NCBI GenBank assembly: GCA_902627325.1
Contig: CACOIM010000009.1
Location: 1-47,243, forward strand
DNA: 47,243 nucleotides
Origin: an uncultured Prochlorococcus sp.
GTDB taxonomy: Bacteria; Cyanobacteriota; Cyanobacteriia; PCC-6307; Cyanobiaceae
Reading direction: 5' to 3'
The notes below the pieces were generated by a model that was given only the letters and a program-made list of their open reading frames with translations, was not told where the DNA came from and did not search any database. Both the position numbers and the translations under genes were made by a program. This document shows, piece by piece, positions 1-47,243 of this stretch; within the stretch, counting starts at the first letter, position 1, and every line of letters starts with the position of its first letter.

Positions 1-557
1 CTCTTTTCCCTCTTTAACATCAAAGTCAATTTATCCATCGCCTTTATAAGGTATTTGACATCATTAGCAGCATAATTTATTTGGTCTTGAGATAAATTCT
101 CTTCGCTTCCCCAATCACTACTTTGAGATGATTTATCCAATTCAATAGCCAAGAGTTCATTGATTAAATCTTTTAGACCATGTTTATTGGTATAGGTACG
201 TGCAAGTTTGCTAGCAATTTTAGTGCAGAATATATTTTGAGTTTCAATAGAAAGGTTGCACTTTAGAGCTGCAACATCAAATCTCGCATAATGAAAAATT
301 TTCATTATTTTTGCATTTTCTAATAAATTCTGAATTCTTGGAGCTTTTCGATTGCCAATCTCAATTTTTATACATGCAGTAAGATCTGACTCATTACATA
401 TTTGTATAAGACATAATCTATCTCTTCCATGGCAAAGACCCATCGCTTCAGTATCTAAAGCTAAATATTTTGAACTCTTGTAAACATTAAATAATTCTTC
501 TGTAAGATCATTCTCGCAAAAACTTATTTTTCCTGAATATTTGTTATTGTTGTTCAT
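1..557 (-). CDS. rnd: Ribonuclease D-type 3'-5' exonuclease (C-terminus cut by window edge)
   Basis: This gene runs off the left end, so only the N-terminal 185 residues are visible. The ATG lies at 555-557 on the minus strand. All catalytic signatures of a DEDDy exonuclease are present: D35 and E37 in ALDTEAMG, D94 in FHYARFD, and Y162 with D166 in NYAANDV. The spacing fits the RNase D catalytic domain, which trims RNA 3' ends (for example tRNA precursors) with two metal ions. An HRDC domain, found in longer RNase D proteins, would lie beyond the edge if present; many cyanobacterial homologues are short and lack it. The next gene is divergent, about 146 bp away. The family is clear; the exact substrate is not. 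Confidence 0.85.
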   Translation of the reverse strand, partial: MNNNNKYSGKISFCENDLTEELFNVYKSSKYLALDTEAMGLCHGRDRLCLIQICNESDLTACIKIEIGNRKAPRIQNLLENAKIMKIFHYARFDVAALKCNLSIETQNIFCTKIASKLARTYTNKHGLKDLINELLAIELDKSSQSSDWGSEENLSQDQINYAANDVKYLIKAMDKLTLMLKREK

Positions 558-703
558 CTTTTAGATAATGTTTTTGGGTTTATATTGATAATAAAATATT
601 ATCGTTTAAGAATTTAATAAGTATTGATCTGTTTAGATACTATCAACCATAAAAGTTCATGTTATATTGATTAGAATTTTATAATTTTATGAAATATTTA
701 TAA

Positions 704-1261
704 ATGAATTATTATTTGGGATCTACATTGCTGTTAACGATACTTTTAGCTATTGGTTTATTTTTTTTCCTAAAAGCATCAAGCAAAGATAGGACTACAA
801 TTATAGATATATCTTCTTCCAAAAAAAATATTGAGGTATTAAATGAAGTTTGTAATTGGCTTACATTAAGAGGTTGGCAGCAAATAAAAGTTAATTCTGA
901 TAAAAAAATTCTAACTTTTAGAGGTCAAGTTGTTTCTAGTAAGTCTTTGGCCATATTTTTATCAATATTAGGAGGTTTAGGCTCATGTTCATTAGGATTG
1001 GTTCTTGCTCAGATCTATCCATTTTTAAATTGGTGGCCTATACTTCTTGGTTTAGTTGGAGGCCCAATATCTGGATTTGTTTATTTTAAAAATTCGCAAA
1101 GAGAGGAAATTTTTGAATTTAAATTAATAAACGGAAATGAAAGACAATCTACTCAATTAAGGCTAAGCGCTCATAGAGATGAATTAATAGCTTTTGAAAA
1201 TGACCTTAAGGATAAACTGCAGTTGAGTAGTGATGGTTCATTATTTAAGACCCCTATTTAA
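704..1261 (+). CDS. CCB-like (cofactor assembly of complex C, DUF2930-type) membrane protein
   Basis: A 185-aa protein with one N-terminal membrane segment (about residues 5-24) and a hairpin of two more (about 80-105 and 108-127), each side flanked by charged soluble stretches. Layout and sequence style resemble the cyanobacterial relatives of plant CCB2/CCB4, which help attach the covalent haem ci to cytochrome b6 in the thylakoid membrane. I base the call on recalled family resemblance rather than a catalytic motif, so the function is inferred. The gene lies convergent with hemF, stop to stop with 3 bp between, which fits a haem-related neighbourhood but does not prove it. The ATG at 704 has no obvious Shine-Dalgarno, as for most genes here. 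Confidence 0.6.
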   Translation: MNYYLGSTLLLTILLAIGLFFFLKASSKDRTTIIDISSSKKNIEVLNEVCNWLTLRGWQQIKVNSDKKILTFRGQVVSSKSLAIFLSILGGLGSCSLGLVLAQIYPFLNWWPILLGLVGGPISGFVYFKNSQREEIFEFKLINGNERQSTQLRLSAHRDELIAFENDLKDKLQLSSDGSLFKTPI

Positions 1262-1264
1262 TTT

Positions 1265-2293
1265 CTAATCATATATATTTTTTTCTTTACAATACTTTTC
1301 TAACTCAATATCATTCAACCAATCTTGAGGCTTAGTAAAGACTTTTGTTAATAAATCTTCTCTAGTATTTTCTATTGCATTAAATCCATATTCCCATCTG
1401 GCTAGCGGAGGTAGCGACATTAGAATTGATTCGGTTCTCCCATTAGTTTGTAATCCAAAGATAGTGCCTCTGTCCCAAACTAAATTAAATTCTACATATC
1501 TTCCTCTTCTATACAACTGAAATTTTCGCTCATTATCGGAGTAAGATTGGTTCATCCTCTTTAGAACAATTGGTTCATATGCAGGAAGGAAAGCATTCCC
1601 ACAATTTTTTGCTAATAAAAATAAATCTTCCCAATCCAAATTAATCTCACCAATTTCTTGAGATATTCTGTAAGCATTACCATTCTGTTTATTGCCTTTA
1701 TAAATATCCCCTGAACCATCCTGGTAATCATAAAAGATTCCTCCAATACCTCTAGATTCTTGTCTATGTTTTAAGTAAAAATATTCATCGCACCATGGTT
1801 TAAAAACTTTATGAAGATTAAGATTGATTTGATTACAAGCCTCGAGGTGTTTCTCGTGGAAATTTTTTATATCTGATAAATATGGATAAAAAGGAGTAAG
1901 ATCTGCTCCACCTCCAAACCACCAAACAGGTCCGGCTTCAAAATATCTGTAATTCAGATGAACGGTTGGGACGAAAGGATTTCGAGGGTGTAAGACCATA
2001 GATGTACCAGTAGCAAACCATTCATGACCTTTCGCTTCTGGTCTTTGGGATATTATTGATTCTGGTAATTCTTTGCCATAGACCTCTGAAAAATTTACGC
2101 CAGCTTGTTCAAATACTAAACCATTCTTTAGAACTCTTGATATGCCTCCTCCTCCTTCAGGTCTAATCCAAGATTCTCTGTTAAATTTTTCTTGGCTATC
2201 TAGTTTTTCTAGACCATTGCAAATATTTTCTTGTAAATTTCGTAAGAGTTCTTTAACTCTTTCTCTTGATTTCTGTGGAGGTTCTTTTGTCAT
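1265..2293 (-). CDS. hemF: Oxygen-dependent coproporphyrinogen III oxidase
   Basis: A 342-aa protein of normal HemF length. The enzyme uses O2 to decarboxylate two propionates of coproporphyrinogen III to give protoporphyrinogen IX, on the path to haem and chlorophyll. Diagnostic stretches are GGGGISRVL and EQAGVNFS near residues 48-70, [43 protein letters not shown] and the C-terminal [21 protein letters not shown] block. I chose the ATG at 2291-2293; a TTG lies directly before it. The gene is transcribed away from mrp across a 152-bp divergent intergenic region. Only the aerobic form is seen here, as expected for an oxygenic phototroph. Confidence 0.96.
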
Positions 2294-2445
2294 CAATTTT
2301 CTTTGATAATTTCGGAATTTTTGATCAATGTAGAGTTTGCCCTTATACTTTTAGTTAGGGGGTTTTTCTCATTATTTGTCAGTTCGGCGTAGTTCTAATT
2401 CTCTTTTTAGTGTCGGCTAACTTATAAAAAGTATTCAAAATTTTG

Positions 2446-3507
2446 ATGACAACTGTTGAAGAAGCGAATCATGCCTTGTCTAAGATACTTGATACTGGTT
2501 CCCAAAAAAATGTTATTGAGTTGGGTTGGATAAAAAACGTTAGGGTTGCAGTCCCAAGATCGATAATTACTCTAGCATTACCATCACACGCAAATTCTCA
2601 GAGAGATAGAATAGTTCAAGAAGTAAGAAAAATATTACTCAACTTCCCTGATATTGAAGATGTTCAGATTGAATTAGATAATAGTGCTCCTCAATCAAAT
2701 AACGATGAAAATAATTCGCCTCAACTACAAAGTATTAAAGGCATAAAGCGAGTAATTGCTGTGAGTAGTGGTAAAGGAGGTGTTGGTAAAAGTACAATCG
2801 CAGTTAATTTGGCGTGTTCATTAGCAAAATTAGGTTTAAAGACAGGTTTATTAGATGCCGATATATATGGTCCCAATACCCCTTCAATGCTTGGTGTGTC
2901 TGAGGAGAATCCGAAAGTGAATGGGAGTGGAAATGATCAAAGATTAATACCTATTGTGAAATTTGGAATTTCAATTGTTTCAATGGGTTTTTTGATTGAG
3001 GAAGGACAACCTGTTATTTGGAGAGGGCCTATGTTGAACAGCATTATTAGACAATTTTTGTATCAAGTTGAATGGAACGATTTGGATTTCCTAATAATTG
3101 ATTTGCCTCCTGGGACAGGTGATGCTCAAATCTCATTGGCACAATCTGTACCAATAGCAGGTGCCATAATTGTAACTACTCCTCAAAAGGTTTCACTTCA
3201 AGATTCTCGTAGGGGTTTGGCAATGTTTAAACAACTAGGTGTGCCTTTGCTAGGAATTGTAGAAAATATGTCTGTTTTTATTCCGCCTGACCAACCAGAT
3301 AAAACATATGAAATATTTGGTAATGGAGGAGGTCAACTGTTGGCAGAAGAAAATCAATTGCCTCTTCTTGCCAAAATACCAATTGAAATGCCTGTGGTCA
3401 GAGAGAGCAATTTAGGAATTCCTATCGCAATAAGTGACCCAAATACTAATAGCTCAATAAAATTTAAAGAGCTGGCATCATTAATTCAAAATAAATTTAA
3501 AAGTTAA
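2446..3507 (+). CDS. mrp: Mrp/ApbC-family iron-sulfur carrier ATPase
   Basis: A 353-aa P-loop protein of the Mrp/NBP35 group, which binds and delivers Fe-S clusters to apoproteins in the cytoplasm. An N-terminal DUF59/MIP18-like domain (about residues 1-80) and an Asn/Ser-rich linker precede the ATPase domain. The deviant Walker A VSSGKGGVGKS lies at about 107-116, followed by DADIYGPNTPS and DLPPGTGD. The CxxC that holds the bridging cluster in many Mrp proteins, usually just after ENMS, is missing: the sequence reads ENMSVFIPPD. I recall the same replacement in other cyanobacterial Mrp proteins. The start is ATG at 2446, with a TTG codon directly before it. The stop overlaps the rodA start (TAATG), so the two are probably co-transcribed. 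Confidence 0.93.
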   Translation: MTTVEEANHALSKILDTGSQKNVIELGWIKNVRVAVPRSIITLALPSHANSQRDRIVQEVRKILLNFPDIEDVQIELDNSAPQSNNDENNSPQLQSIKGIKRVIAVSSGKGGVGKSTIAVNLACSLAKLGLKTGLLDADIYGPNTPSMLGVSEENPKVNGSGNDQRLIPIVKFGISIVSMGFLIEEGQPVIWRGPMLNSIIRQFLYQVEWNDLDFLIIDLPPGTGDAQISLAQSVPIAGAIIVTTPQKVSLQDSRRGLAMFKQLGVPLLGIVENMSVFIPPDQPDKTYEIFGNGGGQLLAEENQLPLLAKIPIEMPVVRESNLGIPIAISDPNTNSSIKFKELASLIQNKFKS

Positions 3508-4778
3508 TGTTTAAGAGTGCCTCATTCTTAAATAAAAGAAAATTTATTATCCTCCAAAGAAATGAGGATACTCATATTTTTGCCGCACCGATTTTAGTAA
3601 TACCTGTAATTTTAGTCTTAATTTCAAGTCTTTTAATTTTTAGTATTCAGAAACAATCTACATATAACGACTCATTTAAACATCTAGTTTCAGGCCTGAT
3701 AGGGTATTTCGTAGCTATTACCATCTCCTACATTCCACTTGAGAAATTTAAAAAATTTATTATTCCACTTTATTTTTTATCACTTTTATCTTTAGTTTTA
3801 ATTTACTTTATTGGGATTACAAATTATGGAGCTCAAAGATGGCTAGGTCTAGGTTCTTTCACATTTCAACCTTCAGAAATTGCAAAATTGACTACCGTAT
3901 TATCATTAGCGGCAGTGCTCGAAAAAAAATCAATTTGTCATGTTAGAGACTTACTTAATCCACTAATAATAGTTTTATTTCCCTGGTTATTAATTTTTTT
4001 GCAACCTGATCTGGGTACATCATTAGTTTTGATATTTTGTTTTTTGTTTATGCTCTATTGGGTGCAAATGCCAATTGAGTGGATATTAATTTTTACTTGT
4101 TGTATATTTACGGCATTATTTTCTTTTAATTATTCATACATATTGATTTTTTGGATTCCGCTAATGGGTTTTTTAGCTTTTAAATCCTTTCATGCAAAAA
4201 TAATATCTTCTTTTTTAGTAGTTATATTTCATGGATTTATTGCTCAAATAACCCCTTTCCTCTGGGAATTTGTTTTGAAAGGATATCAAAAAGATCGATT
4301 AATTCTTTTTCTTAATCCTGATAGAGATCCTTTAGGGGGAGGTTATCACTTATTGCAAAGTAAAATTGGAATTGGTTCAGGTGGATTATTTGGCACTGGT
4401 CTTCTACAAGGTAAGTTAACAAATTTGCAATTTATCCCTGAACAACATACAGATTTTATTTTTAGTGCTGTAGGAGAAGAGATGGGTTTTGTTGGTTCGA
4501 TATTTGTAGTTTCTTTATTTTTAATTCTCATAATTCTTTTATTGAGAATTGCTAAAAATGCGAGAACTGATTTTGAGTCATTACTTGTAATCGGTATGAC
4601 CTCTATTCTTTTATTTCAAATAATAATTAACATTTATATGACAATAGGTTTAGGTCCTGTGACAGGAATCCCTCTTCCATTTATGAGTTATGGAAGAACA
4701 TCATTATTAGTTAATTTTATTTTTATTGGGATGGCACTCTCAACGTTTAAAAGGTCTATATCTTTAAGAAAAAAATGA
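3507..4778 (+). CDS. rodA: SEDS-family peptidoglycan glycosyltransferase, RodA type
   Basis: A 423-aa polytopic inner-membrane protein. SEDS proteins polymerise lipid II into glycan strands together with a class B penicillin-binding protein; the RodA branch serves lateral wall growth. Visible signatures are TFQPSEIAKL, the long loop LNPDRDPLGGGYHLLQSKIG, the motif GKLTNLQFIPEQHTDFIFS, GEEMGF, and the terminal GPVTGIPLPFMSYG. The last motif ends SYGRTS, where many homologues have SYGGSS. RodA is preferred over FtsW by overall resemblance and the absence of division genes nearby; I am fairly but not fully sure of that choice. It overlaps mrp by one base and the following histidine kinase by four (ATGA), so a three-gene transcript is likely. 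Confidence 0.9.
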   Translation: MFKSASFLNKRKFIILQRNEDTHIFAAPILVIPVILVLISSLLIFSIQKQSTYNDSFKHLVSGLIGYFVAITISYIPLEKFKKFIIPLYFLSLLSLVLIYFIGITNYGAQRWLGLGSFTFQPSEIAKLTTVLSLAAVLEKKSICHVRDLLNPLIIVLFPWLLIFLQPDLGTSLVLIFCFLFMLYWVQMPIEWILIFTCCIFTALFSFNYSYILIFWIPLMGFLAFKSFHAKIISSFLVVIFHGFIAQITPFLWEFVLKGYQKDRLILFLNPDRDPLGGGYHLLQSKIGIGSGGLFGTGLLQGKLTNLQFIPEQHTDFIFSAVGEEMGFVGSIFVVSLFLILIILLLRIAKNARTDFESLLVIGMTSILLFQIIINIYMTIGLGPVTGIPLPFMSYGRTSLLVNFIFIGMALSTFKRSISLRKK

Positions 4779-6142
4779 AAAATTTGATAACTGTAAATCA
4801 AATACAAAAGGCTCTTTTGAAAGATTATGTATCTTTTAATTCGGTTGACGATGAAACATCTAGGAGGATGTGGTGGGGAGCTTTAGAAGTCATACAAGAA
4901 GAATTTTTACCTTATCATTTGCAAAATGGTGGATTATGGGTAGCTGCACCTTTACCAGTATTTAATGAAAAGAAATATTTAAATAAATTAAATGGTTGGC
5001 TATGGGCTCCCGAAGGATTCCCTGCTTTTAAAAAAGACCAGTCTAAGTTATTGCCATATCAAGAGGCTCGTATTAGTGGAGAGAAATTTATATATAAAAA
5101 TAATTATAAAATTCTTAGTTTGAATCAAAACGATGGATTCGATCCCTTTTTAATGATTGTTACTCCAACATTTCAGTGTATATTAACTATCTCAGGGGAA
5201 AAGGATAAAAAATTTCTAATAATGCGCAATGATGAAAGTAGTCTTGAGAGAGTTATTGATTTAATTAGTATGAAGTTGACCCAAGATAACTTAGAGGAAT
5301 CTAAGAAATTTCAAGATCAACTAAAGAGTTTTGGGGAATTTATAATTAATAATCAATTTACAAATACTTTTTGGCCAAGCTTATCAATTAAATTAGCAAA
5401 ATTAATTCCCAATATAACTTGTCAAACTTTACTAAAGGAGGAACGTTCTAAAACATTGCAAAGCTTAGAAGCAAAGATGTTGGAGGCCATATCCCATGAA
5501 GTTAGAACTCCATTAGCAACTATAAAAACTTTGATCAGTTCAACTTTAAGGAAATATACAATGGATCAAACTATCAGGAGTCGTTTAATAGAAATTGATA
5601 ATGAATGTACTGAACAGATTGATAGATTTGGTTTAATTTTTAATGCTGCTGAATTAGTTAATAGTAAATCTTCTCCATCTCAAGAATTAACAGGGATCGA
5701 TTTAGGCTCGATCTTAAACAAACTATCTCCTAACTGGATCAAACAATTAAGAAGAAGAGGAATAATATTGAAACTAGATATTACAGATGAATTACCTGAT
5801 GTTTTAAGTAATTCAGAAAAATTAGAATTAATGCTAAGTGGATTAATTGATAAAAATACTAGAGGCTTAAAAGAGGGAAGTACTTTAACCCTAGAATTAA
5901 GACCAGCAGGGCAAAAATTAAAATTGCAGTTAATAGTGCAGACAAAACATAGCGATAGTGATGAAAGCAATAAATTAGATGGCTCAGATATTGGGCCTGT
6001 CCTTAATTGGAATCCACAGACAGGAACTCTACAATTGAGTAAATCTGCAACCCAGAAAATATTAGCTAGTTTGGGAGGTAGGGTAACCCAAAGAAAAGAT
6101 TCTGGTTTAACTGTTTTTTTCCCTATTGCAGATTTAAATTAA
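4775..6142 (+). CDS. Divergent sensor histidine kinase (conserved phospho-His, degenerate ATP domain)
   Basis: A 455-aa soluble protein with no membrane segment. Residues 1 to about 215 look like a GAF-type sensory region. A HisKA helix follows, with the phospho-acceptor H241 in EAISHEVRTPLATIK, a textbook H-box. The C-terminal ATPase domain is unusual: the N-box region reads LMLSGLIDKNTRGLKEG instead of the usual Asn-rich motif, and I find no clear DxGxG (G1) box. A C-terminal SATQKILASLGGRV...GLTVFFPI segment resembles the G2/F end of the fold. No response regulator is adjacent. It is translationally coupled to rodA. It may be a weak or inactive kinase, or a protein phosphorylated in trans; the sequence cannot decide. 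Confidence 0.8.
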   Translation: MKNLITVNQIQKALLKDYVSFNSVDDETSRRMWWGALEVIQEEFLPYHLQNGGLWVAAPLPVFNEKKYLNKLNGWLWAPEGFPAFKKDQSKLLPYQEARISGEKFIYKNNYKILSLNQNDGFDPFLMIVTPTFQCILTISGEKDKKFLIMRNDESSLERVIDLISMKLTQDNLEESKKFQDQLKSFGEFIINNQFTNTFWPSLSIKLAKLIPNITCQTLLKEERSKTLQSLEAKMLEAISHEVRTPLATIKTLISSTLRKYTMDQTIRSRLIEIDNECTEQIDRFGLIFNAAELVNSKSSPSQELTGIDLGSILNKLSPNWIKQLRRRGIILKLDITDELPDVLSNSEKLELMLSGLIDKNTRGLKEGSTLTLELRPAGQKLKLQLIVQTKHSDSDESNKLDGSDIGPVLNWNPQTGTLQLSKSATQKILASLGGRVTQRKDSGLTVFFPIADLN

Positions 6143-6246
6143 ATTAATTCAATATTTTTATTAAATAATGTAGAAACTTTATTATTCAATTCCATTTATT
6201 TTATGTATAGATGTTAGTTTCATATGTAGGGTAAATTTTCAAATAA

Positions 6247-6669
6247 ATGAGTGAAACTTTAATAGGTCAATTCCCAAAGCATATTGGTAGTACTGGTGGA
6301 CTATTAAACTCTGCAGAAAAAGAAGAAAAGTATGCAATTTGTTGGAACAGTTCAAAAGAACAACCGTTTGAATTGCCTACTGGTGGGGCTGCAATAATGC
6401 ATGAGGGTGATAATATGATGTACTTTGCGAGAAAAGAGCAATGTTTAGCTTTAGGTACTCAATTAAGGGCATTTAAACCAAGAATAGAAAATTTCAAAAT
6501 TTATAGAATTTTCCCGGGAGGAGACATAGAATTTTTACACCCAAAGGATGGAGTTTTCCCTGAAAAAGTTAATGAAGGTAGAGAACAAGTTGGACATAAT
6601 CCTAGAAGAATTGGTGAGAATCCTAACCCTGCGGGATTAAAGTTCACAACTAAAAATACATTTGATTAA
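6247..6669 (+). CDS. psaD: Photosystem I subunit II (PsaD)
   Basis: A 140-aa stromal-side (cytoplasmic) subunit of photosystem I that forms the ferredoxin docking site and holds PsaC in place. Typical stretches are TPFGGSTGGLL-like [12 protein letters not shown] at the N-terminus, [61 protein letters not shown] and the tail [11 protein letters not shown]. Length and basic residues match the family. It has its own 104-bp upstream gap after the kinase gene, so it probably has its own promoter. The psaD-trpE order that follows is, as I recall, common in marine picocyanobacteria. Confidence 0.98.
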
Positions 6670-6727
6670 TAAGTATAAGTTGATATAAAAGTTATTTATA
6701 TTTATAATTTGGACTGGCGTTACTAGT

Positions 6728-8245
6728 ATGATCAGTTCAAAAAAACAAAGTTTTATTCAGGCTTACGAAGATGGTAAAAATTTTATACCTATATACGAAT
6801 CTTGGCCTGCAGATCTCGAGACACCATTAACAACTTGGCTTAAATTGTCAAAGGATAATACCCATGGGGTTTTTCTTGAATCTGTTGAAGGTGGTGAGAA
6901 TATTGGTCGGTGGAGCATCGTAGCTATTAATCCATTATGGGAAGCAGTATGTCTAGGGGATGAGACTATCCGTACTTTTAGGAACGGGGCAAAAGATAAA
7001 AGGAGAGGTGATGTCTTCGACTCTTTAAGATATTGGACTCAAGAATATAAATCTCATGGTTTAGAAGAATTTCCATTTATTGGACAATTATATGGATCAT
7101 GGAGTTATGAATTAATCAATTTCATAGAATCATCGGTTCCCATACATAAGATAAAAAATAACGAAATACCCTATGGATCATGGATGTTTTTTGATCAAAT
7201 CATAGTTTTTGATCAAATGAAACGATGTCTTACAGCTTTGGTTTATGCCGATTTAAAACAATTTCAAGGACTTCCTATTGAAGATATTTATGAAAAATCA
7301 ATTCAAAAGATTAATTTAATAAAAAATTTAATGAAAACCCCTTTACAGAATGTTGATATATTAAATTGGCAACAAAAAAAAGATTTAGATTTAGAAATTT
7401 CGAGTAATTGGACTCAAAATGAATTCGAGAGAGTTGTCGTGCAAGCAAAGGAATTTATTAAGAAAGGGGATATCTTTCAAATAGTTATCAGCCAAAAATT
7501 CAAGACAGAAGTAGAAAGTAAGCCTTTTGATCTTTATAGGAGTCTAAGAATGATAAATCCTTCTCCATATATGGCATATTTTGATTTTGGATCATGGTTC
7601 CTAATTGGTTCTAGTCCCGAAGTTATGGTTAAAGCCGAACGAAAAAAAAATAAACAAATAGTTGCAAGCCTTAGACCAATTGCTGGGACAAGACCGAGGG
7701 GCAGAGACTTGCAAGAGGATTCTTTGTTAGAAAATGATTTATTAAATGATCCTAAAGAAGTTTCTGAACATGTAATGCTTGTAGATTTAGGTAGAAATGA
7801 CCTCGGTCGAGTTTGCCAGATTGGCAGTATTAAATTAACAGATTTAATGACTATAGAAAAATATTCTCATGTTATGCACATAGTAAGTGAGGTTCAAGGT
7901 ATATTAGAAGATGATAAAGATGTATGGGATCTACTCAAAGCATCTTTCCCCGCAGGTACAGTTACTGGTGCGCCAAAAATAAGAGCGATGCAATTGATCA
8001 AATCTTTTGAAAAAGAGGCAAGGGGCCCTTACGCAGGTATATATGGTTCTGTAGATATTAATGGAGCTTTAAATACAGCAATTACTATAAGATCAATGGT
8101 TGCAACCCTAAATAAAAATGGAAATTTAGATGTTTATGTTCAGGCTGGCGCTGGAGTTGTCGCTGATTCCTCACCCACAAATGAATATAATGAAACTGTA
8201 AATAAAGCAAAAGCCGTTTTAATAGCAATATCATCTTTAGATTGA
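6728..8245 (+). CDS. trpE: Anthranilate synthase component I
   Basis: A 505-aa chorismate-utilising enzyme that makes anthranilate from chorismate with ammonia from the TrpG glutaminase, the first committed step to tryptophan. The N-terminal domain carries the L-E-S element (residues 50-52, in GVFLESVEG) that in known TrpE enzymes forms part of the tryptophan feedback site. The C-terminal chorismate-binding domain shows GDIFQIVISQ, RPIAGTRPRGRD, EHVMLVDLGRNDLG, YSHVMHIVSEV, FPAGTVTGAPK and VQAGAGVVADSSP. TrpE is preferred over PabB because of the LES element and the full-length N-terminal domain. trpG is not in the window. The stop lies 3 bp before gshA. Confidence 0.96.
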   Translation: MISSKKQSFIQAYEDGKNFIPIYESWPADLETPLTTWLKLSKDNTHGVFLESVEGGENIGRWSIVAINPLWEAVCLGDETIRTFRNGAKDKRRGDVFDSLRYWTQEYKSHGLEEFPFIGQLYGSWSYELINFIESSVPIHKIKNNEIPYGSWMFFDQIIVFDQMKRCLTALVYADLKQFQGLPIEDIYEKSIQKINLIKNLMKTPLQNVDILNWQQKKDLDLEISSNWTQNEFERVVVQAKEFIKKGDIFQIVISQKFKTEVESKPFDLYRSLRMINPSPYMAYFDFGSWFLIGSSPEVMVKAERKKNKQIVASLRPIAGTRPRGRDLQEDSLLENDLLNDPKEVSEHVMLVDLGRNDLGRVCQIGSIKLTDLMTIEKYSHVMHIVSEVQGILEDDKDVWDLLKASFPAGTVTGAPKIRAMQLIKSFEKEARGPYAGIYGSVDINGALNTAITIRSMVATLNKNGNLDVYVQAGAGVVADSSPTNEYNETVNKAKAVLIAISSLD

Positions 8246-8248
8246 TTA

Positions 8249-9379
8249 ATGCATAAAAATAATTTAAATAAAGGTTTTGAGATTGAGCTTTTCACTGGTA
8301 CTTATAGGTCTCATGTGGGAGTATCAAGTCAAATAGAACAAATATTTTCAAATTTTGTCAATGAGCCTGACAACAGAAATGTTGAATATATTACAGATCC
8401 GAGCAAAGACTATAAAATTTTATATTATTCTTTGCTGGAACCAAGAAAGGATTTGCGTAAATGGTTGGAAGTAATTAATTTAACAATAATCCCATCCTCT
8501 ACCCTTTGCTTCCCTCATCAAAATAAATTCCAAAGATCTGATGAATCAAATGATTATCATCAGTTTATTGAATCAAATTATGGGTTATCAATAGCCACCT
8601 CTAGTGTTCATATAAATTTAGGCATTGAGGAAATAGATAAACTATTCGCGGCTATACGTCTTGTTAGATGCGAGGCCTCTCTCTTTCTTGCCTTGAGTGC
8701 GAGTTCACCTTTCTTAAACGGGAAATTCACAGGATATCACTCACAAAGATGGCATCAGTTCCCAAAAACACCGTTTGAAGTCCCTTTCTTTTTAGATCAT
8801 AATCACTATATAAATTGGATTGAACACAATATTAGTAATGGGACTATGCAGAATGTAAGACATTTTTGGTCATCTGTTAGACCTAATGGACCCCAAAGAC
8901 CATATGGTCTGGATCGATTGGAGTTACGAATATGTGATTTTATTTCAAATATTGATTTGCTTTTGGCAATTACTGCATTTTTGGAATTAAGAGTTATTTC
9001 ATTATTTGATGATTTAGAAAATTTAGATCCTCTTTCCTCTAGTAAATTCTCTACTGATGAATTGAAAGAAATTTGTGATCAAAATGAATTAATGGTTTCT
9101 AAAGAAAGCCTCAATGCAGAATTGATTCATTGGAAGAATGGTGAGAAAATAATATGTAAAGATTGGATTCAAAACTTATTAATGGAATTATCAAGTTCTT
9201 CGAGGACTTTAGAAATGAGTCATTTCCTAAAACCTATCCATAAAGTTTTAGAGGAGGGTAATGAAGCGATTAAGTGGATTAATAAGTACAATCAGGGAAT
9301 TTCTGTGGAAGATATCATGAGATCAGCAATAGATAATATGATTAAAAATGAACAAGAGAATAATTTATGGTTTAAATAA
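8249..9379 (+). CDS. gshA: Glutamate-cysteine ligase, cyanobacterial type
   Basis: A 376-aa protein that matches, by recall, the cyanobacterial branch of GshA, which joins glutamate and cysteine using ATP in the first step of glutathione synthesis. Supporting stretches are FEIELFTG near the N-terminus, SIATSSVHINLGI in the middle, ALSASSPFLNGKFTGYHSQRW and VRPNGPQRPYGLDRLELRICD, all characteristic of the GCS2-like fold. I see no gshB nearby. The ATG at 8249 follows the trpE stop by 3 bp, so the two probably share a message. Confidence is good for the fold and moderately high for the exact role. Confidence 0.85.
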   Translation: MHKNNLNKGFEIELFTGTYRSHVGVSSQIEQIFSNFVNEPDNRNVEYITDPSKDYKILYYSLLEPRKDLRKWLEVINLTIIPSSTLCFPHQNKFQRSDESNDYHQFIESNYGLSIATSSVHINLGIEEIDKLFAAIRLVRCEASLFLALSASSPFLNGKFTGYHSQRWHQFPKTPFEVPFFLDHNHYINWIEHNISNGTMQNVRHFWSSVRPNGPQRPYGLDRLELRICDFISNIDLLLAITAFLELRVISLFDDLENLDPLSSSKFSTDELKEICDQNELMVSKESLNAELIHWKNGEKIICKDWIQNLLMELSSSSRTLEMSHFLKPIHKVLEEGNEAIKWINKYNQGISVEDIMRSAIDNMIKNEQENNLWFK

Positions 9380-9428
9380 ATCAAAAAAATATTATTAAAT
9401 TATGCTTTAAGTGTAAGATATTAAATAT

Positions 9429-12398
9429 ATGGAGTCTTTAAAAAAACCAACCAACAAAAATATAGAAATAGTGAATGGTGTTGATCCGGCTAATACAAAT
9501 AGGCTATTGATAGAAGAATTATGGGAATCTGTTTTAAGAGTGGAATGCCCACTTGAGCATGCTAATCGTTTAATTAAGTTAAAACATCTAAGTTATATTG
9601 ATACTTCAAAAATTAGTAATCAAAAAACTTTAAAAAATGAAATTGCTGCAATTATTAATTCGATGGATCTCGCTGAATCTATTTCAGCTGCAAGGGCTTT
9701 TTCATTATATTTTCAATTGGTAAATATATTAGAGCAAAGGGTAGAGGAAGATCGATATATAAAGAGTTTTACAAATCAAGATATAGAGTACGCAGAAGAT
9801 AATCTTGATCCTTTCGCACCTCCATTGGCACGACAAAATGCTCCAGTAACTTTTAAAGAATTATTTCATAGATTAAGAAGGTTAAATGTTCCACCAGGCA
9901 GATTAGAGGAATTACTCCAAGAGATGGATATTAGATTAGTGTTCACTGCTCATCCTACAGAAATTGTAAGACATACTATTAGGCATAAACAGCGAAGGGT
10001 CGCAAATTTACTTCAACAGATTCAATCAAAGAAATATTTAACGCAAGAAGAAATTAATTCACTCAAACTACAATTAAAAGAGGAAATTCGTCTTTGGTGG
10101 AGAACAGATGAATTACATCAATTCAAACCATCTGTATTAGATGAAGTTGATTATGCTTTGCATTATTTTCAGCAAATCCTTTTTAATGCAATGCCTCAAC
10201 TGAGAAGAAGAATTTCTTCAGCATTAATTGAAAATTATCCTGATGTACAGATCCCCACACAGTCTTTTTGTACGTTTGGCTCTTGGGTCGGCTCTGATAG
10301 AGATGGTAATCCTTCAGTTACACCAGAAATTACTTGGAAGACTGCCTGTTATCAAAGGCAATTAATGTTGGAAAGATATATTACGGCGATTTCAAATCTA
10401 AGAGATCAATTGAGTGTATCAATGCAATGGAGTCAAGTGAGTCCGTCTCTTTTAGAATCGTTAGAAACTGATCGAGTAAAGTTTCCTGAGATATATGAGA
10501 TGAGGGCTACTAGGTATAGATCTGAGCCTTACAGACTAAAGTTAAGTTATATGTTGGAAAAATTACGATTAACACAGGAGAGAAATGATTTACTTTCTCA
10601 AACAGGTTGGAAAGTTTCTCTAGAGAGTGAATCAGGATCAAAAGATGATGAGTTTAATGATGAGCCTTTCTATAGATCTGTCGATGAATTCACTAATGAT
10701 CTTGAACTGATTAAGAATAGTTTGATTACAACTGATTTAAGTTGTGAACCATTAAATATACTTCTAACTCAGGTACATATTTTTGGCTTTTCTCTAGCAA
10801 GTTTAGATATCCGTCAAGAAAGTACCAGACATAGTGATGCTTTAGAAGAATTAACTAAATATTTAGCATTACCTACTTCATATGAAAATATGTCTGAGGA
10901 AGAAAAAACTTCTTGGCTAATCAATGAATTGAAAACTAAAAGACCTCTTATCCCAAGCAATGAAAATTGGTCACAAAGTACAGAAGAGACATTTGCAGTA
11001 TTTAAGATGGTTAAAAGGCTACAAGAAGAATTTGGGAGCAGGATTTGCCACTCATATGTCATTTCAATGAGCCATAGTGTTTCTGACTTATTAGAAGTTT
11101 TACTTTTAGCAAAAGAGATGGGTCTGATAAATCAAGGATCAAATAAGTCAAATCTTCTGGTTGTCCCTCTTTTTGAAACTGTTGAGGATTTGAAAAGGGC
11201 TCCTACAGTAATGGATAAATTATTTAATTTAGAATTTTATAGATCATATCTCCCAAAAGTTGGTGATAATAACAAGCCATTGCAAGAACTTATGCTTGGC
11301 TATTCTGATAGTAATAAGGATTCAGGATTCTTATCAAGTAACTGGGAAATACATCGAGCACAAATTGCATTACAAAATTTATCAAGTAATAACGGAATAC
11401 TTTTAAGATTATTTCACGGGAGAGGAGGATCTGTAGGTAGAGGAGGTGGACCAGCTTATCAAGCTATTTTGGCACAGCCTAGCGGAACGCTTCTGGGGCG
11501 AATTAAAATTACCGAACAGGGTGAAGTGCTTGCCTCTAAATATAGTTTGCCAGAATTAGCACTTTATAATTTAGAAACTGTGACAACTGCAGTAATACAA
11601 AATAGCTTAGTTAATAATACTCTAGATGCAACTCCCGAATGGGATCAACTTATGAGTAGATTAGCTGATTCTTCAAGAGCCCACTATCGTGCATTAGTTC
11701 ATGAAAATCCAGCATTATTAACATTCTTTCAAGAAGTAACTCCAATAGAGGAAATTAGTAAATTACAAATCTCTAGTAGACCTGCAAGGAGAAAAAAAGG
11801 TAAAAAAGATTTATCTAGTTTAAGAGCAATTCCCTGGGTCTTTGGATGGACTCAAAGTAGATTTTTATTACCAAGCTGGTTTGGCGTTGGTACCGCTTTA
11901 TCTAAAGAATTAAGTTTAGATCCAAAGCAAATAGAATTATTGAGAATGTTACACCAAAGATGGCCTTTTTTTAGGATGCTTATATCCAAAGTTGAAATGA
12001 CTTTATCAAAAGTTGATTTAGAAGTTGCTAAATATTATGTAGATACACTTGGTAGTGTAGAAAACAGTAAATCTTTTAATTCAATATTTGAAATTATTTC
12101 CAAAGAATATGCTCTTACAAAAAATTTAATTCTTAAGATAACGGGTAAAAAACAACTTTTGGAAACGGATAAAGATCTTCGAGCGTCTGTAGAACTTAGA
12201 AATAAGACTATTATCCCACTAGGATTTTTACAAGTTTCATTATTAAAAAGATTAAGGGACCAAAAAAGACAACCTCCCATAAGTGAATTTTTAAATGAGA
12301 AGTCTGATTCAAAAAGAACTTATAGTAGAAGTGAGCTTCTGAGAGGTGCATTGTTAACAATTAATGGAATAGCAGCTGGCATGAGAAATACAGGATAA
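9429..12398 (+). CDS. ppc: Phosphoenolpyruvate carboxylase
   Basis: A 989-aa enzyme that carboxylates PEP with bicarbonate to oxaloacetate, the main anaplerotic reaction feeding the incomplete TCA cycle of cyanobacteria. Catalytic landmarks are all present: [13 protein letters not shown] with the catalytic His near residue 175, [46 protein letters not shown], the glycine-rich loop [16 protein letters not shown] at about 661-676, [27 protein letters not shown] and the C-terminal MRNTG. It is about 100 residues longer than the E. coli enzyme, as is usual in cyanobacteria. The downstream GNAT-like gene follows after 3 bp. Confidence 0.98.
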
Positions 12399-12401
12399 TC
12401 A

Positions 12402-12848
12402 TTGCAATATTTTTCAAATAAAAAGTTAAATTTACCTGATGGTTTTTTTATAAACTCCACAGAAATCCCTCCTGCTAGATTAGTTAATAATTTGCTTATT
12501 AGTTCTGGCAGTGACTTTTTTTCAAATGAAAAATTATATCAGGCGATAAAAAATAGTAATTTCTTTTTTGCTATACAGAATGAATCTAAAAGGCAAGTAT
12601 TTGGATTTGTAAGAGTTACTTCAGACAAAGGTTTAAATGCAAATTTATGGAATTTGTGTGCACAACCTGGCAAAAATCAAAAACTTTTTTATTCGATTAT
12701 ATTAAGTTTGACTTTAGAAAAAATTAACAGAGAAATGCCTGGTTGTAGCATTTCGGTTCAAGCTCCACAGTCTTCTTTCGATAGTTTAAAGAAGATTGGG
12801 TTTGTGCTAGATCCTAATGGGATAAGGGTTATGGGCCTTAAGTTATGA
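12402..12848 (+). CDS. Probable GNAT-family N-acetyltransferase
   Basis: A 148-aa protein starting at TTG 12402, 3 bp after the ppc stop. The length and order of elements fit a single GNAT domain: an N-terminal helix region, a central strand pair around FFFAIQNESKRQVFGFVRVTSDK, a helix after LFYSIILSLTLEK, and a final FDSLKKIGFVLDPNGIRVMGL that resembles the usual GFxxxGxxxM closing segment. The acetyl-CoA loop (Q/RxxGxG/A) is poorly conserved, so activity is uncertain. Substrate unknown. It ends just before the oppositely oriented tRNA-Arg. Confidence 0.55.
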   Translation: MQYFSNKKLNLPDGFFINSTEIPPARLVNNLLISSGSDFFSNEKLYQAIKNSNFFFAIQNESKRQVFGFVRVTSDKGLNANLWNLCAQPGKNQKLFYSIILSLTLEKINREMPGCSISVQAPQSSFDSLKKIGFVLDPNGIRVMGLKL

Positions 12849-12854
12849 ATATAA

Positions 12855-12928
12855 CGAGCATGGAGGGACTTGAACCCCCGACTCTCAGAACCGGAATCTG
12901 ATGCTCTATCCAACTGAGCTACATGCCC
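12855..12928 (-). tRNA. tRNA-Arg (anticodon CCG)
   Basis: A complete 74-nt cloverleaf on the minus strand. Acceptor strands GGGCATG and CATGCTC pair with one G-U, followed by discriminator G. The anticodon stem TCAGA/TCTGA encloses the loop TTCCGGT, giving anticodon CCG (reads CGG). The T arm contains GGTTCAAGTCC. The 3' CCA is not encoded. It lies between the GNAT-like gene and recF. Confidence 0.95.
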
Positions 12929-13004
12929 AAATTTTTCAATTTATATAAGGATAATCATAATTTAAATAAAATAGCTAGTTTAAACAATGTATAGATAAAA
13001 AAAA

Positions 13005-14093
13005 ATTTTTTTAAATCACTTAAAAATTAAAAATTTTCGGAATCATAAAAGTTTTGTTTTAGATTTTGACGGAAGCAGATCAATACTTTTGGGATCTAAT
13101 GGTGTGGGTAAATCTAATCTACTTGAGTCAGTAGAGTTCATCAGTCAACTAAAATCTTTTAGAGCTGTTAATGATAAAGACCTAATAAAGTATGATGAAG
13201 GGCAATCAATAATATCAGCTATAGTTGATTTTAATCATAATATTAAGATTGAAATATCAAGGCAAGGCTCAAAAAAAGTATATTTAAATGATTGCATCTT
13301 AAAAAAACAGAGTCTCGTTAAAAATTATCTAAGAAGTGTTTGCTTTAGTTCAAATGATATAAATATTGTTAGGAGTGAACCGAATTTCAGACGAGTATGG
13401 CTGGATAAAGTTGTTGCTCAACTTGAACCTGTTTATGTTGAGTTATTAGGTCGTTACAGTAAATTATTAAAACAAAGGAGTCATTATTGGCGCTCAAGTA
13501 TATCAAAAGAGTATTCATCTTCAACATTAATTGATAGCTATGATTCGCAACTTGCACTTATTGGAACAAGAATTTTTAGAAGAAGAAAAAGGGCTTTAAT
13601 TAAACTGCAACCTTATATAGAATTCTGGCATAATCACCTTAGTAAATCCAAAGAAAATATTGGAATAAAATTTATTTCTAAATTACAGTCTTTAGATGGA
13701 AATGATGATGAGAGTAAAATAATAGATTTATTTACTGAAAAGTTAATCGCTCAACGTGATTTAGAAGAATTGACTGGCAAATGTTCTGTAGGACCTCATC
13801 GTGATGATATTGAATTTTGTATTAATAATTTTTCTGTTAGGAAATTTGGGTCATCTGGTCAGCAAAGAACATTAACCTTGGCGTTGAAAATGGCTGAACT
13901 TGATTTAGTAAGAAAAACTATAGATGTTAATCCAATATTAATTTTGGATGATGTTCTTGCTGAATTAGATATAGTAAGACAAAATTTATTATTGAATGCT
14001 GTAGGTTCAGAAAGTCAATGCTTAATAAGTGCAACTCATTTAGATAAATTTCATAAAAATTTTGTCGGAGATTCTCAAATTATTTATTTATAA
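13005..14093 (+). CDS. recF: DNA replication/repair protein RecF (probable ATT start)
   Basis: An ABC-type ATPase that loads RecA at gapped DNA with RecO and RecR. Counted from ATT at 13005 it has 362 aa, the normal RecF length. Walker A GSNGVGKS lies at 30-37, the signature SSGQQRTLTLALK near residue 285 and Walker B PILILDDVLAELD near 307-319. The first in-frame ATG/GTG/TTG is TTG 13089, but starting there would remove the conserved N-terminal strand: in-frame codons upstream encode HLKIKNFRNHKSF and DFDGSRSILL, typical RecF N-terminal sequence. An in-frame TAA at 12996-12998 limits the start, so ATT 13005, or a miscounted base in the A9/T7 run there, is most likely. Confidence 0.9.
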   Translation: MFLNHLKIKNFRNHKSFVLDFDGSRSILLGSNGVGKSNLLESVEFISQLKSFRAVNDKDLIKYDEGQSIISAIVDFNHNIKIEISRQGSKKVYLNDCILKKQSLVKNYLRSVCFSSNDINIVRSEPNFRRVWLDKVVAQLEPVYVELLGRYSKLLKQRSHYWRSSISKEYSSSTLIDSYDSQLALIGTRIFRRRKRALIKLQPYIEFWHNHLSKSKENIGIKFISKLQSLDGNDDESKIIDLFTEKLIAQRDLEELTGKCSVGPHRDDIEFCINNFSVRKFGSSGQQRTLTLALKMAELDLVRKTIDVNPILILDDVLAELDIVRQNLLLNAVGSESQCLISATHLDKFHKNFVGDSQIIYL

Positions 14094-14150
14094 GTTTTTA
14101 AATTTACCAATATTTAGCTAATCTATTATTCTGTGAAATATATTTGAATA

Positions 14151-14594
14151 ATGGAAGTTTCAAAACAGGAAAAAAAAATTAATATCAAATCGGAATTTGA
14201 AAGTGATAATTTATGTGATTTCCATGGAAACCATCTTCTTTTGGAGTTATATGGATGTAATAGTGAAAAATTAAATGATGAACTATATCTTCGTTGTCAG
14301 CTAAATAGTGCAGCGAAATTAGCAAAAGCTTCAGTTCTAAATATCGTCAGCAATAAATTTGAACCATATGGGGTGACAGCTATAGCCCTGCTTGCTGAAT
14401 CTCACTTGTCTATTCATACTTGGCCTGAATCACAGTACTCTGCAATCGATATTTTTACATGTGGAAGGAATATGAAGCCAAAATTAGCGAGCCAATTTTT
14501 AATTGAATGTTTAGAAGCCTCAAATTATCTCTTAAAAAGTATTGCTCGAGCTTTCCCATCACAGATTGAAAATCAAATAAGAGAGCCTAAATAG
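14151..14594 (+). CDS. speD: S-adenosylmethionine decarboxylase proenzyme
   Basis: A 147-aa prokaryotic-type AdoMetDC, which supplies decarboxylated AdoMet for spermidine synthesis. The self-cleaving site is visible in LLAESHLSIHTWPE: cleavage between E83 and S84 would turn S84 into the pyruvoyl cofactor. The conserved proton-donor cysteine is C104 in IDIFTCGR. The protein has an N-terminal extension of about 20 charged residues compared with the shortest family members. No speE is nearby. The gene stands alone between recF and the oppositely oriented larE. Confidence 0.94.
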   Translation: MEVSKQEKKINIKSEFESDNLCDFHGNHLLLELYGCNSEKLNDELYLRCQLNSAAKLAKASVLNIVSNKFEPYGVTAIALLAESHLSIHTWPESQYSAIDIFTCGRNMKPKLASQFLIECLEASNYLLKSIARAFPSQIENQIREPK

Positions 14595-14598
14595 ATTC

Positions 14599-15423
14599 TT
14601 ATCTATTAAGTTTTCCACTTATTAAACCCTCTAAATCAAGACTTACACTTTTAAATCCTATCTCAAAAAAAAAGTTAAGTAATTCTTCTCTGTCGTAATT
14701 TTTTATAAAGCTTTGAATTTGATCAGAGGGAATTTCTATCCTTGCTGATGTTCCTTGGCATCTCACACGCACATCTTTTATTCCAATTTTTCTAATATAT
14801 TCTTCAGCTTTTTCGATCATTTTTAAGCGAGAATCTGTAATTTCATAGCCATATGGAAATCTAGAAGATAAACAAGGTTGTGCAGGTTTATCCCACCAAG
14901 GTAAACCAAGAGATTTTGAGATGTCTCTAATATCTTTTTTGGAGAATTTAAATAAAGCCAAAGGGGATATGACCCCTGCTTCTTGGGAAGCTTTGATCCC
15001 AGGTCTGAAATCGCCTAAGTCATCAAAATTTACACCATCAATAACATTTTGATAATTTAACTTTTTAGATAAGAAAGTTGTATGTTTATGTAATTCTTTT
15101 TTGCAGGCAAAACATCTATCTTTTGGGTTTTGGCTGTAAGATTTATCTTCTAATTCAAAAGTATTAATTTCTAAATGTTTAATTCCAATCCATTTTGCCT
15201 GTGATCTTGCCTCATTGAGAAGTTGTGAGGCTAGTGCAGGCGATACACCAGTAATTGCCACTGAATTTTTACCAAGCTGCTCATAAGCGATAGCAGCTAT
15301 CAAAGCACTGTCTACTCCTCCTGAATATGCTATACATGTACTTTTAAGTTTAAGGAGAAACTCTCTTAGATGATTAAGCTTAAGAATTTGTTTCTCAGAA
15401 ATAAAATCCAGCTGTTTAAACAT
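14599..15423 (-). CDS. larE: LarE-family ATP-dependent sulfur transferase (PP-loop)
   Basis: A 274-aa PP-loop ATPase. LarE proteins add sulfur to the nickel-pincer cofactor precursor of lactate racemase and related enzymes. The adenylation loop SGGVDS is at 34-39. Cysteines C104 and C107 (DRCFACKKEL) and C184 (QPCLSSRFPYG) are the visible candidates for sulfur donation or Fe-S binding; the last lies in the region where the sacrificial cysteine is found in studied LarE proteins. No larA, larB or larC is in the window, so the cofactor and client enzyme here are unknown, and the cyanobacterial protein may serve another thiolation. It is convergent with speD (4 bp apart) and divergent from the adenosyltransferase gene. 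Confidence 0.85.
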   Translation of the reverse strand: MFKQLDFISEKQILKLNHLREFLLKLKSTCIAYSGGVDSALIAAIAYEQLGKNSVAITGVSPALASQLLNEARSQAKWIGIKHLEINTFELEDKSYSQNPKDRCFACKKELHKHTTFLSKKLNYQNVIDGVNFDDLGDFRPGIKASQEAGVISPLALFKFSKKDIRDISKSLGLPWWDKPAQPCLSSRFPYGYEITDSRLKMIEKAEEYIRKIGIKDVRVRCQGTSARIEIPSDQIQSFIKNYDREELLNFFFEIGFKSVSLDLEGLISGKLNR

Positions 15424-15525
15424 GCTTAGGAAAGTTTTTGGTTGGTTAGTTTTAAATTTATTATTAAATTTTAAATAACTTCTTTTACTATAACCTAAAT
15501 TAAAAAAAACATATCTTAATTTTTA

Positions 15526-16683
15526 TTGTCAAATTCAAGTCAAAATTCAGGAATTGGTATCGTTACTGCAACTGGTAGCCAAGAAAGGTCCAAAGGACAA
15601 TTTCATGTTTATGATGGGGAAGGTAAAGGTAAAAGTCAGGCTGCCCTAGGCGTGGTCCTTCGAACTATTGGTCTGGGAATATGCGAGAAAAAGCAAACAA
15701 GAGTATTGCTACTTAGATTTCTTAAAGGGCCTGGTCGAGATTATGCTGAAGATGCGGCAATTGATGCATTGCAGAGAGGATTCCCTCATCTAATAGATCA
15801 TGTGAGAACTGGTAGGTCAGAATTTTTTAGTGAGAAAGAGGTGACAAAATTTGATAAAGATGAAGCTGAGAGGGGATGGAATATTGCAAAGGGAGCTATT
15901 GCAAGTTCTCTTTATTCAGTCTTAGTTCTAGATGAATTAAATCCTGTCCTTGATCTTGGGATGCTAAATATAGATGATGTTGTGAGGACTATTGAATCTA
16001 GACCTAATGGATTAGAGATTATTGTGACTGGTAGAGCTGCACCTTCTTCATTAATAAGTATTTCTCAACTTCACTCTGAGATGAGGCCACGTGCGAAAGT
16101 AGAGAATATTAATTTGGTAGATAACTTAAATATTGGAGGAATAGAAGTATACACAGGTGAAGGGAAGGGAAAGTCTACTAGTGCTCTAGGCAAGGCTTTG
16201 CAAGCCATAGGTAAAGGTATTTCTCAAGATAAAAGCCATAGGGTTTTGATCTTACAATGGTTGAAAGGCGGTTCTGGATATACCGAGGATGCTGCTATCG
16301 AAGCCTTAAGAGAGAGTTACCCCCATTTAGTAGATCATCTAAGGTCTGGAAGAGATGCAATAGTCTGGAGGGGTCAGCAGCAGCCTATAGACTATGTAGA
16401 AGCTGAGAGGGCATGGGAAATAGCTAAAGCAGCTATCCTAAGTGGAATTTATAAGACAATAATCCTAGATGAAATAAACCCAACTGTTGATTTAGAATTA
16501 TTACCAGTGGAATCTATTCATCAAACACTTTTAAAAAAACCTTCAGAAACAGAGGTGATATTAACCGGAAGATGCAAAAATGAGCCATCTTATTTTCAGC
16601 TAGCTAATGTTTATTCTGAGATGGTTTGCCACAAGCATTATGCAAATGTTGGAGTGGATCTAAAAAAAGGTGTTGACTATTAG
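15526..16683 (+). CDS. Two-domain CobO/BtuR-type corrinoid adenosyltransferase
   Basis: A 385-aa protein made of two tandem CobO-like P-loop domains. The first P-loop GEGKGKSQ is at 31-38 and the second GEGKGKST at about 211-218. Each is followed by parallel signatures: LLLRFLKGPG versus LILQWLKGG, YAEDAAIDAL versus YTEDAAIEAL, and VLDELNPVLDL versus ILDEINPTVDL. CobO/BtuR enzymes transfer adenosyl from ATP to cob(I)alamin precursors, usually as about 180-aa single-domain subunits, so this is an internal duplication. The second copy keeps a C-terminal SEMVCHKHYANVGVD resembling the usual closing segment; the first loses it, so the halves may have diverged. The start is TTG 15526. The last 4 bp overlap the convergent moeB. 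Confidence 0.85.
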   Translation: MSNSSQNSGIGIVTATGSQERSKGQFHVYDGEGKGKSQAALGVVLRTIGLGICEKKQTRVLLLRFLKGPGRDYAEDAAIDALQRGFPHLIDHVRTGRSEFFSEKEVTKFDKDEAERGWNIAKGAIASSLYSVLVLDELNPVLDLGMLNIDDVVRTIESRPNGLEIIVTGRAAPSSLISISQLHSEMRPRAKVENINLVDNLNIGGIEVYTGEGKGKSTSALGKALQAIGKGISQDKSHRVLILQWLKGGSGYTEDAAIEALRESYPHLVDHLRSGRDAIVWRGQQQPIDYVEAERAWEIAKAAILSGIYKTIILDEINPTVDLELLPVESIHQTLLKKPSETEVILTGRCKNEPSYFQLANVYSEMVCHKHYANVGVDLKKGVDY

Positions 16684-17825
16684 GTAAGGTTGTTTACATA
16701 ACCTACTTTTTCAATACCTCCTTCAATGGAAACCGTATCAATTCTTTCTTGAAATAATAATTTTGATGCAGTTTCTGATCTAATTCCTCTTTGACATAAT
16801 GTATAAATTTTTTTACCAGCTGATTTATTTTTAATAAATTCCAATGATTTTTTTTCTTTAATCAAACTTAATGGAAGAGATATAGAGCCTTTAATTGAGA
16901 ACTTTTCAAATTCGTCTTTTTCTCTTACATCAAAAATAATTATTTCATTTAAATTTGATTGATATATTTTTTGAAACTCAATGTGGCTTATAGTTGCAAC
17001 GTTTTCACAATATATTTCAGATTCATAATCTTTTTTATTTTCTATGAGGTCATTAATTTTTGGTGTTTGTTGAGATACTGATAGATTTAATTTTTTCATA
17101 TTATTTTCCAAAAGATTATAAATTAAAATTTTCCCATCAAGAACTTTTCCTTTTTTGATTATTATTTTTATTATCTCATTAGCTTGTAATATTCCAATAA
17201 TGCCTGGTGATACTCCAATAACACCATTATCAGCGCAGCTTGGAATAAAACCTTTTTCAGGCGGCTTTGGTAATAAATCTCGAAAATTTGGACTATTTTT
17301 TTTTAAATTAAACACGCTGACTTGACCTTCAAATCCTTGGACTGAGCCATATATAAGAGGTTTATTTAGAATTACACATGCATCATTTATCAGATATCTT
17401 GTACCAAAATTGTCTGAACAGTCGCAAACAATATCAAATTTTTTTAATGTTTCCAATGCATTTTTACTGGTTATTCTTTCAGTAAAAGTTTTTACTACGC
17501 AATGAGGGTTTAGTTCTTTAATTCGTCTTTCAGCAGAATCTGTTTTATACTTTCCTATCTCATAATTATTATGAATTACTTGTCTTTGCAAGTTGGAGAT
17601 TTCAACTTTATCATTATCGGCAATTCCAATTTTTCCTATCCCTGCAGCAGCAATATACATAATAGCTGAGGATCCAAGACCTCCCGCTCCAATAAATATA
17701 ACAGAACTTTTTTTTAACCTTATTTGACTTTCCTCTCCAAATTCTTTTAGTGAAAGGTGCCTTTTATATCTTTCTCTCTCCTCATTATTTAAGATTTCTT
17801 TATTATTATTTTTCGACAAATTCAT
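16680..17825 (-). CDS. moeB: MoeB/ThiF-type adenylyltransferase fused to rhodanese
   Basis: A 381-aa E1-like enzyme (MoeZ/MoeBR layout) that adenylates the C-terminal glycine of a ubiquitin-like sulfur carrier such as MoaD or ThiS. The nucleotide loop GAGGLGS is at 46-52, followed by DNDKVEISNLQRQ and CDCSDNFGTRYLIND. The acceptor-cysteine region reads FIPSCADNGVIGVSPG. One of the Cys pairs that bind zinc in E. coli MoeB is missing (LLPKPPEKG), as in other MoeZ-type proteins I recall. A C-terminal rhodanese domain follows, with its persulfide cysteine C344 in LCQRGIRS. The fusion would allow adenylation and sulfuration by one protein. No other molybdopterin or thiamine gene is adjacent. Confidence 0.88.
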   Translation of the reverse strand: MNLSKNNNKEILNNEERERYKRHLSLKEFGEESQIRLKKSSVIFIGAGGLGSSAIMYIAAAGIGKIGIADNDKVEISNLQRQVIHNNYEIGKYKTDSAERRIKELNPHCVVKTFTERITSKNALETLKKFDIVCDCSDNFGTRYLINDACVILNKPLIYGSVQGFEGQVSVFNLKKNSPNFRDLLPKPPEKGFIPSCADNGVIGVSPGIIGILQANEIIKIIIKKGKVLDGKILIYNLLENNMKKLNLSVSQQTPKINDLIENKKDYESEIYCENVATISHIEFQKIYQSNLNEIIIFDVREKDEFEKFSIKGSISLPLSLIKEKKSLEFIKNKSAGKKIYTLCQRGIRSETASKLLFQERIDTVSIEGGIEKVGYVNNLT

Positions 17826-18173
17826 TATTAATTTTTAATTAACATAATTATTCTATTGCATTTTTGAATTCAAGCTAAGAAAATAGCACTATTGAGTAAG
17901 CTTATCTATAAATTCTTAGTAAATTTTGAGTAAATTGCTTTATTGAAAGAAATATATTTTTTTTATAGCAATTCTTATATTTATTATGAAAAGGTGATCG
18001 AAATGTGAAGTTTTTGTAAATCCTTTTTCTTAGCGAAATTCCTGAAAAGTCAATCAGGCATTGAGATTTAGCTTAAATCAAATGTTTCGGTTCGGAATTA
18101 TCTACAACAAATAGGTAGTCAACAGTCAAATTTTCCGATACTGTCTGGTTCATATAACGTGATTACTGAATTC
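17826..18173. other. 348-bp gap: divergent moeB/CAAD intergenic region
   Basis: No open reading frame of note on either strand. It must hold the divergent promoters of moeB and the CAAD gene. A 5-bp hairpin, CCTGA (18041-18045) with TCAGG (18054-18058) around an 8-base loop, lies within the likely leader of the CAAD gene. TCGGAA and TTCCGA further downstream could pair over about 45 bases. No known cyanobacterial small RNA signature was recognised. Confidence 0.4.
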
Positions 18174-18539
18174 ATGAGTGATAACACTCCTGAGTCAAAT
18201 CAAGACTCTGCCACCGATACTAATTCTGAAACAAAAAGCATTTCAGATAAATATTCCGATGTTATGGGAAAAGTCAACGAGACTATAGGAAACGTTGATT
18301 GGACTCAAATGGGTAAGTATGGTAAAGCAGCAGGAATTATTGCTGTTGTTGTAATAGCTCAAATAATAATCAAGGTTATTATTGATACTATTAATTTTTT
18401 CCCGATATTACCTGGTCTTCTTGAACTCTTAGGAGTAATTGTAGTTGGACAATGGAGTTGGCAAAATCTTCGAACTAGTGAAAACAGAGAGGCTGTTTTG
18501 GATAAATTGCAAAGTATTAAAAAAACATACTTAGGATGA
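18174..18539 (+). CDS. CAAD/CURT1-type thylakoid membrane protein
   Basis: A 121-aa protein with an acidic, Ser/Thr/Asn-rich N-terminus (about 1-35), an amphipathic stretch, and two membrane segments around AAGIIAVVVIAQIIIKVII and FPILPGLLELLGVIVVGQW, then a short basic amphipathic tail (REAVLDKLQSIKKTYLG). This is the layout of CURT1/CAAD proteins, which oligomerise at highly curved thylakoid margins. I chose ATG 18174; an upstream GTG 18159 in frame would add only five residues. It has a long upstream leader and is convergent with the fructosamine-kinase gene, 6 bp away. Confidence 0.78.
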   Translation: MSDNTPESNQDSATDTNSETKSISDKYSDVMGKVNETIGNVDWTQMGKYGKAAGIIAVVVIAQIIIKVIIDTINFFPILPGLLELLGVIVVGQWSWQNLRTSENREAVLDKLQSIKKTYLG

Positions 18540-18545
18540 ATCTTT

Positions 18546-19424
18546 TTACATATCTAAGATCATTTTAATGTAATTCTTTACTTCATTTATATAACTTCCT
18601 CCAAACATGTTTGCATGATTAAGTATATGGTAAAAATTATAAATAGTAGATCTCTTATGTGACCCATCTTTTTCTTTTACTAATTTATAATACTCATTAT
18701 AAAAATCAGCACTAAATCCGCCAAATAATCTTGTCATCGCGATATCAACTTCTGAATCTGCCCACCAGCATGAAGGATCAAAAATTATACCTTTCTCATT
18801 AAGACCAGTACTAATATTACCCGACCAAAGATCTCCATGAATCAAACAGTTCATTGGTTCATGATCAGATAAATAAACTCTAATTTTTGAGTTAATACGA
18901 TTAATTAAATTAATACTTAATGCAAAGTGTTTTAGTAATAAAAGTTGAGGCTCAATTCTCAGCTTTATAAAGCAATCAATCCAATTATTTTCCCAGCCAT
19001 CTATTTGTTTTGTTGTACCAATAAAACCTGGAATAGAGTAACCAAATTTATTTGGTTGTGTTTTATTGGAGTTGAGATGTATTTCGGCTATTCCTGCACC
19101 AAGTTTTTTTTGATTTAAATTGTTTAAATCCAACCACTCCATTATTAGATATTCATTTTGCTCATATTCAAAATAATCAATCACTTTTGGAATAATAATG
19201 TTTTGAGAATTGGAGTATTTATTGAGATCGTTAAGGCAATGTTGTTCAAATTTAAGAAGTTTTTGATCTCTTTCATTTTTTTTTAGAAAAAATCTATAGT
19301 CAGTGCAATCAATTCTCCAAGAATGATTTATACACCCCCCCCATATTTGTTGTATATTGATTATTCTAGATTTACCTAAATGATCACAAATTTCGCTAAG
19401 TTCATTATTAGATAATTTAACCAT
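18546..19424 (-). CDS. Fructosamine kinase family protein
   Basis: A 292-aa aminoglycoside-phosphotransferase-fold kinase of the fructosamine-3-kinase family, thought to phosphorylate ketosamines on glycated proteins and so trigger their deglycation. The catalytic loop HGDLWSGN is at 196-203, the metal-binding Asp is D216 in IFDPSCWWADSEVDIAM, and a likely ATP-binding lysine is K48 in FFLKKN. The N-terminal glycine-rich part (WGGCINHSW) fits the family. The ATG ends at 19424, one base from the TTG start of the divergent gene, so its promoter must lie inside that gene. Confidence 0.88.
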   Translation of the reverse strand: MVKLSNNELSEICDHLGKSRIINIQQIWGGCINHSWRIDCTDYRFFLKKNERDQKLLKFEQHCLNDLNKYSNSQNIIIPKVIDYFEYEQNEYLIMEWLDLNNLNQKKLGAGIAEIHLNSNKTQPNKFGYSIPGFIGTTKQIDGWENNWIDCFIKLRIEPQLLLLKHFALSINLINRINSKIRVYLSDHEPMNCLIHGDLWSGNISTGLNEKGIIFDPSCWWADSEVDIAMTRLFGGFSADFYNEYYKLVKEKDGSHKRSTIYNFYHILNHANMFGGSYINEVKNYIKMILDM

Positions 19425-19425
19425 T

Positions 19426-20934
19426 TTGATAGAAAATAAAGAGGTTGTTGTTATAGGAGCAGGTATAGCTGGCTTAACTTCAGCTGCAATTTTATCAAAA
19501 CTTGGCTTGTCTGTAACTTTGATTGAATCTCATAAACAATCAGGAGGATGTGCAGGCACATTTAAAAGGAAAGGATATATTTTTGACGTGGGTGCAACTC
19601 AAGTGGCAGGTTTAGAAAGTGGTGGAATACATTCCAGGATTTTTAAATTTCTTCAAATTGAAAAACCTATGGCATCATTATTGGATCCATCATGTATTGT
19701 AGATTTGAATGATGGTAGTAGTCCTATACAAATATGGTACGAGCCCAGTAAATGGATCTCTGAACGGGAGAGGCAATTCCCTGGTAGTGAAAAATTCTGG
19801 AAACTTTGCAACTTAATACATCTAAGTAATTGGGAATTTGCAAATAATGATCCCGTTATCCCAATTCGTAACTTTTGGGATCTTTCTCAATTTATTAATG
19901 CGCTTAAACCACAAAATCTTTTAACAGGTTTATTACTTAAATCAACTATTTTTGATCTATTAAAAATTTGTGGATCAGATCAAGATAAAAGATTAATAAA
20001 ATTTTTAAATTTACAACTCAAATTATATTCTCAAGAAAATGTTTATAAAACGGCTGCTTTATATGGATGTACTGTCTTACAAATGTCTCAAAGGCCTCAT
20101 GGCCTTTGGCACTTGAAAAACTCTATGCAATCATTAAGCTCTGCTTTAGAAAAGTCTCTGAAACAAACAAATGCAGAAATCTTATTTAATCAAAAAGTAA
20201 ATTCCTTAGAATATGATTCAGCAAAAAACTTATGGAAAATAGAAACTTCGAAAGGAAATAAAGTAAAAGAATATCATGCTCAAGATGTAATTTATTCACC
20301 ACCTCCACAAGGACTGCTAAAGCTTTTGAAAGATAAAAAAGATTATTATTTAAAATATCATGAGAGATTAAAGAAGTTACCAGAACCATCTGGAGCATTA
20401 GTTTTTTACGCTGCTTTGAAAAAAGAGAAAATGATAAATATAAATTCCAATCATTATCAATTTGTCAATAAAGAATTAGGTTCTCTCTTTATATCTCTAA
20501 GCGATGAAGGAGATGGGAGAGCACCTATGGGAGAAATAACTTTAATTGCTAGTATTTTTACAAAAACTCAGGAATGGTTCGATTTATCAAAAGATCAATA
20601 TATTCTTAAGAAAGATCAACATTTGGATAAAATTTCTAAAGCTATTGAAGAGAAATTTTATATTTCACGTGATGATTGGCTACACAGAGAATTATCAACT
20701 CCTAGAGCCTTTGAAAGATGGACAAATAGGCCTAGAGGAATTGTTGGAGGTATAGGACAAAATCCAGAGGTATTTGGATTATTTGGATTGTCAAGTAGAA
20801 CTCCTTTTAAAGGTTTGTGGTTATGTGGTGATTCAATATATCCAGGTGAGGGCACAGCAGGGGTAAGTCAATCTGCTTTAATCGTCTCTAGGCAGATAAT
20901 TGCTTCAAAAGGTATGCAGAATTTCAATCTCTAG
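19426..20934 (+). CDS. CrtD-like FAD-dependent carotenoid desaturase/oxidoreductase
   Basis: A 502-aa protein of the phytoene-desaturase superfamily. The FAD dinucleotide fold VVVIGAGIAGLTSAAIL is at about 7-23, then SGGCAGTFKRKGYIFDVGATQVAGLE, and the C-terminal FAD contact GLWLCGDSIYPGEGTAGVSQSAL. The phrase VGATQVAGLE followed by GGIHSRIF is what I recall of the cyanobacterial C-3',4' desaturase CrtD group, which acts in myxol carotenoid synthesis. Prochlorococcus is not known for myxol glycosides, so the real substrate may differ; CrtISO/CrtH is the alternative. The start is TTG 19426; there is no room for an upstream leader because the divergent kinase begins one base away. Confidence 0.72.
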   Translation: MIENKEVVVIGAGIAGLTSAAILSKLGLSVTLIESHKQSGGCAGTFKRKGYIFDVGATQVAGLESGGIHSRIFKFLQIEKPMASLLDPSCIVDLNDGSSPIQIWYEPSKWISERERQFPGSEKFWKLCNLIHLSNWEFANNDPVIPIRNFWDLSQFINALKPQNLLTGLLLKSTIFDLLKICGSDQDKRLIKFLNLQLKLYSQENVYKTAALYGCTVLQMSQRPHGLWHLKNSMQSLSSALEKSLKQTNAEILFNQKVNSLEYDSAKNLWKIETSKGNKVKEYHAQDVIYSPPPQGLLKLLKDKKDYYLKYHERLKKLPEPSGALVFYAALKKEKMININSNHYQFVNKELGSLFISLSDEGDGRAPMGEITLIASIFTKTQEWFDLSKDQYILKKDQHLDKISKAIEEKFYISRDDWLHRELSTPRAFERWTNRPRGIVGGIGQNPEVFGLFGLSSRTPFKGLWLCGDSIYPGEGTAGVSQSALIVSRQIIASKGMQNFNL

Positions 20935-20940
20935 AATCAA

Positions 20941-21777
20941 TTAGCAGAAATGATTTCTCCATTCTTTAGTATTTTTAAGTTTTTTTTCTAGTAAATCCCA
21001 GTTTCTATCTTCAAAAATTTTTTCTATCTCATTAATATTGTTTTTAAATTTTTTAATTGTATCTAATATATTGATTGTATTATTTTCTGCTAAATCTACA
21101 CCAAGGTCTGGATTGCCACCTCCAACTCTAGATGTATCAGAAAATCCGGTTGCAGCAAGTTTGCCGGATAGATCTAATAAATCTTGATTATTTTTGCAAT
21201 ACGCAGTTTCAATTAAACAAGAAGCTAAATAGATTGGGAGATGAGAAATATGAGCTACCGCCTGATCATGAATGGCTGGATTCTCAAAATAAATATTGCA
21301 ACCAATATTTTTAATTAATTCAGATAGGATTTTTAGAGAATTTTGATCTGTTTTATTAGTTGGTGTGATCACCCATTTTGAATTATTAAATAGCTCTATT
21401 CTTCCGGCATTTACTCCTTTTTTTTCAGTTCCGGCCATTGGATGTGAACCTATGAATAAATCATGAATTTTTTCCCAAGTATTAATTATGGGTACCTTTA
21501 CTGAGCCAACATCAGTAACTATTGTTTTTGGTGGAATTGCCTTAATTAAATTTTGTGAGGGATCTATCAGTTGTTTTATTGGTAAAGCTAGAAATATTAT
21601 TGAGCAATTTTCTAAAATTTTATAGTCTTGACTTATGCAATTAGCTAATTTTCTTTTTTTGGCTTTGATCTCATTTGATTTATTGTTTGTTACACCATAA
21701 ACAGTATGATTTAAACTTTGCAATTTCAGTCCAATTGAGCCCCCTATCAGTCCTAATCCTACAATTCCAATATTCAT
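20941..21777 (-). CDS. tyrA: Prephenate/arogenate dehydrogenase (TyrA)
   Basis: A 278-aa NAD(P)-dependent dehydrogenase of tyrosine synthesis. Cyanobacterial enzymes of this type usually prefer L-arogenate and NADP. The N-terminal Rossmann loop GLGLIGGSIG is at 7-16; TDVGSVK, GSHPMAGTEKKGVNAG, HDQAVAHISHLPIYLA and GFSDTSRVGGGNPDLG mark the catalytic and dimer helices. There is no chorismate mutase or ACT domain, so this is the monofunctional form. It is convergent with the CrtD-like gene, 6 bp apart. Confidence 0.93.
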   Translation of the reverse strand: MNIGIVGLGLIGGSIGLKLQSLNHTVYGVTNNKSNEIKAKKRKLANCISQDYKILENCSIIFLALPIKQLIDPSQNLIKAIPPKTIVTDVGSVKVPIINTWEKIHDLFIGSHPMAGTEKKGVNAGRIELFNNSKWVITPTNKTDQNSLKILSELIKNIGCNIYFENPAIHDQAVAHISHLPIYLASCLIETAYCKNNQDLLDLSGKLAATGFSDTSRVGGGNPDLGVDLAENNTINILDTIKKFKNNINEIEKIFEDRNWDLLEKKLKNTKEWRNHFC

Positions 21778-21868
21778 TAATTTTTAACAAGATCTATTTA
21801 ATTCTATTGATAACAATATTTTTTATATTAATATCATATTTCTGAAAATCATTATTGATTTATAATAA

Positions 21869-23317
21869 ATGCTTGAAGCAAGAACTCATAATTATTTAAA
21901 GAAATTTTTAAGTAAAAATCCTACTAATTGGAAACATTTATATTCTTTTGGCAGGATTGTTGCAAGTTTTGTTAGAAAAAAGGAGAATCTTTTAATAAAT
22001 TCTGAAATTTTCTTAACTGAGGAATGGCTTCCAGGTATATTAATCGCATTATTTCTTAATCAAGAAAATGCAAAATTTATTATTTCTGCAGATAAAATTA
22101 AGTTTATAGTGGATAAACATTTACATCTATATAAAAAATTAGGATTTAATTTTTCAGTTCAAAATAATCAAATTATTTTTTCAAAACATAAAATAGTTCT
22201 TCAGACTATTGACGATTTATTAAATGATTTTTGTCAATCCAATTATGAAAAACAGATTATTATTTTTACTGATGTAGATAGGTTTAAAAAAAAATTAAAA
22301 AAAAGTTTAAGTATAACTTTATGTAAAAAAGATTGGTTCAACATTAATGATTCATTTTTAAGAGAAGAAAAAGAATTATTTAAAACTTATGATTTGCTAA
22401 AAGAAAAATTCTTTTTAAGGGCTATTCCTCATCAGACATCTATATCATTAAATATTAATGAGGTTAATCTTTTAAGAAAAATAATTAAGAGGAATGCCTA
22501 TTGCTCAGATAAATTTGCCAAATTAAATAAAGCAATTTCATCAGGTTGGGCCTTTTGGATAAATCTTGATCATGATCTTTTTGAATGGTATTTAGAAGTA
22601 GAGCCTATAGATCATTTTGTGGAAATTAAGGAGTTGTTGAATAAAAATAGTATGATCTTTTTATCCTCTTCAAGAAGGGATCATTTTTTTAAAAGATACT
22701 TGACTAAAAATGATATTAATCTCGCTTCGGCAATAAGTTTAAAGAGTTGTTTTATTGAAAAAAACATTATCATTTACATTCCTTCAAAATTATTACTTCC
22801 CAATAACCCTTTATTTGTAGAATCGACAATTCATAATTGTAAGAAACTGTCTTTTTTAAGTAAAGGTGTTTCAATTTTTCTCTCTAACGAAAATAGTTTT
22901 AAGATTAAGCTTGCTACTGAATTGGCTTCTGTTTATGGGCAAAGAGTACTACTTGAAAATTATCCTAAGATGGACAATCAAATAGTTTGTTCCAGCTATG
23001 AATGGTGGATTAATAATTTACATTTAATTTATCCTCCAGATCAAATTATTATTCCTCTTTTGCCATTACCTAACATGGCTGAACCTAAAAATCAACAAAC
23101 TATCTCATTCTTTAGAAGCAAATCCAACAATTGGTTTAGAGAATTTATGTTTCCCGAATCTTTTCAGATAATAGATAAGGCAGTCTCTCCTTTGAGAAAA
23201 AATTCAGGCAAATTAGTATTTTTAGACGGCAGGATATCAAAAAGAAAATGGGGTAGAGATATGCTAGAAATGATTCAGCCACAAAAATCAATAACTTACA
23301 TGTATCCTTTTGATTAA
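21869..23317 (+). CDS. Degenerate DinG/Rad3-related helicase-like protein
   Basis: A 482-aa protein that resembles the DinG/XPD group of superfamily 2 helicases only in parts. The clearest are the C-terminal block AVSPLRKNSGKLVFLDGRISKRKWGRDML, matching the motif VI region where DinG proteins read roughly GRLIR...LDPR...YG, and DQIIIPLLPLPNMAEP, matching the DinG LPF-P stretch. No Walker A (GxGKT) is present: the N-terminus reads LLINSEIFLTEEWLPGIL where it should be. The DEAH box position reads IIIFTDVDRF. The iron-sulfur cysteines of XPD/DinG are also not arranged as expected. It is probably a nuclease/helicase relic with a structural or unknown role. It is divergent from tyrA. Confidence 0.5.
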   Translation: MLEARTHNYLKKFLSKNPTNWKHLYSFGRIVASFVRKKENLLINSEIFLTEEWLPGILIALFLNQENAKFIISADKIKFIVDKHLHLYKKLGFNFSVQNNQIIFSKHKIVLQTIDDLLNDFCQSNYEKQIIIFTDVDRFKKKLKKSLSITLCKKDWFNINDSFLREEKELFKTYDLLKEKFFLRAIPHQTSISLNINEVNLLRKIIKRNAYCSDKFAKLNKAISSGWAFWINLDHDLFEWYLEVEPIDHFVEIKELLNKNSMIFLSSSRRDHFFKRYLTKNDINLASAISLKSCFIEKNIIIYIPSKLLLPNNPLFVESTIHNCKKLSFLSKGVSIFLSNENSFKIKLATELASVYGQRVLLENYPKMDNQIVCSSYEWWINNLHLIYPPDQIIIPLLPLPNMAEPKNQQTISFFRSKSNNWFREFMFPESFQIIDKAVSPLRKNSGKLVFLDGRISKRKWGRDMLEMIQPQKSITYMYPFD

Positions 23318-23344
23318 GTTATTATCAAATAAAACTTTAAAAAA

Positions 23345-23590
23345 ATGGGTGAAGCTAAGAGAAGAAAAACTTTAGGTTTACCACCTAGGGATGTTGACCT
23401 TAAAAAAGATATTGATAATTCTCCTAGATTTATTACTTGGTTACCTGTTACCGAAAATCAGAAAGATTCCTTTATTAAATTTAGTATTAGAGCGAGTTGG
23501 ATCGGGATTGGCCTGTTAATTCTTTTATGGATTGTTGTTCGTTTTATTGGCCCTGCAGCAGGCTGGTGGATCCCAGCAGATAGTATTTGA
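23345..23590 (+). CDS. DUF2839-family small membrane protein
   Basis: An 81-aa protein with the hallmark start MGEAKRRKTLGLPPRD of the cyanobacterial DUF2839 family and one C-terminal membrane segment (about WIGIGLLILLWIVVRFIG). No biochemical role is known to me. It lies 27 bp after the helicase-like gene and is convergent with recA, leaving a single base between the two stops, with no hairpin terminator visible. Confidence 0.85.
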   Translation: MGEAKRRKTLGLPPRDVDLKKDIDNSPRFITWLPVTENQKDSFIKFSIRASWIGIGLLILLWIVVRFIGPAAGWWIPADSI

Positions 23591-23591
23591 T

Positions 23592-24704
23592 TTACGCTAC
23601 ATTTTTAATATCATCAGCGATGGTAGTTTTGTCTTGATTCGCTTTTAACTGCTTCATGGAATTAGAGCTAACTTCTGTTCCTTCAGTAAGTTTTTGTTTG
23701 ACAAAATTTTCTATAGTCTCTTTAATTTGTGGATTTTGATCAAGCCAAATAATTGTATTATCTCTACCCTGCCCTATATTTTCTCCTTCATAGCTATACC
23801 AAGCACCTCTCCTGATAACTATATTGGTCTCTTCTGCTAAATCTAAGAGGCAACCTGTAGTACTAATTCCTTTACCAAATAAAATATCAAATTCAGCAAT
23901 CCTAAAAGGTGGTGCAACTTTGTTTTTAGCTACTTTCACTTTTGCTCTAATTCCGTACTCTTCTGTTCCTCTTTTGAGGGTTTGAATTCTTCTAATATCT
24001 AATCTGACTGATGAATAAAATTTGAGTGCGTTTCCTCCTGTAGTAGTTTCAGGGTTGCCATATGTAATTCCTATCTTCAATCTCAGTTGATTTAGAAAGA
24101 TAACTGTACATCCTGATTTTCCAATATTACCGGTAATTTTTCTCATCGCCTGACTCATTAAGCGTGCTTGGCTACCAACAACGTGATCTCCCATTTCGCC
24201 CTCAATTTCGGATCTTGGTGTCAATGCTGCTACGGAATCAACAACAACTAAATCTACAGCAGCTGATCTTATTAATTGGTCTACTATCTCCAGGGCCATT
24301 TCACCTGTGTCTGGTTGTGAAACAAGTAAGTTTTCAACATCCACCCCAAGGGATGCTGCATATACTGGATCTAAGGCATGCTCAGCGTCAACAAATGCTG
24401 CTACTCCTCCATTCCGTTGAACTTCGGCAATGGCATGCAATGTTAAGGTTGTTTTTCCAGAGCTTTCAGGGCCATAAACTTCTACAACTCTCCCTTTAGG
24501 ATAGCCTCCACCTAGTGCTAAATCTAAGGTCAGAGCTCCTGTTGATATTGTTTCTACTCTCATCCTTGAAGCATCTCCTAGCCTCATTATTGAGCCCTTC
24601 CCAAAGTTTCTCTCTATTTGTCCAAGTACTAAATTTAAAGCTTTATCTTTTTCTTTAGATAATGAATCTTTCGCTACATCTGTTCTCTTTGCTTCAATAC
24701 TCAT
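23592..24704 (-). CDS. recA: Recombinase RecA
   Basis: A 370-aa DNA strand-exchange ATPase, activator of LexA self-cleavage. Walker A GPESSGKT is at 78-85, followed by [18 protein letters not shown], and the DNA-binding loop L2 in [31 protein letters not shown] replaces the E. coli FINQIRMKIGVMFG, an ordinary variation. The acidic-poor C-terminal tail is short. A perfect AGTAC-N4-GTACT palindrome lies 64 bp upstream of the ATG (see the regulatory feature), which suggests LexA control. Confidence 0.99.
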
Positions 24705-24767
24705 CTTTTTAATTTATTTAGAATTTATCTATTTTAAATAAGTGTTTTGAATCTTATTTAGTTAAAT

Positions 24768-24781
24768 AGTACAGACGTACT
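24768..24781. promoter_or_regulatory. LexA-type operator upstream of recA
   Basis: The 14-base AGTACAGACGTACT has two perfect 5-bp half-sites AGTAC/GTACT separated by four bases, the architecture of the cyanobacterial LexA box (consensus AGTAC-N4-GTACT, centre often WNWT). It lies 64 bp upstream of the recA ATG, in the short gap between recA and the HAD gene, and is therefore positioned to control recA. The HAD gene reads towards it and ends 15 bp away. Confidence 0.75.
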
Positions 24782-24795
24782 CTAGCTGAAGATTT

Positions 24796-25572
24796 TTAAT
24801 TGGCAAGTAAATCTTCTAAATTTTTTATTTTTAACAGTTTTATTCCATTAGGTAAATTCTTTTTGTCAGTATTTTTTAAATAACCCCATTCAGCGAGGTA
24901 GCAATTAATAAATTTTGTTTGATTATTATCAATGATGTTTGACAAAGTTTTTCTCCTGTCTTCAATAAATCCTCTGATGTTATAACTTTGAGAAAGATTT
25001 GAAATGATATCAACTTTATTTCCAGATTCATAACCGAATATTAAATCAGGAAACAACTCTAACTTGCTAAGTATTTTTGAAGTAAAGATCTTACTTTTTG
25101 TTGAAATTATGCCTATTTTATAATTTTTTTCTTTCGCGTATCTAATAAAACTAACGACTTCATTAAAAGGTTGATGTAAGGAGATCCACTTTTTAAAATC
25201 ATTTTTTATTTGATACGCTCTGGCCTTATCAAGGTATTGTTGTAGTTCAACAGACTTCCATGAATATTCTGAAAGTAACTGTAAGCAATTTTCCTCATAA
25301 TTTTCTAGAAATGAGTTTTTGGTGACATCATTGAGAGGTTTATGTATTTTTAATATTTCATGTGTTATGAGAATCATTTCCCAGCCATATTTTACCCAAG
25401 GTCTAATTTCTATAAATATTTTTGGAACTTGAATATATTTCTCTATATTTAGATATTTACAACTAGTTTTCAGATATTTTTCGCATGCAAGCTTAGAACT
25501 AAACCAATACTCATTAATTCCATTAACAATAACACCATCAAAATCAAATAAGATTAATTTCTGATGATGCAC
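24796..25572 (-). CDS. HAD-superfamily hydrolase
   Basis: A 258-aa protein with the HAD catalytic loop LILFDFDGVIVNG (nucleophile D10, acid D12), a helical cap (about 20-150), motif II IGIISTKS, and motif IV read as GFIEDRRKTL. The cap and size resemble phosphoglycolate phosphatase-like (C1 cap) enzymes, but the substrate cannot be fixed. I recall similar genes next to recA in Prochlorococcus. It starts just upstream of tRNA-Gln on the same strand. Confidence 0.75.
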   Translation of the reverse strand: MHHQKLILFDFDGVIVNGINEYWFSSKLACEKYLKTSCKYLNIEKYIQVPKIFIEIRPWVKYGWEMILITHEILKIHKPLNDVTKNSFLENYEENCLQLLSEYSWKSVELQQYLDKARAYQIKNDFKKWISLHQPFNEVVSFIRYAKEKNYKIGIISTKSKIFTSKILSKLELFPDLIFGYESGNKVDIISNLSQSYNIRGFIEDRRKTLSNIIDNNQTKFINCYLAEWGYLKNTDKKNLPNGIKLLKIKNLEDLLAN

Positions 25573-25590
25573 TTTATTAGAAAGTTATAA

Positions 25591-25662
25591 CTGGGCCGCT
25601 AGGATTCGAACCTAGGAATGGCGAGACCAAAACCCGCTGCCTTACCACTTGGCGACGGCCCA
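25591..25662 (-). tRNA. tRNA-Gln (anticodon TTG)
   Basis: A complete 72-nt tRNA on the minus strand. The acceptor TGGGCCG pairs with CGGCCCA, giving the U1-A72 pair typical of bacterial tRNA-Gln, with discriminator G at 25591. The anticodon stem GCGGG/CTCGC encloses the loop TTTTGGT, anticodon TTG. The T-loop is GGTTCGAATCC. No CCA is encoded. In cyanobacteria it is normally charged via Glu-tRNA-Gln amidation. Confidence 0.95.
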
Positions 25663-25723
25663 ATGAATTTTTATATTAGTACATTTACAGATATTTTTCT
25701 ATATAAAAATTTAAAAATTCTTT

Positions 25724-26719
25724 TTATGATTTCCATGGATCAAGTAAAGTCTTTGCTTTTTTAATGGCTTGTGCCATTTTTTCTGGGTTTTCATATATTT
25801 TTTGATTTTTTTTAAATGTCTCTTCAATTAATGGTTGTACTAATTTTCTTGCAACACTCCCAAACGCTATGCCATCAGGGATTTGATCCTTTTTGAGAAA
25901 TTTATAAGTATTGCCATTTGTACCTCCCGCTAATTGTATTAATCCAGGTGGTAATATTGGCTGCATTCGTTCCCATAGTTTTACTGCAGCTTTTGCAGTA
26001 GTAGCAGCGATATCACCAGACATTGGCCTCCCATCTAATTGCCAAATTAACTGCACTTTATGTTCAGACAAAATTTCATATCTTTCCCAGAAAGCTTTTG
26101 CAAGGTCTTTGGGTTGAGCATTTGACTGAGCTAATCCGCAGCTTACCGATATTTTTTTTAACTTAACGCCAGAATCTTTAATAATTTTTGAAATCTTTTT
26201 AAATGCATCTTTTCGATCAATTTCCGTATGGATTTCAACAGCATCTGGTTTTATTTTGAGAAGGATATCTTTTAATGATTCTTGTGATAAATGATATTCA
26301 TATTCAGTAATTAAATTTAATGGACAACTTGAAATGCATCTCCCACATCCGTAACACTTATTTTTACTTACTCCATATTGACTGATTGCGAAAGTAGGAC
26401 AAATATTCTCGCATGGTCTTTTACAGTTTGGAGGGCATATATTGGGATCAAATTTGGCTTTACGGAAATGTATATCTTTCCCATCACTAATACTTATCAT
26501 TAATCCAGGATTTGTCCCAAATGTTTTCTTTGACCAATCTATTCCATTCCTCGCTGCTTCAGCTACTGATGGATCTGCTGCAATATCTATATAATCCACC
26601 CCTGCAGCTGCATAAATAGCACAAAGATCTTCAATAGAACCTTTATCTTCATTACTTGCACCGCAAATTAACTTTACCCATTTATTTGAAGCGACTTTTT
26701 TGTAATGCGTAGTATTCAA
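25724..26719 (-). CDS. ldpA: LdpA-like iron-sulfur protein (light-dependent period)
   Basis: A 331-aa protein with two cysteine clusters: C95, C99, C103 and C107 (CPPNCKRPCENICP), and C122, C125, C128 and C132 (CYGCGRCISSCP), a ferredoxin-like 2[4Fe-4S] set. A long alpha/beta domain follows. In Synechococcus elongatus LdpA senses redox state and tunes the circadian clock by affecting KaiA and CikA. Prochlorococcus lacks KaiA, so the role here must differ or reduce to a redox function. It is 18 bp downstream of ndhN on the same strand, probably in one operon, which links it to electron transport. Confidence 0.88.
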   Translation of the reverse strand: MNTTHYKKVASNKWVKLICGASNEDKGSIEDLCAIYAAAGVDYIDIAADPSVAEAARNGIDWSKKTFGTNPGLMISISDGKDIHFRKAKFDPNICPPNCKRPCENICPTFAISQYGVSKNKCYGCGRCISSCPLNLITEYEYHLSQESLKDILLKIKPDAVEIHTEIDRKDAFKKISKIIKDSGVKLKKISVSCGLAQSNAQPKDLAKAFWERYEILSEHKVQLIWQLDGRPMSGDIAATTAKAAVKLWERMQPILPPGLIQLAGGTNGNTYKFLKKDQIPDGIAFGSVARKLVQPLIEETFKKNQKIYENPEKMAQAIKKAKTLLDPWKS

Positions 26720-26737
26720 TTTTAAAATCTTTCAACT

Positions 26738-27208
26738 TTAAAATTCATTTGTAATATATTTTCCTAAAGATTGCCACTGCAGATTTCTAGATCCACCCAT
26801 TTCAACAACAATTTTAATAGTATTGTCATCTTGAGAAATTTTTATTAAACTTGCTAATTCTGATTGAGATAGAACTTGACCTTCAATTAACCAGAGTAAC
26901 TTTTTCTTATCATTATCATTAAATAATTCTGCGGCAACTGGAATTACTTGTTGAATTTCTCCTAAGGCTCCATTCCTGCCAACATTTTGATGACCAAGAT
27001 GAGGAGGTCTAATGCCATGTAATTTTAATAAAAAAACTTCTGGATCTCCCAAGCCTCTGGCAGAGGTTATAAATGTTTTAAAGCCCTTTGCGCGCATCCT
27101 TCTTAACAAACGTGTTTCACTTCCACCTTCCAGAGGAGCAAAGACTGCTAAGCAACCATGCTTATAGAGATCATCATGAAATTTCTCACCGGAAAGAAGT
27201 AATGGCAT
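26738..27208 (-). CDS. ndhN: NDH-1 complex subunit N
   Basis: A 156-aa cyanobacteria/plastid-specific subunit of the photosynthetic NADH dehydrogenase-like complex, on the cytoplasmic arm. Characteristic stretches are [58 protein letters not shown] and [17 protein letters not shown]. It is the first gene of a probable ndhN-ldpA operon and is divergent from the ribosomal cluster across 280 bp. Confidence 0.95.
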
Positions 27209-27488
27209 AAATTTTTTCTAACTAAGCATATGATATTTCATTTTTGGGAACTTGATGATGTACAATTTTAAATTGGTAGTTTTTTACGCTCGAATACTAG
27301 CCGAGCCTCTAAATAAAACACCCATTTTTAATGTTTGCGTTAAAAATTTGGATCAATGAGAAACTATCAATTTATTGATAAGTCTCAATCATTAATTAGT
27401 TTTTACTTTTAGCTAGTCCTTTAAAAATTTAAGGTATCTAGATAATTAAATTAAAAATTAACTATATAAGCTAGTTTTATAAAATCTC
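27209..27488. promoter_or_regulatory. Promoter/leader region of the S10-type ribosomal operon
   Basis: A 280-bp divergent region between ndhN and rplC. It contains a two-part hairpin at 27357-27387 (separate feature). A 34-codon reading frame starts at ATG 27255 and ends with TGA 27357-27359, overlapping the first bases of that hairpin; it may be a leader peptide or chance. GCTCG and CGAGC around position 27290 could form a small stem. The last 80 bp before rplC are almost pure A+T. Confidence 0.5.
27357..27387 (+). promoter_or_regulatory. Two-tier hairpin in the rplC leader
   Basis: TGAGA (27357-27361) pairs with TCTCA (27383-27387), and TATCAA (27365-27370) with TTGATA (27375-27380) around the loop TTTA, with a small AAC/AG internal loop. 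It lies about 100 bp upstream of rplC on the transcribed side and may be a ribosomal-protein binding site for autoregulation. There is no T-run after it, so it is not a classical terminator. Confidence 0.4.
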
Positions 27489-28139
27489 ATGTCAATCGGA
27501 ATTTTAGGAAAAAAATTGGGAATGTCCCAATTATTTGATGAAGAAGGGAATGCGGTTCCCGTTACTCTTATTCAGGCTGGACCCTGCAAAGTTACTCAGC
27601 TGAAAACGCAAGAAATGGATGGTTATTCTGCCGTCCAAATTGGATATGGTTTGTCCAGAGAGAAGCTACTAAATAAGCCTCATAGAGGACATCTGGCCAA
27701 ATCTGGAGATTATTTGCTCAAGCATCTTAAAGAATATAGAGTCGACGAAACTTCGAAATACGAGTTAGGTAGTTCTATTACTGTTAAAAATTTTGAGGTA
27801 GGCCAAAAAGTTGATATTAGTGGTAAATCGATGGGGAGAGGATTTTCTGGCTATCAGAAAAGGCATGGATTCAGTAGAGGTCCAATGAGTCATGGTTCTA
27901 AAAACCATAGGCAACCCGGTTCAACTGGTGCGGGTACAACGCCTGGAAGAATTTATCCTGGTAAAAGAATGGCAGGAAGATATGGTGGTAAAAATATTAC
28001 AACTAAGGGTTTGTTAGTAGTTAAGGTTGATGATGAGAAGAACCTAATCATTGTTAAAGGTTCTGTTCCTGGGAAGCCTGGAGCACTACTTAATATTAAA
28101 CCTAACAATAAGGTTGGAAACAATGGAGGAAATAACTAA
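27489..28139 (+). CDS. rplC: 50S ribosomal protein L3
   Basis: A 216-aa L3, first gene of the cluster here (rpsJ, which leads the S10 operon in E. coli, is not present). Markers are [44 protein letters not shown] and [21 protein letters not shown], followed by [11 protein letters not shown]3 is an early-assembling protein near the peptidyl-transferase centre. The glycine/asparagine-rich tail ([12 protein letters not shown]) is a lineage-specific addition. The stop overlaps the rplD start in TAATG. Confidence 0.98.
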
Positions 28140-28768
28140 TGACAACTTTCGAATCATTAAAATGGGATGGCAAAAAAGGTGGCACAGTTTCTTTGGATTT
28201 GAAAGGTGCAAAGGAATCCTCTGCTGATGATTTATTACATCGAGCTGTACTCAGACAATTAGCTAATAAGAGACAAGGAACAGCTTCAACTCTCACAAGG
28301 TCTGAAGTTAGAGGTGGAGGGAGAAAACCTTATAAGCAAAAAGGTACGGGAAGAGCAAGACAAGGTTCAATTCGTACACCACTAAGACCTGGCGGGGGAA
28401 TAATCTTTGGACCTAAACCCCGTTCCTACAATTTAGATATGAATAGGAAAGAGAGAAGGTTGGCTTTAAGAACAGCTTTAATCTCACAATCCCCAAATAT
28501 CAAAACTGTCGAGGATTTTGGTTCAACTATCGATACTCCTAAAACTAAAGAAATTATTGAGGGACTGACTCGTTTGGGAATTGATAATACTAAAAAAGTA
28601 CTTGTTATCCTTCATAACCCTTCATTAAACATCAAAAAATCAATTCAAAACATTTCAAATGTAAGACTTATGCTCGCAGATCAATTAAATGTGTTTGACA
28701 TCTTAAATGCTAATCAAATAGTTATTGGAACATCAGCTATTTCTAAAATACAGGAGGTATATAGCTAA
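28139..28768 (+). CDS. rplD: 50S ribosomal protein L4
   Basis: A 209-aa L4. The conserved extended loop reads [20 protein letters not shown] followed by [21 protein letters not shown], the part lining the peptide exit tunnel. In E. coli L4 also represses the S10 operon by binding its leader; whether that happens here is unknown, but a structured leader is present upstream of rplC. It is translationally coupled on both sides through TAATG overlaps, and the rplW start downstream is helped by AGGAGG inside the rplD end. Confidence 0.98.
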
Positions 28769-29070
28769 TGTCTAAATCTTTTGAAAATAGACTTGCAGAT
28801 GTAATTCGTAAGCCAATTATTACTGAAAAAGCTACTAATGCTCTTGAATTGAATCAATATACTTTTGAAGTTGATCATCGAGCCGCAAAGCCTGATATAA
28901 AAGCAGCCATCGAGTCATTGTTTAGTGTTAAAGTTATAGGTGTTAATACAATGAATCCTCCGAGAAGATCGAGGAGGGTAGGCAAATTTGCTGGAAAACG
29001 ATCTCAAGTTAAGAAGGCTATTGTCCGTTTGGCTGAAGGAGACAAAATTCAGTTATTCCCAGAATCTTAA
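28768..29070 (+). CDS. rplW: 50S ribosomal protein L23
   Basis: A 100-aa L23, located at the polypeptide exit and docking site for trigger factor and SRP. Markers are [13 protein letters not shown] near the N-terminus, [19 protein letters not shown], and [20 protein letters not shown]. It begins within the rplD stop (TAATG) and has the strong AGGAGG upstream. Length is normal. Confidence 0.98.
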
Positions 29071-29082
29071 GGAGTTTTTATC

Positions 29083-29946
29083 ATGGCAATTCGCAAATTT
29101 AGACCTTATACCCCTGGAACTCGTCAGAGAATAGTAACTGACTTCAGTGAAATTACAGAAAGAAAACCTGAAAAGTCCCTTGTGGTCAGTAAGCACAGAT
29201 TGAAAGGTAGAAATAATAGAGGTGTTATTACATGTAGACATAGAGGTGGTGGTCATAAAAGACAATATAGAATTGTTGATTTTAGAAGAGATAAAAGAAA
29301 TATTCATGCAAAGGTAGCTGCCATTCATTATGATCCCCATAGAAATGCAAGACTCGCACTTCTGTTTTATGAAGATGGTGAGAAAAGGTATATTATTGCT
29401 CCTGCGGGAATTAAAGTTGGTCAAAAATTAATTGCAGGGGAATCTGTACCATTTGAAAATGGAAATGCAATGCCATTAGCTGTAATGCCTCTTGGATCAA
29501 GTGTTCATTGCGTTGAATTATATGCTGGTAGAGGAGCTCAAATGGTTAGATCTGCAGGAGCAAGTGCTCAAGTTATGGCTAAAGAAGGGGAATATGTTGC
29601 ATTGAAACTTCCCTCTACTGAGGTCAGACTCGTAAGGAAGGAATGTTATGCCACTCTTGGAGAAGTTGGTAATGCTGAAATAAGAAATACAAAATTAGGA
29701 AAAGCAGGTAGAACAAGATGGCTTGGTAGGAGACCTCAAGTAAGAGGTAGTGTTATGAATCCATGTGATCATCCACATGGAGGTGGAGAAGGCAAAGCTC
29801 CAGTGGGAAGAGCTGGACCTGTGACTCCATGGGGTAAACCTGCTTTAGGATTAAAAACACGTAAGAAGAACAAACCTAGTAACAAGCTTGTCCTTCGCAA
29901 ACGCCGTCGCATTTCCAAGAGAAGTAGAGGAGGAAGAGATTCATGA
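29083..29946 (+). CDS. rplB: 50S ribosomal protein L2
   Basis: A 287-aa L2, an rRNA-binding protein needed for subunit association and peptidyl transfer. Markers are [51 protein letters not shown], and the C-terminal [18 protein letters not shown] with the essential histidine, then [15 protein letters not shown] strong Shine-Dalgarno AAGGAG precedes the ATG at suitable spacing. Confidence 0.99.
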
Positions 29947-29977
29947 TTTCAATTATTTCTAAATTCATTTTTTAATT

Positions 29978-30253
29978 ATGGGACGTTCACTTAAAAAAGG
30001 ACCTTTCATCTCTGATAGCTTACTGAGAAAGGTTGAAAAACAAAATAATGATAATGATAAATCCGTTATCAAAACTTGGTCGAGATCCTCAACGATTCTT
30101 CCAGTAATGATTGGTCATACCATCGCGGTGCATAATGGTAAGGCGCATATCCCCATTTTTATTACTGAACAAATGGTTGGTCATAAGTTGGGAGAATTTG
30201 CTCCAACACGGACCTACCGAGGTCATATTAGAGATAAAAAGGGAGCAAGATAA
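29978..30253 (+). CDS. rpsS: 30S ribosomal protein S19
   Basis: A 91-aa S19 of the 30S head. Markers are [40 protein letters not shown] in two parts, and [17 protein letters not shown]. It is 31 bp after rplB, and its stop overlaps the rplV ATG (TAATG). Confidence 0.98.
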
Positions 30254-30639
30254 TGAATACACCAAAAGAATCTATGAAAACAGCTATTGCACACGGAAAC
30301 TATATAAGAGGTTCTGCTTCAAAGGTAAGAAGAGTCTTGGATCAAATTCGTGGAAAATCTTACAGAGATGCATTAATCATGCTTGAATTTATGCCATACA
30401 GATCTACTGAACCAATCACAAAAGTTTTAAGATCTGCAGTGGCTAATGCTGAACACAATTTAGGAATGGATCCATCAACTTTAATTATTAATTCTGCCGC
30501 TGCTAACAGTGGACCCGTCATGAAGAGGTATCGTCCAAGAGCTCAAGGGAGAGCATTCTCAATCAAAAAACAATCATGTCACATCACAATCTCTGTTCAA
30601 TCTCAAAATTCAGAAATTAAAAAGGAGGAACAAAAATAA
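30253..30639 (+). CDS. rplV: 50S ribosomal protein L22
   Basis: A 128-aa L22. Markers are [21 protein letters not shown], which begins the globular domain, the helix [19 protein letters not shown], and the beta-hairpin [18 protein letters not shown] that reaches into the exit tunnel near the macrolide site. The last 20 residues are polar and end in KKEEQK. Its 3' end carries an AAGGAGG that serves rpsC, to which it is coupled by TAATG. Confidence 0.98.
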
Positions 30640-31370
30640 TGGGACATAAAATTAATCCAACTGGTTTAAGATTAGGCATTACTCAGGAACATCGTTCCAA
30701 GTGGTATGCTTCACCTAAATCTTACCCAGCGCTTCTTCAAGAAGATCATAAAATACGTACTTTTGTGCAAAAAAAATATGGAGCCGCTGGTATAAGTGAT
30801 GTATTGATTGCTAGAAAAGCCGATCAGTTAGAATTGGAACTTAAAACAGCAAGACCTGGTGTGATTGTTGGAAGACAAGGTAGCGGAATTGAAGAACTAA
30901 GATCAGGTATTCAAAAAACGATTGGAGATAGAACAAGACAAGTTAGAATTAATGTTGTTGAAGTTGAGAGAGTTGATGCAGATGCCTTTTTACTTGCGGA
31001 GTACATCGCACAACAACTTGAAAAGAGAGTTGCCTTCAGGAGAACCATCAGAATGGCTTTACAGAGAGCACAAAGAGCAGGTGTTTTAGGACTCAAGATT
31101 CAAGTTGGAGGTAGATTAAATGGTGCTGAAATTGCTAGAACTGAATGGACAAGGGAAGGTAGAGTTCCATTACATACTTTGAGAGCTGAAATTGATTATG
31201 CCACAAGAGAAGCCAACACTACTTATGGTGTCTTAGGCATAAAAGTTTGGGTATTTAAAGGTGAGATTCTTTCTAAAGATGAGCAATCCATTCCTGTTGG
31301 AAATACTCAAAAAAGAAAGGCCAGTCGAATTCCTCAGCAATTTGAGGATCGTTCTAATGAGAATTCATAG
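30639..31370 (+). CDS. rpsC: 30S ribosomal protein S3
   Basis: A 243-aa S3, part of the mRNA entry channel. [20 protein letters not shown] opens the protein; the KH domain shows [17 protein letters not shown]; the C-domain shows [19 protein letters not shown] and [14 protein letters not shown]. The polar C-terminal tail ([16 protein letters not shown] and onward) is longer than in E. coli. AAGGAGG lies upstream. Confidence 0.99.
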
Positions 31371-31381
31371 GAGGTTAAAAA

Positions 31382-31858
31382 ATGCTTAGTCCAAAACGTA
31401 CAAAATTTCGTAAACAGCATCGGGGTAGAATGAAAGGCATTGCCTCTAGAGGTAATAAAATTGCTTTTGGTCAATTTGCTCTTCAAGCTCAAGATTGTGG
31501 TTGGGTTACATCTCGGCAGATTGAAGCTAGCAGAAGAGCCATGACAAGATATGTTAAACGTGGAGGTAATATATGGATCCGTATTTTCCCAGATAAGCCA
31601 GTGACAATGAGACCGGCTGAAACAAGGATGGGTTCAGGTAAAGGTAATCCTGAATTTTGGGTGGCTGTAGTAAAACCTGGAAGAATACTATTTGAAATGG
31701 GTGGAGATGAGATCACTGAAGAGATCGCAAAAGAGGCAATGAGGCTAGCACAATATAAATTACCAGTTAAGACAAAATTTATTACTTCGGAAGATCAGTT
31801 AAAGGATACATCTGAGGACGAAAATAGTTTACAAAATTCAAAGGAGGTTAAATCATGA
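31382..31858 (+). CDS. rplP: 50S ribosomal protein L16 with C-terminal extension
   Basis: A 158-aa L16, which contacts the A-site tRNA elbow. The core is complete: [60 protein letters not shown] and [21 protein letters not shown]. coli L16 has 136 residues; here about 20 acidic and polar residues follow ([20 protein letters not shown]). The extension overlaps the ribosome-binding site of rpmC (AAGGAGG) and may exist mainly to carry it. The stop overlaps the rpmC start (ATGA). Confidence 0.98.
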
Positions 31859-32070
31859 AACTTAAAGAAAGTCTTAAAGAATTTAAAAGTTTGAATAATA
31901 AAGAAATTATTGAAAAAATTTCTGAACTTAGAAAAGAACTTTTTGATCTAAGATTTAAACAAGCTACAAGACAGCTAAATGAGACCCATCAATTTAGTAT
32001 CATTAAGAAGCAGATAGCGCAATTATTGACTCTTTCGAAAAGTCAATCTAGTACATCCGTAAATGATTAA
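31855..32070 (+). CDS. rpmC: 50S ribosomal protein L29
   Basis: A 71-aa two-helix L29 near the tunnel exit, partner of L23. Markers are [20 protein letters not shown] and [21 protein letters not shown]. The tail [11 protein letters not shown] is a short local addition. It overlaps rplP by four bases and has a strong AAGGAGG upstream. Confidence 0.96.
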
Positions 32071-32078
32071 TTAAAACT

Positions 32079-32345
32079 ATGGCATTAAAAGAACGAGTTG
32101 GTACTGTTGTAAGCGACAAAATGGATAAGACAGTTGTTGTGGCTGTTATTAATAGATATCCACATCCTACTTATAAAAAAATTGTTAGTCGCACAACAAG
32201 GTATAAGGCCCATGATCCTGAAAATGAATGTAATACAGGTGATAGAGTGCGCATCAAGGAAACAAGACCTCTAAGTTCACAAAAAAGATGGGCTATAGAT
32301 GAGATCCTAAATAAACAAGCTAAAGTAAAGGAGAATTCACAATGA
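32079..32345 (+). CDS. rpsQ: 30S ribosomal protein S17
   Basis: An 88-aa S17, an OB-fold primary 16S rRNA binder. Markers are [55 protein letters not shown]. It ends with an AAGGAG that serves rplN, and its stop overlaps the rplN ATG (ATGA). Confidence 0.98.
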
Positions 32346-32707
32346 TTCAACAAGAAACTTATTTAACTGTGGCTGATAATAGTGGTGCAAAGAGATTACA
32401 ATGCATCAGGGTTCTTGGTTCTAATAGAAGATATGCTCATGTTGGTGACGTGATTGTTGCTTCAGTGAAAGACGCTCTACCAAATATGGGTGTAAAAAAA
32501 TCTGATGTTGTAAAAGCTGTTATAGTAAGAACAAAGGCTACATTGAGAAGAAATACTGGTAATTCAATTAGATTTGATGATAATGCGGCCGTACTTATAA
32601 ATGAAGATAAGAATCCAAAAGGGACAAGAGTTTTTGGGCCTGTAGCAAGAGAATTGCGAGATCGCAATTTTACAAAAATTGTTTCATTAGCACCGGAGGT
32701 CATTTAA
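32342..32707 (+). CDS. rplN: 50S ribosomal protein L14
   Basis: A 121-aa L14, located at the subunit interface and target of the RsfS silencing factor. Markers are [60 protein letters not shown] and [20 protein letters not shown]. The next ATG (rplX) follows the stop without any gap, and GGAGG inside the rplN end serves it. Confidence 0.99.
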
Positions 32708-33064
32708 ATGTTAGACGCAATTAAAAAGAATAAAATCCCTAAGAAAGTTAAGATGAGGATCAAAACAGGCGACTTGGTTAAAGTTATTAACGGTAAGGAA
32801 AAAGGTAAAACGGGAGAAGTCCTAAAAACATTACCCCTTGTTAATAGATTAGTTGTTAAAGGAATTAATTTTAGAACAAAGCATATAAAACCTACTCAAG
32901 AGGGTGAAAATGGCAGAGTAGTAACAGAGGAAGCCTCTATTCATGCTTCTAACGTGATGTTTTTTTCTAAAGAAAAAAAGATCACAAGTAAAATTGAATA
33001 TTTCATTGATAAAGAAGGAGTTAAGAAAAGAAGATTAAAAAAAACAGGTGAATTAATTGATTAA
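32708..33064 (+). CDS. rplX: 50S ribosomal protein L24
   Basis: A 118-aa L24, an assembly initiator of the 50S subunit. The KOW motif reads [21 protein letters not shown], preceded by a 16-residue basic extension; [17 protein letters not shown] and the C-terminal [13 protein letters not shown] follow. It is adjacent to rplN with no spacing. An unusual 83-bp gap with hairpins separates it from rplE. Confidence 0.96.
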
Positions 33065-33147
33065 TTAATTAATTATTCATCTCTAAATGAGATCTCTTTT
33101 ATTTCATCTTTCAATTCTGACAAAGACCAGAATTATTTACACAAATT
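33065..33147 (+). promoter_or_regulatory. rplX-rplE intercistronic region with hairpins
   Basis: This is the largest gap inside the spc part of the cluster. It starts with a TTAA repeat. It then holds ATCTC/GAGAT (5-bp stem), the palindrome GAGATCTC, and a 7-bp hairpin AATTCTG (33113-33119) with CAGAATT (33128-33134) around an 8-base loop, 13 bp before the rplE ATG. It could be an RNA processing or translational control site. No T-run argues against a terminator. Confidence 0.4.
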
Positions 33148-33687
33148 ATGACTCTTAAGCATCGTTACAAAGACGCAATTAGGCCAAAGCTTCTTAAAGA
33201 CCTTGGCCTTAAAAATATTCACCAAGTTCCCAAGGTTATTAAAATAAATATAAATCGAGGGCTAGGAGAAGCGGCTTCAAATTCAAAGGCTTTAGAAGCT
33301 TCCTTAAATGAAATGGCTACTATTACTGGTCAGAAAGCATTGGTTACAAGGGCTAAAAAGGCCATCGCTGGTTTTAAGATCAGACAAGGCATGCCTATAG
33401 GTTGTGCCGTTACTCTTAGAGGTGACCGAATGTATTCATTTTTGGAAAGATTTATAAACTTAGCATTACCTAGAATAAGGGATTTTAGAGGAGTAAATCC
33501 AAAAAGTTTTGATGGGAGAGGCAACTATACTATCGGTGTAAAAGAACAATTAATATTTCCTGAAATCTCCTTTGATAAGATTGATTCTATAAGAGGGATG
33601 GACATAACTATCGTTACAAGTGCATCCACAGATGAAGAAGGTAAAGCTCTTCTTAAGGAATTAGGTATGCCATTTAGTAGTAATTAA
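33148..33687 (+). CDS. rplE: 50S ribosomal protein L5
   Basis: A 179-aa L5, part of the 5S rRNP and contact of the P-site tRNA. Markers are [68 protein letters not shown] and [20 protein letters not shown]. In E. coli S14 (rpsN) follows; here rpsH follows directly. Confidence 0.99.
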
Positions 33688-33698
33688 TTTTTAAAATT

Positions 33699-34100
33699 AT
33701 GTCAAATCACGATCCAATTTCAGATATGCTTACTCGTATTAGAAATGCGAGTCAAAAAAGGCACTTAACTACAGTAGTTCCTGCCTCTAAAATGTCTAGA
33801 AGTATTGCTAAAGTTCTTCAAAAGGAAGGTTTTATCGATGCAATCAATGAGGAAGGAGAAGGATACAAATCTCAATTAATAATTGGGTTAAAATATAGCG
33901 GTAAAAATAGATTTCCTACCATTAGATCAATGCAGAGAGTAAGTAAACCTGGTTTGAGGATTTATAAAAATACTAAAGGTTTACCAAGAGTTCTAGGTGG
34001 CCTTGGTGTTGCTATAATATCAACTTCAAAAGGTATCATGAGCGATCGAGATGCTAGAAAACAAGGAATTGGTGGAGAAGTTCTCTGCTATGTTTATTAA
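33699..34100 (+). CDS. rpsH: 30S ribosomal protein S8
   Basis: A 133-aa S8, primary 16S rRNA binder and, in E. coli, the repressor of the spc operon. Markers are [58 protein letters not shown] and [20 protein letters not shown]. Spacing to rplE is 11 bp, and AAGGAG for rplF follows its stop. Confidence 0.99.
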
Positions 34101-34112
34101 GGAGAATTTATT

Positions 34113-34652
34113 ATGTCTAGAATTGGAAAAACACCAGTATTGATTCCTGAAAAGGTATCTGTAGATATCGATGGATCAACTGTCACTGTTAAAGGACCTA
34201 AGGGTGAATTAAAACGTTTAATGCCTGAAGGTGTTAAATTTCAAAAAAAGGAGAGTGAAATATTTGTCACACCATCAACATCTAAACGCTTTTCAAGAGA
34301 AAGGCATGGATTATGCAGAACATTGATTGCCAATATGGTGCAGGGAGTAAGTGAAGGATTTGTTAAGCGACTAGAGATTGTCGGAGTTGGCTCAAGAGCT
34401 CAAGTTAAAGGAAAAAATTTAGTTGTTAGCGCAGGTTATAGTCATCCAATAGAAATTATTCCACCAGATGGGATAACTTTTAAGGTCGAAAGCAATACAA
34501 ATGTATTCGTTTCTGGAATTGATAAGGAAATTGTTGGTAATGAAGCCGCAAAGATAAGATCAATTCGCCCTCCTGAGCCTTATAAAGGTAAAGGCATCAA
34601 GTATCATGATGAGAGGATTATTAGAAAAGCTGGAAAGTCCGGCAAAAAATAA
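34113..34652 (+). CDS. rplF: 50S ribosomal protein L6
   Basis: A 179-aa L6 of two similar alpha/beta domains near the sarcin-ricin loop. Markers are [62 protein letters not shown] and [16 protein letters not shown]. It has a clear AAGGAG Shine-Dalgarno. Confidence 0.99.
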
Positions 34653-34668
34653 ATTAACATAAATAATC

Positions 34669-35037
34669 ATGAATTCAATCTCAAGAAAACAACAAACTCA
34701 AAAGCGTCATAGAAGACTAAGGCGATTTCTAATTGGAACGAAGACAAAACCTAGGTTATCTGTCTATCGTTCAAATAATCATATTTATGCTCAGGTTATT
34801 GATGATCAGGCTCATGCAACTATATGTTCAGCTTCTACAATTGATAAAGAATTTGAAATTAAAAATAATGAATCTTCCTCAAATTGTAATTCTTCCTCAG
34901 AGGTTGGATCTTTACTTGCAAAAAGGGCAATCAAAAAAGGGATAAAGGAGGTCGTCTTTGATCGAGGAGGTAAGATATATCATGGTCGAGTTAAAGCTCT
35001 CGCTGATGCAGCCAGAAAAGCTGGTTTAAAATTCTAA
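34669..35037 (+). CDS. rplR: 50S ribosomal protein L18
   Basis: A 122-aa L18, a 5S rRNA-binding protein. Markers are [57 protein letters not shown] and [20 protein letters not shown] serine/asparagine-rich segment ([13 protein letters not shown]) forms the variable loop. It starts at ATG 34669, 16 bp after rplF. Confidence 0.98.
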
Positions 35038-35046
35038 ATACTAATC

Positions 35047-35655
35047 ATGACTGACAAATCAACTAATCAAGACATTCAATCAAGTTCTGAAAAGGTTTCT
35101 CCTACTAATCAAGATGAACCTAAAAGAAATAATAGGAAAAGAAATAGGAGAGATTCAAAAAATCTTGAAAGAGATTCAGATTGGCAAGAAAGAGTAGTTC
35201 AAATTAGAAGGGTTTCTAAAACTGTAAAGGGAGGAAAAAAAATGAGTTTCCGTGCAATTATCGTTGTTGGGAATGAAAAAGGGCAAGTAGGAGTCGGTGT
35301 AGGTAAGGCGGGAGATGTGATAGGTGCGGTAAGAAAGGGAGTAGCTGATGGTAAGAAAAATCTTGTAAGAGTGCCCCTAACTCGCAACAATTCAATACCT
35401 ACTCTCTCTATAGGTAGAGAAGGCGCAGCTAATGTCTTAATAAGGCCAGCAGCACCAGGTACTGGTGTTATTGCAGGTGGATCTATACGAACTGTACTAG
35501 AATTAGCAGGGATCAAAAATGTTCTAGCGAAAAGATTAGGAAGTAAAACTCCTCTCAATAATGCTAGGGCAGCAATGGTTGCTTTATCCCAACTAAGAAC
35601 CCATAAATCTGTTTCTAGAGAAAGAGGAATTTCTTTAGAACAGCTATATTCTTAA
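35047..35655 (+). CDS. rpsE: 30S ribosomal protein S5
   Basis: A 202-aa S5. The first 50 residues are a hydrophilic extension ([19 protein letters not shown]) absent from E. coli, where S5 has 166 aa. The core has [20 protein letters not shown], the decoding-site loop [21 protein letters not shown], and [21 protein letters not shown]5 acts in translational accuracy and mRNA unwinding. In E. coli rpmD (L30) follows; it is missing here. Confidence 0.98.
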
Positions 35656-35660
35656 AAATT

Positions 35661-36113
35661 ATGACTTCTACTTTAAATTCCCTTAAATCAAATAAAGGTT
35701 CTCGAAAGAAAAAACTTAGAAAAGGACGAGGTATAGCTGCTGGTCAAGGTGCTTCATGTGGATTCGGAATGCGAGGCCAAAAGTCGCGATCAGGTAGACC
35801 AACTAGACCAGGATTTGAAGGTGGTCAAATGCCTCTTTATAGAAGAGTTCCAAAATTGAAGCATTTTCAAATTATTAATCAAAAATCTTTTTCAATTATA
35901 AATCTCTCTAAACTAAATGACTTTAAAGAGAATGATACTGTGAATGTTGATTCATTAGTTAAACAAGGATTACTCTTTAAACCAAAATATCCTTTAAAAG
36001 TCTTAGGGAACGGTGATCTTACAGTTAAATTGAAGGTGCAAGCACATGCTTTTACTAAGTCTGCAAAAGAAAAGATTGAATCATTGGGTGGATCCTGCGA
36101 GATAATAAATTAA
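35661..36113 (+). CDS. rplO: 50S ribosomal protein L15
   Basis: A 150-aa L15, a late-assembly 50S protein. Markers are the glycine/arginine-rich N-terminus [52 protein letters not shown], and the C-terminal [19 protein letters not shown]. It directly precedes secY, as in most bacteria. Confidence 0.98.
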
Positions 36114-36152
36114 AATAGTATTGAATTTATAAATTGATGAAGAGTATTCAAT

Positions 36153-37472
36153 ATGTTAGTTAAGAAAAGTCGAAATCCTAACGCGTCTGAGATTCTTACT
36201 CAACTTTTTTCCAATGAGGAGCTTAGAAATAGAGCTCTAATAACATTAGGTTTACTTTTATTGGTAAGACTTGGAATTTATATCCCAATGCCTGGTATAG
36301 ATCGAGTTGCTTTCAAAACTTTTATTGATCAAGGTGGACAATTAATAGGATTTTTGGATATTTTTACAGGTGGAGGAATTTCAACTTTAGGAATTTTTGC
36401 TCTAGGTATTTTGCCCTTCATTAATGCCTCTATTATAATCCAACTCTTAACAGCAGCTTTACCACCCCTAGAAGATCTACAGAAAAATGAGGGTGAAGCA
36501 GGAAGAAGAAAGATTGCTCAAATTACAAGATATGTATCGTTAGGTTGGGGCTTCCTTCAGAGCATTATTTTCTCTCTCATACTTAGGCAATATGCAATTG
36601 ATGGGATTAGTGATGCTACATTTGTTTTGCAAACATCAATAGCGCTTGTTACTGGTTCCATGGTTGTTATGTGGTTCAGTGAAATTATTACAGAAAAAGG
36701 AATAGGTCAAGGAGCTTCACTAGTTATTTTTCTAAATATTGTTGCAACATTACCTAAGGCTCTTAGTTCAACTATTGAAAAGGCACAGACTGGTGATAGA
36801 GCAGATGTGTTGGGGATATTAATTTTATTAGGTGTTTTCTTATTAACTATCGTGGGAATAATTTTTGTCCAAGAGGGGGCTAGAAGAATACCAATAGTTA
36901 GTGCTAAAAGACAAATAGGTAGTACCTCGCTACTTCCAACACGGCAAAGTTATCTCCCTTTGAAATTAAATGCTGGAGGAGTTATGCCAATTATTTTTGC
37001 TTCAGCATTGATATTTTTGCCAATTACAATAGCAAATGTTACTGGCAATCCTGTTTTAATTAAATTTGCTAGTTTACTTAATCCAGGCTCTTCAAATCCT
37101 TGGCCTTATGCCTTAACTTTTTTTGGTTTAATTCTTGGGTTCTCATATTTTTATGCATCACTTACCATTAATCCTATTGATGTAGCATCCAATCTCAAAA
37201 AGGGAGGAGTAGCAATTCCTGGAGTTAGACCTGGATCTAAAACAACAAATTATTTAACAGGTATTCAAAATAGATTAACTTTACTTGGTGGATTATTTTT
37301 GGGCTCAGTAGCAATTATTCCTGCAGCTGTCGAAAGAGCAACAAATGTTCAAACTTTTCAAGGCTTAGGTGCGACTTCATTATTAATTTTAGTTGGAGTT
37401 GCAATAGATACGGCAAAGCAAGTCCAAACTTATGTAATTTCGCAAAGATATGAGGGGTTGGTAAATAAATGA
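36153..37472 (+). CDS. secY: Sec translocon subunit SecY
   Basis: A 439-aa ten-helix membrane protein forming the protein-conducting channel of the plasma and thylakoid membranes. Markers are [15 protein letters not shown], the plug region [89 protein letters not shown] and [13 protein letters not shown]. The last residues [13 protein letters not shown] end in an ATGA overlap with adk. Confidence 0.99.
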
Positions 37473-38020
37473 CGAAAAAGCATTTACTATTTTTAGGACC
37501 TCCTGGTGCTGGCAAAGGGACACAAGCTTCTTTAATATGTGAATCAAATTCTTATTTACATCTATCTACAGGAGAATTATTAAGAAAAGAGGTAGATCAG
37601 AAGACAACTTTAGGAATTCAAGTTAAAGAAATTATTAATAGTGGTAAATTAGTTGATGATGAACTCGTCTTACAAATTGTTAAACAAAATTTGGCATTGA
37701 GTAAAAAAGGTTGGATCTTAGATGGATATCCTCGCAATATATCTCAAGCAAACTCTCTAACTAAAGTCTTAGATGAGCTTAACCAACCAATAGAGAAGGT
37801 GTTTTATTTAAATTTAGAGGAAGAAATCTTAGTCAAAAGATTACTTAATAGAGGGAGAAAAGACGATAATGAAAAAACAATAAGAACAAGATTAGACATA
37901 TATAAAAAAACTACTCAACCACTTATTGGGTACTATAAAGACCTAAATATTTTGGAATATATTGATGGTGACAGAGACTTAAAAACAATATCTGACGACA
38001 TAAAACAAAAAATGGCTTGA
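37469..38020 (+). CDS. adk: Adenylate kinase
   Basis: A 183-aa short-form adenylate kinase that interconverts AMP, ADP and ATP. The P-loop [11 protein letters not shown] is at 9-19; the AMP-site residues lie in [12 protein letters not shown] and [11 protein letters not shown]. The lid is short, [19 protein letters not shown], with no Cys4 zinc site, unlike the longer 210-220-aa enzymes. The secY-adk linkage and four-base overlap are standard. infA and map, which sometimes follow, are absent. Confidence 0.97.
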
Positions 38021-38065
38021 TGATGATGTATAATATAGGATTATTATTTTAATGAGAAAAACCTT

Positions 38066-38182
38066 ATGAAGGTTAGAGCCTCAGTTAAAAAAATGTGTGA
38101 CAAATGCCGTGTGATTCGTCGCCACGGTAGGGTTATGGTCATCTGTACCGCTAGCCCTAGACATAAACAGCGTCAGGGGTAA
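38066..38182 (+). CDS. rpmJ: 50S ribosomal protein L36 (zinc-binding form)
   Basis: A 38-aa ribosomal protein. [20 protein letters not shown] opens it and [12 protein letters not shown] closes it. C11, C14, C27 and H33 form the CCCH zinc site of the C+ type. It sits between adk and rpsM, its standard place. A 28-bp A+T palindrome follows 9 bp after the stop. Confidence 0.97.
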
Positions 38183-38191
38183 AACTTTGGC

Positions 38192-38219
38192 TTTATTTAA
38201 TTTATATAAATTAAATAAA
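38192..38219 (+). repeat. Perfect 28-bp A+T palindrome between rpmJ and rpsM
   Basis: TTTATTTAATTTAT (38192-38205) is followed immediately by its exact reverse complement (38206-38219). As RNA it forms a stem of up to 12 A-U pairs with a 4-base loop. It lies 33 bp before the rpsM GTG. Possible roles are an RNA processing or translational control element for the S13-S11-alpha-L17 part. It is followed by AAAA rather than T, so it is not a typical terminator. Confidence 0.6.
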
Positions 38220-38252
38220 AATTCAATCGAAACTTTTATTTATTGAAAACAA

Positions 38253-38618
38253 GTGGCTAGGATTGCAGGAATTGACATACCTCGCGAAAAGCGAGTTGAG
38301 ATTGCCCTCACATACATTTATGGTATTGGTCTTACTAGGTCTAAACAAATACTATTAAATACTGGCGTTAACCCTGATACACGCGTTAAAGATCTTGCCG
38401 ACTCAGATGTGCAGAAATTGCGAGGAGCTACCGAGGCATACACAGTCGAGGGAGATTTGCGTAGACAGGAAGGTATGGCTTTGAAACGTCTTCAAGATAT
38501 TGGTTGCGTAAGAGGTAGAAGGCATAGAATGAGTCTTCCTGTGAGAGGACAGAGAACAAGAACTAATGCAAGAACTAGAAGAGGTTCAAGGAAAACTGTT
38601 GCTGGAAGAAAGAAATAA
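38253..38618 (+). CDS. rpsM: 30S ribosomal protein S13
   Basis: A 121-aa S13 of the 30S head, contacting the P-site tRNA and 50S bridges. The start is GTG 38253, giving the canonical [17 protein letters not shown]. Further markers are [30 protein letters not shown] and the C-terminal [19 protein letters not shown]. Confidence 0.98.
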
Positions 38619-38655
38619 TGAAATATAACTTACCAACTTTAATTTTCTAGAAAAA

Positions 38656-39048
38656 ATGGCAGCTCAAGTAAAAAAAACTGGTTCAAAGAAATCCAAAAGA
38701 AATGTACCAAATGGGATAGTTCATATCCAAAGTACATTCAATAATACTATTGTTTCTATTACTGATACTTCTGGACAGGTAATTTCTTGGTCTTCAGCTG
38801 GAGCAAGTGGATTTAAAGGTGCAAGGAAAGGTACTCCATTTGCAGCACAGACAGCAGCTGAATCTGCTGCGAGAAGGGCCTTGGATCAGGGGATGCGCCA
38901 GATTGAAGTACTTGTGCGTGGACCTGGTTCAGGTAGGGAAACCGCCATAAGAGCTTTACAAGTAGCTGGTTTAGAAATAACTCTAATAAGAGATGTAACT
39001 CCATTACCTCATAATGGATGTAGGAGGCCTAAACGCAGACGCGTTTAG
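38656..39048 (+). CDS. rpsK: 30S ribosomal protein S11
   Basis: A 130-aa S11 on the 30S platform near the E site. Markers are [59 protein letters not shown] and the terminal [16 protein letters not shown]. It is 37 bp after rpsM. Confidence 0.99.
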
Positions 39049-39092
39049 AGTTTCGTCTCATTTAACACTATTCCTTTATCTTTTTATTTTCC

Positions 39093-40031
39093 GTGTTGCA
39101 ATACCAGATTGATCGAATTGACCATCAAGTTTCAGATGATCGTTCCCAAACAGGGACATTTTTAATTGGACCCTTAGAAAGAGGTCAAGCTACTACTTTA
39201 GGCAATTCTCTAAGAAGAGTCCTAATGGGAGGGCTTGAAGGAAGCGCTGTTACAGCCGTTCGTATAGCAGGAGTAAATCATGAATATGCTACTGTTCCAG
39301 GGGTTAGAGAAGATGTTTTAGATATTCTTTTAAACTGCAAGCAATTGTCAATTAATAGTGCAAGTAATGAAGTAGAGATTGGTAGATTAGTAGCCACAGG
39401 TCCTATGGAAGTTAAAGCTAATGATATACAATTTTCTTCACAGGTTGAAGTTGTGGATGGAGAAAAACCAATTGCCACTATTCAAGATGGACATAATCTT
39501 GAATTAGAAATTCACGTTGAAAGAGGAACAGGATACCGACCTGTAGATAGAAGAAATGAAGAGACAACATCTATTGATCTTCTACAAATTGATGCAGTCT
39601 TTATGCCCGTAAAAAGAGTCAATTTTACGATTGATGAAACTGCTGTTGCAGAAGGAGGAACTGGTAGAGAAAGGTTAAAGATGGAAGTTGTTACTGATGG
39701 ATCTACTACTCCTGATGATGCAATAGCAGAGGCCGCTAATCAATTAATAGAACTCTTTCAGCCTCTTGCAACTGTTACAATGGTTGAGGAGATTCCTGAA
39801 GAGCCAGAACCATCTCCTGAAGCTCAAATTCCTTTAGAGGAGTTAAACTTATCAGTCAGAGCATATAATTGCTTGAAAAGAGCTCAAGTTAATTCAGTAT
39901 CAGATTTGATGGGTTTCAGTTATGAGGATCTTCTCGAAATTAAAAACTTTGGCTCGAAGTCTGCTGATGAGGTTATTGAGGCTCTTGAGCGCATTGGAAT
40001 CTCAATTCCTCAAAGCAGAACATCTGTTTAA
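39093..40031 (+). CDS. rpoA: RNA polymerase alpha subunit
   Basis: A 312-aa alpha subunit. The start is GTG 39093 (then TTG), reading [12 protein letters not shown]. The N-terminal dimerisation domain shows [36 protein letters not shown] and [13 protein letters not shown]. An acidic linker ([14 protein letters not shown]) leads to the C-terminal domain with [19 protein letters not shown] and [19 protein letters not shown], the part contacted by activators and UP elements. rpsD, which precedes rpoA in E. coli, is not here, as is usual in cyanobacteria. Confidence 0.99.
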
Positions 40032-40044
40032 CTATTTTTAGATT

Positions 40045-40395
40045 ATGAGACATCAATTAAGAGTTCCACTATTAAGTAAGCCTGCTGATCAGAGAAAAGC
40101 ACTTCTAAGAGGGCTGACAACCCAGCTAATTAGAGAAGGCAGAGTAACAACGACAAAGGCAAGAGCAAAAGCCTTAAGGAATGAGGCTGAAAAAATGATA
40201 ACTCTAGCTAAAGATGGTTCATTAGCCTCTAGAAGAAGGGCGCTTGGATACATATACGATAAAAAATTGGTACATTCACTATTTGAGAAAGCTCAAGAAA
40301 GATATGGAGATAGAGAGGGGGGATATACGAGGATTGTTAGAACTGTTCCAAGGAAAGGTGATAATGCTCAAATGGCAATAATTGAACTTGTATAG
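40045..40395 (+). CDS. rplQ: 50S ribosomal protein L17
   Basis: A 116-aa L17. Markers are [58 protein letters not shown] and the C-terminal [20 protein letters not shown]. It has the rpoA-rplQ order of bacteria generally. The N-terminal [12 protein letters not shown] differs from the more usual MRHRxxxxKLxR. Confidence 0.98.
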
Positions 40396-40413
40396 GAATA
40401 TTTTACTAATCCT

Positions 40414-41220
40414 TTGAAAAGAGTTGCATTATCCATTCAATATGATGGAACAAACTTTTCTGGTTGGCAAAGACAAAAACAGGCAAATACAGTACAAGAA
40501 ACTCTTGAAGAAGCATTAAAAGCAATTTCTTACAAGAATATTAAAACTTTTGCTTCGGGTAGAACTGATGCTGGCGTTCATGCTGCAGGCCAAGTTGTTC
40601 ATTTTGATACTGATTTTGTTATTCCAGAGGATAAATGGTCAGGTGCTTTAAATGGCAGGCTACCTAAAAATATAAGGATTACTGAATCTGTGGGTGTTCC
40701 GACTTCATGGCATGCGTGCTATTCAGCAATTTATAGGCATTACAGATATGTAATAAATAACAGTAAATTGCCAAATCTTTTTTTAAATAATTGGTCTTGG
40801 CATCGTTATCAAAAAGAACTTAATACAATAAAAATGAATAATGCTTTAAGTACTCTAAAAGGTAAACATGATTTTTTTGCATTCCAAAAAAGTGGAAGTA
40901 ACAGATCAACGTCAATTACGACAGTGAAAGATGCTCAATTAAGTAAAAGCGGGCAATTGATTTTTATTGATATAAAAGCTACTGGATTTTTGTATGGAAT
41001 GGTAAGGTCCATAGTTGGTCAGTTAGTTTTAGTTGGTGAAAATAAAATAACTCCTGATGCATTTTATCAAAGGTGGTTAAATAAAAAAAAAGAAGAAGTT
41101 CATGAATCTGCCCCAGCAAAAGGGTTGTGTTTTGTTAATGCAGTATATAAAGATAATGTTTTTAAAAAGTTGAATTATCATGATCTCTTTCCTAAATTCT
41201 TAATAAGTGGTCATTCTTGA
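40414..41220 (+). CDS. truA: tRNA pseudouridine(38-40) synthase TruA
   Basis: A 268-aa enzyme that makes pseudouridine in the anticodon arm at positions 38-40. The start is TTG 40414, giving MKRVALSIQYDGTNFSGWQR. The catalytic aspartate is D52 in FASGRTDAGVHAAGQV. ATGFLYGMVRSIVGQLVLVG is the conserved C-domain strand-helix. It lies 18 bp after rplQ, and truA next to rplQ-rplM is a common cyanobacterial arrangement. Confidence 0.97.
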   Translation: MKRVALSIQYDGTNFSGWQRQKQANTVQETLEEALKAISYKNIKTFASGRTDAGVHAAGQVVHFDTDFVIPEDKWSGALNGRLPKNIRITESVGVPTSWHACYSAIYRHYRYVINNSKLPNLFLNNWSWHRYQKELNTIKMNNALSTLKGKHDFFAFQKSGSNRSTSITTVKDAQLSKSGQLIFIDIKATGFLYGMVRSIVGQLVLVGENKITPDAFYQRWLNKKKEEVHESAPAKGLCFVNAVYKDNVFKKLNYHDLFPKFLISGHS

Positions 41221-41320
41221 AATTCATCTTTGAAAAGCTAATATTCTTAAAAAATAATTGTTTAAAATTCCCTAATGATATATGATTATAAATTGTTTCA
41301 GATTTGAATAGCATTGTTTA

Positions 41321-41752
41321 ATGAATAAAACCTCTACTCCCTCCTTAACTTCTATAAAAAGAAATTGGTTTTTGGTTGATGCTAAAGGCCAAACTTTAGG
41401 AAGATTGGCTTCTGAGATAGCGAATGTTCTTAGAGGAAAAAATAAACCATCATTCACTCCGCATCTAGATACAGGTGATTTTGTGATTGTGGTTAATGCT
41501 GAGAAAATTGAAGTTTCTGGGAAAAAAGCTTCACAAAAACTATATAGAAGACATTCCGGTCGACCTGGAGGTATGAAGATTGAAAAATTTGAAACTCTTA
41601 AAGATAGAATTCCAGAGAGGATTATAGAGCAAGCAGTGAAAGGTATGCTGCCTCATAATTCTTTAGGAAGACAACAATTTAAAAAATTAAAGGTATATAA
41701 GGGCCCTGAACATCCTCATGATGCGCAGAATCCTGTATTATTAAAAGGTTAG
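41321..41752 (+). CDS. rplM: 50S ribosomal protein L13
   Basis: A 143-aa L13. Markers are [70 protein letters not shown] and [15 protein letters not shown] 100-bp A+T-rich gap precedes it, so a separate promoter for rplM-rpsI-rpmE-prfA is possible. Confidence 0.98.
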
Positions 41753-41761
41753 ATTATTTTC

Positions 41762-42172
41762 ATGAATAGCCAAGTAAAAAACAAAGCTGTATACTGGGGT
41801 ACTGGCAGGAGAAAAACTTCTGTCGCTAGAGTTAGGTTGATCCCCGGGAATGGACAAATTAAGATAAATGGTCGTTCAGGCGATGATTATTTAAATTTTA
41901 ACCCGTTACATCTTAATGCTGTAAAAGCACCTCTTCAGACTTTAGGACTTGAAAGTTCTTATGATATTTTTGTTAATGTTTATGGAGGAGGTTTGACTGG
42001 TCAAGCAGGAGCCATAAAACAAGGAGCTGCTAGAGCTCTTTGTGAATTATCAATTGATAATAGAAAACCTTTGAAGACGGAAGGTCACCTTAGTAGAGAT
42101 CCAAGAGCTAAAGAAAGAAGAAAATATGGCCTTAAAAAGGCTAGAAAAGCCCCTCAATACTCAAAACGTTAA
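41762..42172 (+). CDS. rpsI: 30S ribosomal protein S9
   Basis: A 136-aa S9, whose C-terminal arginine touches the P-site tRNA. Markers are [40 protein letters not shown] and the C-terminal [20 protein letters not shown] followed by PQYSKR. It is 9 bp after rplM, the universal L13-S9 pair. Confidence 0.99.
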
Positions 42173-42178
42173 CTTATC

Positions 42179-42421
42179 ATGCCAAAACCAGAAATTCATC
42201 CAAAATGGTACCCGGAAGCCAAAGTCATTTGTAATGGCGAAGTTGTCATGACAACGGGTTCTACACAACCTGAATTACATGTAGATGTGTGGAGCGGTAA
42301 TCATCCATTTTTTACTGGAACACAAAAAATTCTTGATACTGAGGGTAGAGTTGATAGGTTTATGAAAAAATATGGTATGGGATCTACCGATGAATCAGAT
42401 AAAGATAATGCCTCTAAATAA
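42179..42421 (+). CDS. rpmE: 50S ribosomal protein L31 (zinc-free form)
   Basis: An 80-aa L31 that bridges the 50S and 30S heads. Markers are [20 protein letters not shown] and [20 protein letters not shown] followed by [11 protein letters not shown]. Only C18 remains of the Cys set of the zinc form; the CSxCHPF-type motif is SGNHPFF, so this is C-minus. It has an acidic/serine tail ([12 protein letters not shown]). It is 6 bp after rpsI. Confidence 0.96.
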
Positions 42422-42456
42422 ATAAAAGCCTAAAATATTTTAGTAACAAGCCTAAA

Positions 42457-43551
42457 TTGGAATACTCAATATTATTATCAAGGTTAAAAACCGCTTCAGA
42501 TAGTTTTAACACTCTAGAAATACAACTTGCTGACCCTGACATTTCAAATAACCCTAAGAAGCTTGAATCTATTGCAAGGGAGAGATCTAAGTTGGAACCT
42601 TTGGTGAATGATTTCAATGAATTATTAAAAATAGATAGTGAAATAGAAGATTCAAAAAAACTCCTTAAAGAAAGTAAGGGTGATAAAGAGATGGAAACAT
42701 TAATAAATGATGAATTAATAGCCTTGCAGAAAATAAAAGATTCATTAATTCAAAAATTAAAAATTGCTCTTTTACCCAAGGATCCAAGAGATGATAGAAG
42801 TGTGATGCTAGAAATCAGAGCAGGTGCTGGAGGTAATGAAGCTTGTATATGGGCTGGAGATTTAGCAAGAATGTATGAAAGATATGGACAAAAAATTGGT
42901 TGGTCCGTTAAACCAATTAGCGCTTCTGAATCCGATATGGGCGGCTTTAAAGAATTAGTCATATCTGTAAAGGGTGATTCAGTTTATAGCCAACTAAAAT
43001 TTGAAGCTGGTGTTCATAGAGTTCAAAGAGTCCCCGCGACTGAATCTCAGGGCAGAGTTCATACCTCAACTGCTACTGTTGCAGTTATGCCTGAAGTTGA
43101 TCCTGTTGAGGTTAAAATTGATCCTACGGAAATAGAAGTTGGAACTGCGAGGTCTGGGGGTGCTGGAGGCCAAAATGTAAATAAAGTAGAAACAGCTATA
43201 GATCTTTTGCACAAACCAACTGGTATAAGAGTATTTTGTACCCAGGAAAGATCGCAATTACAAAACCGTGAAAGAGCGATGGAAATTTTACGAGCTAAAT
43301 TATATGAAATTCAATTAGAGGAAGCGAATAAAAAAGAAAGATCAGAAAGATTAATGCAAGTAGGCACTGGAGATAGAAGCGAAAAAATAAGAACTTATAA
43401 TTATAAAGATAATAGAACAACTGATCATAGATTGGGATGTAATTTTTCTTTAGAGCCAATACTTTCTGGTCAACTAGATGAAATATTGAATGCTTGTATT
43501 GCAAAAGAGCAAAAAAGACAAATGGAGCAGTTTAATATGAGTGAAGATTAA
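42457..43551 (+). CDS. prfA: Peptide chain release factor 1
   Basis: A 364-aa RF1 that reads UAA and UAG. The codon-recognition PxT motif is in [20 protein letters not shown], which separates it from RF2 (SPF). The GGQ hydrolysis motif is at 237-239 in [17 protein letters not shown]. The start is TTG 42457, giving [17 protein letters not shown]. It is the last gene of the rplM-rpsI-rpmE-prfA group and is convergent with the HNH gene, 15 bp apart. Confidence 0.98.
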
Positions 43552-43566
43552 TACCAAATTTATATC

Positions 43567-44073
43567 TTATGCTGCAATGCCAATTACATATTTGCTCCAC
43601 TCTTTGTGTTTACCTGAATCAATTTGCTTTGTAGCTTCAAAATTAAGATTGCTTAAAGGTTTATAAGGTTTCCTTTTTAGAGGCATATTTGCTTCTTCAG
43701 GTGTCTTATTCCCTTTTTGAACATTACATCGTAAACAAGCTGTTGTTACATTTTCCCAACAATCACCTCCTCCTCTACTCCTAGGCAATATGTGGTCAAT
43801 AGATAAATCACGGCCTTTATAGCTACAGTATTGACACATATTATTGTCTCTCAGAAGTATATTTTTTCTTGAAAGTGCAACTTCTCTATATGGAACTTTG
43901 ACGTAATAACGAAGTCTTATAACTGTGGGCAATTTTTTCCCATTATGGATATTGTAAGAATTATCTTCTTCCAAGCTTTCAGCCTTACCTTTTAACATTA
44001 AAATAATAGCTCTTCGCCATGAAGTAATGTTTAAAGGTTCGTAAGAAGCATTTAAAACGAGAGTCTGGCTCAT
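43567..44073 (-). CDS. HNH endonuclease family protein
   Basis: A 168-aa protein with a complete zinc-stabilised HNH domain: C80 and C83 (NNMCQYCSYKG), D93-H94 (LSIDHILPRSRGG), N108 (WENVTTACLRC) and C113/C116. The N-terminus MSQTLVLNASYEPLNITSWR is characteristic of a family found as a single chromosomal gene in many cyanobacteria and actinobacteria; its role (repair or restriction-like) is not known. I use the ATG ending at 44073, because the frame can be extended upstream only with sequence that looks non-conserved and crowds the alr start. It is divergent from alr. Confidence 0.85.
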   Translation of the reverse strand: MSQTLVLNASYEPLNITSWRRAIILMLKGKAESLEEDNSYNIHNGKKLPTVIRLRYYVKVPYREVALSRKNILLRDNNMCQYCSYKGRDLSIDHILPRSRGGGDCWENVTTACLRCNVQKGNKTPEEANMPLKRKPYKPLSNLNFEATKQIDSGKHKEWSKYVIGIAA

Positions 44074-44142
44074 GCCAATTTCCCAATTACATGTCATGCT
44101 AACTGTATATTTATATAAACGCATATAAAATGCGAATTTGAA

Positions 44143-45336
44143 ATGCAAAGCGGACTTAAAAATTTTAAATATGATTCTCAAATTGTTTCTCATTCGTTAG
44201 TTTCTTTAGACCCAACTCAGAGAGCCTGGATTGAGGTTAGTGGGAAATCAATAGAACATAATGTTAGAGAAATTAAATCATTGTTAAAAAATGGCTGCCA
44301 ATTTATGGCAGTTGTTAAAGCTGATGGATATGGTCATGATGCGAAATTCGTATCTCAGAATGCAATTAAAGGAGGTGCTGATAAGCTTGGGGTCGCAACA
44401 TTAAAAGAGGGTTTATCTTTAAGATCAGAGGGAATAGAAGAACCAATTCTTGTACTAGGAAATATATATACGAGAAAGGATTTATTAATTTGCTTCAAAA
44501 ATAATTTAATGCCCACTATTAGTGATATTGAACAATGTATTATTTGCGATGAGATAGGGAAAAAATACAAAAAATTATTTTATATTCATTTGAAGATTGA
44601 TACAGGGATGTCTAGGCTTGGGTTTGAATCTAAGAATTTTGTTCAAAGTTTTGGAAATATTATTTCGTTTGAGAATATTAAAATAGATGGTATTTATAGT
44701 CATCTTTCAACTGCTGATGCTTTAGATGCTTCACATGAAAGTAGTTATGCAAATATACAGCGAAGAACTTTTCTTCAATTGCTTTCTGATCTCTCAATTA
44801 AAAAATATCCAAATATTAAAATTCATTTAGCAAACTCAGCCGGTACATTAATAGATAATGATTTCCATTTTGATATGGTAAGAGTTGGATTATGTATGTA
44901 TGGATATAAACCTTCGCAATATCAAAGCCATTTAAAACTTAAACCAGCAATGTCGCTTAAATCAAAGGTTAGTTTTATAAGAATAGTTGATAATAATGTT
45001 GGAATAAGTTATGGGAAAAAATTTATAACAAGCAAAAAAACTAAGTTAGCGGTTATTAGTATTGGTTATGCAGATGGAATTTATAGAACGCTATCTAATA
45101 AAATTTCATTGATACATAACGGGAAAAAGTATCCTCAAATTGGTTCAATTACGATGGATCAACTAATGATTGATATCACAGGTGCAAATGACATAAATGT
45201 TGGGGATACTGTAACACTTTTAGGCAGTGATTCAGGTCAATGTATTTCGCCTGTTGATTGGGCTGATGCTGCAGAAACCATACCTTGGGAGATTCTATGT
45301 GCTTTTAAAAATAGATTGCCTAGAGTTCAAATCTGA
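44143..45336 (+). CDS. alr: Alanine racemase
   Basis: A 397-aa PLP enzyme that interconverts L- and D-alanine for peptidoglycan. The PLP lysine is K59 in FMAVVKADGYGHDA; IDTGMSRLGF and the second catalytic Tyr, about Y290, in VGISYGKKF are conserved, as are IGYADGIYR and ITMDQLMIDITG. The N-terminus has about 25 residues before the domain, so the true start could be slightly downstream. It is followed after 64 bp by tRNA-Ser and then by the foreign region. Confidence 0.96.
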   Translation: MQSGLKNFKYDSQIVSHSLVSLDPTQRAWIEVSGKSIEHNVREIKSLLKNGCQFMAVVKADGYGHDAKFVSQNAIKGGADKLGVATLKEGLSLRSEGIEEPILVLGNIYTRKDLLICFKNNLMPTISDIEQCIICDEIGKKYKKLFYIHLKIDTGMSRLGFESKNFVQSFGNIISFENIKIDGIYSHLSTADALDASHESSYANIQRRTFLQLLSDLSIKKYPNIKIHLANSAGTLIDNDFHFDMVRVGLCMYGYKPSQYQSHLKLKPAMSLKSKVSFIRIVDNNVGISYGKKFITSKKTKLAVISIGYADGIYRTLSNKISLIHNGKKYPQIGSITMDQLMIDITGANDINVGDTVTLLGSDSGQCISPVDWADAAETIPWEILCAFKNRLPRVQI

Positions 45337-45400
45337 TAGACATTTCGATTAACTAAAAAGTTTTGTAGGTTTGCCCAAAAGTTGATAACCTATTATTAGT

Positions 45401-45489
45401 GGAGAGGTGGCTGAGTGGTTGAAAGCGGCTCCCTGCTAAGGAGTTACAGGAGGTAACTTTTGTCGAGGGTTCGAATCCCTCTCTCTCCG
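45401..45489 (+). tRNA. tRNA-Ser (anticodon GCT), probable integration site
   Basis: A complete 89-nt class II tRNA. The acceptor GGAGAGG pairs with TCTCTCC, discriminator G. The anticodon loop CTGCTAA gives GCT (reads AGC/AGT). It has the long variable arm of tRNA-Ser and a T-loop GGGTTCGAATCCC. CCA is not encoded. The sequence changes in character directly after its last base, the usual situation where a tRNA 3' end serves as an attachment site. Confidence 0.96.
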
Positions 45490-45530
45490 TACCATTGAAG
45501 ATTCAGGAAGTTCTATAAGGTTCTAAAAGC

Positions 45531-45691
45531 GTTGGTATAACTGAAAAACAATCTGATTGATGTTTTACTGGGTTCCATGAGTATTCAACCATTATGCAAT
45601 ATTTGTTGTTGGTAATGTTGTTGGTATGCAAAAGGTAAGATATTCAATATCCCAATTATAGTAATGGTTCTCAGGAAAAGTGTTGTTGGTA
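45531..45691 (+). repeat. Direct repeats GTTGGTA x4 (TGTTGTTGGTA x3)
   Basis: The 11-mer TGTTGTTGGTA occurs at 45604-45614, 45616-45626 and 45681-45691, and its core GTTGGTA also at 45531-45537, all in one orientation. The first two full copies are 12 bp apart, about one helical turn. This resembles iterons or the arm-type sites of a tyrosine recombinase, and the position next to the tRNA 3' end favours the latter. Confidence 0.6.
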
Positions 45692-45795
45692 GACTATTAT
45701 TTTACAAATCAAAATAATCAAACCTAGTGTTTGCAATGTTTCTTAGGATTGAGTGGTTTCAGAAATGGTGGAAATTATAAGTCACGCGACTGCAT

Positions 45796-45823
45796 GCACT
45801 CTGACACGCACTCTTGGCACTCT
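45796..45823 (+). repeat. Direct repeats GCACTCT x3
   Basis: GCACTCT lies at 45796-45802, 45808-45814 and 45817-45823, with unit spacing of 12 and 9 bp, in a locally G+C-rich segment that also holds ACGCG twice (45784 and 45842). It is possibly an iteron or operator cluster. Confidence 0.55.
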
Positions 45824-45835
45824 GGTATGTCCTAT

Positions 45836-46015
45836 GTGCGTACGCGTTGTCTAAATGTATAAAATTGCTGTGTAATTATATCTCTAAGATAATACTTGAA
45901 AAACTGTGAGAATGTAGTGATTGCAATGGATTATACTAAAATTATATGGTTACGCGTAAACAATAAAAATGTACGGAAAAATGGGGGTGCGTTTTGCGTA
46001 GATGCTGTCTAAGTG
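45836..46015 (+). repeat. Two imperfect copies of GTGCGT...TGTCTAA
   Basis: The first copy (45836-45857) reads GTGCGTACGCGT then TGTCTAAATG; the second (45987-46015) reads GTGCGTTTTGCGT then, after a short spacer, TGTCTAAGTG. The palindrome TTACGCGTAA (45950-45959) lies between them. Such CG-rich words are rare in the surrounding A+T-rich genome. Confidence 0.45.
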
Positions 46016-46063
46016 GGTTTCCTAACATAAAAATTTGTAGAGATATTCAAAACACTAAATAGA

Positions 46064-46101
46064 TATACATCCGACACATGACAAGATCGTTGGGATGTAT
46101 A
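46064..46101. repeat. 9-bp perfect inverted repeat with 20-base loop
   Basis: TATACATCC (46064-46072) and GGATGTATA (46093-46101) are exact reverse complements around a 20-base loop, about 146 bp before the candidate Rep gene. It could be an operator for a dimeric repressor such as the downstream RHH proteins, or a stem-loop nicking site for an HUH enzyme. Confidence 0.55.
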
Positions 46102-46246
46102 GAGATACAAGTTTTCAGTCATAGTGGGACTGTTTGGGTACTAATCTTTATATCAACGGTGATGAATATGTTCTTTCCTAATAACCAGTAAGAGGTGGTA
46201 AGAGCGAGGTGTGTCTGGATCTGACTGATAAATCGCAAATCAAATT

Positions 46247-46957
46247 ATGTTCAAGACAAAGATACAGGATAAGGTCAGAGATCATCTCATCCAGAAGTGT
46301 GATTTCAACTGCTATGCACCTGACTACTTATTATCCATAGACTACTTTTCGGACTACTCAAGACAAGAGATCCAGAAGAATCATAAGTGGATTACTAAAG
46401 TAGTGTCTGATGTGTTCAATCCTTATGATAGGAACCCTATACTATGGGGATTCTTTATTGAGAAGGGTAAGAAGACTATCAAGAAGTATGGTAAACAGAC
46501 TGTATTCAATACTATTACTGAAGGTTATGAACTAGATGATGATATTGAGGTTGTAGATGGTACTAGGCATACACATGCATTGCTATCACTACCTTATGTT
46601 GACTTAGGTAAACCCAATAAGAATATGAGGAAACTGTGGAGACACATGTTCTATGACATAGGTGGCAATCCACCACATTGGATGTTTGAGGATGGCAATC
46701 AATATGAACTAAAACTTGAAACCCTAGAGTTTGCAATCAAAGACAGGTGTGCAAACTTTCTTGGTTCTGGTGAACAAGCACTTGATATCCAAACTGTTGA
46801 TAATAATCGGCAGTTTGATGGTACATGTGCAAGAGGATGGCACGGTGCCTTGCACTATGTCACCAAGCAGATCAAGGAGCAAGATGACTGGTACGAGGTG
46901 TTTGATGATATCAATTCTAATGTTCTTGATAACGACCCAATAGTTTTACAACCATGA
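46247..46957 (+). CDS. Putative HUH-type replication initiator/relaxase-like protein
   Basis: A 236-aa protein not recognised from any named family. It shows, in order, a strand-like NPILWGFFIEKG (about 63-74), which could be motif I; RHTHALLSLP with H108-x-H110, like the metal-binding HUH motif; then a predicted strand LDIQTV followed by GWHGALHYVTKQI with Y204-x-x-K207, like the catalytic YxxK of rolling-circle Rep proteins. The HxH-YxxK spacing (about 95 residues) is longer than usual but filled by helical sequence. The middle residue of HxH is Thr, not hydrophobic. An in-frame TAA at 46229 supports ATG 46247. Its stop overlaps the next gene (ATGA). The function is inferred from motifs only. 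Confidence 0.5.
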   Translation: MFKTKIQDKVRDHLIQKCDFNCYAPDYLLSIDYFSDYSRQEIQKNHKWITKVVSDVFNPYDRNPILWGFFIEKGKKTIKKYGKQTVFNTITEGYELDDDIEVVDGTRHTHALLSLPYVDLGKPNKNMRKLWRHMFYDIGGNPPHWMFEDGNQYELKLETLEFAIKDRCANFLGSGEQALDIQTVDNNRQFDGTCARGWHGALHYVTKQIKEQDDWYEVFDDINSNVLDNDPIVLQP

Positions 46958-47145
46958 CAGAAGACAGTTCAGCACAGAGATTATCCCTTTATGTGTCACG
47001 TAGGAATAAGAAACACCTACCATTGATCCATGAGGTGATGGAAGAATACGACTTGAATATGACAGACACCTTTTTCAAATTATTGAAAGAGAAGCATGCT
47101 GATATTCAGAATAGAAAACTACGTAAGGAACTAATAGGAGTCTGA
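46954..47145 (+). CDS. Small ribbon-helix-helix-like protein
   Basis: A 63-aa protein: a short polar start, a strand-like QRLSLYVSR, then two predicted helices (KKHLPLIHEVMEEYDL and TDTFFKLLKEKHAD) and a basic tail RKLRKELIGV. Strand-helix-helix in under 70 residues fits RHH (CopG/Arc) DNA-binding proteins, which often control copy number or rep expression. It overlaps the candidate Rep gene by four bases and the following gene by one (TGATG), so the three form an operon. Confidence 0.45.
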   Translation: MTEDSSAQRLSLYVSRRNKKHLPLIHEVMEEYDLNMTDTFFKLLKEKHADIQNRKLRKELIGV

Positions 47146-47243
47146 TGTCTCAATCTACTGTGTATATCTCATCTACTGCAAAACAACAACTTAGAGAGAT
47201 AGCAAGAAAACATTTCACCAAAGAATCTCAAATTTTAGAGAAG
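47145..47243 (+). CDS. Second RHH-like small protein (cut by window edge)
   Basis: Thirty-three codons are visible before the edge. The strand-like STVYISSTA is followed by a helix KQQLREIARKHFTKESQILE, the usual opening of an RHH protein. A Shine-Dalgarno AGGAG lies just before the ATG, which overlaps the previous stop. The total length is unknown. Confidence 0.4.
   Translation, partial: MSQSTVYISSTAKQQLREIARKHFTKESQILEK

Follow-up and report, generated by a model that had tools for sequence, protein, structure and literature searches.

The window analyzed here, the whole stretch of 47,243 bases, is an entire contig (C9) of an assembly that is 60% complete and comprises 53 contigs. Near its right end, the core genes give way after tRNA-Ser(GCT) to 756 bases without a credible gene, and these are followed by three overlapping genes, the first two sharing 4 bases and the last two 1 base (Table 1). 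The ORFs overlapping positions 45491-46246, gene 1 excepted, are all at most 43 aa long. With the tRNA included, 45337-46246 (910 bases) is the longest stretch of the window lacking an ORF of at least 60 aa; the second longest has 333 bases. The three genes also differ in codon choice: the two complete ones have a GC3 of 0.39 and 0.41, both above the maximum of 0.281 among 37 mechanically chosen core ORFs of at least 150 aa (mean 0.213, sd 0.028). Plain GC content is less telling than GC3, as 12% of the core 1-kb windows match the GC-richness of the last 1 kb. The abrupt passage from dense core genes to noncoding DNA and a foreign operon, which an earlier note had described at this tRNA, is thus borne out.

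Table 1. Positions of the features around tRNA-Ser(GCT) and in the adjoining element (window numbering)
Feature	Position	Strand	Remarks
alr (presumed; named by eye)	44143-45336		precedes tRNA-Ser(GCT)
tRNA-Ser(GCT), integration site	45400..45490	+	intact; ARAGORN 45400-45490, Rfam 45401-45489
last 18 bases of tRNA-Ser(GCT)	45473-45490	+	correspond to attachment-site repeat
TTGTTGG pair, 12 bases apart, probable integrase arm-type sites	45606..45624	+	starts 45606 and 45618; offsets +116 and +128 from tRNA
third TTGTTGG	45683..45689	+	65 bases further in; offset +193
conserved block CCTAGTGTTTGCAATG	45723..45738	+	upstream of origin-like block; read by eye; also in AG-442-M23, AG-670-O13, AG-347-K19, AG-347-L19
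origin-like block, hairpin (CAGTC/GACTG stem, 7-base loop) between conserved arms	46104..46147	+	in 4 of 266 genomes, all beside gene 1 family
gene 1, 236-aa putative replication initiator	46247..46957	+	HUH-like motifs E72, H108-T-H110, Y204-x-x-K207; profile searches negative
gene 2, 63-aa small protein, ribbon-helix-helix-like by eye	46954..47145	+	all five relatives have a homologue; Pfam gave nothing above cut-off
gene 3 start (33 aa, open at contig end), second small ribbon-helix-helix-like gene	47145..47243	+	by eye resembles the full-length 51-aa protein of AG-347-K19

Among known RNA families, only the tRNA was found in the noncoding stretch, plus one antisense match below the gathering score inside the tRNA. 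PADLOC matched no defence gene in 7 proteins. The contig ends inside the third gene and hence cannot show the far end of the element; a search of the window's own assembly, 60% complete, yielded neither an integrase nor the flank on the distal side. The names alr, HAD-type, flavodiiron and NodU-like, as used in this text, are presumptive.

Complete relatives at the same tRNA gene

Homologues of gene 1 were found in 5 of 265 other genomes of the genus, all Prochlorococcus, with 40-60% identity: AG-442-M23 (G061), MIT 9314 (G010), AG-670-O13 (G054), AG-347-K19 (G165) and AG-347-L19 (G133). Two peptide patterns run against a collection of 84,980 species returned the same five carriers and none outside Prochlorococcus. 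A sample of 400 genomes of the family gave three matches in Prochlorococcus, one of them the window's own genome, and a doubtful one in another genus (E 0.0097); among 388 genomes sampled from the class, nothing but the window's own genome matched.

Three of the five homologues (AG-442-M23, AG-347-K19 and AG-347-L19) sit at the same alr/tRNA-Ser(GCT) junction, in complete elements of about 5.4 kb (5457, 5384 and 5384 bases, respectively). Read from the tRNA, all three contain a noncoding stretch, gene 1, two small genes, a 99-aa gene and a 122-aa gene; beyond these, the opposite strand carries one or two short genes followed by a serine recombinase gene, a tyrosine recombinase gene and an AlpA-like gene. 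The 122-aa gene, which the window ends too early to include, was found in 5 of 266 genomes, and these are the same five that carry gene 1. The 51-aa protein of AG-347-K19 has homologues in AG-347-L19, AG-670-O13 and MIT 9314. Compared with AG-442-M23, the noncoding stretch of the window shows long insertions, with no more than 61-65% matches in the two 100-column windows after the tRNA.

The tyrosine recombinase of AG-442-M23 matches phrog_1 (E 2e-26) and scores 26.6 bits against Pfam PF00589, just below the cut-off of 27.1. Its position at the distal end in the relatives, together with the contig end, explains why no integrase is seen in the window. Matches to this recombinase occur in 23 of 266 genomes, several of them near tRNA-Ser and tRNA-Asn genes. 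A serine recombinase is also present in many of these recombinase loci (L045-L062).

Both ends of the complete elements can be read. AG-442-M23 carries an exact 18-base copy of its own tRNA 3' end at the distal end, adjoining the AlpA-like gene; in AG-347-K19 and AG-347-L19 the exact distal copy has 12 bases. The bases that follow the distal repeat of AG-347-K19 are those found directly after the tRNA in element-free genomes. Such empty sites, in which a presumed HAD-type gene ends 35-40 bases from the tRNA, make up at least 11 of the 30 tRNA-Ser loci compared, these being the best-scoring 30 loci of 61 genomes with the window's own included and 3 of the 30 ending at contig ends; a twelfth (L090) is very likely empty. 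The remaining loci have extra DNA between the tRNA and the HAD-type gene, or reach the end of the stretch or contig. Together with the rarity of gene 1, these empty sites answer the objection that all close relatives might carry the same sequence at the alr/tRNA-Ser locus.

The short repeats that the earlier note had seen in the noncoding stretch are real. The three TTGTTGG copies have identical offsets from the tRNA (+116, +128 and +193) in the window, AG-442-M23, AG-347-K19 and AG-347-L19, and a pair 12 bases apart is also found near the distal repeat in all three complete elements. A similar TTGTTGG spacing occurs in G043, where a recombinase 56% identical to that of AG-442-M23 is accompanied by other genes. 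The set was absent from the other 29 tRNA-Ser loci (L068-L096). Because the spacing is constant at either end of elements whose recombinases are related, the TTGTTGG repeats are probably the arm binding sites of the integrase.

Some further observations were made at this tRNA. A TCAGGAAGT-like motif was seen by eye 10-20 bases after tRNA-Ser in many occupied loci (L067-L096, L044-L063) and not in empty ones; in AG-442-M23 and AG-347-K19 the motif and the distal end make up an imperfect inverted repeat. The motif is possibly a core recombinase site of the whole element class. A T in place of C in the tRNA acceptor region was considered as a mark of integration and rejected, as the same T occurs in the element-free loci L068, L073, L076 and L091. 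Another tRNA-Ser(GCT) element, the one in G043 (L044, 9343-18955), has different inner genes. A gene that by eye we take for a NodU-like carbamoyltransferase lies at the tRNA-Ser site of AG-442-M23 (L011, 11702-14115), outside the element, and at that of G108 (L063, 9787-11655), where it adjoins a broken recombinase.

The claim of the earlier note that the tRNA-proximal end of a tRNA-anchored integrative element lies here therefore stands: complete relatives occupy the same site with tRNA-end repeats, a distal tyrosine recombinase and base-exact empty sites. The second copy of the tRNA-Ser end and the tyrosine recombinase that the note proposed to look for were both found, in the relatives; the window's own assembly yielded neither the recombinase nor the distal flank. 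We infer that the unseen far end of the window's element resembles those of its relatives.

Recent movement, a proposed module exchange and a second integrase

The elements of AG-442-M23 and AG-347-K19 are 97.5% identical from the AlpA-like gene through the serine recombinase, whereas three stretches of their host flanks are 73.5%, 76.0% and 79.9% identical. Hence the element moved recently relative to its hosts. With recombinase ends that are near-identical and host flanks that are only 73-80% alike, the pair illustrates cleanly how an element has recently moved at a tRNA site of a streamlined marine bacterium.

Similarity between these two elements is not uniform. As matches per 100 columns, with gaps scored as mismatches, it amounts to 92-100% over the tRNA and the arm sites, is only 26-66% over the origin-like region, gene 1 and both small genes (37-57% in 11 of the 14 windows) and rises again to 91-100% in the 99-aa and 122-aa genes. 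The drop over the stretch from origin to second small gene is as expected if a replication module had been exchanged as a unit. Similarity dips again from the end of the 122-aa gene across an intergenic stretch and the short gene that precedes the serine recombinase; variation is therefore not confined to the proposed replication module.

In MIT 9314, the cassette lies in an element of 4370 bases between two presumed flavodiiron-type genes. This element is bounded by an imperfect 22-base repeat (18 of 22 identical) at the end of a flavodiiron gene. Its tyrosine recombinase of 502 aa has no significant similarity to the 426-aa one (BLASTP E 1.3); both match phrog_1. The site was uninterrupted in five of the six relatives compared, which represent six of the eight non-self flv loci. 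In the sixth (L110, G008), about 545 bases are inserted at the MIT 9314 site; they resemble the element ends to some extent and may be what is left of an element, or a smaller one. The MIT 9314 locus yielded no homologue of the serine recombinase, which is hence not part of the minimum. Upstream of the cassette in AG-670-O13, a 481-aa protein (L015, 8331-9776) shows tyrosine-recombinase-like motifs by eye. PHROGs and Pfam gave no confirmation of a recombinase for this protein; thus we claim only two integrase types.

Gene 1 and the origin-like block

Gene 1 resembles a replication initiator at the level of motifs. E72, H110, Y204 and K207 are invariant in all six homologues, the latter two forming a YxxK arrangement for a putative catalytic tyrosine, and the order of E, H and YxxK is as expected for an HUH initiator. 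The HUH motif itself reads HTH or HSH in two of the six and GTH in the other four, in which the first histidine is replaced by glycine; H110 is kept throughout. Searches of Pfam, PHROGs and NCBIfam with gene 1 gave no match passing the cut-off or an E-value of 0.001, the best Pfam match among the homologues being PF23343 in AG-442-M23 (E 0.076). Solved structures gave only chance-level matches (best E 0.62). Two structure models are of low confidence (mean pLDDT 47 and 39), and their order of strands and helices fits an HUH initiator weakly. From these motifs, gene 1 is a likely but unproven replication initiator. Homology to VP4 of the Gokushovirinae was rejected: hhalign P was 0.41-0.42, not significant, both with three sequences and with a larger profile of 68 viral-locus proteins plus the phiMH2K query.

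For the small proteins, likeness to ribbon-helix-helix proteins is seen by eye. The Pfam profiles gave no ribbon-helix-helix family in eight small proteins, and the matches listed were unrelated and below the cut-offs. The labels that the earlier note had attached to this operon thus fared alike: Rep agrees with the invariant residues of gene 1, ribbon-helix-helix with the appearance of the small proteins, and both stay provisional as neither profile searches nor, for Rep, structure prediction confirmed them. A role of the 63-aa protein as a regulator of copy number or of the operon is possible.

About 100 bases ahead of the start codon of gene 1 lies the origin-like block of about 44 bases. 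Its stem varies in sequence with the pairing kept: CAGT/ACTG in AG-442-M23 and GCAT/ATGC in MIT 9314 and AG-670-O13. Shuffled spacers attain such stems in 0.07-0.5% of trials. The search pattern was built from the four known copies, which it matches by construction; the informative part is that it occurred nowhere else in the 266 genomes (the reversed control gave 0 matches). Four of the six carriers of gene 1, the window included, have the hairpin-bearing block, and it was not recognisable in AG-347-K19 and AG-347-L19, whose gene 1 least resembles that of the window. Thus the origin-like block, as identified by its sequence, is linked with gene 1.

Interpretation and comparison with known systems

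We interpret the end of the window as the left 1.75 kb of a small integrative element that is inserted by a recombinase and may replicate from a candidate origin with its own initiator; we put the probability of this reading at roughly 0.78. The element is foreign and anchored at a tRNA, it is tycheposon-like in plan, and it contains an unusual candidate replicon module. The distal tyrosine recombinase, helped by the AlpA-like protein, would insert a circular form into the 3' end of tRNA-Ser(GCT), with the TTGTTGG repeats at both ends acting as arm binding sites. As the element brings the same 12-18 bases with it, the tRNA is not disrupted. After excision, copying of the circle would start at the hairpin-bearing origin beside the 236-aa initiator and would probably follow the rolling-circle mode; regulation would fall to the small proteins encoded downstream, and the resolution of multimers to the serine recombinase. 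No capsid or terminase was recognised among the nine proteins of the AG-442-M23 element, nor was a conjugation gene; transfer would therefore need a helper, for example a phage particle or vesicles. In pattern-limited scans, gene 1, the 122-aa protein, the recombinase and the origin block were all without a match in IMG/VR contigs, and gene 1 also matched nothing in 50,697 phage records or 72,556 plasmid records. Thus transfer is unsupported by viral contigs, phages and plasmids.

A further-reaching proposal, which we make tentatively and at somewhat less than even odds, is that what we see here is a native Prochlorococcus replicon in its integrated form, with a new initiator family, its own hairpin origin and small regulators, whose self-contained module is swapped between near-identical elements and between elements with unrelated integrases. 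A substantial possibility, though one we would bet against, is that the integrative element is the same but is copied only with the chromosome. Gene 1 could then encode a nuclease or a different protein that binds DNA, and the hairpin block could serve as an operator or form a structured leader on its mRNA. Leaders and operators commonly lie some 100 bases before a start codon, as the block does; the lack of profile matches above cut-off for gene 1 and the small proteins and the missing first histidine in four of the six homologues also agree with this. The invariant E72, H110 and Y204xxK207, however, fit an HUH initiator, as does, weakly, the strand and helix order of the two low-confidence models; moreover, where elements are otherwise alike, the block differs between them in step with gene 1 and the small genes.

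It is rather unlikely that the element is a phage satellite that excises upon infection, replicates by its own initiator and is packaged by a cyanophage. The small gene set recalls minimal satellites such as the PICMIs (described in an excerpt of PMC10803314), and tycheposons are listed among proposed satellites in a passage of PMC11389934, but the lack of a recognised capsid or terminase gene and the negative scans of IMG/VR and the phage records speak against it. That the locus is a decayed remnant of a genomic island without mobility seems improbable: completeness is not demonstrable for a copy that runs into a contig end, yet the visible genes are open, neither their overlaps nor the spacing of the arm sites has been lost, and hosts that have diverged carry elements which hardly differ along much of their length. 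So fragmented an assembly might conceivably contain a chimera at 45489/45490; we reject this, as three other genomes show the same junction and the same repeat offsets.

The actinomycete AICEs, e.g. pSAM2, are integrative elements that replicate by rolling circle. The plan proposed here is similar in combining site-specific integration at a tRNA with a putative Rep-type initiator; unlike in AICEs, no conjugation gene was recognised in the Prochlorococcus element. In rolling-circle plasmids of the pMV158 type, a CopG-like regulator lies beside RepB. The small putative ribbon-helix-helix gene adjoining a putative initiator of about 230 aa resembles this arrangement, whereas the reversed gene order, the integrated state and the negative search of plasmid records do not.

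Tycheposons carry a partial tRNA copy at their other end and a recombinase from a deep-branching clade. Those of Prochlorococcus (Hackl et al., Cell, 2023) reportedly have seven anchor tRNAs. The elements described here share with them the tRNA at one end, the partial tRNA copy at the other, the tyrosine recombinase and a size inside the range of 4-200 kb quoted in a passage of PMC10872708. They differ in being only 5.4 kb long, in that no nutrient cargo was seen and in that the cassette of origin and initiator also occurs with a different integrase at a protein-coding gene. The reference list of PMC12416821 includes the primary tycheposon paper, and a passage of PMC10187409 mentions 'cryptic elements' in the primary tycheposon source; part of the present element family may therefore already be listed there. 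The integrase islands of picocyanobacteria in the same passage of PMC10187409 are also similar in their tRNA site, in having a tyrosine and a small serine recombinase and in occurring in Prochlorococcus, but they use tRNA-Phe and tRNA-Cys and have an integrase group distinct from the tycheposon ones. PICMIs of Vibrionaceae have a reduced gene content with excision and replication functions according to the excerpt of PMC10803314 and are, by this description, likewise integrated elements with little beyond these functions; they are reported to depend on phage particles.

Among the titles retrieved on Prochlorococcus rolling circle, tRNA integrases and islands or satellites, none concerned such a module. 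According to a paper from 2020 (PMC7523629), wild plasmids had not been found in association with Prochlorococcus, and replicative plasmids are usually built on the origin of a wild plasmid of the host or on a broad-host-range origin. What is unusual here is the candidate replicon module: an origin-like block and a putative initiator form a compact unit that recurs in elements whose integrases differ, and this unit is a concrete candidate for an origin native to Prochlorococcus.
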